Origin: a virus
DNA length: 43,871 bases
IMG/VR virus record: IMGVR_UViG_3300048062_000108
Coordinates: 1 to 43,871 of that record
Strand: one strand, 5' to 3'
A program made the translations under genes and the position numbers. The notes under the pieces were generated by a model. That model did not search any database. It was not told the origin of the DNA and saw only the letters and a program-made list of their open reading frames with translations. Below are positions 1-43,871 of this stretch, in pieces; position 1 is the stretch's first letter, and each line of letters opens with the position of its first letter.

Positions 1-568
1 TTGCTTCATTGATTGATTCATCGGCTTTTTCTTTTTTATCTTTAGCCGCTTTTTTCATTGTTTCTTTTTTGTCACCATCACCATCGATATCAGCAAAGTC
101 AGGCTTTGCTTTCTTTTCTTCTACTTTATCTTCTTTGTCATCTTTTTTGCTTTTTTTCTTATCTTGATATGCTTGTAGTCCAGGAGGAAGTTTGCCTTCT
201 TCAACTGTTTCAAATTCATTCATTAAAGATTCAAAGATTTCATTTTCATCTAAAGAATATTCTAATGGGTTATCACCTCTTGAAGGTGCTTTGTCTAAAC
301 TTTTCTTTTGTTTTGGAATACTTTCACCTGATTTTTTTGAGTAGTCATCTAAATCTAACTTATCGTTAGCTGGTGTTGGTTTATATTCGTTTTCTTCGAT
401 TGATTCGTCACACCCACAAGGACTTGCACCGCATCCACAATCTTGTGATTGCATGCCTGCTAGTTGCATCATACGTAGAATTTCTTCTGCGTGTTCTGTA
501 CTTGTATTTGAAGTAGTAACTGATTTTCCGTTATCATCAGTAACAGTTAAATTGTAATGCTTACTCAT
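1..568 (-). CDS. Acidic/lysine-rich hypothetical protein, 3' end cut by window edge
   Basis: This leftward reading frame is open from the ATG at 568 to base 1, giving at least 189 codons, and runs off the window. The start overlaps the stop of the upstream gene as ATGA. The N-terminal part contains a Cys cluster (CGCGASPCGCD). The distal part is rich in Lys, Asp and Glu and has an EF-hand-like DIDGDGDKKE run followed by alternating Lys and Ala. I recall similar DxDGDGDKKE-containing proteins as unnamed proteins in marine T4-like phages, but no function is known to me. The high charge and position after small terminase suggest a virion or head-associated role, which is only inference. Confidence 0.75.
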   Translation of the reverse strand, partial: MSKHYNLTVTDDNGKSVTTSNTSTEHAEEILRMMQLAGMQSQDCGCGASPCGCDESIEENEYKPTPANDKLDLDDYSKKSGESIPKQKKSLDKAPSRGDNPLEYSLDENEIFESLMNEFETVEEGKLPPGLQAYQDKKKSKKDDKEDKVEEKKAKPDFADIDGDGDKKETMKKAAKDKKEKADESINEA

Positions 569-1131
569 TTTTCATCTCCTGAGATAACAGAAGGACTAGA
601 TTTCTCGTCTGTATCCATTTGTTCAGGTGCTTGGTCTCTTTGTTCTTTTGGACTTAGTTCGTTTTCTACTGCTTCTACTTCTTTTGGAGTTAGAGACTTT
701 AGAAAGTCATCAACAAAAGTACGACCATAGTTTGCACCGTCGTCTGATTTTGATTCTTCTTCGGAAGTTAAAAGAGGTTCTTTGTTTTCTTTTTCTACTT
801 CCTCAGTTGGCTCCCAACCTTCTGGGTGAACTGCAACATGTGATAAGTGCATACCTAATAAGTCTGCTAATTGTTGACGTAAGATATCGGCTGATACAGG
901 GTAACCTGTAACAACATCAATCTTTGAAACTTCTGAATTTTCCACTTCTTTAAAGAACATCGGATTTTTAGAAACCGGTGTAGTAGACGTTTTAGACATA
1001 TTTCTTAGGTCATACTTACCTAAAAACTTTTCAATTCTATTTTCTGCATCTTCGCCTACTTTACAGCAAAAACGCAATGACATCTTGTGTTCTTTTTCTG
1101 ATTCTGTTAAAAATTCTATAAAACTTTTCAT
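565..1131 (-). CDS. Hypothetical protein beginning MKSFIEFLTE
   Basis: This is a 188-residue soluble protein. I place the start at the ATG at 1131 because GGAGAG lies a few bases upstream. The longer TTG-initiated form at 1143 would place its first codons on that ribosome site. The N-terminal SFIEFLTE helix resembles the short amphipathic starts common in marine T4-like virion and core proteins. The middle has a compact segment (VTGYPVSADILRQQLADLLG), and the last 60 residues are acidic. Its stop overlaps the next gene as ATGA. A late-type GATAAATA lies 23 bases upstream, so it is probably a late gene. I do not recognise the family. Confidence 0.75.
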   Translation of the reverse strand: MKSFIEFLTESEKEHKMSLRFCCKVGEDAENRIEKFLGKYDLRNMSKTSTTPVSKNPMFFKEVENSEVSKIDVVTGYPVSADILRQQLADLLGMHLSHVAVHPEGWEPTEEVEKENKEPLLTSEEESKSDDGANYGRTFVDDFLKSLTPKEVEAVENELSPKEQRDQAPEQMDTDEKSSPSVISGDEK

Positions 1132-1153
1132 GTTGCTCTCCAACGTATATTCT

Positions 1154-1161
1154 TATTTATC
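1154..1161 (-). promoter_or_regulatory. Late promoter element GATAAATA
   Basis: Leftward GATAAATA overlapping the stop region of the small terminase gene and about 23 bases before the start at 1131. It matches the late octamer found repeatedly in this window (T4 late consensus TATAAATA). Confidence 0.55.
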
Positions 1162-1696
1162 ATTTTTCTGGATTTTTCTTGTTTTTATCCGTTACTTTGT
1201 CTGCTACCTTCTGTGCATCAGAAATACGCTTTAAAAGTTCATTTCTATCAATATTTAGTGTACCTTCTGCTGTTATTTCTTCATCAGATTTGCCTGTGTC
1301 TTTATCTTTTTGATGATCCAGCTTTGCTTTCTGTAGTTGAAGATTAATCATACGTAATTTTCTGTCTACTTTGCTGTCTTTGGCTTCTTTTGCTGTCTTT
1401 AGTAGCTGATTTGCTGTTTCAAGTATCTTTGCACCTGCATGTACTTCAACGTTCATACCTAATTGTAGCATATCTTCAAACGTCTGTATTGCTTTAGCAT
1501 GTATATCATCCATTTCTCTGTCATGCTCATTTAAATCAGTAACCATAGGCAGAGCGGCATCAATCTTTTCAGTATTTTCTATTTCTGTGTTTAATAATTC
1601 AGTAATTTCCTTAGATTCTTCAATACTAGGAATATTATCTTTTTCTTCGTCATCAACAGAAGATATATTAAATGTTTCTTCTAATTTTTTCGTCAT
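1160..1696 (-). CDS. 16: Small terminase subunit (T4 gp16-like)
   Basis: 178 residues. An acidic N-terminus is followed by a central helical segment (about residues 55-130) of the form D-L-N-E-H-D-R-E-M-D with GAKILETANQLLKTAKEAK and KLRMINLQLQKAKLD. This is the coiled-coil core layout of T4 gp16 and its marine homologues, which form a ring that recognises concatemeric DNA and regulates the packaging motor. The ATG at 1696 is chosen because it overlaps the upstream stop as ATGA and has AAAGG in front. The TTG two codons earlier is less likely. The large terminase gp17, normally the next gene, is absent here. Assignment is by pattern and length (T4 gp16 is about 164 residues). Confidence 0.65.
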   Translation of the reverse strand: MTKKLEETFNISSVDDEEKDNIPSIEESKEITELLNTEIENTEKIDAALPMVTDLNEHDREMDDIHAKAIQTFEDMLQLGMNVEVHAGAKILETANQLLKTAKEAKDSKVDRKLRMINLQLQKAKLDHQKDKDTGKSDEEITAEGTLNIDRNELLKRISDAQKVADKVTDKNKKNPEK

Positions 1697-2331
1697 TTCC
1701 AATACCTTTCGATTGGTTCTAAAAACCTCTGCTTGTCGCAGTAATGTATATACACTTCTTTTATTTTTTTAGTATTTGCTATTGATTTGTCGATACCCGT
1801 ATATTGAATAACACGTGTTATTGTTCTAATTGGGCTCCTAATCAATTCATCAAAATGTATATCTATTATATTTGTATTTATTACCGATTTTTTGTATACT
1901 TCATTCCAATGGTCAGTATACCACACATGTTTGCTTTTATCATCTTCAACAATTCTATCTATATTCTTTAAATTGTAATTAAGATATGTATATGTTGGAT
2001 TTCGATGTAACATTATATTATACGTGTTATTATATCTTATTTCAAGTTTTTTTGCAAACTCATCTTTGTGTTCAGGAAGATAAGGGTGACATTTAGAAAT
2101 AAATCTATCAAAATTTTGTTTCAAAAATAGTTCTTGTAAGCTACAATCGTCATCAGTGTACTCATAGTCATCTACTACATCAAGCATAGACTTTCCTCTT
2201 ATCTTTATTCTTCCATCGTCATAATACAATAACTCAGGATCTTCGAAGATATTTAATCCCAATGATAATAATGTAATGAAAAAGTCGCCACCTGCACCGG
2301 GTTCATAAAAGACCCCTATTTTAGTACTCAT
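1693..2331 (-). CDS. Putative P-loop sulfotransferase-like protein
   Basis: 212 residues. The N-terminus reads KIGVFYEPGAGGDFFITLL (residues 4-22), a strand followed by a glycine-rich turn and helix as in the 5'-phosphosulfate loop of PAPS-dependent sulfotransferases. Near residues 157-180 the FDEL-I-RSP-RTITRVIQYTGI segment resembles the 3'-phosphate/dimerisation region of that superfamily. The canonical Lys of the P-loop (PKSGTT) is not present, so activity is uncertain. It lies between gp4 and gp16 with 4-base overlaps on both sides, so it is translated with them. No membrane segment is visible. It could instead be an unrelated nucleotide-binding protein. Confidence 0.45.
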   Translation of the reverse strand: MSTKIGVFYEPGAGGDFFITLLSLGLNIFEDPELLYYDDGRIKIRGKSMLDVVDDYEYTDDDCSLQELFLKQNFDRFISKCHPYLPEHKDEFAKKLEIRYNNTYNIMLHRNPTYTYLNYNLKNIDRIVEDDKSKHVWYTDHWNEVYKKSVINTNIIDIHFDELIRSPIRTITRVIQYTGIDKSIANTKKIKEVYIHYCDKQRFLEPIERYWK

Positions 2332-2792
2332 TTACGTTTCCTTGGTTTTACTGGTTTGGGCTTTTTTGTATTTTGATATATATCACCCTCATTCAGTACA
2401 CGAAAACGCATTCCCCTCTTAGTTGCCCACTTAGTTGCCGCATCCCATTTAGCAAAGTTTTGTACTACTGCCGTTTTGTCTGTTCTTCTTCTTGCTAACT
2501 CTGGATTAGATTGTGTTGCAGGTTTTATTTCAACTAATTCCGCTTTCTTTTTACCTGCTTTATCCATATACACTATAACAAAGTCTGGCACATATGCTGT
2601 TACTTTGCCATTTAATGGATTTTGATATGTTATCTTGCAAGGTTCACTAGCCCAAGCAACTACACTCGGGTTATCATCACAAAAATTCATAAAAGTTAAT
2701 TCCCAACTACTTCTAAAGGTAGGCTCACCGCTCCCAGAATATTTCTGTGGGTTTTTTATAGTATATTTTCCTTGATGATATTTTTGTCTCAT
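2328..2792 (-). CDS. 4: Head completion protein (T4 gp4-like, nuclease fold)
   Basis: 154 residues, close to the 150 of T4 gp4 (also called gp50/65). Family hallmarks are KYSGSG, then FRSSWELTFMNFCDDNP (27-42), WASEP, PDFVIVY (69-75) and LVEIKP (87-91). Together E31, D70 and E88-x-K90 fit a TnsA-like PD-(D/E)XK nuclease fold, which is how this family is classified. In T4, gp4 acts with gp2 to complete filled heads before tail joining. The C-terminus is a Lys/Pro/Arg-rich tail. The gene overlaps both neighbours by 4 bases inside a late operon. Confidence 0.88.
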   Translation of the reverse strand: MRQKYHQGKYTIKNPQKYSGSGEPTFRSSWELTFMNFCDDNPSVVAWASEPCKITYQNPLNGKVTAYVPDFVIVYMDKAGKKKAELVEIKPATQSNPELARRRTDKTAVVQNFAKWDAATKWATKRGMRFRVLNEGDIYQNTKKPKPVKPRKRK

Positions 2793-3058
2793 TTAAGAAT
2801 AGCCCTTGCGATATATTTATTTGGTTTTGAAGGATTAATTTTTCCTGTTTGATATCCAAATCGCAAAGCACTATTGATTACAAATGAGCCTAGGTCATTT
2901 AAGTTTATATCATTATTAACTTCGTTGACTAAACTATATGGGCTTACACCGTAGGACCTTGCTACATTGACCAACTCTCTAGCAAAAACATTTGCTTTTT
3001 CATCTGTAAAGCCTTTCTTTACTAGTTTTGCTTTTAGTACGTCAATATCAAATGCCAT
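2789..3058 (-). CDS. Small hypothetical virion-operon protein
   Basis: 89 residues, helical. An N-terminal LKAKLVKKGFTDEKANVFARELVNVARSYG looks like a small helical bundle, and the basic C-terminus ends in NKYIARAILK. It starts in a TAATG overlap with the upstream gp54-like gene and ends overlapping gp4, so it is translationally coupled on both sides. I do not recognise a named family. Its fixed place between tail-tube and head-completion genes suggests a tail or neck accessory role by context only. Confidence 0.7.
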   Translation of the reverse strand: MAFDIDVLKAKLVKKGFTDEKANVFARELVNVARSYGVSPYSLVNEVNNDINLNDLGSFVINSALRFGYQTGKINPSKPNKYIARAILK

Positions 3059-4680
3059 TATCTAATACCCTTTGTAAGATTTTTTAATACGTTAATATTT
3101 GATTGTGCAGAATTTAGTGTAGATGATGTTGAATTTGATGATATATTAGAAGGAACTGTAGTAGTTCGTATTTGTCCTCCACTGGCTGTGCCTGAATTTT
3201 TAATACCATCTCTAATTAAGTCACCTGCTATACCAAATCTGCTTTGTGATGTTTTACTAAGATTTTGTAATGTACCTATTCCTGAATTACCTACAATACC
3301 TTGAGCCGCTGAATTTCTTATATTACCCCAATTAATTTTACGTCCATTGAAAAACGCATTTACTAATTCATTTTTTATAGCACCCCCAAAGTTACTACCA
3401 CCATATGTTCCTGTACCGCCGTCATATGTATTACCTAAATTAGCAAAATCTGCCACTTGAGGGTATTTTGTTTCTGGAACAAAAGGATCTCTAAATCTAG
3501 ATTCTGTAGGGACTGCTTCGACAAATTGGTGTCTTGACTTAGCTTCTTCAAATTCTGCTTCTGCTACTTCATTCTGTGCATTCAATACTGATGAAAACCC
3601 TTCTAGCTGTTCTGCGGTAAATTGTTGATTAGGATCTATACCATCTTTTCTTCCCAGCGTAGATAAATTATTCATTTGTGTTGCATTGTACAATTTAGCC
3701 AATTCATCTTGTTTTTGTTTATTGATTAAATCATTCTGTGCTTGTGTAGTTTGTGAAAGCGTAGGTTGATTGTTATTAAGTAACGTAAGTACAGTTTCAT
3801 CATTTTCTGGATCAAACTGACTAGGTTTAGAAAGACCTTTTAATAGTTCATTCATACGTGATACTGTATCGTTAGTATAATCTCCGCTTTCTATATCACT
3901 GATTGCTGTTTCCAATTCATAAGGAAGACCGTCTGTCATCCAGGTTGGGAATGGCACATCGTCTGATACCGTAGAGAATACAACATTCTCTGGTTGAAGT
4001 GAAAATTCAATAGTTCTAAGTTCGCTGTTAGCATAGTCACTAGGTGTAAATGTAATATTAGTAACTAATGGATTTATTAATTCAATTTTTTGTATACCAC
4101 CACTTCTAGGAGCACCTACTGAAAAATCTCCTTGTGCTAATGGGTCGTTTGAGCCATCAATATTACCAAAAAAATGAAATACAGTAACCTTTTCAAAAGT
4201 TTGATGAAACGGTTTTCCTTTGGTCGAAAACTTTCTGCCTTGTGTTTCTAAATCTCTTAAGCTATTTTCTATGTTTGCTGAGTCTGTACGCATTTGACCA
4301 TTTTTGAAAAACTGGTTATATATTCCCATAGCGAATGAGAACATTTCTCCGTTGACAACATCATACATTGATAATTGTACTTCTGGAAAATCTACACGTG
4401 TTGGTATATATACACGTTTGCCATATCTATCGATAGGCTGAGTAGTTGTGGCAACTGATACACCACTTATTGCTTTTGCAAATCTATTGAATGGAAGTCT
4501 AGTGCCTGACATTGTTCTTCCGTTGATATCATGAAATTCAACGTAGAACATGTCTCCCGTTTTGGGAGCAGAGGTAATGGGTCCGACGCCGCCGAACCCA
4601 AATCTTTTTCTAGCATTAGCATTATCTTGTATTAAGATATTGCCTTGTTTATTTTGACCAGCCTGTTTTGAAGTAGCCAT
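3058..4680 (-). CDS. Tail tube-like baseplate protein (gp54-like)
   Basis: 540 residues directly downstream of the tail tube gene (16-base gap). Residues 1 to about 240 look like a tube-type domain: a basic N-terminal arm, FGFGGVGPITSAPKTGDMFYVEF, a GVSVATTTQPIDRYGKRVYIPT strand block, PEVQLSMYDVV, and a final block ITFTPSDYANSELRTIEFSLQPENVVFS. This layout fits T4 gp54, the baseplate-tail tube initiator, which is itself tube-like. The last 300 residues are Asn/Gln/Ser-rich and low in complexity, which T4 gp54 lacks. gp48 is the main alternative. The ribosome site is weak (GGGG), suggesting coupling to gp19. Confidence 0.5.
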   Translation of the reverse strand: MATSKQAGQNKQGNILIQDNANARKRFGFGGVGPITSAPKTGDMFYVEFHDINGRTMSGTRLPFNRFAKAISGVSVATTTQPIDRYGKRVYIPTRVDFPEVQLSMYDVVNGEMFSFAMGIYNQFFKNGQMRTDSANIENSLRDLETQGRKFSTKGKPFHQTFEKVTVFHFFGNIDGSNDPLAQGDFSVGAPRSGGIQKIELINPLVTNITFTPSDYANSELRTIEFSLQPENVVFSTVSDDVPFPTWMTDGLPYELETAISDIESGDYTNDTVSRMNELLKGLSKPSQFDPENDETVLTLLNNNQPTLSQTTQAQNDLINKQKQDELAKLYNATQMNNLSTLGRKDGIDPNQQFTAEQLEGFSSVLNAQNEVAEAEFEEAKSRHQFVEAVPTESRFRDPFVPETKYPQVADFANLGNTYDGGTGTYGGSNFGGAIKNELVNAFFNGRKINWGNIRNSAAQGIVGNSGIGTLQNLSKTSQSRFGIAGDLIRDGIKNSGTASGGQIRTTTVPSNISSNSTSSTLNSAQSNINVLKNLTKGIR

Positions 4681-4696
4681 ATCAGCTTACCCCGAA

Positions 4697-5296
4697 TTAA
4701 CCAAGAATACTAGAGTTGTTAGTAAATGTAGTATCTGGCATGATTTCAGTATCAGTAAATACAGCGTTATCGTACTGTAGTGTTAGTGCGATAGTTACTG
4801 GATCTGAAACTGAGTAATCAGATTGAGAGTAGTCTGCATTTTGAACAAAACAACCTTCTAGTTGCCATTGTTCGTTAGGGTTACCTGAGTTACCGTCTAA
4901 GATTTCAATTAGAGTAGAAAACTTGTAGTTAGTACCTGCCGCCGGACCAGCTTGATTTCTGTGGTTCAACTGCGATTGTACTTGTCTACCAACTAGTTTA
5001 GTTAAGTTGTTTGCGATATCATCACGTAACGTAATTGTGATAGGTTCCCATGTGTGTTTGCCCATCATATACATACGTGAGTTATATGAATCTACTGGTA
5101 TTGATTCGTGTGTAATTTTTGGTCTAGTTACGTTCATAACTTGTCTTGTGAACTCAGTAGTGTTTGTTGCTACACCACCGAAACCTGCAACTTGAACACG
5201 GAAACGATAATTCAGTTTTGGCTGTAGAATACCTGAACCAGTAACTGTATCACCGGAATCTGTAGGTACACCGAAATTATTTAATGTTCTTGCCAT
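4697..5296 (-). CDS. 19: Tail tube protein (T4 gp19-like)
   Basis: 199 residues, a little longer than T4 gp19 (163). The protein has the tube-protein pattern. An N-terminal strand carries LNYRFRVQVAGFGG. TRQVMNVTRPKITHESIPVDSYNSRMYMMGKHTWEPITITLRDD matches the segment that contacts neighbouring subunits. The end has LEGCFVQNADYSQSDYSVSDPVTIALTLQYDNA. It polymerises as hexamer rings forming the inner DNA conduit, with length set by the tape measure. It has a strong AGGAGA ribosome site and its own late promoter at 5339-5346, and is separated from the sheath gene by a terminator, so tube and sheath can be expressed at different levels. Confidence 0.93.
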   Translation of the reverse strand: MARTLNNFGVPTDSGDTVTGSGILQPKLNYRFRVQVAGFGGVATNTTEFTRQVMNVTRPKITHESIPVDSYNSRMYMMGKHTWEPITITLRDDIANNLTKLVGRQVQSQLNHRNQAGPAAGTNYKFSTLIEILDGNSGNPNEQWQLEGCFVQNADYSQSDYSVSDPVTIALTLQYDNAVFTDTEIMPDTTFTNNSSILG

Positions 5297-5338
5297 TTTT
5301 TTGTCTCCTAAAAAGTTTCGAAACTTTGTTTATAAGAG

Positions 5339-5346
5339 TATTTATC
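5339..5346 (-). promoter_or_regulatory. Late promoter element GATAAATA for gp19
   Basis: Leftward GATAAATAC about 43 bases before the gp19 start and just downstream of the gp18 terminator, so gp19 has an independent late start. Confidence 0.65.
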
Positions 5347-5371
5347 AATAATGTTAGGAATTAAAGTTGTA

Positions 5372-5405
5372 TTTAATAAAAAAGCCCCTTATTCTAAGGG
5401 GCTTT
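5372..5405 (-). terminator. Intrinsic terminator after gp18
   Basis: Perfect 10-base stem AAAGCCCCTT / AAGGGGCTTT with a 5-base loop (5381-5405). On the leftward transcript it is followed by TTTTTTATTAAAT. It lies 26 bases past the gp18 stop. Confidence 0.88.
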
Positions 5406-5430
5406 AATAAACTTGTTATTTTCTCTAGTA

Positions 5431-8109
5431 TTATGCTAAAGACTCGCCTGTATTTCTAATACGTAGCGGAATGTAGATGAATTCTACAGCTTTCACTGGT
5501 TGAATTGCAACATCAACCCATAACTCATTTCTATCGATACGAGCAGGAGTGTTGTTTGATTCATCACAAACTACTAAGAAGTCATACAAGCCTCTGTTAG
5601 TAACTAATTCACCACAGAAACGTTCAACTGCATCACGCATATTATCACGTGTGATTTTATCATTCTGTTCGAATAAGAAACCACGAGATAATTGATCCAA
5701 ATTATAACGCATGTAGTTTGTCAGTCTTGCAACATTGATACGGTCAAGTGCTGATGCAAATGCCTGTGATGTCTTCTGACCATAAACTACTAGACCTTGA
5801 TTTGGAAGGTCTGCGATTGGATTGATACGAGATGTATAAAGAACATCTCTTTGTCCGTTGCTTAAACGTACTTGTGAGAATTCGTTCTCTGCATTTACGT
5901 AACCAACTTTACTTGCGTTAGTTACAACACCACGTGTTAGACCCGCTGGTGCAAACCATGGGAATGATACTTGGTCTGAGAATGCAATAGTACGTAGTGC
6001 GATTGCTGATGATGGAATAACAACATCATTACCTGATAAGTCTGTTGAAAGACCATGTGGATAATAAACACCTGCATATGTTTCAGCTGGCATGTTGTCA
6101 GTTGCCCAATTTTTAAGAGAAGTAGAATCTGACTTAAGATCCATTGGTGAATCACCAATTACGAAAGCGATTTCTTTCTTGTCTTTGTTTAGAGCAATCA
6201 TTTCGTCCATCATTTCTGGATATCCAGGTGAAGCGATTAAGTTGAAGTATACTGCTTCTGAACGTATACCATCATTGCTTGTTAATGCGCCTTGCATTGC
6301 TTCAACAACCATGTGACGTTGTGCATCTTTACCGAATTTACCTGAACCATCTAGGTTTAGACCTGATGCCCACTCCCATGCACCGTTAGTGTATTTCTTA
6401 ACGTTGTATGTAGAGTAATCCATGTTAACAAGTAACATTTCTTCTGGGTATAATTCTGGGTTTGGAGCACTTGCATGAATTGAACGAGTATTTACGATTC
6501 CGTCAGCATCATACGGAGCATCATTTGAGTAATGACCAAACACAATACCATTTGCTGATGATTGGTCTGCGTTGTCACGCTTAACCCAAGAATTGTTCCA
6601 TACATAAATTGCCGGATATGGCATTTCGTCAGAGTCTACCCAGATATCACCAGGTTGTAATGGTGATGTTCCGTCTTTACGAGTTGTAGGCATACCTGAA
6701 CGTAATTGTAGTTCTTTTGTATAGTTGCCTTCTGTGTCTTCTGACCATGCATGTTTTTGCCAAACCATGTTGTTGCCATCATAGCCTGCTTTTAGTATTT
6801 CAATTTTTAAATCTGAGTTATACCATAAAGCACCTTCTGTGACAGCACCTTTTGGTGTGTCTGCATCTGCCTCATATGATAGGTCTGCCCATACACTATC
6901 AACGTTAGTTGATTGTGCAAATCCTAAATCACCAAAACCTGATGTGAAGTCTAAGTTTAATTCTAGACCATCTGTTTTAGTAAATCTGATTTTGTTTGAA
7001 CCTACTTTTTCAATTTGTACATTTGCCGCATTCAACCCTGTGTTTGACTGCATCTGAATAACTAATGCGTCAAGTGTTGATGCATTTGGTGTCCAGTTAA
7101 CTCCCTCTAATGTGAAGTCTGCTGTAATTGAACTTGGATTTGGAATAGTTCCTGATGTAATTGATGTTTCTGCTTTACCAGTATGTCTACGTAATTCTAC
7201 AAAGCCTTTAGTTGCATTGTATCTTGTGTAAACATCACCTGCATCAATTAAATCTGCACCTGCTAAATCATCTGATGCATATGTTGGTGCTTGTACGGCT
7301 GTGAATAGACCTGATGATGCATCATATACTGATACTCCTAAATCTAATCCACCACCTTGTGTAGCTAAACGAACATAAATGTTACCAGTTGTCAATGCTG
7401 ATGTACCGTCTGATTGTTTTGTTGGTGCGAATTTTGAAAATTGAAAATCTGCTGAACCCGTGTCGCCTAATACGACCCAGTTAACTCCAACTTTTTCCCA
7501 ATATGTAATTTTTACTGTTGAGGCAACCACAGCGATGTCACCTGCTGAACCATATGTGTTCACTGGTGAAGCAAATCCGTCTGCGTTTACGGTTTCGACA
7601 TTTCCTGTTCCTGGTGCATCATATAACACTTTTGGTGTATATGCAACCCAGTCTGTACCATCATGTTTGAATACGCCAAACTTTGATGCAGATGTGTCGT
7701 GCCAATATGTTCCTGATGTAATTGCGCCTGCAGGCTCAGATGTAGTAGCTTCTAACTGTGCTAAGTCAATTGGTGCTCTTAATACATAAGCGTTGTTTGA
7801 TACGCCAAGATATTGATAAGCCGCTAAAAGACCATATTCACTAGTTTCTGCTCCTTGCACAACCGATCCGCCAACTTCGTAGAACTTAGGTTCTCCGAAA
7901 GTCTCAACTAATTCTCGTTGTGAAGAAACAAGATATGCAACACCAGAGTTTTGCTCAAGTGTCCCAGAAGCTATAGCTGAACCAGATGCGTCTGTCTTGT
8001 TTGTTGCTGTTGCAACAACTATTAGTGGAAGTGTCCCTTGAGTAGCGGCCGCATATTGCGATTCATCAACTACTGTAACTGACACGCCCGGTGATACTAA
8101 TGTAGGCAT
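5431..8109 (-). CDS. 18: Tail sheath protein (T4 gp18-like) with large decorated insert
   Basis: 892 residues versus 659 in T4. The start is the ATG at 8109 (MPTLVSPGVSVTVVDES), with GGAG 9 bases upstream. A longer frame from 8145 lacks such a site. The N-terminus (SPGV-V-V-DES) and the C-terminal block (residues about 590-892, with FSQVRLSNGQRDVLYTSRIN, GLVVYGQKT, RINVARLTNYMRYNLDQLSRG and VEFIYIPLRIR) are conserved contractile sheath regions. They carry the subunit-exchange arms and the fold that contracts during injection. Residues about 130-560 form an expanded outer region with at least three Trp-bearing repeats (GTYWHDTS, GALWYNSD, GDIWVDSD). A late promoter is at 8164-8171 and a terminator follows. 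Confidence 0.95.
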   Translation of the reverse strand: MPTLVSPGVSVTVVDESQYAAATQGTLPLIVVATATNKTDASGSAIASGTLEQNSGVAYLVSSQRELVETFGEPKFYEVGGSVVQGAETSEYGLLAAYQYLGVSNNAYVLRAPIDLAQLEATTSEPAGAITSGTYWHDTSASKFGVFKHDGTDWVAYTPKVLYDAPGTGNVETVNADGFASPVNTYGSAGDIAVVASTVKITYWEKVGVNWVVLGDTGSADFQFSKFAPTKQSDGTSALTTGNIYVRLATQGGGLDLGVSVYDASSGLFTAVQAPTYASDDLAGADLIDAGDVYTRYNATKGFVELRRHTGKAETSITSGTIPNPSSITADFTLEGVNWTPNASTLDALVIQMQSNTGLNAANVQIEKVGSNKIRFTKTDGLELNLDFTSGFGDLGFAQSTNVDSVWADLSYEADADTPKGAVTEGALWYNSDLKIEILKAGYDGNNMVWQKHAWSEDTEGNYTKELQLRSGMPTTRKDGTSPLQPGDIWVDSDEMPYPAIYVWNNSWVKRDNADQSSANGIVFGHYSNDAPYDADGIVNTRSIHASAPNPELYPEEMLLVNMDYSTYNVKKYTNGAWEWASGLNLDGSGKFGKDAQRHMVVEAMQGALTSNDGIRSEAVYFNLIASPGYPEMMDEMIALNKDKKEIAFVIGDSPMDLKSDSTSLKNWATDNMPAETYAGVYYPHGLSTDLSGNDVVIPSSAIALRTIAFSDQVSFPWFAPAGLTRGVVTNASKVGYVNAENEFSQVRLSNGQRDVLYTSRINPIADLPNQGLVVYGQKTSQAFASALDRINVARLTNYMRYNLDQLSRGFLFEQNDKITRDNMRDAVERFCGELVTNRGLYDFLVVCDESNNTPARIDRNELWVDVAIQPVKAVEFIYIPLRIRNTGESLA

Positions 8110-8163
8110 TCTGTTTCTCCTTTTTCTTAAATTGCTATTGAACAATTTTTAAATTGCTACATA

Positions 8164-8171
8164 TATTTATC
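8164..8171 (-). promoter_or_regulatory. Late promoter element GATAAATA for gp18
   Basis: Leftward GATAAATAT about 55 bases before the gp18 ATG, in the gap between the dNMP kinase stop and gp18. Confidence 0.62.
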
Positions 8172-8205
8172 GAAATTGGAGAAAAAAAGGCGTTTTTAGA
8201 GTTAA

Positions 8206-8832
8206 CTACGTAGACAATAGGTCTGAAACTTGGCTATATAGATGCTCCAAGTCTTTAGAGTTATCAAATTCAACATCAAAGTCCCATCCAGCCCAACTAT
8301 ATTCACTTTTATGTACATCTGGATATCTTTTCATAGGATCAATCATATTATCTGAGTTTGATTGATTAGACTTACATGCATTGTCCCACCATTCAGGCTT
8401 TTCTTTACGCCATACTACCGTGGTCTTGCCACCTAATCGTTTGATAACATCTAATTCATTATAAAATCTACAATCAGAAATGACTACGTTTTTGTCTGTC
8501 AATTCAACTTGTCTTTCACAAGCCGCTACCCAGATATCTGGATGAAAGTTCATTCTGAATACATCTGTGCCTACATGTTGTAAAGCCCATCTTGGTGTGA
8601 AGTTTGGTATACCTAATCTTTTTGCCCACCATTCATCTACTTGTTCTCTGAATACTCTACTCTCTGGTGTGTTGCCTTCTAATAGAATTCTGTCCCAACC
8701 AAAAATATTTGCACATGCATCTTTTAACACTCCTGCAAAACTTATTCGTTGAAACCCATTTTCGATTAAGTGACCTGCGACCGTGTCTTTTCCATGACCT
8801 ATTAACCCACAGATACCTATAATTTTTTTCAT
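8206..8832 (-). CDS. 1: Deoxynucleoside monophosphate kinase (T4 gp1-like)
   Basis: 208 residues. The P-loop GLIGHGKDT (9-17) has the GxxGxGKDT form typical of phage dNMP kinases of the T4 gene 1 family. These phosphorylate dGMP, dTMP and hydroxymethyl-dCMP to diphosphates for DNA synthesis. Other family blocks are ISFAGVLKDACANIFGW (the LKD motif after the first helix), LQHVGTDVFR with a following WV, and VVISDCRFYNELDVIKRLGG, the strand carrying D-x-R for the acceptor site. The start overlaps the stop of the DUF3147 gene as ATGA. It is a nucleotide-metabolism gene placed between neck and sheath genes. Confidence 0.88.
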   Translation of the reverse strand: MKKIIGICGLIGHGKDTVAGHLIENGFQRISFAGVLKDACANIFGWDRILLEGNTPESRVFREQVDEWWAKRLGIPNFTPRWALQHVGTDVFRMNFHPDIWVAACERQVELTDKNVVISDCRFYNELDVIKRLGGKTTVVWRKEKPEWWDNACKSNQSNSDNMIDPMKRYPDVHKSEYSWAGWDFDVEFDNSKDLEHLYSQVSDLLST

Positions 8833-9152
8833 ATAATCCTCAAAAGAATGTTATACAGTATTATCGTTACAGATAAACCGGCTATAACACTACACCAAAA
8901 TCCTATCTTTGTAACTAGTAACCCAAATATAACAAAAAATACAAGACTTGTCAAGACAAAATATGTAGTTTCGAAACTAAACTTCGCAAATGCTTCTGCA
9001 TCAATGCCTGAATACCACATAAAAATCATTGCAAGAAAGGCAGTAAATGGTATACCCATTAGAAAAGCCGCCATTGTGACACTTCGTTGTGCCATCATAC
9101 TAACTGTTGCTATTACTATTCCTGATATTAATGCTTTTAAAAAGAATTCCAT
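8829..9152 (-). CDS. Small integral membrane protein, DUF3147-like
   Basis: 107 residues, nearly all hydrophobic, with four probable membrane segments (about 3-20, 27-47, 62-82, 84-106). The pattern MEFFLKALISGIVIATVS, then QRS-T--AFLMGIPFTAFLAMIFMW, matches the DUF3147 family of small membrane proteins of unknown function as I recall it. It overlaps the radical SAM gene by 16 bases and the dNMP kinase gene by 4, so the three are translated together. An AGGAG sits about 11 bases before the ATG. It presumably inserts in the host inner membrane. Whether it has a transport, holin-like or exclusion role cannot be told from the sequence. Confidence 0.75.
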   Translation of the reverse strand: MEFFLKALISGIVIATVSMMAQRSVTMAAFLMGIPFTAFLAMIFMWYSGIDAEAFAKFSFETTYFVLTSLVFFVIFGLLVTKIGFWCSVIAGLSVTIILYNILLRII

Positions 9153-10267
9153 AAATCTAACACTCCTAACTTTTCTATCATAGTATTTACTCTAATATCA
9201 TTTTCTTTTTCTTTGTCTATAATTTGTTTGAGTGTATATGAATGTTTTGTGTCTTGATTTATAAAATCTAATAGATAATTTAATTGCTCTTGTCCGTCAA
9301 ACTCTGATTTTAGTAAATGTGTTAGTTTTTCTTTTGTGTTTTTATCTAAATTTTTTAATGACATATGTTCTGGATAATCTAATAAATCAAATACAGGCAT
9401 CTTATTAAACTTTTGAAATGAATACTCTAGTACATCTTTCATTAAATGAATATTAAAGACATTTACTACTGTATGCATACCCAACTTAACATTATCAGTT
9501 TTATGCTCTATAAAATGATTTATGGTGTTCTCAATAGTATTCCATTTGTGTGGGGGTCTAAGTATTTCGTTTGCTTCACCAATAGCATCAATACTGAATA
9601 TGACTTCTACTTCTTTTAGTTTTGCCCATGATTCAAATATCTCTTGTTTTGGTATTATAGTTCCATTAGTATTATAAAACAATCTGACATTTTTTGGATT
9701 ATCTGATTTATTTACAATCTGTGTCAAAAAGTCCGCATGTTTCTTATCTAATAAAGGCTCACCGCCTACAAACTTAACAAAGTCTAATTTAGATAAATTA
9801 GCATCATAATATTTTAAATCAAATGAATCTACAGAAACATCAACTGGCATTCCTGGGTTCTTTATTAATTTCCATTTACTACTGAAAGTATCATTGCACA
9901 TTCTACATGATAAATTACAATGAGTAGACAAGGCAGTTTCTATATATCTTAATTCTGGTTTGTTTCCTATAAACTTATCGTATTGTTTGAATTGTTGTCT
10001 AAAAGACTCAACACCATTGTCCTCTGCACGCCAACATTTATCACACATTGAAAGTTTTTCACCTTTCAACATCTTATCTCTTATGTCATTAAAAAATTTA
10101 GAATTGAATGCATTGTGTAACCCATCTGATAACTTGGGTGCTTCATTAATGTTTGGGATATTATTTTCTTCCACGAAACAACAAGGAAGCACGGTGCCAT
10201 CTACCTTAAGCCTCGTATGAGACCATAGCAATGAACAAGCAGTGTTGGGTAAATTATCCAATGACAA
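9137..10267 (-). CDS. Radical SAM enzyme with N-terminal SPASM/twitch-like cluster
   Basis: 376 residues. The radical SAM signature CxxxCxxC is C117-NLS-C121-RM-C124 and is followed by FVGGEPLL (GGEP 168-171), the SAM-binding turn. Upstream, C11, C29-C30 (GTVLPCC) and C75-DK-C78 form an auxiliary Fe-S cluster motif of the SPASM/twitch type, placed before the core rather than after it. The enzyme should cleave S-adenosylmethionine to start radical chemistry. SPASM relatives often modify peptides, but the substrate here is unknown. The start is a TTG at 10267 (or TTG at 10261) overlapping the gp13 stop by 14 bases, and no ATG is available before the first Cys. Translation is therefore probably coupled to gp13. 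Confidence 0.87.
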   Translation of the reverse strand: MSLDNLPNTACSLLWSHTRLKVDGTVLPCCFVEENNIPNINEAPKLSDGLHNAFNSKFFNDIRDKMLKGEKLSMCDKCWRAEDNGVESFRQQFKQYDKFIGNKPELRYIETALSTHCNLSCRMCNDTFSSKWKLIKNPGMPVDVSVDSFDLKYYDANLSKLDFVKFVGGEPLLDKKHADFLTQIVNKSDNPKNVRLFYNTNGTIIPKQEIFESWAKLKEVEVIFSIDAIGEANEILRPPHKWNTIENTINHFIEHKTDNVKLGMHTVVNVFNIHLMKDVLEYSFQKFNKMPVFDLLDYPEHMSLKNLDKNTKEKLTHLLKSEFDGQEQLNYLLDFINQDTKHSYTLKQIIDKEKENDIRVNTMIEKLGVLDLWNSF

Positions 10268-11003
10268 ACCCTAGAGGAGCAGATCCATCAGTGTATGTCT
10301 GTAAGTCAGTTTCTAGTTTATCAAGAAGTACATCTGCTTCTTGTTTCATTGCATCACCGTTTAGTGTGACACCGCCTTGGGCGCCCGGTAATGAACCAAA
10401 CTTACTTCTTGCTTCACCTAGCATTTTCTTACAATACGCAAGTGTATAATCTCTCATCCAAGATTTTAAATAAGGGTCTTTGATTAGTTCGTCTTCTGGA
10501 CGTTCTAAATGAACATGTAATAAAACCATTTCGTCTGCCCTCATTCTACGTAATAATTTTATTTTTTTAGTTGTTGGATTCCAAATGAATTGTATGTCTG
10601 TTGCCGCAACTTTATTTAATGATTCACGATATTGAGCAAATGCATCAAACGTGGCTATACCACCAATATGATTATTCAAAAAGAAATATGAATTAGCATA
10701 TGCTAGTTCGAATGGGTCCATATCGACACCACCCGAAATACCATGACCAAAAGAACGATGCCATACTTGTTTGACTTCCATAATTTCTTTTGGAAGTGTG
10801 TATTCATCTACATCTCTTTTTAACTCTATTGAGTAAAAATCTTCTTCAACTGCATTTTCGGATCTTTGTTGTATTTTTGATATGGCAACTTCTACTGCCA
10901 AATCATAATGATCCGGATCCAATTCAATATCAACCATCCCATCGCCTAATAATAGACGAACCTCTTTGATTAAATCGTTTCTAACTTTGCTATTCTTTGG
11001 CAT
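10254..11003 (-). CDS. 13: Neck protein (T4 gp13-like)
   Basis: 249 residues. The C-terminal block EARSKFGSLPGAQGGVTLNGDAMKQEA followed by a T-DGSAPLGFVIG ending is, as I recall, the signature of neck gp13 in marine T4-like phages. N-terminal segments (LIKEVRLLLGDGMVDIELDPDHYDLAVEVAISKIQQRS and YTLPKEIMEVKQVW) fit a head-tail connector of the gp6/gp13 adaptor type. In T4, gp13 forms the neck with gp14 after packaging and closes the filled head. It has a GGAGATAATCA ribosome site and a late promoter at 11024-11031. It is a little shorter than T4 gp13 (309 residues). Confidence 0.85.
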   Translation of the reverse strand: MPKNSKVRNDLIKEVRLLLGDGMVDIELDPDHYDLAVEVAISKIQQRSENAVEEDFYSIELKRDVDEYTLPKEIMEVKQVWHRSFGHGISGGVDMDPFELAYANSYFFLNNHIGGIATFDAFAQYRESLNKVAATDIQFIWNPTTKKIKLLRRMRADEMVLLHVHLERPEDELIKDPYLKSWMRDYTLAYCKKMLGEARSKFGSLPGAQGGVTLNGDAMKQEADVLLDKLETDLQTYTDGSAPLGFVIG

Positions 11004-11023
11004 TGATTATCTCCAATATAATG

Positions 11024-11031
11024 TATTTATC
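11024..11031 (-). promoter_or_regulatory. Late promoter element GATAAATA for gp13
   Basis: Leftward GATAAATAC about 20 bases before the gp13 start and just past the terminator of the preceding gene. It would also drive the radical SAM, DUF3147 and dNMP kinase genes. Confidence 0.65.
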
Positions 11032-11052
11032 ATTTTTGTAATTGGAGCCATT

Positions 11053-11083
11053 AAAAAACCCACCAATAATAGTGGGTTTTAAA
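11053..11083 (-). terminator. Intrinsic terminator
   Basis: Stem AAAACCCAC / GTGGGTTTT (11055-11080) with an 8-base loop and six T residues on the leftward transcript. It follows the stop at 11106. Confidence 0.85.
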
Positions 11084-11105
11084 ATTTTAGATTTTTAACT
11101 AATTA

Positions 11106-11591
11106 TTAAGCTATTACAAATCCACGTTCTTCTGGAAGGTCTTCCATAATCGCTTTTTCTTTAGCTTGTGCATATGTAAAATAGTTACCCTGTTGTGATT
11201 GTACTTCTGCATCATTGCCATTATCTGCATCTGCAATATCATAAGGAACATCAGTGTATGTTTCATAAGGGTATGTAATACCGTGTTTGTCGTTAAGCCA
11301 TTGTCTAAATTCAGCCGTATATGCTTCGTAATTTGCAAAATGTCTTGCATTGATGAACTGAACGCATGTTGCACATCTATTAGCATCTGATGGATGCCAA
11401 CCGTAATGTTTAGCAGTTCCAAAAATAAAGTCATTTAATGCTCTAGCATACTTTGTCCCAACTTCATCTTTATATTCTTCTGTTAAGTCATGCATGATAG
11501 CAATCGCATCCCTGCCTGGGCGTGCATCTTTTACTGCATCAGGTATATTGATTTCAAGATAATAGTATCTTTTTTTGTTAACTTGTGCCAT
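11106..11591 (-). CDS. Hypothetical late protein, 161 residues
   Basis: Soluble mixed alpha/beta protein beginning MAQVNKKRYYYLEINIPD. It contains a CATC pair (residues about 79-82) within a segment HPSDANRCATCVQFINARHF, which could bind metal or form a disulfide. The second half is acidic and Tyr/Asn/Gln-rich. It has GGGAGAG before the ATG, a late promoter at 11649-11656 and a terminator after the stop, so it is a single-gene late transcript. That isolation suggests a protein needed in its own dosage, possibly a virion decoration. I do not recognise the family. Confidence 0.75.
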   Translation of the reverse strand: MAQVNKKRYYYLEINIPDAVKDARPGRDAIAIMHDLTEEYKDEVGTKYARALNDFIFGTAKHYGWHPSDANRCATCVQFINARHFANYEAYTAEFRQWLNDKHGITYPYETYTDVPYDIADADNGNDAEVQSQQGNYFTYAQAKEKAIMEDLPEERGFVIA

Positions 11592-11648
11592 TTATCTCTC
11601 CCGGGATAATAATTTACTAATTATGATACTCGTCAGTATCTACAGTTA

Positions 11649-11656
11649 TATTTATC
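11649..11656 (-). promoter_or_regulatory. Late promoter element GATAAATA
   Basis: Leftward GATAAATATAAC about 58 bases before the start at 11591, overlapping the stop of the upstream 424-residue gene. Confidence 0.6.
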
Positions 11657-12929
11657 AAAAAACCTTGAGAAGTAATGTATGTTCGTTAATTCTGCCATTC
11701 ATCTTAGTTTCGACAGATTTGATGGCATTGAACTCTTTATTTAATGAGCGTTTTGTTATCTTTTTGAAGATAGCCAGTTGTTCTTGTGGCTTTCTAAGTG
11801 TTTTTTGAATGCTCTCGCTTTCTTTAAAACGTATCATTGTAGTGCCTTTGACACTTAAACCAGACCCTTCTCGTCCTAGTCCCATAGGATCAATATTACT
11901 TGCATGATATACGCCTATCTTACGTGTTTTTGTGTTATAGACAACCGCAATGCTGGCACCTACAAGTTCTACTGGATTAATACTTACTGAGCCTGTTTCT
12001 GTATGTTCTTTACAGAACTTCATTTTAGATACAACTTTTTCTGCACTAATTGGTTTGCGTTTACGAGGCTTTCGGTCAAATTTTGCATTAGCAATAATCA
12101 TATCACATGCCTGTACAATGCTTTTATACATTTCATACATTGCTTTGATTTCGGACTTCTGTAAATATGCATAGCCTTCAATTAACTGATTGTGCCAATC
12201 AAGTTCTTTTTCTGTCATATTTTTTGTTGAAGGTGGATTAATAAGTTCATCATATTCTTTATAACACCCTTCATATAACTCTTTGATTATCTTGGCATGA
12301 TTTGCTTTTGCTTGTACTTTACGCAATAGACTCAATGGTTTAAAACTCTTTAAAGCACCATTAGTCATTTCAAAATCATTGATAAAATCATCAATTTCAT
12401 TAGTCATAGAAAATGCTTTTGCACGTAGTAATTCTTGGATACTAGGACGATAACGATTATTTTTCTTTAATTCTTCTTTTTCTTTTTCTTCTTTTTCTGC
12501 AACTTTATCCTTGCCTGTTTCTATTGCATTGCTTATACGTGTTTTAATAAAATCAGTTACAGGTGTTATATGACCGGTTGTGCCAGCAAGAGTTTGCCAA
12601 TAATCATCTTCTTTCTGATTATAATCTGGCATGCCATCTAATAATAATTTGCAAGAAATTGCTCCAGTTACACTTACTTCATAATCAGGTGCGGCTTTTA
12701 CAGAACGAATATCTTCATTTGTATAACCATTCTTTTCCATCCATTGTGTTGCAAAAGGATATAAATCTGCCGGTTTGTAATTTTGATAATAAAATTCTCT
12801 AGCCCAAATAACATGCCTATGAAACTTTTCACCAGACCACTCTTCCCAGTTATCCCATTTTGGTGACTCAAGTTTTGCTCCGCGCCGTGGTGCCGCTCTT
12901 GTAGTCTTTTTTCTTTTTGATAAACCCAT
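11655..12929 (-). CDS. Unknown 424-residue protein with basic N-terminus
   Basis: The N-terminus is strongly basic (MGLSKRKKTTRAAPRRGAK). Next comes an aromatic-rich domain (WDNWEEWSGEKFHRHVIWAREFYYQNYKPADLYPFATQWM), then a charged helical region around residues 140-155 (KDKVAEKEEKEKEELKK) and long helices to about 300. The C-terminal domain has VELVGASIAVVYNTKTRKIGVYHASNIDPMG and KGTTMIRFKESESI. It resembles unnamed conserved proteins I associate with T4-like marine phages. It is not the large terminase: there is no Walker A. The basic arm suggests nucleic-acid binding. AGGAG precedes the ATG, and a sigma70-like promoter (12974-13002) rather than a late element lies upstream. Confidence 0.75.
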   Translation of the reverse strand: MGLSKRKKTTRAAPRRGAKLESPKWDNWEEWSGEKFHRHVIWAREFYYQNYKPADLYPFATQWMEKNGYTNEDIRSVKAAPDYEVSVTGAISCKLLLDGMPDYNQKEDDYWQTLAGTTGHITPVTDFIKTRISNAIETGKDKVAEKEEKEKEELKKNNRYRPSIQELLRAKAFSMTNEIDDFINDFEMTNGALKSFKPLSLLRKVQAKANHAKIIKELYEGCYKEYDELINPPSTKNMTEKELDWHNQLIEGYAYLQKSEIKAMYEMYKSIVQACDMIIANAKFDRKPRKRKPISAEKVVSKMKFCKEHTETGSVSINPVELVGASIAVVYNTKTRKIGVYHASNIDPMGLGREGSGLSVKGTTMIRFKESESIQKTLRKPQEQLAIFKKITKRSLNKEFNAIKSVETKMNGRINEHTLLLKVF

Positions 12930-12973
12930 CGGGAACTCCTATAAATAATTTCGAATCAGCTTTATTAATTTCT

Positions 12974-13002
12974 ATTTAACTACAAAACGCATTTTTTGTC
13001 AA
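12974..13002 (-). promoter_or_regulatory. Sigma70-like promoter for the 424-residue gene
   Basis: Leftward TTGACA (13002-12997), 17-base spacer, TTAAAT (12979-12974). The -35 is perfect and the -10 matches 4 of 6. It overlaps the end of the PhyH gene and would give a leader of about 38 bases. Confidence 0.5.
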
Positions 13003-13694
13003 GTTTTAACCTTATCCGTGTTATTATCTAACAAAATGGCATCTTTTAGTACATCTTTGCGTAGTGCATTTATCAGTAACGCACTTCTATATAAATTAGA
13101 ATTATTAGGCATTGTACTATGTAATGTTCGACCGTCGTACATCAATACATCGCCTGCTTTTGCTAAAAACTGATGCCCTTCGTTGACCAATCTATCATTA
13201 TAGTGTTCTTGGTTGTCTTCAATATCTTTATAATATATTTTTTCTAAGTGTGAACCGGGAAGATATGCAGTCCCACCATTTTCTAAAGTAAAATCATTAA
13301 GAGGTATAATTATCTGTACGCCTAATGTATCGTCTATTCTAGCGTACTTTTCGAATCGGTAGGGTGTATCTACGTGTGCATAGATTTTGCTTGATTTAGG
13401 TGCTGTAGTGATACAATCAACTGCATGAATATCCCAATCACTAGATTTAAATATCGAATCTATATATTTTTTTAATGGTAAAACTACCGGTAGCCACATT
13501 TCTTTAGGAGGTGATGTAGTCCACCAAACATCATATGTTCGTTTTCCGTCGTGTTCATTATAGTAAATTCCGTCTGAACCATTGCCTCTATGAGCATTTT
13601 TAGGGTTCATTGCCCATAATCTGAACTGTTCTACTGCAATTCCTGGTAAATACCCACGTACAATCGTATATCCGTCATTGTTTGGTAGTTCCAT
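12999..13694 (-). CDS. PhyH-type Fe(II)/2-oxoglutarate dioxygenase
   Basis: 231 residues. The metal-binding facial triad is visible as H107-V-D109 and H192, with R203 placed to bind the 2-oxoglutarate carboxylate. Between them, GVQIIIPLNDFTLENGGTAYLPGSH (125-149) is the characteristic PhyH double-stranded beta-helix block. The family uses Fe(II), O2 and 2-oxoglutarate to hydroxylate small molecules, lipids or proteins. The substrate cannot be deduced here. It has a strong AAGGAGTAATAG ribosome site and its own sigma70-type promoter (13719-13747), implying earlier expression than the surrounding virion genes. Related oxygenases are common auxiliary genes in marine T4-like phages. Confidence 0.85.
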   Translation of the reverse strand: MELPNNDGYTIVRGYLPGIAVEQFRLWAMNPKNAHRGNGSDGIYYNEHDGKRTYDVWWTTSPPKEMWLPVVLPLKKYIDSIFKSSDWDIHAVDCITTAPKSSKIYAHVDTPYRFEKYARIDDTLGVQIIIPLNDFTLENGGTAYLPGSHLEKIYYKDIEDNQEHYNDRLVNEGHQFLAKAGDVLMYDGRTLHSTMPNNSNLYRSALLINALRKDVLKDAILLDNNTDKVKT

Positions 13695-13718
13695 CTATTA
13701 CTCCTTCATGATAACTTC

Positions 13719-13747
13719 ATTATATGATAAATACACATAGAAGTCAA
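13719..13747 (-). promoter_or_regulatory. Sigma70 promoter for the PhyH gene
   Basis: Leftward TTGACT (13747-13742), 17-base spacer, perfect TATAAT (13724-13719). It lies about 25 bases before the PhyH start, and a rightward late element sits inside its spacer. Confidence 0.72.
13726..13733 (+). promoter_or_regulatory. Late promoter element GATAAATA for gp14/gp15
   Basis: Rightward GATAAATAC, 25 bases before the gp14 start. It is embedded in the spacer of the leftward sigma70 promoter on the other strand. Confidence 0.68.
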
Positions 13748-13757
13748 GGAAAAAGAT

Positions 13758-14753
13758 ATGCCAAGATTAAGTTTATGGAATCCTCGTAAGGGAAATGATT
13801 ATAAGTTTATAGATAAATCAGTTAAGGCCCACTTTGAACATGGTGGTACTTCACTGCTTATCCATAAATATTTGGGGTCACAAGATACAACTGATCCCAA
13901 CTATGATCCTACTAAGCCAGCAATACAAGATTTGCTATTCATGGAGAATCGTGATAGAAAATATGACGATAACATCTATGACTTGCGTGGTGTTTATACA
14001 GTTACAGACCAAGATATGGACTTGTCTCAGTTTGGTATGTTCTTAGGGAACGACCAAATAATTTTTACACTACATCTAAATGATATGGTAGAAAAGATGG
14101 GAAGAAAATTAATGACTGGTGATGTAATTGAGTTACCTCATATGAGGGACGACTTATTACTTGACGAGGATGCTCCTGCTGTAAATCAGTATTGGGTGGT
14201 ACAAGATGCATCAAAGGCCGCAGAAGGCTTTGATCCAGGTTGGTGGCCACATATCTGGCGTGTTCGTTGTAAACAATTACAAGACACACAAGAGTATTCA
14301 GATATTCTTGGAACAGGTGAAGAAGCAGATGATTTAAAAAACATCTTGTCTACTTACAATAAAGAACTTCAAATCAATGATGCAATCGTTGAAGAGGCTC
14401 AAGAAAATGTTCCTGGAAAGTATTGGGATTATAGAACAAATAATCTTCAATATGCACAAGAAGGACAGCATCCAAAAGATATAGACATGGCGACAGTTGC
14501 CAGTGGTAGACAATTTCCAAATGAACCAGCAGAGAACACATACTTCTTACGTACTGATTACAAACCTGCAAGATTATTCCAATACAGAGATGATAAATGG
14601 TACAAAGTTGAAGATAGTGACGGTGGTTGGGAAGTTGGACATCACTTGCATCATCAATTTATTAATAATGATGGTGTCGTTAAACTTGAAGATGGTACAA
14701 CAATCACTGGTAAGGTAAATTTATCAAAAGCAGTGAAACCAAAGGTAGATTAA
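13758..14753 (+). CDS. 14: Neck protein (T4 gp14-like)
   Basis: 331 residues (T4 gp14: 256). The opening MPRLSLWNPRKGNDYKFIDK and HKYLGS, then FGMFLGNDQIIFTLHLNDMVEKMGRKLMTGDVIELPHMRDD and NQYWVVQDASKAAEGFDPGWWPHIWRVRCKQLQD, match the neck gp14 pattern in marine T4-like phages. In T4, gp14 forms a ring with gp13 joining head to tail. The distal 100 residues are an extension containing YFLRTDYKPARLFQYRDDKW, a Trp-bearing motif related to the sheath decorations, and His-rich HHLHHQF. A 1-base gap to gp15 and a shared late promoter make them one unit. Confidence 0.85.
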   Translation: MPRLSLWNPRKGNDYKFIDKSVKAHFEHGGTSLLIHKYLGSQDTTDPNYDPTKPAIQDLLFMENRDRKYDDNIYDLRGVYTVTDQDMDLSQFGMFLGNDQIIFTLHLNDMVEKMGRKLMTGDVIELPHMRDDLLLDEDAPAVNQYWVVQDASKAAEGFDPGWWPHIWRVRCKQLQDTQEYSDILGTGEEADDLKNILSTYNKELQINDAIVEEAQENVPGKYWDYRTNNLQYAQEGQHPKDIDMATVASGRQFPNEPAENTYFLRTDYKPARLFQYRDDKWYKVEDSDGGWEVGHHLHHQFINNDGVVKLEDGTTITGKVNLSKAVKPKVD

Positions 14754-14754
14754 T

Positions 14755-16134
14755 ATGGCGCAGGTAAAACAATCCCATTTTTATGATGAACAAATAAGAA
14801 GATATATTCTACAATTTATTAGAATATTCAGTGGGTTCAGTGTAAAAACAGGAAAGAAAATGAATGATGGTACAACTGATTATTATATTCGTGTGCCAGC
14901 AAGATATGGTGATATATCAAGAATGGCCGCTACTATCATGAAAGGCAATTCTGAGAATATTGTTAATTCTGCTCCATTTATAGGTTGTTGGATACAAAGT
15001 TTGCAACCAGATAGAGCAAGAGTACAAGAACCGTTCTTTAATGATGCTGTAGCAGTCACAGAAAGAAAATTTGATGAAACTACACAAGAATATGTTGATG
15101 AACCAGGTAATAGATTTAATGTAAGAAGACTTATGCCTGTTCCTTATCTGTTAAACATGCAAGTTGATGTTTGGACTAGTAATACAGACCAGAAATTACA
15201 ATTAATGGAACAAATATTAGTTTTATTTAATCCAGCATTAGAGATACAACACAATGATAATCCTGTTGATTGGACTACGATTACTACTGTAGAACTAACA
15301 GATATTCAATGGTCAAGTAGAGGTATTCCTGCAGGTATTGAAGACCAAATAGATATTGCTACTATGTTCTTTCAAATACCTATTTGGATTAATCCTCCAG
15401 CACAAGTTACTAGACAAAATGTAATTAGAAACATTATACATAACATATATAATTATACTGACTTAGACACATTAGATTATGATCCTGATGCTTTTGAATT
15501 CTTTAGTGATTTACAAAAACAATCAAGTGTAATTGTTACACCTGAAAACTTTTCACTAAAGATTACAGAAAACAACGGAAACTATTTATGTCAACCACTA
15601 AGAAGTGGTAATTATGAAGACGGTATAAAATGGGAAGATGTTTTAAAATATTATGGAAATTTAGATGATGGCATATCAAGACTTAGACTAAAATATCACG
15701 GTAGACTTGATGACCTTAATGCAGATGTTATAGGTACATTAAGTTCTACTACTAATCCTGAGTTCCTATCGTTCACTGTAGATAAAGATACGTTGCCTAC
15801 AAACACCGTAACCGCAGTAGACAGAGTGATAGATGCCGATAAGGCAAAACCAGGCTTCAACGGTATTCCACAACCAGCAGTAGGTCAAAGATATCTTTCT
15901 CTTACATCCGCTACTTCTAGTAGTGTATGGGGATTAGATATTGATATGAATGATATTATTGAATATAACGGTACAGCATGGGTTAAATCATTTGACGCAA
16001 GTTCATATGATTTACGTGCTTATGTATCAAATACATTTACTGGTCAACAATTCAAATTTGAAGAAGGTGAATGGTCAGATACATTCCAAGGAATATACGA
16101 TGCAGGCTATTGGAGACTAGAACTCATACAGTAA
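14755..16134 (+). CDS. 15: Tail sheath stabilizer/terminator (T4 gp15-like)
   Basis: 459 residues (T4 gp15: 272). The first 230 residues carry the gp15 pattern: HFYDEQIRRYILQFIRIFSGFSVKTG, YYIRVPARYGD-SRMAATIM, LLNMQVDVWTSNTDQKLQLMEQILVLFNP, TITTVELTDIQWSS and IDIATMFFQIPIWINPP. gp15 caps the completed tail tube and sheath and provides the surface that docks to the neck. The remaining 230 residues form an extension ending in IIEYNGTAWVKSF and QQFKFEEGEW-D-FQGIYDAGYWRL, again a Trp-bearing decoration type. The stop is followed by the Nudix gene after 14 bases. Confidence 0.85.
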   Translation: MAQVKQSHFYDEQIRRYILQFIRIFSGFSVKTGKKMNDGTTDYYIRVPARYGDISRMAATIMKGNSENIVNSAPFIGCWIQSLQPDRARVQEPFFNDAVAVTERKFDETTQEYVDEPGNRFNVRRLMPVPYLLNMQVDVWTSNTDQKLQLMEQILVLFNPALEIQHNDNPVDWTTITTVELTDIQWSSRGIPAGIEDQIDIATMFFQIPIWINPPAQVTRQNVIRNIIHNIYNYTDLDTLDYDPDAFEFFSDLQKQSSVIVTPENFSLKITENNGNYLCQPLRSGNYEDGIKWEDVLKYYGNLDDGISRLRLKYHGRLDDLNADVIGTLSSTTNPEFLSFTVDKDTLPTNTVTAVDRVIDADKAKPGFNGIPQPAVGQRYLSLTSATSSSVWGLDIDMNDIIEYNGTAWVKSFDASSYDLRAYVSNTFTGQQFKFEEGEWSDTFQGIYDAGYWRLELIQ

Positions 16135-16148
16135 AGAAAGTTTGAGAA

Positions 16149-16574
16149 ATGATTAAAGCCGCAGGCGCATGTATAATTGCCAAAGACACAAAAAGAATAA
16201 TACTTCAACAAAGAGATAAATTTGGCTCTCACCCTAGAAATTGGGGATTTTGGGGAGGCAAAATTGAAGAAAACGAAAATATTTCTCAAGGATTATTGAG
16301 AGAAGTTTGTGAAGAATTAAATCTTAACATCAAAAAAGATGTGATTAAGATTTATCCATTAGACCAATACCATTCCAGAAACAAAGACTTTAGTTATTAC
16401 TCATTTGTTATTGTAGTTAAGAAAGAATTCATTCCTAAACTAAATCATGAGAGTGGTGGTTATGCTTGGATAGAGCATGAATATTTTCCGAAACCATTAC
16501 ACCCAGGCACTCGCCGAACACTATTCAAAAAGAACAAATTAAAAGTTATTAGAGATATTATATCGTCATTATAA
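16149..16574 (+). CDS. Nudix hydrolase
   Basis: 141 residues. The Nudix box is G37-x5-E43-x7-R51-E52-V-C-E55-E56-L, with only the last Gly replaced by Asn58. The Glu residues bind the Mg2+ that activates water for pyrophosphate cleavage of a nucleoside diphosphate linked to another group. N-terminal AAGACIIAKDTKRIILQQR is the normal first beta-sheet. It sits within the rightward neck/tail operon and would be co-expressed late. Phage Nudix enzymes may sanitise the nucleotide pool or act on ADP-ribose, NAD or dinucleotide signals. The sequence does not tell which. Confidence 0.9.
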   Translation: MIKAAGACIIAKDTKRIILQQRDKFGSHPRNWGFWGGKIEENENISQGLLREVCEELNLNIKKDVIKIYPLDQYHSRNKDFSYYSFVIVVKKEFIPKLNHESGGYAWIEHEYFPKPLHPGTRRTLFKKNKLKVIRDIISSL

Positions 16575-16589
16575 TTAGTCTCCAAAAAT

Positions 16590-16597
16590 AGTAAATA
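16590..16597 (+). promoter_or_regulatory. Late promoter-like element AGTAAATA
   Basis: Rightward AGTAAATAC, 17 bases before the GTG start at 16614. It differs from the common GATAAATAC form at two positions. Confidence 0.4.
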
Positions 16598-16613
16598 CAG
16601 TAGGGAGACACGT

Positions 16614-17303
16614 GTGGATATTATAGATTTTAAAAAACAAAAATTTATACGTGACTGTATTGAGTTTTTAAAGACAAAAGAAATGTCAGAAGAACTTAAA
16701 AAGGTCATCAATACCGCCACACCTGGATATTTAGAGTACCTTAAAAAAGGCGAGAACAGTGATACAGTAAAAGTTATAGAAACTGCTATTACGAAAGTAA
16801 GACAACTATCTCAAAAAGAAATAACTTCAAACAGACAAAAAATCAATATAATAGCATTAAGCATATTAGAAAGTCTGGCAACTGACGATACTAGATTTCA
16901 AATAAAAGAAGTTACTAGCAGATATAGAGAATCTATAAATCCTGTAAAAGCATTATACTATGATTTACAAGAAATAATGTTCTTATATGATGGTAAACCA
17001 AAAAATAAACACCACAAGTTCTTAGTAGAAAAGTTTTCTAAAAAAGATGCATTTGATAATATCATAAATGCAGTAGATAGAGATTTAGAAGATTTAAAAG
17101 AATGTAAAACACGTATAAACAATCTAAAAAAAGAACTAGGCTTTTCTAATAGAAGTGAATATCATAAAAAAGTTTTAGATTTATATACAGAAATGAAACA
17201 ATGGAAAAGATTGTTTACTAAGTTCCCAGAATGGGTTAATGAGAATTATAAAGAAGATAACTCTAGTAGTCTCATTAAAACACTAAAGAAATTCTTCACA
17301 TAA
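16614..17303 (+). CDS. Helical hypothetical protein, GTG start
   Basis: 229 residues, Lys/Glu-rich and almost wholly predicted helical, with heptad-like stretches such as LEDLKECKTRINNLKKELGF. The start is the GTG at 16614 because GGGAG lies 8 bases upstream and no nearby ATG has a ribosome site. No catalytic motif or membrane segment is seen. It is the last gene of the rightward neck block and ends at a bidirectional terminator. A role in late assembly is inferred from position only. Confidence 0.75.
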   Translation: MDIIDFKKQKFIRDCIEFLKTKEMSEELKKVINTATPGYLEYLKKGENSDTVKVIETAITKVRQLSQKEITSNRQKINIIALSILESLATDDTRFQIKEVTSRYRESINPVKALYYDLQEIMFLYDGKPKNKHHKFLVEKFSKKDAFDNIINAVDRDLEDLKECKTRINNLKKELGFSNRSEYHKKVLDLYTEMKQWKRLFTKFPEWVNENYKEDNSSSLIKTLKKFFT

Positions 17304-17340
17304 AAAAAGGGCGCCATAGACGCCCTTCTCTTTTAATTTT
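17304..17340. terminator. Bidirectional intrinsic terminator
   Basis: Stem AAGGGCG / CGCCCTT (17307-17327) with a 7-base loop. A T-run follows on the leftward transcript and CTCTTTT follows rightward. It lies between convergent genes. Confidence 0.86.
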
Positions 17341-17348
17341 AGATAAGA

Positions 17349-18539
17349 TTATTTGCCAACTTTGACTTCTACCATGCCTTCGCCTTCTTCGATTTTATCT
17401 TTGATTGCGATACCGACATATGCTGTCATTTTTGGATCATGGTCTTCTTTCCATGCTGTAGCATGACCTTTGTGGTCTGCGGCAACCATAATGTCGCCTT
17501 TAGCAACTTTGCCTACTACTTTAACTGGAACACGACCTTGTAATGCGATTGCTGGGTGAGATGCGTTGTCACCTGCGCCTTCGTTCATTAAATATGCTGG
17601 TTTCATTGAAACAACACCTGCTAGTTTGTCACATCCGTGACCTTCTGCCGCTGTTACTTCTTTTTCACCGCCAAACATCATTACTGTACCTTCATCGTAT
17701 TCTGCATCTGCTTCATAACGTTCTGCAAGGTCGGCATATTTTGCCGTTGTTGCTTCACCGTTGAAACGTGTTGCTGTCATGTCACCACCGTTAGCAGTGA
17801 TATCACCTGATACTGTAAAGTCACCAGTATATGAACCGTCCATTGCGATTGTTCTGTCTGCACTTAAGTCACCACCGCCTGAAAGACCGTTACCCGCAGT
17901 AATAGTAGTTGCGTGTGCCGCCTTTGTAGCAATGTTTGTTGCTGTAGTTGTAGCAAAATTGGCATCATCGCCAAGAGCCGCCGCTAGTTCGTTTAGTGTA
18001 TCTAATGAACCAGGTGCCGCCGCCACTACTGCATTCGCGGCATCTGTTGCCGCCGTGTCTGCATAAGATTTTGTCGCTATTGTTGACGTATCAACATTGA
18101 TTTGATTATTTGCATCATCGTATGATAGACCTGTGTTAGCCATACCACCGATTAAGTCTTGTACAACTTCTTGTGCAGTTGAACCAAGAGTTAGACCTGC
18201 TTGTACATCTAGTGTACCTGCAACATCGGCGCCGCCGTCTAAATTAGCAGTACCATCAACTTCAATTTGATTTTTGAATTTGATTTTACCACTCATAGTT
18301 TTGGCGATTGTTGCACCACCATCACCTTTATCTTGCGATGCAAGAATAGATACGTTACGTTCTAGGTCTGAAATACGTCTTAAATTTGATTTTGTACCAG
18401 TGAAGATAATATCATCAGTGGTCATATCGACTGTACCTGTAATCTCTGCAATGTTACCAGTACTGTCATACTTATAACGCTTACCACGTTGAATTTTTGT
18501 ATTCGTGGAACCGTTATGTCTAAATTTTCTTCCCATCAT
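17349..18539 (-). CDS. Fiber/appendage protein with shared C-terminal domain
   Basis: 396 residues. The N-terminus is short and basic (MMGRKFRHNGSTN). The middle is a Thr/Ala/Asp/Gly-rich repeat region typical of trimeric phage fibers (GTANLDGGADVAGTLDVQAGL, GNGLSGGGDLSADRTIAMDGSYTGDFTVSGD). The C-terminal 140 residues begin TTAKYADLAERYEADAEY and include GTVMMFGGEKEVT, LAGVVS and HPAIALQGRVPVKVVGKVAKGDIMV. The same domain ends the 590-residue protein at 20921-22693, so the two are modular paralogues. The domain looks like the terminal maturation or adhesin domains of marine phage fibers. AGGAGACA precedes two adjacent ATGs. Confidence 0.72.
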   Translation of the reverse strand: MMGRKFRHNGSTNTKIQRGKRYKYDSTGNIAEITGTVDMTTDDIIFTGTKSNLRRISDLERNVSILASQDKGDGGATIAKTMSGKIKFKNQIEVDGTANLDGGADVAGTLDVQAGLTLGSTAQEVVQDLIGGMANTGLSYDDANNQINVDTSTIATKSYADTAATDAANAVVAAAPGSLDTLNELAAALGDDANFATTTATNIATKAAHATTITAGNGLSGGGDLSADRTIAMDGSYTGDFTVSGDITANGGDMTATRFNGEATTAKYADLAERYEADAEYDEGTVMMFGGEKEVTAAEGHGCDKLAGVVSMKPAYLMNEGAGDNASHPAIALQGRVPVKVVGKVAKGDIMVAADHKGHATAWKEDHDPKMTAYVGIAIKDKIEEGEGMVEVKVGK

Positions 18540-18556
18540 TGTCTCCTTAAATCGAA

Positions 18557-18614
18557 AGGTCTTTAGATGACCTCATGTTCATAATTGAACTGTAGGGGAG
18601 ATAAACTCCCCTAC
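18557..18614 (-). other. Leader with three consecutive hairpins
   Basis: The gap before the 396-residue fiber gene holds a perfect 9-base stem GTAGGGGAG / CTCCCCTAC (18592-18614), GTTCA / TGAAC (18577-18590) and AGGTC / GACCT (18557-18573). There is no U-run after the strong stem, so a classic terminator is unlikely. Processing, stability or attenuation between the two fiber genes is possible. Confidence 0.5.
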
Positions 18615-18625
18615 GTTGTTAAGTT

Positions 18626-20800
18626 TTATTGCTCGTCCATGTAGACTACTTCTACTTCATCGTCTTCTGCAAGAACGTCTGAGGCAAAAGTTAAGCCTGT
18701 TGAAGTAATTGTTACTTCATTTGGTCTCGCCATAATTCTGTTGATATAAACAACAGCATATGGTGAATCATTTATTTCTGATGCAAAATCTACGGCGTCT
18801 GAGCCTAAAGAAATTTTACCAGAAGTTAAAGTTGCCCATGTGATTGACTTGCTTGAACCAGTATTATCTGTTTCGTCTTGTGCAGTTGTCTCATACGCAT
18901 GAGTGTGTTTTTTAGAAGTGTTACCTAACTGTGCATAACGGCCGTCTAGTGATACTGTAACATCTGACTGTGTACCAACTGATAAAGTTAGCGTACCGCC
19001 TGAGAATGTTGCACCATCTACGTAGTCGTTGACTTCCGTTTGTGTGTTAGTAACAGTCATAGTACCTGCCGCATCATCATAAGATAATGAGATACCAGTA
19101 CCTGCTGTCATCATAGCACCAATACGGTCATCTACACGTTCATTTGTGAAGTATAGATTTGTTGAGCCTTCTGATAGGTCGTCTGTATCAGCCGCCGCCA
19201 TCTTAGTGTCCCAACGTGCAGTTGTATAATAAAGATTTGTTGAACCTTCAGATAGGTCATCTGTATCTTTTGCTGTAAAGCCTGCATCTACTCTCGCATC
19301 TGCTCTTGCATTTGTATAGTAAAGATTTGTTGAACCTTCTGTGACATCATCTGTGTCACCTGATAGTTCTGATAAAGCATCTTTGCCTTGAACTGCTGAT
19401 GTAACATATGCCTGTGTTGCATAACTGTTATTTGTTAAGTAAGTGTTAACTCTTGTATCTGTGTAGAACAAGTTAGCTGTACCTTCAGATATATCATCTG
19501 AGTCAGCCGCCGCAATTCTGGCATCCGCTCTTGCATCTGTATAATAAAGATTTGTAGTACCTTCTGTTAGGTCATCCGTGTCTTTAGTTCCCAGTCTTGT
19601 ATCCCAACGAGCATTTGTATAGTAAAGGTTTGTTGAACCTTCAGCTAGGTCATCTGTATCTGATGATGCTAGACCTTGTGTTGAGATAACACCTGTTGAT
19701 GAGTCGTAAGTTAAGTCGCCTGATACTGAGATTGCATCTCTAACTCTTTGGGTTGTATGATATTGATTAGATGTACCTTCTGTTAGGTCATCTGTATCAA
19801 GACCTGTTAGAGCCGCTACTGTATCTGCTTGACCTGTAACATCACCTGTTAAGTTACCGATAAATGAACCTGATGAGTATAGGTCTTCTGCACCTACTGA
19901 CCATCTGTCATTTGATTCGTCCCATAATAGTTGAACATTTAGGTCATCACCACGTTCAATTTCTATACCACCAGAAGCTGTAGCATTACCTGTTGCATCT
20001 GAGTTTAGAAGCAGAATATTGTCTGCTAAATTGATTTGTGATGTATTAATTGTTGTTGTAGTACCTGAAACTGTTAGGTTACCACCGATAGTCGCATTAC
20101 CTGATGTAGTTAATGTCGTACCTGAGATAGCCGCCGTACCTGCACCAATGCCTGTTGTGATTGCACCATCAACATAATTTTTGTTAGCCGCGTCTGTGCC
20201 AGATACTGGAGTAGCAACTTCTTTAAGTAGGTTTGAGTTCATATCAATATGGTCACCAACTTGAATATCACCTGATGATGTGTTAATTTCACCATCGATT
20301 GCGATACCATTTGCTGATTGTATTTGAAGTGTACCTGTTCCTGATGTTGCAACTTTTAAGTTCTGGTCTTGTGTTGTTGAAATTTGAATTGTTCCAGAGT
20401 CATCGTCAATAACTTTTTTACCATTCACATAAAGTGAACCTGGACCAACGTAGATATCACGCCACATCATTGTGGATGAACCTAAGTCGTAAGTTATGTT
20501 AGCCGCTGGAATAATGTGACCTGTCATGTCTAGGTCACCAGTAATTGCCGCACCACCTGAAAGTGTTGCCGCATTAGTAACTGCTAGTGTACCGCCTATT
20601 GTAACATTCGATGAGAATGAACCTGTAGATGAAGTTGCCGAAGCACCTTCTCTCATTAGAGGGTAACCACCAGTTGTTGAACCATCGTGTACTACAAGAG
20701 TTTTCTTGTCTGTATCGACTGTAACTTCACCAAGTAGGCCAGTAAATGATGAATGTTGTGTCGTTGTGCCACGACGGAATTGGATTGCATATGCCGCCAT
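18626..20800 (-). CDS. Long tail fiber protein with DDLxEGxTNLYYT repeats
   Basis: 724 residues. The first 45 residues (AAYAIQFRRGTTTQH, LGEVTVDTDKKTLVVHDG) resemble the N-terminal domain of phage tropism-determinant and fiber proteins that anchors them to the particle. A beta-rich Gly/Thr/Ser region follows. From about residue 335 to 575 there are seven copies of a motif like DTDDLTEGSTNLYYTNAR followed by a short helix. The last 130 residues are a distinct head-like domain (VTVSLDGRYAQLGNTSKKHTHAYETT, then VVYINRIMARPNEVTITSTGL). It probably forms a trimeric receptor-binding fiber. It has a late promoter at 20877-20884 and a GGGAG ribosome site. Confidence 0.8.
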   Translation of the reverse strand: MAAYAIQFRRGTTTQHSSFTGLLGEVTVDTDKKTLVVHDGSTTGGYPLMREGASATSSTGSFSSNVTIGGTLAVTNAATLSGGAAITGDLDMTGHIIPAANITYDLGSSTMMWRDIYVGPGSLYVNGKKVIDDDSGTIQISTTQDQNLKVATSGTGTLQIQSANGIAIDGEINTSSGDIQVGDHIDMNSNLLKEVATPVSGTDAANKNYVDGAITTGIGAGTAAISGTTLTTSGNATIGGNLTVSGTTTTINTSQINLADNILLLNSDATGNATASGGIEIERGDDLNVQLLWDESNDRWSVGAEDLYSSGSFIGNLTGDVTGQADTVAALTGLDTDDLTEGTSNQYHTTQRVRDAISVSGDLTYDSSTGVISTQGLASSDTDDLAEGSTNLYYTNARWDTRLGTKDTDDLTEGTTNLYYTDARADARIAAADSDDISEGTANLFYTDTRVNTYLTNNSYATQAYVTSAVQGKDALSELSGDTDDVTEGSTNLYYTNARADARVDAGFTAKDTDDLSEGSTNLYYTTARWDTKMAAADTDDLSEGSTNLYFTNERVDDRIGAMMTAGTGISLSYDDAAGTMTVTNTQTEVNDYVDGATFSGGTLTLSVGTQSDVTVSLDGRYAQLGNTSKKHTHAYETTAQDETDNTGSSKSITWATLTSGKISLGSDAVDFASEINDSPYAVVYINRIMARPNEVTITSTGLTFASDVLAEDDEVEVVYMDEQ
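19138..19800 (-). repeat. Seven imperfect tandem repeats in the fiber gene
   Basis: DNA-level direct repeats of about 50-60 bases, separated by variable linkers, encode the (S/T)DD(L/I/V)(T/S/A)EG(S/T)(T/A)NLYYT motif. Units begin near 19138, 19219, 19310, 19456, 19535, 19612 and 19750. Near-identical stretches could recombine and change fiber length. Confidence 0.8.
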
Positions 20801-20876
20801 TGTATTTTCTCCCGTCTATAAAAAAATCGATTTCATTTATAAACTATGCCGTATCTGTAACAGCATAATCTAGTGT

Positions 20877-20884
20877 TATTTATC
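20877..20884 (-). promoter_or_regulatory. Late promoter element GATAAATA for the long fiber
   Basis: Leftward CGATAAATAAC, about 77 bases before the fiber start. Confidence 0.58.
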
Positions 20885-20920
20885 GTATTTCTCTGTTTAG
20901 ACTATGTTTGTATTTAATTT

Positions 20921-22693
20921 TTAGATAATTACAACTTCAATAACTTTTGCACCTTCAGACATGTCTTGTGTCAAAGATTTTGCAAAAACCGAGCCTGCTG
21001 TAGTCAAATTACCGCCTACACTTCTTGCATAACCCGGAGTATCAGAAGTAACTAATAAGTCGCCTTTTGCTACTGGTCCAATAACTTTACACGGTACTCT
21101 ACCACGTAAAGCCAGATAAGGATGTGTTTTATCATCACCTGCTGATGAATTTAACTTTAATCCCGGATCTGTAGATATAACACCAGCTACTCTATAATCT
21201 GTATTTACATCTGTCGTTGTTATTTCTTTTTCCCCACCAAATATAACTACTGTTCCAGGCTCATATTCTGCATCTGTTTCATATCTTTCAGCCAAATCAG
21301 CATATGTTGCCTCTACTGTATGACCATATATTGTTTTCCATTGATAATTTGGAGAACCTATATCATATGTGTTATCTTGTGATGGCCACATACCGCCTGT
21401 TTGATTTGCAAGATATGTTTTTACTCTATTGTCTGAATAATAGTGATTATTACTGCCTTCAACTAGATTATCAGTAGTTGCACCAAGAATATTACCTGTA
21501 ATTCTAACATCACCATTTTGATTGATATTAAATATAGAATTTGATTGGTTTATAGTATGTGTGTCTGGATTTTTCTTTGCATAGAATCCAAAGTATGATG
21601 TTGATCCTGCATTATTAGGGTCAACAAAAAAGTTCATGTTTGATACAGCGTTAAAAGCCATACCATGAGATCCATCACTTGCTAAATCATAATTTACTTT
21701 AATGTAGTTGTCATTTTCTGTAGTATAAATCTTAAAATTGTTTATATCTAAATCACCGCCTAATGCAGGAGTAGTATCTTCAACTACGTTAATAAGGTAT
21801 CCTGCATCATTTAAGAAAGAACCAACGTTTGTTGGAACACTTGAACCTGCTGAACCGCCTGTTGAACCTGATATAACATTTGGATCTGTTAATAAACCAA
21901 AGTCTGTTGGTGCATCATAACTGATAACACCTGTGCCATTGTCATAAGCAATTTCATTTCCTACAACACTAATAGCCTGTCTTGCGTCTGCATCTGAATA
22001 ATATTGTCCTGTAAATGAAATGATACCAGTTGCATTATCGTATGTAAGACTTCCGCCTCCCGCAACTGAAATAGCCTGTCTTGCTCTATCGTTTGAAAAA
22101 TATTTATTTGTTAAACCTTCTGTTAGTTCGTCAGTTGTTATAGTTAAAAAAGAACCACGAACATCTAAATCTCCAGTAACTGTAGCATCTGTAAACGTTG
22201 CTTGTAATGGTGTAGTAGCACCAATTACAGTAGCATCAATATTTCCGCCATTAATATCTACAGTGCCATCACCAGTAATATCTATAATTTTAATACCATT
22301 CTCTGAGTCAACATCACCTACTAGAGCACCAGTCAAAGTAATATCAGTGCCTGTCATTGCACCAATTGACAAGTCTTCACCAAAAGTAGACCAATTTCCT
22401 GATGTTTCAACCCAACCAAATTTTTTATTATCGTCTGTACCTCTGTTTATTTCAATACCTACATCTTCTGATGCCGCACCTGTGAGGTCTCCGTTTAATA
22501 ACATAAACGGGTCTGCAACTGAAACTGTTTCTGAATTAACTGTGGTTGTTGAACCTTGTACTACAAGGTTGCCTGCGATTTCGACTGTGCCACTTCTTGT
22601 TTCTAAAATAGCGTTGTCTGTTGGACCACTATCAAGAAATACTTTTGCACCTTTTAAGAATAGTCTGTCACCAAATTTGATTTGTTCTGCCAT
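20921..22693 (-). CDS. Fiber/appendage protein, paralogous C-terminal domain
   Basis: 590 residues. The N-terminal 60 residues (EQIKFGDRLFLKGAKVFLDSG, ILETRSGTVEIAGNLVVQG) look like an attachment segment. The middle contains two full and one partial copy of the same EGxTNxYYSxxR motif as the long fiber (DELTEGLTNKYFSNDR and DNLVEGSNNHYYSDNR). The end, from ATYADLAERYETDAEY through GTVVIFGGEKEITT to HPYLALRGRVPCKVIGPVAKGD, is homologous to the end of the 396-residue protein. These appear to be exchangeable modules of one fiber system. It has a late promoter at 22728-22735 and lies just after the capsid terminator. Confidence 0.75.
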   Translation of the reverse strand: MAEQIKFGDRLFLKGAKVFLDSGPTDNAILETRSGTVEIAGNLVVQGSTTTVNSETVSVADPFMLLNGDLTGAASEDVGIEINRGTDDNKKFGWVETSGNWSTFGEDLSIGAMTGTDITLTGALVGDVDSENGIKIIDITGDGTVDINGGNIDATVIGATTPLQATFTDATVTGDLDVRGSFLTITTDELTEGLTNKYFSNDRARQAISVAGGGSLTYDNATGIISFTGQYYSDADARQAISVVGNEIAYDNGTGVISYDAPTDFGLLTDPNVISGSTGGSAGSSVPTNVGSFLNDAGYLINVVEDTTPALGGDLDINNFKIYTTENDNYIKVNYDLASDGSHGMAFNAVSNMNFFVDPNNAGSTSYFGFYAKKNPDTHTINQSNSIFNINQNGDVRITGNILGATTDNLVEGSNNHYYSDNRVKTYLANQTGGMWPSQDNTYDIGSPNYQWKTIYGHTVEATYADLAERYETDAEYEPGTVVIFGGEKEITTTDVNTDYRVAGVISTDPGLKLNSSAGDDKTHPYLALRGRVPCKVIGPVAKGDLLVTSDTPGYARSVGGNLTTAGSVFAKSLTQDMSEGAKVIEVVII

Positions 22694-22727
22694 CGTGTTT
22701 CTCTCTCAAAGATTGATTTATTAATAG

Positions 22728-22735
22728 TATTTATC
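22728..22735 (-). promoter_or_regulatory. Late promoter element GATAAATA for the 590-residue fiber
   Basis: Leftward GATAAATAC, 34 bases before the gene start and directly after the gp23 terminator. Confidence 0.65.
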
Positions 22736-22756
22736 AGTTTTAGAGGAAATGGGCAA

Positions 22757-22790
22757 ATAAAAAAACCCGGGATTGCTCCCGGGTTTTAAT
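22757..22790 (-). terminator. Intrinsic terminator after gp23
   Basis: 11-base stem AAAACCCGGGA / TCCCGGGTTTT (22762-22787) with a TTGC loop (GCAA in the leftward RNA), followed leftward by a T-run. It separates the very highly expressed capsid transcript from the fiber gene. Confidence 0.9.
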
Positions 22791-22812
22791 ATATCTAAAG
22801 TATAATCTAAGA

Positions 22813-23967
22813 TTATACGAAAGCTAGATTGCTAACTGCGATTTTAGATACGTAGTCAGCCGCGTTACCTAGAGATGACGCTGTGTTTGTTAGTTCCACA
22901 TACCCGTAACGAGTCATGAATGAAACTACTGGCTCAAAAGAAGCCGGATCAACAACAACACCTGATGACATTAGCGGTACGTACGGACAATAGAATGCCG
23001 CCGCATCGATTTCGCCTGCACCTTTGTAACCAAGTAATACATCATCGTTTGCCGCATATGTGTTAACATATACACGCATTGTACCGTTTAGTGTACCTAC
23101 GAATTTAGTGTTAGTTGGTGCTTCAAAAGTACCTTCAGTTGTTCTAGCGAATGCTGATGTTGTAGCAGACTGTAGAACTGTTAATGCTGATGGTGAAAGC
23201 ACAGCCCAGTTAGCCGCGCCACGTCTTGTACGCTGTGCTACTAGGTTAGCTTGTTGGTTGATTAATGTCGCAAGAACGGCATGTCTGTCACCGATAAACG
23301 TTGGTGTACCTGTGAAAGATGCTGACATGTCATATGTGCCACCTGTTGTTGCAAGTGCAGATAGTGAGCCTAAGATTTCTTGGTCGATTTCAGCAGTGAT
23401 TTCCATTGCTAATGCCGCCATGATTTCAGCTTCGATATCTAAACCGTGCATTGAGTTAGCGTCCTGTGCCGCTTCAAAAGTCCAACGTGCAGATAGCTTT
23501 CTTGTTTTAGCTTCTACAGTCTGTTTTAGGACCTGAATTGACATTTTTGAACCCGCTTCACCTTCTAGTGATGCAGTTGCCGCCGGAGCCGCTGATGCGT
23601 CACCTGAATATGCGTTAGCAATTTCAAATGGGCTTAATGCTTCATCACCTGCCGCCACGCCAGCTTTTGCTTCTGCGTAACGAACTCTTAATGTGTGAAT
23701 TTGGCCTACTGGACCTGTCATTGGTTGTACACCAATGATTTCGTTTGCGATTACTGTTGGCATTACACGACGGATAACTGGTAGGATCACTTTGTTAAGT
23801 GTTGCGATGTTACCAGCCTGTGTTGCACCAGCAGTTGCACTTTCATTAAGTGCTACTTTAGTGTTTTCTAAAACTGCGGACATTGTGTCACGTTTTGTGC
23901 CTTCTAGACCTTCTAAAAGAGCATCACGTGTTGAGTCCCAGTTATTTCCTTCAAAAAGATTTTCCAT
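22813..23967 (-). CDS. 23: Major capsid protein (T4 gp23-like)
   Basis: 384 residues, shorter than T4 gp23 (521) and most relatives. The N-terminal propeptide contains VALNE, so a gp21 site of the (L/I)-x-E type falls after E42, giving a mature protein starting SATAG. Family blocks are LNKVILPVIRRVMPTVIANEIIGVQPMTGPVGQIHTLRVRY, ARWTFEAAQDANSMHGLDIEAEI and YYGYVELTN-like FMTRYGYVELTNTASSLGN near the end. It forms the hexameric HK97-fold lattice of the head. The AGGAGA ribosome site is strong and a terminator follows. The smaller size suggests loss or reduction of the insertion domain seen in T4. Confidence 0.95.
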   Translation of the reverse strand: MENLFEGNNWDSTRDALLEGLEGTKRDTMSAVLENTKVALNESATAGATQAGNIATLNKVILPVIRRVMPTVIANEIIGVQPMTGPVGQIHTLRVRYAEAKAGVAAGDEALSPFEIANAYSGDASAAPAATASLEGEAGSKMSIQVLKQTVEAKTRKLSARWTFEAAQDANSMHGLDIEAEIMAALAMEITAEIDQEILGSLSALATTGGTYDMSASFTGTPTFIGDRHAVLATLINQQANLVAQRTRRGAANWAVLSPSALTVLQSATTSAFARTTEGTFEAPTNTKFVGTLNGTMRVYVNTYAANDDVLLGYKGAGEIDAAAFYCPYVPLMSSGVVVDPASFEPVVSFMTRYGYVELTNTASSLGNAADYVSKIAVSNLAFV

Positions 23968-23995
23968 CTTTTGTTCTCCTGATAATTATCCTGGT

Positions 23996-25111
23996 TTATT
24001 TCAATCCAGCTAATTTCTTAAGCTGAATTATTTCGGCATCGCTTCCTGACGACTGTGATTCTTCCGTTACTACCTCACGGTCACCAGTATGTTCAGTCAC
24101 TTTGCCTTCTGTTAATGTTTTTGTTTCTTCTTTCGTTGAAACGTTTTTCTCATCTAATACTGCCGGTAGATACTTCTTGAAAGCAGATTTTAGATTTGAA
24201 GTTTTTACTGACTCTAATAAATCAGACATTACTGTTGCTTTTTCTTTGCCTAACGGTGCTAGTAGACCTGACATAACCTCTTTACGGTTCATCTTGTCTT
24301 CTAGAATACGTTGTGCCTTCTTAGCGCCTTCAATGTCTGCATCTTTATCAGCGATTACTTTTTCAAGTTCTTCAACCTTAGTAGCTGATTCGTCTAGCTT
24401 CTTGTTCACTTTAGCAACTTCTGTGCCTTCATTTAAATGTGAAGTCATGAATTCGCCTGAGAACGCTTCAAATACCTTACGACCAAATTCGTTTTCTTTA
24501 GCCGATTGAATATCTTCTTTTAACGTTTTCATTTCTGAACGTAGAGAATTTTTAATTGTGTTCTCTACTAATTCCGCTGAACGTTTGATAAAGCTATCTT
24601 TAGTCTTGTTAAGTAGTTCTTTACCTTCTGCTACTAAACGTACTTTAGTGTTAACTAACTCACGTTTATCATTATGGAACTCAGCTAGTTCACGTGATAG
24701 TTGCTTGACAACGAATTTCTTAGTATTTTCAAGATTTTCGTTAACTTTTGCTCTATCACTTCTAAGTTCCTTAACTTCGGTCGCCAAACGAGAAGTAATG
24801 AATTTTTCAAGGAGTTTTGCATGTTCAGAAATTGCTTTCTTATATGCAACTCGTTCTGCGATTAGAGATTCGCGGTCAGACTTGAACTCTTCCATTTCAG
24901 TTTTAATTGCGTTGTTTAGCATGTTGTCCATTGCTCCAACGATTACTGATTTGTCGTGTTCAAATTTTTGTGCGAATTCCTCACGCAACTCGGCTGTAAT
25001 CTCCTCTCTTGCTTCTGATAATTTCTTGTCTAAAGCCTCTTTAATTTGTGCGCCAGCCTCTTCGGATAGTACACCGGACTCTAGCAGATTTGCAAGGATT
25101 TCTGTTGCCAT
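23996..25111 (-). CDS. 22: Prohead scaffold core protein (T4 gp22-like)
   Basis: 371 residues, almost entirely charged helix and coiled coil (for example RAKVNENLENTKKFVVKQLSRELAEFHNDKRELV). The region MSDLLESVKTSNLKSAFKKYLPAVL near residue 310 is the conserved C-terminal signature of gp22 in marine T4-like phages. gp22 forms the internal scaffold around which gp23 assembles and is then degraded by gp21. Several L/I-x-E sites are present for this. It sits between protease and capsid as in T4. It is longer than T4 gp22 (269). Confidence 0.9.
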   Translation of the reverse strand: MATEILANLLESGVLSEEAGAQIKEALDKKLSEAREEITAELREEFAQKFEHDKSVIVGAMDNMLNNAIKTEMEEFKSDRESLIAERVAYKKAISEHAKLLEKFITSRLATEVKELRSDRAKVNENLENTKKFVVKQLSRELAEFHNDKRELVNTKVRLVAEGKELLNKTKDSFIKRSAELVENTIKNSLRSEMKTLKEDIQSAKENEFGRKVFEAFSGEFMTSHLNEGTEVAKVNKKLDESATKVEELEKVIADKDADIEGAKKAQRILEDKMNRKEVMSGLLAPLGKEKATVMSDLLESVKTSNLKSAFKKYLPAVLDEKNVSTKEETKTLTEGKVTEHTGDREVVTEESQSSGSDAEIIQLKKLAGLK

Positions 25112-25125
25112 TGTTGCTTCTCCTG

Positions 25126-25755
25126 TTAAAGTTTAAGTTCTTTAATGAACTTAATTATTTGTTCTGACAAGTACTTTTGAGCGACCTTGTCTGTTTGAAC
25201 GTTTTGTGCTAGTTGCCAAGTTTGGTAACCACCACGCATGTTCATTAAACCTTCGTAGATTGCCTTAGGGTAGGCTTCGGGAGCACTTGGTTGTGCTACG
25301 ATGTCTACAGTGACAATCTCAAAATTGCTTACCTCACCGCTTGGGTTAACTTCTCCAGAACCACGAGATGAGACACCTAATGTAGCGCCTGATTCGATTA
25401 ATGTTCTGATAATGTTACCCATTGGAGTCGGTACAATTTTAAGTTTACCATAACCATTAGGCCCATCCATCCACATAGATTCAATAATATGCGAAACTCT
25501 GTCAACGTTTACTGTTAGTTCTGGCGGATGGTCACATTCTCCTAGTACAGGAAAACCTTGGTCGATTTTATCTTGTACGGATTCAACTGCTTTCGCAATT
25601 TCTCTGACCGGATAAACACGTTGGTTAGCATTTTTAACGTTACCTTGAACGAAAATGCCTTCCATGAACATATTTTTTCCGCCGTCATCACCTTCCACTA
25701 TACGTGACTTAACTGCCGCTTGTTTATGTGATAGCCTTTCTATAAGAACGGTCAT
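25126..25755 (-). CDS. 21: Prohead maturation protease (T4 gp21-like)
   Basis: 209 residues, similar to T4 gp21 (212). It shows the phage prohead serine protease pattern: GIFVQGNVKNANQRVYP, GECDHPPE with catalytic His76, and GATLGVSSRGSGEV with the nucleophile at Ser129 or Ser130, followed by VTVDIVAQPSAPEAYPKAIYE. It cleaves scaffold, core proteins and the gp23 propeptide after L/I-x-E. It is made inside the prohead and inactivates itself. The gene is between the core protein and scaffold genes, with a GGAGATAACC ribosome site. Confidence 0.94.
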   Translation of the reverse strand: MTVLIERLSHKQAAVKSRIVEGDDGGKNMFMEGIFVQGNVKNANQRVYPVREIAKAVESVQDKIDQGFPVLGECDHPPELTVNVDRVSHIIESMWMDGPNGYGKLKIVPTPMGNIIRTLIESGATLGVSSRGSGEVNPSGEVSNFEIVTVDIVAQPSAPEAYPKAIYEGLMNMRGGYQTWQLAQNVQTDKVAQKYLSEQIIKFIKELKL

Positions 25756-25777
25756 TGGTTATCTCCAAAAGTATTTC

Positions 25778-26683
25778 TTAAGATGAAACTGACTTGGTGT
25801 TAGCCCCATCATCACCTGCAGATGCCGATTCTGGCTTCATTGCTGGTGCTTTACTGTTTCCTGATACGTTTACATTTTTTGTATTCATATCTTTAGGTGC
25901 ATCGCCTTTGCCACCTGATGTGTTACCATCATGTGTTTTTACTGGCGCCGCATTTGAATCATCACCTGGACGCTTTGGATTAGCATTTACAGTAGATGAT
26001 ACACTGTCACCGTTGTCGCCTGCTTTTGCAGTAACTGGTGTTTTGTATTCATCTAATTTTGCTTCATCTTCTGCATCATCATCTGATTCATCTAAATCAA
26101 GTTCTAAGTCATCTTCTGAACCTTCTTCTACTTTATCTTCTGTAGCTTCTTCTGATGATTCTTCTACTTCTGATGTTTCTTCGAATGTTGGTTCATCAGC
26201 TTCAACTGATTCCATGTCCATTTCTGCCTCTTCTTCATCGGCTTCATCTTCCATGTCATCTTTTTCACCTGACATAATTTTTTCGAACTCTGCTTCCAGA
26301 TCCGCTAGATTTGATTCTAGGTCATCTACACGATCCTCAATATCTTCTTCCGGAGCCTCTGCGTCACCCATTTCTAGGTCATCAACTGCTTCGTCTTCTG
26401 ATTTTTCGTCTTCGTCATAGAATTCTTCATTCTCAATCTCTGCTTCGTCTGATTCAATTTCACTTGTTTCAGGCGCTTCGATTGATGCTTCCTCAACGGT
26501 TTCGTCCTCAGACTCGTCTATATCTTCCAAATCTTCTTCTACAACTTCGTCACTTTCGTTTAGAAGTTCTTCATGGATTCTACGGGCCTCAGCTACGATG
26601 AAGTCATGTAACATGGCTTCCGCCGCATCACGCTCCTCGTTGATAAGAAGTTCTAGTACGTTTTCTAGTGTACTTCTTGACAT
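25778..26683 (-). CDS. Acidic prohead core protein (gp68/core-like)
   Basis: 301 residues, extremely acidic: from residue 40 to about 215 it is mostly Glu, Asp and Ser. The N-terminus ENVLELLINEERDAAEAMLHDFIVAEARRIHEELLNE is the recognisable helix of core proteins encoded next to gp21 in marine T4-like phages. The C-terminal 80 residues are low-complexity (Gly, Asn, Asp, Lys) and end in DDGANTKSVSS. Such acidic proteins fill the prohead core and are cut into internal peptides by gp21. It has an AAGGAGA ribosome site, and an exact T4-type late element lies upstream at 26780-26787. Confidence 0.78.
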   Translation of the reverse strand: MSRSTLENVLELLINEERDAAEAMLHDFIVAEARRIHEELLNESDEVVEEDLEDIDESEDETVEEASIEAPETSEIESDEAEIENEEFYDEDEKSEDEAVDDLEMGDAEAPEEDIEDRVDDLESNLADLEAEFEKIMSGEKDDMEDEADEEEAEMDMESVEADEPTFEETSEVEESSEEATEDKVEEGSEDDLELDLDESDDDAEDEAKLDEYKTPVTAKAGDNGDSVSSTVNANPKRPGDDSNAAPVKTHDGNTSGGKGDAPKDMNTKNVNVSGNSKAPAMKPESASAGDDGANTKSVSS

Positions 26684-26705
26684 AATTAGTCTCCTTATCT
26701 AAAAC

Positions 26706-26755
26706 GCCACAAATTGTGGCTAATAAACCACAAAGTTATGAATGTGGCAATGTTG
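26706..26755 (-). other. Leader with competing CCACA/TGTGG hairpins
   Basis: The leader of the acidic core gene contains GCCACA-x3-TGTGGC (26706-26720) plus further complementary arms near 26729 and 26745. Two mutually exclusive hairpins are therefore possible close to the ribosome site. Confidence 0.4.
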
Positions 26756-26779
26756 TAGAAACACTTCTATTGTTTCAAA

Positions 26780-26787
26780 TGTATTTA
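26780..26787 (-). promoter_or_regulatory. Late promoter TATAAATA
   Basis: Leftward CTATAAATACA, an exact match to the T4 late consensus, about 97 bases before the core protein gene and after a terminator. Confidence 0.75.
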
Positions 26788-26819
26788 TAGAGGTTTTTGG
26801 GGTTTATTGCGGAAATGTG

Positions 26820-26846
26820 CAAAAATGGCTAATTTTTAAGCCATTC
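26820..26846 (-). terminator. Probable intrinsic terminator
   Basis: Stem AATGGCT / AGCCATT (26824-26845) with an 8-base loop and TTTTTG on the leftward strand. It lies about 90 bases past the stop of the small gene at 26932. The stem is GC-poor, so efficiency may be modest. Confidence 0.55.
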
Positions 26847-26931
26847 AGGATCATAAGTTATTTAGAGTATCGCTTATAAGTTTTATATGCGTACTTTAAT
26901 GTAAGAAATTTGACGGTTTTTAGATGAAATA

Positions 26932-27147
26932 TTATAGTTCAGGCTGTTCAGAATCGTTAGAAGCACCGTATTGTTGCTTTAGTTGAGACTTTTTCTCATC
27001 ATTTCTAAGTTTTCTGTATGCTCTAATCTTTCTTAAATCATTAAGGTGCGAAAGTGTTAGACGATTCTTTCTAGTATCATCTAATTCTATACTATTGTGT
27101 TTATCCCTGTCAGGAGAATAGTTTTCCTTAATATCTGAATATTTCAT
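26932..27147 (-). CDS. Small basic protein after portal (gp67 position)
   Basis: 71 residues, rich in Lys, Arg, Asp and Leu: MKYSDIKENYSPDRDKHNS, then LDDTRKNRLTLSHLNDLRKIRAYRKLRND. I recall very similar small proteins directly after the portal gene in other marine T4-like phages. The position corresponds to the T4 prohead core gene 67, but T4 gp67 is acidic, so equivalence is uncertain. It has its own exact late element at 27175-27182 and GGAG before the ATG, suggesting it is needed in high amount during head assembly. Confidence 0.78.
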   Translation of the reverse strand: MKYSDIKENYSPDRDKHNSIELDDTRKNRLTLSHLNDLRKIRAYRKLRNDEKKSQLKQQYGASNDSEQPEL

Positions 27148-27174
27148 CTTAGAACTCCAATTTCTAACTATATG

Positions 27175-27182
27175 TATTTATA
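27175..27182 (-). promoter_or_regulatory. Late promoter TATAAATA
   Basis: Leftward GTATAAATACA overlapping the portal stop codon, 28 bases before the small gene start. Confidence 0.75.
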
Positions 27183-28875
27183 CTTGTTCGTCAGAATCAG
27201 TGGCTTCGGCGTTTTCTGCACCACTAATTGGTGAACCATCTTCTGTATCGTCTACATCAGTTTCATCAAAGTCTGCGTCACCGCCACCTTCGAAATCGCC
27301 ACCAGGGACACTTGCACCTACTGATTTAAGACCATCTTGGCCTTCAGGATCACCAGTGCCTTTTTCTTCTGCCCATAGTTTTTCATTTTCTAAGATTTCT
27401 TCATCAGATAAGCCTAAGAAACGTTTCATTGCAAAACGTTTGCTCACATAATCTGCACCTTCGATTGCAGTAAATACGTTCATCATTACTTGGTCTACTT
27501 CTGCTTGACGATACTTACCAAAGTTTTGTGGAGTATTGAATTTCAAATCAAATAAAGAACTTTCAATAACCACACCTCGGTGTTTCAAGAACATTTTAAA
27601 TTCTCTATCCAAGTCTTCAACTACTAATGATTGTAATCTTTCACAGAATTTAGTAAATCTAAATTCTTGAATGAATGCAGTACCTACACGACCATCATTG
27701 TAGCCATTACCGTCACTGTCTAAGCTACCTAGATAGCTTGGTGGGACTCTAAGTCCACGCATCATCTTATCATTGAAGTATTTTAAATCATCAATCTGTC
27801 CTAAGTTCTCACCACCTGGTAGTGTCTCAACTTTAGAACCACGACCTTCAGCCGTCTGAGCAAAGAAGTAATCTTCCATAATAGATAGTGGATTATACGC
27901 ACTATCAACGATGTTCTGTCCACCGCCTGTTTTTGAAGGAATACGTCTTTGATGAATATCATTTTTGATACGTTCTAAGTGGGCACGTGCTTTGTGCGTT
28001 GGCATGTTACCAACATCAATATAGAATACTCTACGTTCTGGTGCTCTTTGAACACGATAAATCAAGATTGCATCTTCAAGTAATTCTTTTTGTTTATAAA
28101 CTTTGAATACTGGTTCAAGAATTGAGTTACCAAAAGGCCAGAAGCCATCGATACCTTCACTTAATGAAATATGAACAACATGTTTTGCATCAACTGGTGT
28201 TGATGTTTGTTCTGATACATATCTTGTTCCTCCTACAGAACCAGCCGCATATCCCTGAGTTGTATTTGCATTTACGTTAGGACTAGATGGGAATCCAGCT
28301 GATGAGTGTAAGAGTTTATTTTCGTCTGCGGTAATGTTAAGACTTTGTAGATTAACATCCATGTCTTTAATATAGTATGCTTCAATCTTTTTGCCTTTGC
28401 CTTCGTTAACAATAACTTTTTCAATTTTTGCAGGGTCAACCCAAAACAGTTTGAATGTTTCTGGGTCACGAACAAATACTTGGTCGCCGTACTTAACAGA
28501 GTTCCTAAAAAGTCTAAACATACGTTTGTGCATTTCATTCATGTTGCACCACTGTTTTAATGACTTTTGAACAATGTCGTTTTCTGTATCACTTGCTTCT
28601 TCGTTATATTCTATATGAAATGGTAACTTAGTGTACTCATTTTTTAACGTAGAAAATTCCGCAATAGTATCTAGTGCAGTGTTAACTTCCGAATCAAGAT
28701 CCATCTGGTCATATTGCCCATATCGTTGTACACGATTTGGTTGACCTTGATAAACCTCAGGTAGCCAACTGCTATATCGTTTTGTGTCCGCATCTGCCGA
28801 TACACCAGCGCCTGTTGATGCAGGCATCTTTTCTGGCATCCCGTCATATGTTTTAAAATATTTTTTCCAACTCAT
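27178..28875 (-). CDS. 20: Portal vertex protein (T4 gp20-like)
   Basis: 565 residues (T4 gp20: 524). It begins MSWKKYFKTYDG with RYSSWLPEVYQGQPNRVQRYGQYDQMDLDSEVNTALDTIAEF, the characteristic T4-type portal opening. Other blocks are LFWVDPAKIEK, PFGNSILEPVFKVYKQKELLEDAILIYRVQRAPERRVFYIDVGNMP and PSYLGSLDSDGNGYNDGRVGTAF. The C-terminal 70 residues are acidic and Gly-rich. It forms the dodecameric ring through which DNA enters and leaves and which initiates head assembly. Unlike its neighbours it lacks an obvious late octamer and instead has a sigma70-like promoter (28895-28923). Confidence 0.95.
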   Translation of the reverse strand: MSWKKYFKTYDGMPEKMPASTGAGVSADADTKRYSSWLPEVYQGQPNRVQRYGQYDQMDLDSEVNTALDTIAEFSTLKNEYTKLPFHIEYNEEASDTENDIVQKSLKQWCNMNEMHKRMFRLFRNSVKYGDQVFVRDPETFKLFWVDPAKIEKVIVNEGKGKKIEAYYIKDMDVNLQSLNITADENKLLHSSAGFPSSPNVNANTTQGYAAGSVGGTRYVSEQTSTPVDAKHVVHISLSEGIDGFWPFGNSILEPVFKVYKQKELLEDAILIYRVQRAPERRVFYIDVGNMPTHKARAHLERIKNDIHQRRIPSKTGGGQNIVDSAYNPLSIMEDYFFAQTAEGRGSKVETLPGGENLGQIDDLKYFNDKMMRGLRVPPSYLGSLDSDGNGYNDGRVGTAFIQEFRFTKFCERLQSLVVEDLDREFKMFLKHRGVVIESSLFDLKFNTPQNFGKYRQAEVDQVMMNVFTAIEGADYVSKRFAMKRFLGLSDEEILENEKLWAEEKGTGDPEGQDGLKSVGASVPGGDFEGGGDADFDETDVDDTEDGSPISGAENAEATDSDEQV

Positions 28876-28894
28876 TTTTTAGTCCTTAACTATA

Positions 28895-28923
28895 ATAGTA
28901 TCATACCTGTGATACGTTGTCAA
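28895..28923 (-). promoter_or_regulatory. Sigma70-like promoter before the portal gene
   Basis: Leftward TTGACA (28923-28918), 17-base spacer, TACTAT (28900-28895). The -35 is perfect and the -10 matches 4 of 6. The predicted start is only about a dozen bases before the ATG. Confidence 0.45.
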
Positions 28924-28928
28924 CCTCA

Positions 28929-31283
28929 TTATTGAGGATTCCTTAATGCATCTATTAAATCTTCTATCTTCTTTTCTAGTTTTCCTCTATCTTGTGCATT
29001 TTCTGTATTCATATTAGCTGTCGTTTCGTCACTTCTAAAGAATCTATTTTTATATTCACCGTCTAATAATCCAATAGCTTCAACAAGTTTTTGCAACCTA
29101 TCTGCCGCTTCTGCTCCTTGTGCCGCATCTGTTTCTTTAATCGCCTCTATTGCGGCTACAAATGACTCTTGGTTCATATCAAACGTATTATTAAAATCAT
29201 TAAAACCTAACAATTTTGCCAAGTCATTTGCTTGTGAACTCATATCACCCGGATTAGCAGTTGTCAATGCTGACATTATTTCGTCAAACATATCTTCGGC
29301 ATCATTATCAAAGAACCTAAAATATGTACTATCATCTAGCGTTTCTCTTCCGCTTACCATTGCTTTTGATTCTGCTCGTTCTTCGACTTTATTTGTTTCT
29401 AATTGTTCCCCACCATCTGTAAGAGTACCGTCTGTTGCCTCAATCATTTTTTTACCAACACTGGTTTCGTCAAGTCCTGTGACTTCATTAAACTTTTTAA
29501 CAATTTTATCAAAAAATCCTGTTGCGGCACCAGTGGCATCTAAAAATGCGTTTCCAATGTTTCTTGCCTGTACTTGTACTTCACCTGCGGCTGTAACCAT
29601 AAGTGCGGCAAAACCTGCAGAATTTGTTCCTAAAGTTTCCATTGAATCAATAGCATTATCATTTGCTACGTTTAACTTTTCTTGTACGTCTTTAAATGCC
29701 TGCATTTGTGTATTCATTAATCCTTCAATAGTTACTGTAGCTTCACGAACAATTTCTTGTGCGCCAACAACTGACGTATCTGCATCACTTAGCACTTTTT
29801 CTGTTGATGTTTCTGCGATATCACCTTTATTTGCATCTTGAACATTGTCTGCCATTCTACTAAAATCAGCAATCAGCTTTTGTAGAAAATCACTTTGTTG
29901 TATCAATGCTTTATCCGAATCTGTTGCATTTGCAATTATATTTTCGAAGTCTATACCTAGTCCTGCTATTCTATCTTGTATTTCTTCTGCACTAGCACCT
30001 GACTCAATAAGTCCTCCAATTTCATTAATGATTGGAACAAGTTGTGAAGATATACCAGTACTCATTAACTCTTTGAATATGTCATCACGTGCAAAATCGG
30101 TATCACTGCCTGCTGAAATTCTTTTTATTAGTGCTTCTGCTAATGTACTATCATTGCTTATTCCAATATTTTGAATTCCCATTTGTGCTTGGGTTCTTTG
30201 TTCTGGGTCCATCAATGCCAACATAGCAGTTACGTCATCTCTGCCCATTCTTTGAGAAATCATTTGAGCCGCTTCTTCTAATGATACTTTTAATATGTTA
30301 GATGTAGACTGTACACCTTCCATAAAGTTATCCATACCGTCACGCATTTGTTGGTCGTTTAGTTTACCCAACATGTTTGCATTTTGTAATGACTCTAAGT
30401 AGATACCTGACATATTTGCAACTTGGGCAAAGTCCATACCAAATCTACGCATCATATCCGCACCTGCTTCATATTCAGTTGCCGGTCTTGCCATAGAATC
30501 TGCAAATTCTAATGATGCTTGGACACCACGTTGTCCTACTGCAAATGCAAACTTCTGTGTGAATTCAGCCGCTTGACCAAATGTAAATCCTGTTTTGTTA
30601 ACCATATCAGCCATGTTTAACATGCCTGCTTGTACAGTATCAAATCCAGCCATTAAACCTGACTGTCTAATTTCATTTGCTAAATTGAATCTATCTTCAA
30701 ACCCTGCTCCTACAAATGCATTAATTCCTTCAGCCGCCACGCCAATTTGACCCAGTTTATTAAGAGCATCAGAAAATCCTTGAACTAGGCCTCCATCAGC
30801 CCCTACTGTTTCTGCATGTTTTCTTGCACCTTCCATTTTGGCTAAAAGTTGGGCTTCGTCTTTATCCATACCTTCAGATACATATTTTTTCTCAAGGGCT
30901 TCTATTAATTTATTATTTTGTAATTCTTGTCTTTTTATCTGTAGTTCGTCATTTCTTAAACTATCCATCAAATAGCTTTTAATATTATTAATAACTCCCG
31001 ATTGTTGTCTAGCACTTTGCATCTCTTGTGCAGTGCCTTTTTCGACTGCATCTGTTAATTCTTGTGTGGCTTTGTTAGTTTTTGCTTGTTCGCCTAAAGT
31101 TTGACGTAACATAGCTAATTGGGCCGCTTCACCTTTTGCAACACCGTCTAATTGCTTAGATACATTACTAGTGAGGGCATTCTCTTTTGATAGAATATTC
31201 TTTATTTGTTGTAGGGTAGCTTCCGTAGACCACTGTGGGATCGATGGATCTATACCGTCTATATAAACATTTCCTTCAGCCAT
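28929..31283 (-). CDS. Tail tape measure protein (gp29-like, tentative)
   Basis: 784 residues, predominantly helical with little Cys or Pro. Long coiled segments run at residues 15-160 (ATLQQIKNILSKENAL, KRQELQNNKLIEALEKKY). There is a Gly/Ala-rich hydrophobic middle (LGQIGVAAEGINAFVGAGF, MLNMADMVNKTGFTFGQAAEFTQKFAFAVGQRG) and more helices to the end. This is the architecture of tape measure proteins, which span the tail lumen, fix tube length and exit with DNA. T4 gp29 has 590 residues. It is divergent from the gp26/gp51-type assembly gene that would be its likely partner. A late element lies about 87 bases upstream. A different internal virion protein remains possible. Confidence 0.62.
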   Translation of the reverse strand: MAEGNVYIDGIDPSIPQWSTEATLQQIKNILSKENALTSNVSKQLDGVAKGEAAQLAMLRQTLGEQAKTNKATQELTDAVEKGTAQEMQSARQQSGVINNIKSYLMDSLRNDELQIKRQELQNNKLIEALEKKYVSEGMDKDEAQLLAKMEGARKHAETVGADGGLVQGFSDALNKLGQIGVAAEGINAFVGAGFEDRFNLANEIRQSGLMAGFDTVQAGMLNMADMVNKTGFTFGQAAEFTQKFAFAVGQRGVQASLEFADSMARPATEYEAGADMMRRFGMDFAQVANMSGIYLESLQNANMLGKLNDQQMRDGMDNFMEGVQSTSNILKVSLEEAAQMISQRMGRDDVTAMLALMDPEQRTQAQMGIQNIGISNDSTLAEALIKRISAGSDTDFARDDIFKELMSTGISSQLVPIINEIGGLIESGASAEEIQDRIAGLGIDFENIIANATDSDKALIQQSDFLQKLIADFSRMADNVQDANKGDIAETSTEKVLSDADTSVVGAQEIVREATVTIEGLMNTQMQAFKDVQEKLNVANDNAIDSMETLGTNSAGFAALMVTAAGEVQVQARNIGNAFLDATGAATGFFDKIVKKFNEVTGLDETSVGKKMIEATDGTLTDGGEQLETNKVEERAESKAMVSGRETLDDSTYFRFFDNDAEDMFDEIMSALTTANPGDMSSQANDLAKLLGFNDFNNTFDMNQESFVAAIEAIKETDAAQGAEAADRLQKLVEAIGLLDGEYKNRFFRSDETTANMNTENAQDRGKLEKKIEDLIDALRNPQ

Positions 31284-31295
31284 GCATTTTCTCTC

Positions 31296-31324
31296 TTGAC
31301 AAGTTTAACTTCGTAGTTTATAAT
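31296..31324 (+). promoter_or_regulatory. Consensus sigma70 promoter for the gp26-type gene
   Basis: Rightward TTGACA (31296-31301), 17-base spacer, TATAAT (31319-31324): all 12 consensus bases match. Predicted start near 31331, leader about 64 bases. The block TAGTTTATAATAT recurs 35 bases downstream (31349-31361). Confidence 0.85.
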
Positions 31325-31369
31325 ATGTCTAAATATACGTATATAACCACTTAGTTTATAATATAAGTG

Positions 31370-31377
31370 TATTTATC
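31370..31377 (-). promoter_or_regulatory. Late promoter element GATAAATA for the tape measure gene
   Basis: Leftward GATAAATACAC in the divergent region, about 87 bases before the tape measure start and 18 bases from the gp26-type start on the other strand. Confidence 0.6.
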
Positions 31378-31394
31378 AAATCAAGGAATTAATA

Positions 31395-32240
31395 ATGGAA
31401 GAAAATCCGCTACTAAAATATTTTAGAAAGCCGGCAATATATATTAGCTTACCTACAAAAGGTAACTTTAATCCTGAAATCGAACAAACCATCATCGATG
31501 AGGTGGGTGTTTTACCTATGACTGCGATTGATGAGATAGCTTTACGTAACCCTGATGCTTTACTTAATGGCGAAGCAATGATTGGTGTTATAAAAAGTTG
31601 CTGTCCTTCAATACCTAATCCTAGAAACTTATGTAACGTAGACGCTGAATCGCTATTTTTAGCTATTCAATACGCTACATACGGAAAAGAAGTAACACAC
31701 ACTCATAGATGTTCTAAATGCGAAAAAACTGCTGACTTCAATATAGATATTAACTATCTATTGAATCAGTTTCCAAACATTGAAAAAATAGATCCAATAA
31801 TTTATGAAGATTTAGAAATTCATGTAAGACCACCAAGTCTAGAAAGTGTAACACGGGTTGCCCTTATCAGATTAGAAGAACAGAGGATTCTTAAAAATAT
31901 CAAGACTGAATCTGTTAACGATACTGATGAGGTTGAACTTGCTAAAAGATTCTATGCAAGTTTCAAACGTGTAGCTACTCACAATGTAGACTTGTTATCT
32001 GAAACTATTGATAAAATAGTTTCACCAGCTGGCGAAATTTCTGATAGTAAACAAATTATTGAATTTTTAGCAAATATCCCTGCAAACATTGTTGATAAAA
32101 TTAACAAAGCAGTAGAAAGTATTACTAAAAAACCAGACTCTGTGAATAAGTTTGAATTCGTTTGTCCGGAAGAAGATTGCGGTAATAAAGAGACAGTAAA
32201 CTTAGAATTGAACCCTGTAAATTTTTCCAAAGCTGGTTAG
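31395..32240 (+). CDS. 26: Baseplate hub/tail assembly protein (T4 gp26/gp51-type), zero-frame product
   Basis: 281 residues. The start MEENPLLKYFRKPAIYISLP and TKGNF, LPMTAIDEIALRNPDALLNGEAMIGVIKSCCP and LFLAIQYATYGKEV are typical of the protein annotated gp26 in marine T4-like phages. Cys106-SK-Cys109 and Cys257-PEED-Cys262 can form a zinc site. T4 gp26 and gp51 are needed to build the central hub. The zero frame stops 13 bases after a slippery site at Asn276-Phe277, and a -1 shift adds 77 residues. The gene has a perfect sigma70 promoter, and a TCTAAATA late-like element also lies upstream. It is divergent from the tape measure gene, a plausible chaperone client. Confidence 0.85.
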   Translation: MEENPLLKYFRKPAIYISLPTKGNFNPEIEQTIIDEVGVLPMTAIDEIALRNPDALLNGEAMIGVIKSCCPSIPNPRNLCNVDAESLFLAIQYATYGKEVTHTHRCSKCEKTADFNIDINYLLNQFPNIEKIDPIIYEDLEIHVRPPSLESVTRVALIRLEEQRILKNIKTESVNDTDEVELAKRFYASFKRVATHNVDLLSETIDKIVSPAGEISDSKQIIEFLANIPANIVDKINKAVESITKKPDSVNKFEFVCPEEDCGNKETVNLELNPVNFSKAG

Positions 32241-32251
32241 CAACCGCCAGC
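32219..32251 (+). other. Programmed -1 ribosomal frameshift signal (candidate)
   Basis: Heptamer A AAT TTT at 32219-32225 is in the zero-frame register required for X XXY YYZ slippage. After a 6-base spacer, GCTGG (32232-32236) can pair with CCAGC (32247-32251). Alternatively GGTT pairs with AACC (32235-32238 / 32242-32245), with GCT/AGC outside it. The zero-frame stop TAG (32238-32240) lies in the loop. Confidence 0.78.
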
Positions 32252-32458
32252 CAGAAAGATATTATAGAAAGACAAAAAAAGTTTGAAAAAAGTCTTGACA
32301 ACACGCATAAGAATCTGTTACAATTAAGCTGGTATATGAGAGGTGGGGTTTCTATCTCAGAACTTCATGATATGCCAGTGACTCATATTAAGCATCTTAA
32401 CGAAATAGTTGAGAAAAATTTTGAAATGAGTAAAAAGGCAGGAATGCCAATACTATAA
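32225..32458 (+). CDS. -1 frame extension of the gp26-type protein
   Basis: 77 codons open in the -1 frame from the slippery site to TAA at 32456-32458. The frame is opened by TAATAA shortly upstream and has no ATG, GTG or TTG before the conserved part. Its first ATG falls inside SWYMRGG. The peptide is a charged helix (KDIIERQKKFEKSLDNTHKNLLQL) then SWYMRGGVSISELHDMP and NFEMSKKAGMPIL. The W-Y/F-MRGG and TxKxGMPxx pattern is one I recall from the ends of T4-type hub assembly proteins. The fused product would have 354 residues. By analogy with lambda gpG/gpGT, the long form would recruit tube subunits to the tape measure; this role is inferred. Confidence 0.8.
   Translation, partial: FQSWLATASQKDIIERQKKFEKSLDNTHKNLLQLSWYMRGGVSISELHDMPVTHIKHLNEIVEKNFEMSKKAGMPIL
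32295..32324 (+). promoter_or_regulatory. Internal sigma70-like promoter upstream of the structured RNA
   Basis: Rightward TTGACA (32295-32300), 18-base spacer, TACAAT (32319-32324, 5 of 6) inside the frameshift extension. It could start transcription near 32331 toward the structured region. Because it lies in coding sequence it may be fortuitous. Confidence 0.45.
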
Positions 32459-32964
32459 CTAATACAACTAATAAAATCTAATATCTAACTCGGCGAAAAA
32501 GGAAAAGAGAATGACTAATATCTCAGCATACATAGTGGAATCGTTTGTCGGGTTGCCGACACGGGATTGAGATTGCAAACGTAGTGTTTGCCGTCGGACT
32601 AGTCAGGATGAATTCTGACATTCTTCTCGTTAACCACAAAGAGTATTCATAATCATAAAACAGCCATGGTCCCCGAAGGACATGGTTGACTAGTAATAAT
32701 ATTACCGATGATAGGTTTTTATAACACTATCTGCTTTTTATAGTTTCTATCTATGTGGATTATAAAAAGTGCCGTTGGGTCGAAAGACGCAATACTAAGT
32801 TAAGGAGGGATCGCCAACCGACTCCGTCGTAACTAGCGACTAACTTAGACATAGAGGCGATGAGCAAGGGACAGATAAGACAAGAATTTTCTGTACAGCC
32901 ATTTTTTAATTGTCCTGGCAACAGGGCAATTATGGCTTCTTCACGGGACAGAGATCCCATACTA
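32459..32964 (+). ncRNA. Candidate large structured non-coding RNA, unclassified
   Basis: About 500 bases without a convincing gene but with dense complementarity. The helices are TGTCGG/CCGACA (32546-32561), GCAAAC/GTTTGC (32575-32591) and GTCAG/CTGAC (32602-32619). CAGCCATG-TCC pairs with GGACATGGTTG with one bulge (32661-32688), and CTTTTTATA pairs with TATAAAAAG (32734-32769). A GAAA-capped stem lies at 32775-32792. A pseudoknot joins CTAAGTTA/TAACTTAG (32795-32802/32841-32848) with ATCGCC/GGCGAT (32810-32815/32856-32861). A long stem closed by AGCCAT/ATGGCT and capped by GCAA lies at 32897-32937. It does not match tRNA, tmRNA or a group I core that I can recognise. A 19-codon reading frame with a ribosome site starts at 32511. 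The strand is inferred from the flanking genes. Confidence 0.65.
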
Positions 32965-32993
32965 TTGACATATGATTAAAATTAATATATAAT
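32965..32993 (+). promoter_or_regulatory. Consensus sigma70 promoter for the nuclease gene
   Basis: Rightward TTGACA (32965-32970), 17-base spacer, TATAAT (32988-32993): 12 of 12 consensus bases. Predicted start about 33000, so the nuclease leader is about 87 bases. Confidence 0.87.
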
Positions 32994-33017
32994 ATAAAAA
33001 CAAATACCGAATTAATT

Positions 33018-33067
33018 CGAATGAGTGAAACGAATGAGAATTAAAAGGGATTAGGTCTTTAGACCTT
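33018..33067 (+). other. Nuclease leader: direct repeat and hairpin
   Basis: CGAATGAG occurs twice (33018-33025, 33031-33038) with a 5-base spacer. TTAATTC and GAATTAA flank the repeats and can pair. Further on, AGGTC/GACCT (33053-33066) forms a hairpin followed by TTTTA, a possible weak attenuator ahead of the ribosome site. Confidence 0.45.
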
Positions 33068-33086
33068 TTATAGTGGAAGATATAAT

Positions 33087-33629
33087 ATGCCAAGTAAAAG
33101 TAAAGCAAAAGGTAGTTCTTATGAAAGAGAACTAGCAAAATTCTTAAGTGAAAAATATAATGGTAGTTTTGTGCGTGTACCAAATAGTGGTGCATATATA
33201 GGTGGTAGTAATTTCCACAGAGCATCTAACTTAAGCGAAGGACAGGTACGAGGATTTAAAGGAGATATTATACCTCCTGATAACTGGAAATACTTTAACT
33301 GTGAATGCAAGAGTTATGCTGATTTCCCTTTTCATCATTTTTTATATAATAAAAAAATTCCTCTTTTAGAGGGATGGATTAATCAAACCATGGATATTGC
33401 CGAGAACGGCGATGTTAACATTCTTTTTATGAAATTCAATCGTAAGGGAACTTATGTAGCATTCCAAGAACATCTTGTCGGTAAAGGGTGGAGATGTCCT
33501 ATTCATGTGAAATACAATTCAGAGAAATACGGTACTTGGATATTTCTAAGTACAGATGAATTCTGGGAGTATAACACTGAACGATTTGAGTATCACTGTG
33601 TTAGCGGTATTGACGCCCCTTGGCGTTAG
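33087..33629 (+). CDS. PD-(D/E)XK nuclease, Holliday-junction-resolvase-like
   Basis: 180 residues. The N-terminus KGSSYERELAKFL supplies the first-helix Glu13, GFKGDI (57-61) supplies Asp60, and NCECKSY supplies Glu73-x-Lys75. E-D-ExK is the PD-(D/E)XK arrangement with the spacing of the archaeal-type resolvase/RecB-like group. VRVPNSGAYIGGSN before it is typical of such phage proteins. The C-terminal 90 residues carry an unassigned beta-rich domain (GWRCPIHVKYNSEKYGTWIFLSTDEFWEY). It should be a Mg2+-dependent DNA endonuclease, perhaps for junction resolution or host DNA breakdown. Expression is from a perfect sigma70 promoter, hence early. Its stop overlaps a convergent small gene. Confidence 0.82.
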   Translation: MPSKSKAKGSSYERELAKFLSEKYNGSFVRVPNSGAYIGGSNFHRASNLSEGQVRGFKGDIIPPDNWKYFNCECKSYADFPFHHFLYNKKIPLLEGWINQTMDIAENGDVNILFMKFNRKGTYVAFQEHLVGKGWRCPIHVKYNSEKYGTWIFLSTDEFWEYNTERFEYHCVSGIDAPWR

Positions 33630-33757
33630 ATAAAAAACGACATAATCAATAAACCCATAATCAAACCTTTTGTGAAAGCTATCCACGAAAGACCATATGC
33701 GTCTACATTAAATTTCTTTTGCCATTTTTCAGTTTGTTTTTTATGCCACTGAATCAT
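33626..33757 (-). CDS. Small membrane-anchored protein, 43 residues
   Basis: Starts MIQWHKKQTEKWQKKF at the ATG at 33757, chosen because GGAGAATAAC precedes it; an extension to 33829 lacks a ribosome site and overlaps the upstream gene. The N-terminal half is basic and aromatic. Residues 23-43 (SWIAFTKGLIMGLLIMSFFI) are a single membrane helix. I recall similar WHKxQTEKWQKK small proteins in marine T4-like phages, but not a function. It begins 2 bases after the stop of the preceding gene and its 3' end overlaps the nuclease gene tail to tail by 4 bases. Confidence 0.68.
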   Translation of the reverse strand: MIQWHKKQTEKWQKKFNVDAYGLSWIAFTKGLIMGLLIMSFFI

Positions 33758-33758
33758 G

Positions 33759-33977
33759 TTATTCTCCGGTGTTATCCTTACAAGCAACTTTATAGCCTGT
33801 ATAATAAGTTGGTATTTGTCCTGTCTCAATAGCCCATTCTATATATTCTATAGCGGCTATTCGTACACGTTCACATTGTTCCATGGTGTCAAAAGGTCTA
33901 GGCACAAACGCTCCCTGATTAGGGACCATTTCTTGACCATTTGCTAATATAAAAATAATAACCATAAACACTTTCAT
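33759..33977 (-). CDS. Small secreted-type protein with two Cys
   Basis: 72 residues. The first 12 residues (MKVFMVIIFILA) are a short hydrophobic signal-like segment. The remainder is soluble, with Cys35 and Cys66 that could form a disulfide outside the cytoplasm (TMEQCERVRIAAIEYIEWA, YKVACKDN). It may be exported to the periplasm of the host. It is coupled to the 43-residue gene downstream. A CATAAATAC element lies only 5 bases before the ATG, which would give an almost leaderless message, so it may not serve this gene. Confidence 0.65.
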   Translation of the reverse strand: MKVFMVIIFILANGQEMVPNQGAFVPRPFDTMEQCERVRIAAIEYIEWAIETGQIPTYYTGYKVACKDNTGE

Positions 33978-33982
33978 CTAAG

Positions 33983-33990
33983 TATTTATG
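33983..33990 (-). promoter_or_regulatory. Late promoter-like element CATAAATA
   Basis: Leftward CATAAATAC immediately before the start at 33977. The close spacing makes its use doubtful. Confidence 0.35.
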
Positions 33991-34023
33991 GAAAGGTATT
34001 AAAAACTTAACAACTGAGTTAAG

Positions 34024-34239
34024 TTAACCTCCTACATAATTATTTTTAGGGCGAAAGAAGTTTTTTTGAGAATGAATGCGACCTAATAGATTTTGTATTT
34101 CACGCATTTCTTCTCTTAGCTTTTCACTTGTTTCACCTTCGGCTATTGCTAGTCCGCGTCTACCTGCTTTGGCACGTAACGCCTGTTCAATAACTTCTAT
34201 ATCTCTTACTGTTAATTTAAAATTTGTGTTTGGTTTCAT
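34024..34239 (-). CDS. Small hypothetical protein ending YVGG
   Basis: 71 residues from the ATG at 34239; the GTG one codon earlier is an alternative. LTVRDIEVIEQALRAKAGR is followed by a charged helix and NLLGRIHSQKNFFRPKNNYVGG. The LTVxDIExIExAL and LGRIHxQKxFxRPK pattern recurs, as I recall it, in small proteins of marine T4-like phages. No function is known to me. It overlaps the upstream small gene by 23 bases, indicating coupled translation within an early-type cluster. Confidence 0.68.
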   Translation of the reverse strand: MKPNTNFKLTVRDIEVIEQALRAKAGRRGLAIAEGETSEKLREEMREIQNLLGRIHSQKNFFRPKNNYVGG

Positions 34240-34417
34240 CACTGCTACTCTTTACTTTAGTCCAATGAGAATCTTCTGATACGTTACCGATATATTCTTC
34301 GCCTGTTTCCATATCGATAAGTTTATATTTGTTAGGACATTTTGTGTAAACTTTTAACGTAATGGCACATTCTAACTCTTGTGCTTCTTTTCCATTTAGT
34401 AATTTACGTTTTATCAT
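34217..34417 (-). CDS. Small hypothetical protein, 66 residues
   Basis: Start at the ATG at 34417 (MIKRKLLNGKEAQELE) rather than an extension to 34441, which would run deep into the upstream gene. It reads as a small beta-rich domain: CAITLKVYTKCPNKYKLIDMETGEEYIGNVSEDSHWTKVK, in which LIDMETGEEYIG is a hairpin. It overlaps both neighbours. I do not recognise the family. Confidence 0.6.
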   Translation of the reverse strand: MIKRKLLNGKEAQELECAITLKVYTKCPNKYKLIDMETGEEYIGNVSEDSHWTKVKSSSDETKHKF

Positions 34418-34595
34418 TAGTTGGCTTCTTTTTCTTTCCACGTCTGAATTTGTAATTCATTTGACCTTCATCTGTAATTGCACCTGTTGGCATGACAGAA
34501 ATCTTTCCACCTTTGTTTAAGTATTCTTTTATCTGTTTATTTAGTTTTTGCTTTTCTAGTTCTTTTTGTTTGTTTCTATCGATTGGATTAATCAT
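34404..34595 (-). CDS. Small basic protein with GGKIxxxPxGA motif
   Basis: 63 residues. The first half is a Lys/Glu/Gln helix (RNKQKELEKQKLNKQIKEYLNK). The second half has GGKISVMPTGAITDEGQMNYKFRRGKKKK. The helix-KGGKI-x3-P-x-GA layout recurs in small proteins of marine T4-like phages as I remember them, possibly nucleic-acid binding given the charge, but no function is established to my knowledge. It is the first gene after the terminator at 34612-34643, so its expression depends on readthrough or on a promoter I cannot see. Confidence 0.68.
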   Translation of the reverse strand: MINPIDRNKQKELEKQKLNKQIKEYLNKGGKISVMPTGAITDEGQMNYKFRRGKKKKPTNDKT

Positions 34596-34611
34596 ATCAG
34601 GTTCTTTCTTA

Positions 34612-34643
34612 ATAAAAAACCCGACACAGAAGTGCCGGGTTTG
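34612..34643 (-). terminator. Intrinsic terminator of the short RNA
   Basis: 11-base stem AAACCCGGCAC / GTGTCGGGTTT (34617-34642, TTCT loop) followed by T6 on the leftward strand. One pair is G-U leftward but A-C rightward, so it is oriented leftward. Confidence 0.88.
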
Positions 34644-34721
34644 TGTTGCTCTCTGTGTTGAGAAACTAAAGATGCCTAGCTAGATGAGAGAGGTTGAGAG
34701 GAGACACTTGACATCTTTAAT
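34612..34721 (-). ncRNA. Candidate small RNA or attenuator leader, about 110 bases
   Basis: A sigma70 promoter at 34728-34756 and a strong terminator at 34612-34643 bracket a 178-base gap without a gene. The RNA would fold with AAAGATG (34718-34712) pairing CATCTTT (34674-34668). That stem exposes a pyrimidine-rich loop (CTCCTCTCAACCTCTCTC) complementary to GGAG/GAGAG ribosome sites. ACACAGA (34658-34652) can also pair with TCTGTGT in the terminator hairpin (34630-34624). It may act in trans as a small RNA or in cis as an attenuator for the small-gene cluster. Confidence 0.6.
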
Positions 34722-34727
34722 ACTTTA

Positions 34728-34756
34728 ATAATAACAAATACTGAATGGAAAGTCAA
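34728..34756 (-). promoter_or_regulatory. Sigma70 promoter for the short RNA
   Basis: Leftward TTGACT (34756-34751), 17-base spacer, TATTAT (34733-34728): 10 of 12 consensus bases. It is just past the stop of the 85-residue gene, with no gene start for 130 bases. Confidence 0.7.
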
Positions 34757-34774
34757 CACTTTTTTTAACTTTTT

Positions 34775-35032
34775 TTAAATTAAATATTCATCATTTTCAT
34801 TTTCCCAGGAACTAATAATATTTCTAAAACCTAATCCTAAGAAATCATAACTTGGGCTATCGGTTAACAATTCCCATTCTGCGATAACTTCTTCAATTTG
34901 TTCTTTACTTAATGTGTCAGTATCTTCAACTTGAAAATGTTCTTTAATTATACCATCTGCCCAGTCAGTGCATTCACCTTCAAGCCATTCTACCATTTTA
35001 TGTGGTTTGCGTACCATTTTAAATTCAGTCAT
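34775..35032 (-). CDS. Small acidic hypothetical protein after gp46
   Basis: 85 residues, acidic and Trp-rich (VEWLEGECTDWADGIIKEHF, EVIAEWELLTDSPSYDFLGLGFRNIISSWENENDEYLI). It begins 3 bases after the gp46 stop, with AAAGGA in front, so it is the last gene of the gp55-gp47-SDR-gp46 operon. I recall small acidic proteins in this position in related phages but no function. Acidic Trp-containing small proteins can be DNA mimics or partners of nucleases; that is speculation. Confidence 0.7.
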   Translation of the reverse strand: MTEFKMVRKPHKMVEWLEGECTDWADGIIKEHFQVEDTDTLSKEQIEEVIAEWELLTDSPSYDFLGLGFRNIISSWENENDEYLI

Positions 35033-35035
35033 ATT

Positions 35036-36820
35036 TTATCCTTTCGTTTCTTCTATATCAAGTTCATCTTCTTGTGAGAATGATGTAAACCCATTTTCTT
35101 TAATCACATTAAGAACGTTGGTTACACGACCATACAATTCATCTCTATGCGAAACTAAGAATATAGAACGACCTCTTTCACGTTGCATTTTCTTTAATAC
35201 TGCAAGAGAAGCCTCTACACCATTTGTATCCATACCACTATCAATAAGTTCATCAACAAATAAGACATTAATAGTTGAGTATAAAGATTCGAATATATCA
35301 CGGAATGCCCATGATAGACCAAGAATAAGTCTATTACGTTCACCTCTAGATAAGTTATCAAAGTCAAGTTCACGACCTAGTTCTGTAATTTCTACAGACA
35401 AGTCACTCATAAATTTAACTTCATGAGGTAAACCTAATCTATCAAGATACTTTTCTAAACGTGTGTTTAAGAAAGATAAGTTCTGGTCAATAATCTTTTT
35501 ACGAATAAAACTGTCTTTGTTTGTTAACAGTTTCATCAAGAAGTCCTGATGTTCACGATAAGAGTTTAGAGCATTCATTTTAGAATAGTCTAGTTCTTCA
35601 AGTGAACTTTCACGCATTTCTTTAATCTGGTCAGTGTAAGGATCTTCTTGTTTCTTTTTAGTTTCAATTTGTTCCTTGAGTACTGTTACAGAATTTTGAT
35701 GCTCATAAGCATCGTTTAAATTTTCATAGAATACTTTCGGCGGAGAACTAAGTTCTCCAACTTCGGAAATTATTTTTTCGTATTCTTCTAGTTTCTTTTG
35801 ATTTTCTAAAAGGTGTGTTAGAGTTTCACCTAATAAATCTTCTTTCTCTCTTAGAATTTCTTCTTGTTTGTTATCGTGTATATCTTGTCCACATGCAAAG
35901 CATTTGTGGTCTTTAATCTTTTCTATATCACTTCTAACTCGTTTTTCTAAGTCGTTTAATTTTTTATTATCTGCACTAATGCTATCAATCCAACTGTTAG
36001 CACTATCTAATTTAGATTTGTTTTCAGTATATTCGTTTAGTAATTGATGATTAGCAATTTCTTGCTTGATATCAACATGTGAAAGACTATCGAAACCATT
36101 TTCTAGTTCTTGTAATTCATTGTCATGTTTATCTTTCCAGATACGTTGTCTACGTTCAATATCTGTAATACTTTTTAAGATACGTGAGTTAGCATCTTCT
36201 TTCGCTTTGAGGTTATATTCTTCGTCTTTGATTTCGTCTTTTGTTTCTTTGATTACTTCTTTAAGTGCCTCTGCTTTACGAGACAATTCAGTAATACCCA
36301 AAAGTTCTTCAATCAATTCACGTTGGTCATTCGCTCTCATGCTCAAGAACGGTTCTGTGTATGTGTTTAACGCAACAACATGTTTGAACATTGCATGAGA
36401 GATACCTATGATAGAATCTACTTCTGTTTGAGTTTGGCGCATTTCGCCTTGTGCTTCGTCTACTGAGTCATTTAAATCAATGCCGTCTCGCATTAAACGA
36501 AATACGTTTGGTCTACGACCACGTTCAATTCTGTATTGACTTCCGTTGTATTCAAAGTCAATCGTAACAAGCATGTTTTTAGCATTTGTCTTGTTAATTA
36601 AATTATCTTTTCTGATGTTTGTAAGAGCATTTCCATATAAACCATATGATAGAGCATTGATAAGAGTGGTCTTACCAGTACCGTTACGGGAACCGTCACC
36701 ACCCAAGTCTACGTTATTACCTAGAACAAGTGTAAGATTGTCTCGTTCTAAATCTACGGCTTGAGTTACGTTCCCTACACTCATAAAGTTTCGGATAGTA
36801 ATGTTTTTAATCTTTAACAA
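35036..36820 (-). CDS. 46: Recombination endonuclease subunit, SMC-like ATPase (T4 gp46)
   Basis: 594 residues (T4 gp46: 560). N-terminal ITIRNFMSVGN then Walker A in SRNGTGKTTLINALSYGLYG (about 44-61), preceded by an unusual Gly/Asp loop. A long coiled coil has the zinc hook Cys307-FA-Cys310. The C-terminal half has the ABC signature LSRGERNRLILGLSWAFRD and Walker B NVLFVDELIDSGMD. With gp47 it forms the Rad50/Mre11-type complex that resects DNA ends for recombination-dependent replication and helps degrade host DNA. The start is TTG at 36820 after AGAGG. The next ATG would remove the first strand. It overlaps the SDR gene by 7 bases. Confidence 0.95.
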   Translation of the reverse strand: MLKIKNITIRNFMSVGNVTQAVDLERDNLTLVLGNNVDLGGDGSRNGTGKTTLINALSYGLYGNALTNIRKDNLINKTNAKNMLVTIDFEYNGSQYRIERGRRPNVFRLMRDGIDLNDSVDEAQGEMRQTQTEVDSIIGISHAMFKHVVALNTYTEPFLSMRANDQRELIEELLGITELSRKAEALKEVIKETKDEIKDEEYNLKAKEDANSRILKSITDIERRQRIWKDKHDNELQELENGFDSLSHVDIKQEIANHQLLNEYTENKSKLDSANSWIDSISADNKKLNDLEKRVRSDIEKIKDHKCFACGQDIHDNKQEEILREKEDLLGETLTHLLENQKKLEEYEKIISEVGELSSPPKVFYENLNDAYEHQNSVTVLKEQIETKKKQEDPYTDQIKEMRESSLEELDYSKMNALNSYREHQDFLMKLLTNKDSFIRKKIIDQNLSFLNTRLEKYLDRLGLPHEVKFMSDLSVEITELGRELDFDNLSRGERNRLILGLSWAFRDIFESLYSTINVLFVDELIDSGMDTNGVEASLAVLKKMQRERGRSIFLVSHRDELYGRVTNVLNVIKENGFTSFSQEDELDIEETKG

Positions 36821-37419
36821 ACGTTTACCTCTCTTGCAAATGATCCTGTTTGAATAGGATCTAAACTGATTTCATTGATATTAACATAATCTGGTTGATT
36901 AATCAACCATAAAATAACTTCTGCAATATACTCAACATCGATTAGCTTTCTATCAGGATGTTTTTTCATTACACTTGCGGTTGTTAAACTTCCGGGTGAC
37001 ACACAAGTAGTTTTAATATTTGAACCACCCATTGTCATGTATGTTAAATCTCTGTTATAATCTCTTAATGCTTTCTTTTCTGTTGGATATCTCCATGTTC
37101 TACCTTTAACACCTGTATCGGCAGTAGAACCCATATGAATTAAGTATGCAGAATGTTCTGCATCTTTGCATTTATTGTAGACTTGTTCAGCAATCATTAT
37201 TTGATGAAATTTCCACAATGCAGAATTGTTTATAAAGATATCATATTTGTTTTCTACAAAATATTCAGCAAGTCGTTGTTGTTCTTCTGCTTTTTCTAAA
37301 GCCCAACCATTGCTACGACTGACAGTAGTATAGCTAATATTATCCATACTATCAAAAAGATTACATATCGCTTGACAAAGCCCATAGTCTCTGTTTCCTG
37401 TTATTAAAACTGTTTTCAT
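36814..37419 (-). CDS. Short-chain dehydrogenase/reductase-like protein
   Basis: 201 residues, slightly shorter than typical SDRs (about 250). The cofactor-binding turn is TGNRDYGLCQAI (7-18), a variant of TGxxxGxG. The NNSA block (64-67) corresponds to NNAG. Ser98 precedes Y111-PTE-K115, the catalytic YxxxK, and CVSPGSLTT is the family's PG motif after the sixth strand. It should bind NAD(P)(H) and reduce or oxidise a small carbonyl or sugar substrate that I cannot name. It lies exactly between gp47 and gp46 with a 1-base gap on one side and a 7-base overlap on the other, so it is made with the recombination complex. Confidence 0.82.
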   Translation of the reverse strand: MKTVLITGNRDYGLCQAICNLFDSMDNISYTTVSRSNGWALEKAEEQQRLAEYFVENKYDIFINNSALWKFHQIMIAEQVYNKCKDAEHSAYLIHMGSTADTGVKGRTWRYPTEKKALRDYNRDLTYMTMGGSNIKTTCVSPGSLTTASVMKKHPDRKLIDVEYIAEVILWLINQPDYVNINEISLDPIQTGSFAREVNVC

Positions 37420-37420
37420 A

Positions 37421-38437
37421 TTACAAATTCTGGTATAGTTCTACGAGTACTTTTTTATTAAAGCTACCGTTATCGTCAATAGAATTCAACTGAGAGATAA
37501 CAATTTCATCAATCGTTTCAAAATGTATCTCAGCACCAGTATCTTCTTCGTGTTGTGCATTTTTCATTTGTTGTAACGTTATGTCTCGCAAGTCATAAGT
37601 TTCAATAAAGGTATCTTTAATGAAGTTTGCTTCTTCATATGATATATCAATATCTAGTGAAATTCTTGCATTTGTTTTTGGCAGTAAAATTTCACTGGGA
37701 TTTTTAAGTAAGGAAGACAACGTGACATTTCGGTATTTAGGAGCATTGGGCCATGCAAAGAATTCGGGTTCTTTATCCCACTCTAAAAACATCCAACCTC
37801 GTTCATCGTCCCATGAATCTGAAAAGTTGTGTGGGAATGCATTGCCCGTATATATCACGTTGCCTTTTATTTGTCGATGATGAAAATGTCCTGAAAACAC
37901 ATAGTCTTGATGTTTGAACATTTCACTTTTTAAACCACCATGATCCGGCATTTCAACCATCGCATTAAGTTTAAATGTCGGGAGTTCAAAGTGTCCAAAC
38001 ATATACTTTGATTTTATCTTCGGAATTTTTTTCCACTCATCACCAACTAACCAACTGACAAATGTAACATCACCTTGAGTGAGTACATTGTCAATCAGAA
38101 TAATGTTAGGTAGTTCTTTTGCAAACTCTACTGAGTTTACATCACGTGTTTCACGATAAAATAAATCGTGATTACCTAAAATAAAATAAACTTTATCAAA
38201 AGCGTTGTTTAGTTTTCTGAGTCCATCTAGTGAATACTTCATAGTTGAAATATTCAAACTAGCACGATTATGATGCCAGTCGCCACCAAATATACAGGTT
38301 TCACAACCTTTTGCTTTGGCTTCTTCGATAAACCAGTCTATAAATTCGTCACAATCTTCATTATGCCACTTTGCGTTGTTACGCATACCATAGTGAATAT
38401 CAGTGAACCAAGCCGCTTTGTTGAAAAGATTAGTCAT
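37421..38437 (-). CDS. 47: Recombination endonuclease subunit, Mre11-like (T4 gp47)
   Basis: 338 residues, matching T4 gp47 (339). Calcineurin-type phosphoesterase motifs are all present: FTDIHYG (D13, H15), GGDWHH (51-56), LGNHD (87-91), a central FGHFE, and SGHFHH near residue 180, which bind two Mn2+ ions. The C-terminal region contacts gp46. The complex processes double-strand ends. The gene starts inside the end of gp55 (8-base overlap) and is expressed from the same early operon. Confidence 0.95.
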   Translation of the reverse strand: MTNLFNKAAWFTDIHYGMRNNAKWHNEDCDEFIDWFIEEAKAKGCETCIFGGDWHHNRASLNISTMKYSLDGLRKLNNAFDKVYFILGNHDLFYRETRDVNSVEFAKELPNIILIDNVLTQGDVTFVSWLVGDEWKKIPKIKSKYMFGHFELPTFKLNAMVEMPDHGGLKSEMFKHQDYVFSGHFHHRQIKGNVIYTGNAFPHNFSDSWDDERGWMFLEWDKEPEFFAWPNAPKYRNVTLSSLLKNPSEILLPKTNARISLDIDISYEEANFIKDTFIETYDLRDITLQQMKNAQHEEDTGAEIHFETIDEIVISQLNSIDDNGSFNKKVLVELYQNL

Positions 38438-39302
38438 TGTCTGCGTATATCTCTTTGATTGTCTCTGTTGGCATTTGGTCGTCTGTAATTCTTGTTTTAA
38501 TTACTTTCTGCCATCTTTCTTGAGACTTCATTTCATGTTCTAACTGTCTAGTCCAACTTGGCATCTGACCTGATTTCTCTAATAGGTCATCACGTATGCC
38601 TTGATTTTTCTTTTCAGTGTTTAAAACACGTGTAAATGAATTGTTAACTGCCGCGGTGTAATATGCAAATGGATTGTCTGATTTTGCTTCGTTAAATTGT
38701 AAACCAATTTGTGTAAGTTGCAATAATGCTTGTCCACGCATTTCATCAATGTATGTGTAACCACGCCAGTTACTTCTTTGAGAATAACGCTCTACTAGTT
38801 TAATATACATGTTGGCAAGTTTCGCTGTGATTTTGCCAGCTTGTAAATCAAACTCTTTGTTTTTGTTATGATGTGAAATAGCCACTTCTCTGAACTTTCT
38901 TCCGTCTAAAACATAATGTTTGAATGGAGGAAAGTTTAGCTTGACTTTGTGGTCAGCTATTGTCTTTGGATTGTTCTTTCTTCCGGGTTCATCAGGGATA
39001 TGGTCAAATGTCATAACTCTGAATATCAAACTGTTTTTATCGATTGATTCTGGATCAACTAAAAAGTCAGATTGTCTTTTCTTTTTGTCTTCGTTTAGTT
39101 CCCAGGCTAGTTTTTGCATTCTATCTGCCCGGTTTTGTTGTGCTTGAGGGATAGCGTCACGAATTTCGCTTGTTCCATCAACTATAATATCGTATTGATG
39201 ATATGCTTCTCGGTCTTCATACCAAGTGTAATTACCCTTTGAGGTATGGATTTCCTTAAGCATATCTTTGTTGTTTAAATAATTTTGACCTCTACGTGCC
39301 AT
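38430..39302 (-). CDS. 55: Late-transcription sigma factor (T4 gp55-like)
   Basis: 290 residues (T4 gp55: 185), so it has an N-terminal extension. The core KLVERYSQRSNWRGYTYIDEMRGQALLQLTQIGLQFNEAKSDNPFAYYTAAVNNSFTRVLNTEKKNQGIRDDLLE (about residues 185-260) is the sigma region 2-like signature of gp55 in marine T4-like phages. gp55 replaces host sigma on RNA polymerase and recognises the TATAAATA-type late octamer seen repeatedly here. A TTGACA-N18-TATAAT promoter and AGGAGC ribosome site lie directly upstream, as expected for an early regulator. It leads the operon containing gp47, SDR and gp46. Confidence 0.95.
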   Translation of the reverse strand: MARRGQNYLNNKDMLKEIHTSKGNYTWYEDREAYHQYDIIVDGTSEIRDAIPQAQQNRADRMQKLAWELNEDKKKRQSDFLVDPESIDKNSLIFRVMTFDHIPDEPGRKNNPKTIADHKVKLNFPPFKHYVLDGRKFREVAISHHNKNKEFDLQAGKITAKLANMYIKLVERYSQRSNWRGYTYIDEMRGQALLQLTQIGLQFNEAKSDNPFAYYTAAVNNSFTRVLNTEKKNQGIRDDLLEKSGQMPSWTRQLEHEMKSQERWQKVIKTRITDDQMPTETIKEIYADND

Positions 39303-39325
39303 GGTTTTGCTCCTATTAATACTTT

Positions 39326-39355
39326 ATTATATACTATTTTGAATGCACTTGTCAA
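39326..39355 (-). promoter_or_regulatory. Sigma70 promoter for gp55
   Basis: Leftward TTGACA (39355-39350), 18-base spacer, TATAAT (39331-39326): 12 of 12 bases with a slightly long spacer. Leader about 17 bases. Confidence 0.85.
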
Positions 39356-39395
39356 GTGAAATATGAACTTTTTTAAACTACGAACTTTATATAAC

Positions 39396-39403
39396 GATAA
39401 ATA
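39396..39403 (+). promoter_or_regulatory. Late promoter element GATAAATA for the baseplate genes
   Basis: Rightward CGATAAATACAC, 21 bases before the ATG at 39424 and about 40 bases from the divergent gp55 early promoter. Confidence 0.72.
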
Positions 39404-39423
39404 CACAAAAGAAGGAGAATTTA

Positions 39424-39996
39424 ATGGCTGATAATTTATATCTTGAACCACAACCGGTTTACATGTCAGACCCAAGTGGTAGGTTGGCGGCAACTGGACT
39501 TACAAGAGTACAGTTTCCTTATACTCCTACGGTCAGTGTTATCACACAAACTGGTTATAGTTCGTATGATTTGGCACATTCTAATTTTCAACAACGTGCA
39601 TTTGAAATGGCATCAAACACTGAATTTAACATGGCGGCTCCGATTATTATTCGTAGTGAGGAAGAAGCAAGAACAGTGTTAGCAATGGGTCAGTTTTTTA
39701 GAGGCGCTTTAAAGATGAACTTTGGTAAGTTCGAACAAAATCCCGGTCTCCCACCGCCTGTATTACGTTTTTATGCACATGGCATATATGAAAACGTTCC
39801 GGTATTGATTCGTGATTTTACATGGAACTTAGACCAAGATGTTGACTATATATCTCTTTCATCAGGCGAAAGAGTTCCGGTACAACAAACATTTGTTTTA
39901 TCTTTAACAACAACATACTCTCCAAAGAACGTAAGAGAGAACTTCACAATGAGAGATTTCTTAAGTGGTAATTTAAAAAGTAAGGGGTATATTTAA
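39424..39996 (+). CDS. 48: Baseplate tail tube cap protein (gp48-like)
   Basis: 190 residues, much shorter than T4 gp48 (364). It opens MADNLYLEPQPVYMSDPSGR. The second half has the tube-type pattern PPPVLRFYAHGIYENVPVLIRDFTWNLDQDVDYISL, VPVQQTFVLSLTTTYSP and KNVRENFTMRDF, which resembles the C-terminal domain of gp48 and the gp19/gp54 family. gp48 caps the baseplate hub and starts tube growth. The gene is followed by gp53 with a 1-base TAATG overlap and has a good GAAGGAG site. gp54 is the main alternative, since a gp54-like candidate also lies beside gp19. Confidence 0.6.
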   Translation: MADNLYLEPQPVYMSDPSGRLAATGLTRVQFPYTPTVSVITQTGYSSYDLAHSNFQQRAFEMASNTEFNMAAPIIIRSEEEARTVLAMGQFFRGALKMNFGKFEQNPGLPPPVLRFYAHGIYENVPVLIRDFTWNLDQDVDYISLSSGERVPVQQTFVLSLTTTYSPKNVRENFTMRDFLSGNLKSKGYI

Positions 39997-40289
39997 TGTC
40001 TTATGATCCAACATCTCCTTGGAAGAAAACAGGGTTAATAAAAAATAAAGTACTGGATATTATGAATAATGTTTATCTGGAGTTTGATCCTTTAGATGAA
40101 CTATATACTGTACCACAGCATTATGACATGAGACCAGACTTGTGTAGCTATGAATTGTACGGCACTTCAAAATATTGGTGGATTTTTGCAAAAAGAAACC
40201 CTGACATTATAGAAGATCCTATAAGAGATTTTTCTGTTGGTACTCGAATTAGAATACCTAGCAAAGCATCAATAGACGATATGAAGTAA
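39996..40289 (+). CDS. 53: Baseplate wedge protein (T4 gp53-like)
   Basis: 97 residues, about half of T4 gp53 (196). It contains the conserved core YDMRPDLCSYELYGTSKYWWIFAKRNPDII followed by IRDFSVGTRIRIPS, the LysM-like segment shared by gp53 and the small tail protein gpX family. In T4, gp53 joins the inner baseplate, binding wedge to hub. The N-terminal YDPTSPWKKTG is short and the T4-specific remainder is absent. It overlaps gp48 by 1 base and is 5 bases from the following hub gene, forming one late operon. Confidence 0.85.
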   Translation: MSYDPTSPWKKTGLIKNKVLDIMNNVYLEFDPLDELYTVPQHYDMRPDLCSYELYGTSKYWWIFAKRNPDIIEDPIRDFSVGTRIRIPSKASIDDMK

Positions 40290-40294
40290 GTACA

Positions 40295-43200
40295 ATGACA
40301 GTAAGAAGTGCAAGAAATAATAACCCAGGAAATATAGAATCTAACTCAACTGCTTGGGTTGGTAAAACCGGCGATGACGGAAGATTCGTTACCTATGCAA
40401 CACCAGAACATGGTGTTCGTGCAATGGGTAAAACATTAGAGACTTATCAAAACAAGCACGGCTTAACAACAGTAAATGATATGATTAATCGTTGGGCTCC
40501 TCCCAATGAAAACAATACATCCAATTACACAAACTTTGTTGCTGAAAGAATGGGTGTGGATCCAAATTCTCCAGTAGACTTAAGTGCAAATCCTGAATTA
40601 GCAGAAAAGATGGTTTCTGCAATGATACGTATGGAAGGTGGAGCAGAAGCAGAAGAATATTTTTCTGATAGTATTGGTACTGGATTGGGTATGGCATATG
40701 GTACAGTTGATGAAGAAGTTGTACCAGTAACTGATGATGATGCTTTGTCGCAGATAAAATCAGACCAAGACCCTGTTCCTGTAGGAGAAGAAAAATTAAA
40801 CTATGAAGATTCTGTAGAAACAAAAAATCAAATTTTAAACAATGCTACAAGTCTAGCACAAGTTATAAAACAAATGGAATCTAAAAATTTGTTTTGGGAT
40901 AATGAACTAGATGTGTATCAAAGTTATACATATAATTTAGAACTATTTTGTGTTAATAAACAAGCAGAAGCAAAATATAGAAAATTCGAAAACACGCCTG
41001 ACTTACTTTTGGATGTTGTAAATGATGCATGGCCTCCGGCGTCTGCACAAAAAGTAACGATTGCAAAAACCGGTGTGAGTACAGAATTGAATATACATGA
41101 TTTAGTTGTTGATGGTAGAGGGTATGGTGCAAACAGTGTTAGTAGAATGGCAGGAACTGCCACTACACTTTCATTTTCTATAACACAAGTTGGCGGAACT
41201 TCTTTACCCGATATGCTGAATAATACCGTTATACTATGTGGCTATCCAAATATACAAAATGCAGTTTTCTTTATGAAAATAAACTTTATTGGTTACGATG
41301 AAAACAATAACGTAAAAAAATTACCTGCTACAAAAGTTCTACCTTTTAAGATAAACAATTTTAGAGATTTAGATACAACTACAGATGCAAGGGGAACTGC
41401 TACAGGACTTACAGGTACTATTGTAAATGACGAAATAGTTTCATTGGCAACAATAGCACAAGCTGAAAGTAATTTTAACTTTGATGTAAAAAATACACTT
41501 GGAGAAACACTTGAAGAATTCTTTAATAAGCTAAATGAAAACATATTGAAAAATGCTGTAATCGGTGATTCAGACTTCCGTAATGAATTTAAGTTTGTTA
41601 TGGATGATGATTTCAAACAGAAATATGCACAAGCAGAAATGAAGGACCCAAACAATCCTAACATGTCTTCTGCTAGTAATGAAACTGAAAAAACAGATGC
41701 AATAAAAATAGGTCAACAGCAAGGTGTTGTTCAACCAGGTACAGGCATTTATGATTGTGTGACAAGTATAATTTTAAATGCAAAACAAATCAAAGAAGAA
41801 TTAACTGATTCCAAAGATACGATGAGTGATATTTTTTATATTAAACCTCATGGTGAACCTAAGCCAAATGGATTTAATATTTTAACTGGCACAACTTCTT
41901 ATATTGTTACATATCATATATCTTGTCACAGAAACATCTTGCCTCAAAATCAAATTAACAATGCACAAATTGTCGGTGCAACTGCAAAAATATTAAAAGA
42001 AGTATTTTTAACAGGAAGATGTAACAAAAGATATTATCATACTTACACAGGGTTGAATGACCAAATTATGGACTTTTCAATAAACTTACGACAGCAGTTA
42101 CAAAAAGTTTATTCTAAACCTAGCGATGCTTATATGGCAAATAGTTTTCTTAAATCTATAGGAGATTATAGAAAACTTATAGATGAAAAAGCCCAACAAA
42201 AATTAACAGAATTAGAAGCAGAAGCAGATGTTCTTAATAAAGAATTTAAAAAGAAAGAAGAAGTTTCAGAAAAACTAATATCAGAATTAGATAATTTAAA
42301 TGAAGATATTGTAAATCGATTTAGAGAAAAAGTTAGAGCGTCTGGACTTAATGACACCTATGGTGAAGACAGAAACTATATTGAAGCATTAATAGAATTA
42401 GGTGATGTCAATAGATTACGTGACGCTTTACAAAATGATGAAGCAAACACAAGAGGCGGTTCTGCGGCATACGAAATATTTAACGATATATTTAAAGGTG
42501 AAACCAGAAGAAATTTTGGTGCATTGAATAATGCGGTAAGAGATGCCAAGTTAGCAACCAATCAAGCGTTAACAGAACTTGAAGCGAATCAACGAGAAGA
42601 TGATGACCTTACAAGAGAAGCACTTGGGCATATGCTATCTAAAAAAGCAGTAGAAAGTACGTCTGCTATAGCAGATTCTTGGCAGAGTTTAGGATTGTTA
42701 TCAGAGGGCGGTGATGGACAAGATATATTACTGATTGAAGAACTTGATAAAGAAATGATAAAAAAATTAAGTCTAGAACAATTTAACGACTTAATGAAAA
42801 CGCTGGTAGAAAATCCTGTAAACTTTGATAGAGTTGTTAAACCAATATTACAAAATCCAACTAAATTAGATGTAATAAAAAATTCAAATAGAGAAGCATT
42901 AGAACTTGCAAAAGAAAAATATTATGAAGGAAAATATGCCAACATAAGCATGATGAATGCTACAATGACCATTAAAGGTGATCCTTATTGGTTAGAATCT
43001 TTCCTTCCAATAGAAGTTGAAAAGGGGAACTTCGGTAAAAACAATTCATCTGATTCATTAAAAATGCATACTGCACTAATCAATGGTAATAACTTTGTTA
43101 TCGTTGTAGTAGATAAAGCAGAAGGCGTATTCTTAAATGATGCAGATAGAGTAGGCCAAGACGCATCAAACAGTGATGGTATAAAAAAGTCAAGATTAGA

Positions 43201-43871
43201 AACAATGGTTTTCATGGTTAATGAAATCACTCATCAATTTAGTGGAGGACAGTTTAGCCAAACACTTTCATTAGTTAAATTTCCAGCGGCGTCTACTTTT
43301 CATGAATTTAGACCTACATTTGGTGGTAATCAATTTCCAGACCAATGGGGCGATGAATGGTTAAGAAAATATTCATATATCGAACCCGAACTTGGTATAA
43401 ACGATGGTACAGGGACAGGCGGTGATGGTACTGGTAAAGACGCAGAAGGACAAGCAGAAGAGGCAGGCAATATTGGAGTTCCAGTTGGTGCCGGTAACGC
43501 CTTAGTAGATACAGATGGTGATGGTGAAGGTGATACAGTAGTAGTTCAAAATACGGATGCGGCCTATCTTGGGGCATCGGCTGCCTACAAAAATGCAACC
43601 AGTCTTTTTATTGACAATAACGGTGTTGATGGTATTCCAGAGGAAGCAGACGCAAAACAATTAGCACTTGTTACTAGTCAACTACAAGACCTGTGTAATC
43701 TAGGAAACCAAGCGGCATGTACAGATTTATCAATGGGACGTCAGCAAATCGCAACTCATTTTGGTGATGCAGATGAAGCCAGAAATATAATAAATGAGTC
43801 AATAGATGACGGAACAACAGTTTCTCCTGCCACTATTGCAATGTTAGATAATACCTATGAATCATTAGGAC
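40295..43871 (+). CDS. Very large baseplate hub/structural protein with lysozyme-like N-terminus, cut by window edge
   Basis: The frame is open from the ATG at 40295 to the right edge: 1192 codons with no stop. Residues 1-125 carry RNNNPGNI, FVTYATPEHGVRAMGKTLETYQNKHG, MINRWAPPNENNT and IGTGLGMAYG, a module I associate with phage virion-bound peptidoglycan hydrolases. The middle (about 190-560) is beta-rich, with FFMKINFIGYDENNNVKKL and a domain SYIVTYHISCHRNILPQNQI that looks like a hub scaffold. From about 610 to 860 it is coiled. A further beta domain (YWLESFLPIEVE, HEFRPTFGGNQF) and an acidic Gly-rich linker follow. It is probably the central hub equivalent of T4 gp5/gp27. T4 gp5 also carries a lysozyme domain but in a different arrangement. 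Confidence 0.7.
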   Translation, partial: MTVRSARNNNPGNIESNSTAWVGKTGDDGRFVTYATPEHGVRAMGKTLETYQNKHGLTTVNDMINRWAPPNENNTSNYTNFVAERMGVDPNSPVDLSANPELAEKMVSAMIRMEGGAEAEEYFSDSIGTGLGMAYGTVDEEVVPVTDDDALSQIKSDQDPVPVGEEKLNYEDSVETKNQILNNATSLAQVIKQMESKNLFWDNELDVYQSYTYNLELFCVNKQAEAKYRKFENTPDLLLDVVNDAWPPASAQKVTIAKTGVSTELNIHDLVVDGRGYGANSVSRMAGTATTLSFSITQVGGTSLPDMLNNTVILCGYPNIQNAVFFMKINFIGYDENNNVKKLPATKVLPFKINNFRDLDTTTDARGTATGLTGTIVNDEIVSLATIAQAESNFNFDVKNTLGETLEEFFNKLNENILKNAVIGDSDFRNEFKFVMDDDFKQKYAQAEMKDPNNPNMSSASNETEKTDAIKIGQQQGVVQPGTGIYDCVTSIILNAKQIKEELTDSKDTMSDIFYIKPHGEPKPNGFNILTGTTSYIVTYHISCHRNILPQNQINNAQIVGATAKILKEVFLTGRCNKRYYHTYTGLNDQIMDFSINLRQQLQKVYSKPSDAYMANSFLKSIGDYRKLIDEKAQQKLTELEAEADVLNKEFKKKEEVSEKLISELDNLNEDIVNRFREKVRASGLNDTYGEDRNYIEALIELGDVNRLRDALQNDEANTRGGSAAYEIFNDIFKGETRRNFGALNNAVRDAKLATNQALTELEANQREDDDLTREALGHMLSKKAVESTSAIADSWQSLGLLSEGGDGQDILLIEELDKEMIKKLSLEQFNDLMKTLVENPVNFDRVVKPILQNPTKLDVIKNSNREALELAKEKYYEGKYANISMMNATMTIKGDPYWLESFLPIEVEKGNFGKNNSSDSLKMHTALINGNNFVIVVVDKAEGVFLNDADRVGQDASNSDGIKKSRLETMVFMVNEITHQFSGGQFSQTLSLVKFPAASTFHEFRPTFGGNQFPDQWGDEWLRKYSYIEPELGINDGTGTGGDGTGKDAEGQAEEAGNIGVPVGAGNALVDTDGDGEGDTVVVQNTDAAYLGASAAYKNATSLFIDNNGVDGIPEEADAKQLALVTSQLQDLCNLGNQAACTDLSMGRQQIATHFGDADEARNIINESIDDGTTVSPATIAMLDNTYESLG

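Follow-up and report, generated by a model that had tools for sequence, protein, structure and literature searches.

The described systems that come closest to the locus analysed here are the bidirectional promoters of E. coli, the early-late junction of phage phi29 and the late promoters of phage T4. According to parts of PMC12825309, the basal activity of the E. coli promoters is too low for their two directions to compete, and repression is seen only under strong activation of one of them. For phi29, parts of PMC3100819 describe a switch that represses early and activates late transcription at one place. In T4, gp55, gp33 and the gp45 clamp drive late transcription, which is tied to replication (parts of PMC2988020); the late octamer spans positions -13 to -6, and its base at -13 varies between phages (parts of PMC1524935).

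In the 43,871-nucleotide stretch of viral DNA analysed here (the window), motifs of a putative early and of a putative late promoter occupy opposite strands of the same 29 bases. The minus strand of positions 13719-13747 reads TTGACT-N17-TATAAT and forms a predicted leftward sigma70-type promoter directed toward a PhyH gene, with the -35 hexamer TTGACT at 13742-13747 and the -10 hexamer TATAAT at 13719-13724; with its 17-base spacer it matches 11 of the 12 box bases of the sigma70 pattern (TTGACA, 16-18 bases, TATAAT), and both boxes are assigned from the motif and from relatives. On the plus strand the putative late promoter GATAAATAC occupies 13726-13734 and lies wholly within that spacer. 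A preliminary description of this DNA had placed a late motif inside the spacer of the leftward promoter, on the other strand, and the coordinates bear this out. It had also called the nonamer GATAAATAC an octamer; here the site stands and the label does not, the equivalent of the T4 octamer being GATAAATA (13726-13733) followed by a conserved C. The leftward -10 and this octamer adjoin, with no bases shared.

Transcription is predicted to start at 13712 leftward and, by the T4 octamer rule, at 13739 rightward, a computed separation of 27 bp that places the early -10 at -20 to -15 relative to the predicted late start. The 5' leader of the late transcript, predicted by the same rule to cover 13739-13757 on the plus strand, includes the -35 of the opposing promoter as well as an AAGGA ribosome site. 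In general, a sigma70 transcript starts about 7 nt past the -10, and a T4-type late octamer lies about one helical turn ahead of its start. The ATG of the virion ORF, at 13758, lies 32 nt from the first base of the octamer; on the minus strand, the start of the PhyH ORF (13694) is 24 nt past the leftward -10.

The expected leftward target (12999-13694, minus strand) encodes a 2OG-Fe(II) oxygenase of the PhyH family (PF05721, E 8e-16), and HxD is found in 68 of 68 translated relatives. Marine T4-like cyanophages have PhyH-domain genes among their core genes (parts of PMC3037559), so the gene type was already known. The rightward unit begins with a virion structural protein gene (13758-14753, plus strand; phrog_11591, E 3e-87) and continues with a gene for a gp15-like tail sheath stabiliser (14755-16134, plus strand; PF16724, E 3e-27), after which a NUDIX gene follows. 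The targets had earlier been named gp14/gp15: the second name holds, on the PF16724 match, and the first is unconfirmed, the protein being assigned only to the virion structural family phrog_11591. This protein gave no Pfam or NCBIfam match, nor a convincing one in a profile comparison with the PDB. It has relatives in the jumbo phages PA5oct, RaK2, 121Q and others; among the best 40 of 60 records the annotated relatives are mostly jumbo phages, at about 30-43% identity, and a search of the phage collection by virion gene found no cultured close relative in those 40.

Three properties of T4-type late promoters are found at the rightward site. The motif GATAAATA is close to TATAAATA, as judged on the motif alone; the site precedes structural genes (phrog_11591, then gp15); and the phage encodes a gp55-like late sigma factor (38430-39302, minus strand; phrog_12791, E 1e-81; phrog_234, E 2e-21), the expected reader of GATAAATAC.

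Motif counts in the window were compared with chance. TTGACT-N16-18-TATAAT has a single match, for which shuffles give an expectation of 0.11 (11 of 100 reach one), and strict sigma70 boxes (TTGACN-N14-18-TATNAT) number 6 in the whole window vs 1.08 expected, a count reached by 0 of 100 shuffles. A generic sigma70 scan of 9000-19000 gave no excess (34 sites vs 46 in shuffles), the junction site tying for the top score. ATAAATA is not enriched in the window (19 vs 22 expected), and neither is TATAAATA. All ten copies of GATAAATA in the window are on the correct strand and within the 100 nt ahead of an ORF start (binomial p 1e-14 at an eligible share of 4.0% of strand positions). Single motifs alone prove little; placement, strict boxes and, above all, conservation exceed chance.

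Conservation was examined in two sets of relatives. The first comprised the best 80 of 500 viral-contig loci by virion protein, all at least 76% identical; 79 of them extend far enough upstream (L043, with 9 nt, does not), and each of the 79 displays GATAAATAC and GTCAA at equal distance, a distance that was read by eye, with the pattern check made after removal of duplicates. The wider set held 116 nonredundant loci, 71 with a virion protein at least 74% identical (the clade, forming 49 clusters at 95% nucleotide identity), 12 at 45-70% and 33 below 45%. Pairwise ungapped identity over the first 600 nt of the virion gene falls to 55% within the clade, and the element itself takes the form of 27 distinct 29-mers. 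The nonamer is present in 71 of 71 loci. The -35 is TTGACT in 68, TTGACA in two and TTAACT in one; the -10 is TATAAT in 37, TATAGT in 18, TATTAT in 10, TATACT in three, TATATT in two and AATATA in one. The preliminary description had raised the question of whether related phages keep the two motifs overlapping, and they do: TTGAC[T/A]-N17-TATNNT is found in 70 of the 71 loci, in a register fixed relative to the late motif. The distance from octamer to virion gene ranges from 32 to 96 nt, and in clade loci whose sequence extends far enough, the gene to the left is PhyH. In two loci, PhyH and the late motif are kept and the sigma70 box is weak. L277 has TTAACT as its -35 and a displaced -10; L415 (70% identity) has a PhyH-like start and an intact -10, with TTGCAT as its -35. 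Best-match scoring demanded four of six bases in the -35, so that these two score zero or low, though poorer boxes are legible by eye.

Separately, in four loci (L202, L122, L147 and L129) the interlocked element is kept 96 nt upstream of the virion gene, and the interval contains a short reading frame, of about 12 codons, that has a ribosome site of its own.

The column profile, calculated from cluster representatives and including one row (L004, short upstream) offset by one base, averages 1.86 bits per column in the -35, 1.89 in the octamer plus C and 1.56 in the -10; the information is lower in the 6 bases between octamer and -35 (0.93 bits) and in 53 upstream columns (0.46 bits). Nine fourfold-degenerate sites of the virion gene average 0.59 bits, none reaching 1.8. 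Within the -10, the first three bases and the last are the most fixed (0.97-0.99), which is the usual sigma70 pattern. In a subclade with a moved ribosome site, GTCAA keeps its position relative to the octamer, which argues that GTCAA is not kept for translation. On this comparative evidence, we judge the two-promoter anatomy to be real and under selection.

Other promoters of these phages served as controls. At the head-tail adaptor gene, the late promoter has GATAAATA in 68 of 68 nonredundant loci, the next base being C at a frequency of 1.00, and carries the same nonamer as the junction but without the GTCAA block. The tail sheath gene proved a less clean control: 9 of 37 nonredundant loci have GATAAATA in the 130 nt before it, and in some the upstream sequence is too short. 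At the gp55 junction, 39 nonredundant loci of at least 73% identity all have both sigma70 boxes and a late octamer (39/39 each); there the two promoter types lie 25-75 bp apart and are interlocked in 0 of 80 loci. As the same two types occur unlocked at gp55, the rigid register is special to the PhyH junction.

Several further sites were noted in these regions. A candidate late antisense promoter downstream of PhyH (TATAAATA at 12940) was rejected, a comparable motif being present in only 2 of 68 loci. At 12950-13000, which separates PhyH from the following leftward ORF (424 aa), several relatives share a conserved GAATC...TTTCTATTTAAC.ACAA, perhaps a promoter or a terminator. The near-palindrome AACTWCGWASTT occurs at 31307-31318, within the spacer of a TTGACA-N17-TATAAT promoter toward a baseplate gene and immediately ahead of its -10, and at 39376-39387, upstream of the late octamer opposite gp55. 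A search of 25 records showed it followed by TATNNT at most 8 bases on in 9 of them (reversed control, 0), and it may be the operator or activator site of a putative phage regulator.

A scan of the collection for TTGACNNNTNNNNGTATTTATCNTAT, made without gene information, returned at least 119 stretches, giving at least 111 new loci. Among the 111 matches listed, which include near-identical contigs and represent 20 distinct 26-mers, 107 lie between a PhyH gene and a virion gene; two more display the virion gene only, at a contig end, and two (L116 and L205) are elsewhere and lack the last T of the -10. The 26-base motif has at most one match per fetched locus, and the similar pattern TTGAC...GTATTTATC one match per record in 7 records of 58-343 kb. 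A looser pattern matched in 20 of 22 records, against 3 matches in 22 records for its reversed control. Beyond the junction sites it produced 7 rows at 6 places, two of these places being one site in two similar records, and one shifted read of the G006 junction site; these extra matches are not much above the reversed control. In a 342-kb relative (L515, 2561-2589), a leftward ORF of 182 aa and a tRNA-Gly gene flank a second interlocked-like site, with a rightward sigma70-like site adjoining. Similar sites in Salicola phage SCTP-2 (6 matches, control 0) were set aside, five being between co-directional genes and one inside a gene. Three of the intergenic sites (MF360958.1, 240648, 415109 and 110337) are near-identical copies of TTGACGAGG..ATTTATAGATATAAT and may form a family of repeated promoters whose opposite strand carries TATAAATA.

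More distant relatives bear on the origin of the arrangement. A scan for virion genes lacking the -35 returned many stretches that do not match the virion protein, but was also the source of the intermediate relatives; the shuffle used in comparing sigma70 boxes across relatives preserved dinucleotides approximately. Eleven nonredundant loci at 45-52% identity keep a late-type TAAATA with no sigma70 box around it, and PhyH was not found upstream in these 11, some of which have little upstream sequence. Below 45% identity, 11 of 33 nonredundant loci have a strong leftward sigma70 promoter beside the late motif, not around it, and their left genes differ (ClpA-like in RaK2 and 121Q, for example). 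A simple reading, drawn from one clade, is that the late site would be the older, and that the arrival of PhyH would have been accompanied by the formation of sigma70 boxes around it. As all clade loci are probably of one ancestor, the arrangement may have arisen once.

The 29 bases are best classed, from their motifs, as a bidirectional promoter with a different predicted sigma specificity on each strand. The explanation that we favour, with a probability of about 0.55, is a two-sigma bidirectional promoter with exclusive occupancy, at which late initiation would help to turn PhyH off. Early in infection, host sigma70 polymerase would transcribe PhyH leftward; late polymerase would open the same DNA rightward after the gp55-like sigma and the replication clamp have appeared. 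The two occupancies would exclude each other, and strong late initiation would help PhyH off as the virion genes go on. The predicted late leader includes the opposing -35, and the early -10 falls a short way upstream of the predicted late start. Two polymerases should not fit, and the geometry should keep them from sitting at the junction together. Local blocking late in infection is plausible by analogy with T4, since late transcription there is activated by the gp45 clamp, and an early-to-late switch at the junction is a good hypothesis. The preliminary description had already proposed such blocking as a built-in switch, and it is supported in part: its two opposed promoters and their overlap hold, and the blocking, the early role of PhyH and selection for a switch are its conjectural side. 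Against exclusive occupancy with a role in switching stand L277 and L415, in which PhyH and the late motif persist beside a weak sigma70 box, and the lack of competition at basal strength in the E. coli study (parts of PMC12825309). A stronger variant, derived from the dependence of gp55-type promoters on the replication clamp, is a toggle in which the onset of replication alone would flip the junction from the metabolic gene to the virion genes with no separate repressor; this we consider doubtful. A competing explanation, which we regard as possible without favouring it, is that both promoters are real and their interlock is a frozen accident of compaction, PhyH being shut off by a global takeover of polymerase (an AsiA-like factor, gp55 and gp33 displacing sigma70) and not by local blocking. 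Once the octamer lay in the spacer, separating the two would need several simultaneous changes, and selection on each promoter alone would suffice to keep the overlap, so its conservation does not show that the overlap is useful. The gp55 junction, with the same promoter types not interlocked, fits this account, as do the 45-52% relatives, in which a late-type motif stands without a box that could later have formed round it. The recurrence of close packing in 11 of 33 distant nonredundant loci with other left genes speaks against an accident, but is suggestive only.

Readings with one functional promoter, or none, fare far worse. If only the rightward late promoter were real, GTCAA would be part of its leader or ribosome site, as its place within the predicted leader and, in many loci, beside AAGGA might suggest; yet GTCAA stays fixed when the ribosome site moves, the adaptor late promoter does without it, the -10 columns upstream of the octamer are fixed in the sigma70 pattern and a divergent PhyH gene starts nearby. 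If, conversely, only the leftward promoter were real, GTATTTATC in its spacer would be a regulator site, and sites for activators or repressors are common in spacers; but correctly oriented copies of this motif also stand ahead of other ORFs in the window, and relatives for which the search found no PhyH still have late-type motifs upstream. The adaptor and gp55 controls and the column profile led us to rule out both, and we regard each as very improbable. Least probable is a chance overlap in AT-rich DNA: loose motifs are indeed at chance level in the window, but 70 of 71 loci share one fixed register, with virion genes that differ at up to 45% of bases (first 600 nt, ungapped), and the reversed looser pattern gave only 3 matches in 22 records. 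Conservation refutes chance, unless the loci are one recent lineage.

Should the competition that we favour be real, the geometry of two sigma sites would provide a minimal early-to-late switch free of a repressor, an auxiliary metabolic gene would be tied to the state of replication, and the junction would offer a clean natural test of competition between two-sigma polymerases at one site. Even without a switch, a large group of uncultured marine jumbo phages gains a promoter annotation that is well supported.

Among the matches listed in open-licence full texts, none was seen to describe a gp55-type promoter within the spacer of a sigma70 promoter; most of the subscription literature lies outside these texts, and novelty is therefore provisional. 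The interlocked pattern was not found in the T4 record with the boxes TTNACN/TATNAT, which may miss divergent T4 early promoters, and the annotation of that record has no promoter features in the first 50 kb. The terms 'phage' and 'different sigma' are absent from the main text of PMC12825309.

As in the E. coli bidirectional promoters (parts of PMC12825309), the overlap is divergent and admits one polymerase at a time, an exclusion that is here expected from the geometry, and in E. coli activating one side can repress the other. The E. coli promoters use one sigma and a shared symmetric -10, whereas the junction has motifs for two sigma factors and its -10 elements are unshared; a shared symmetric -10 in the sense of that study is thus not found here. 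The starts in E. coli are mostly 18, 10 or 23 bp apart, compared with the predicted 27 bp. Like the A2c/A2b-A3 region of phi29 (parts of PMC3100819), the junction brings a predicted early and a predicted late promoter together in a single intergenic region. The phi29 switch needs p4 and p6 between separate promoters, with p4 sites overlapping the early -35 elements; unlike in phi29, the late promoter here sits in the spacer of the early one. As with the T4 late promoters, whose octamer is NATAAATA (parts of PMC2988020 and PMC1524935), a gp55-type sigma is encoded in the genome and the site is located just upstream of virion genes, but the first base of the octamer is G here and a fixed C follows it.
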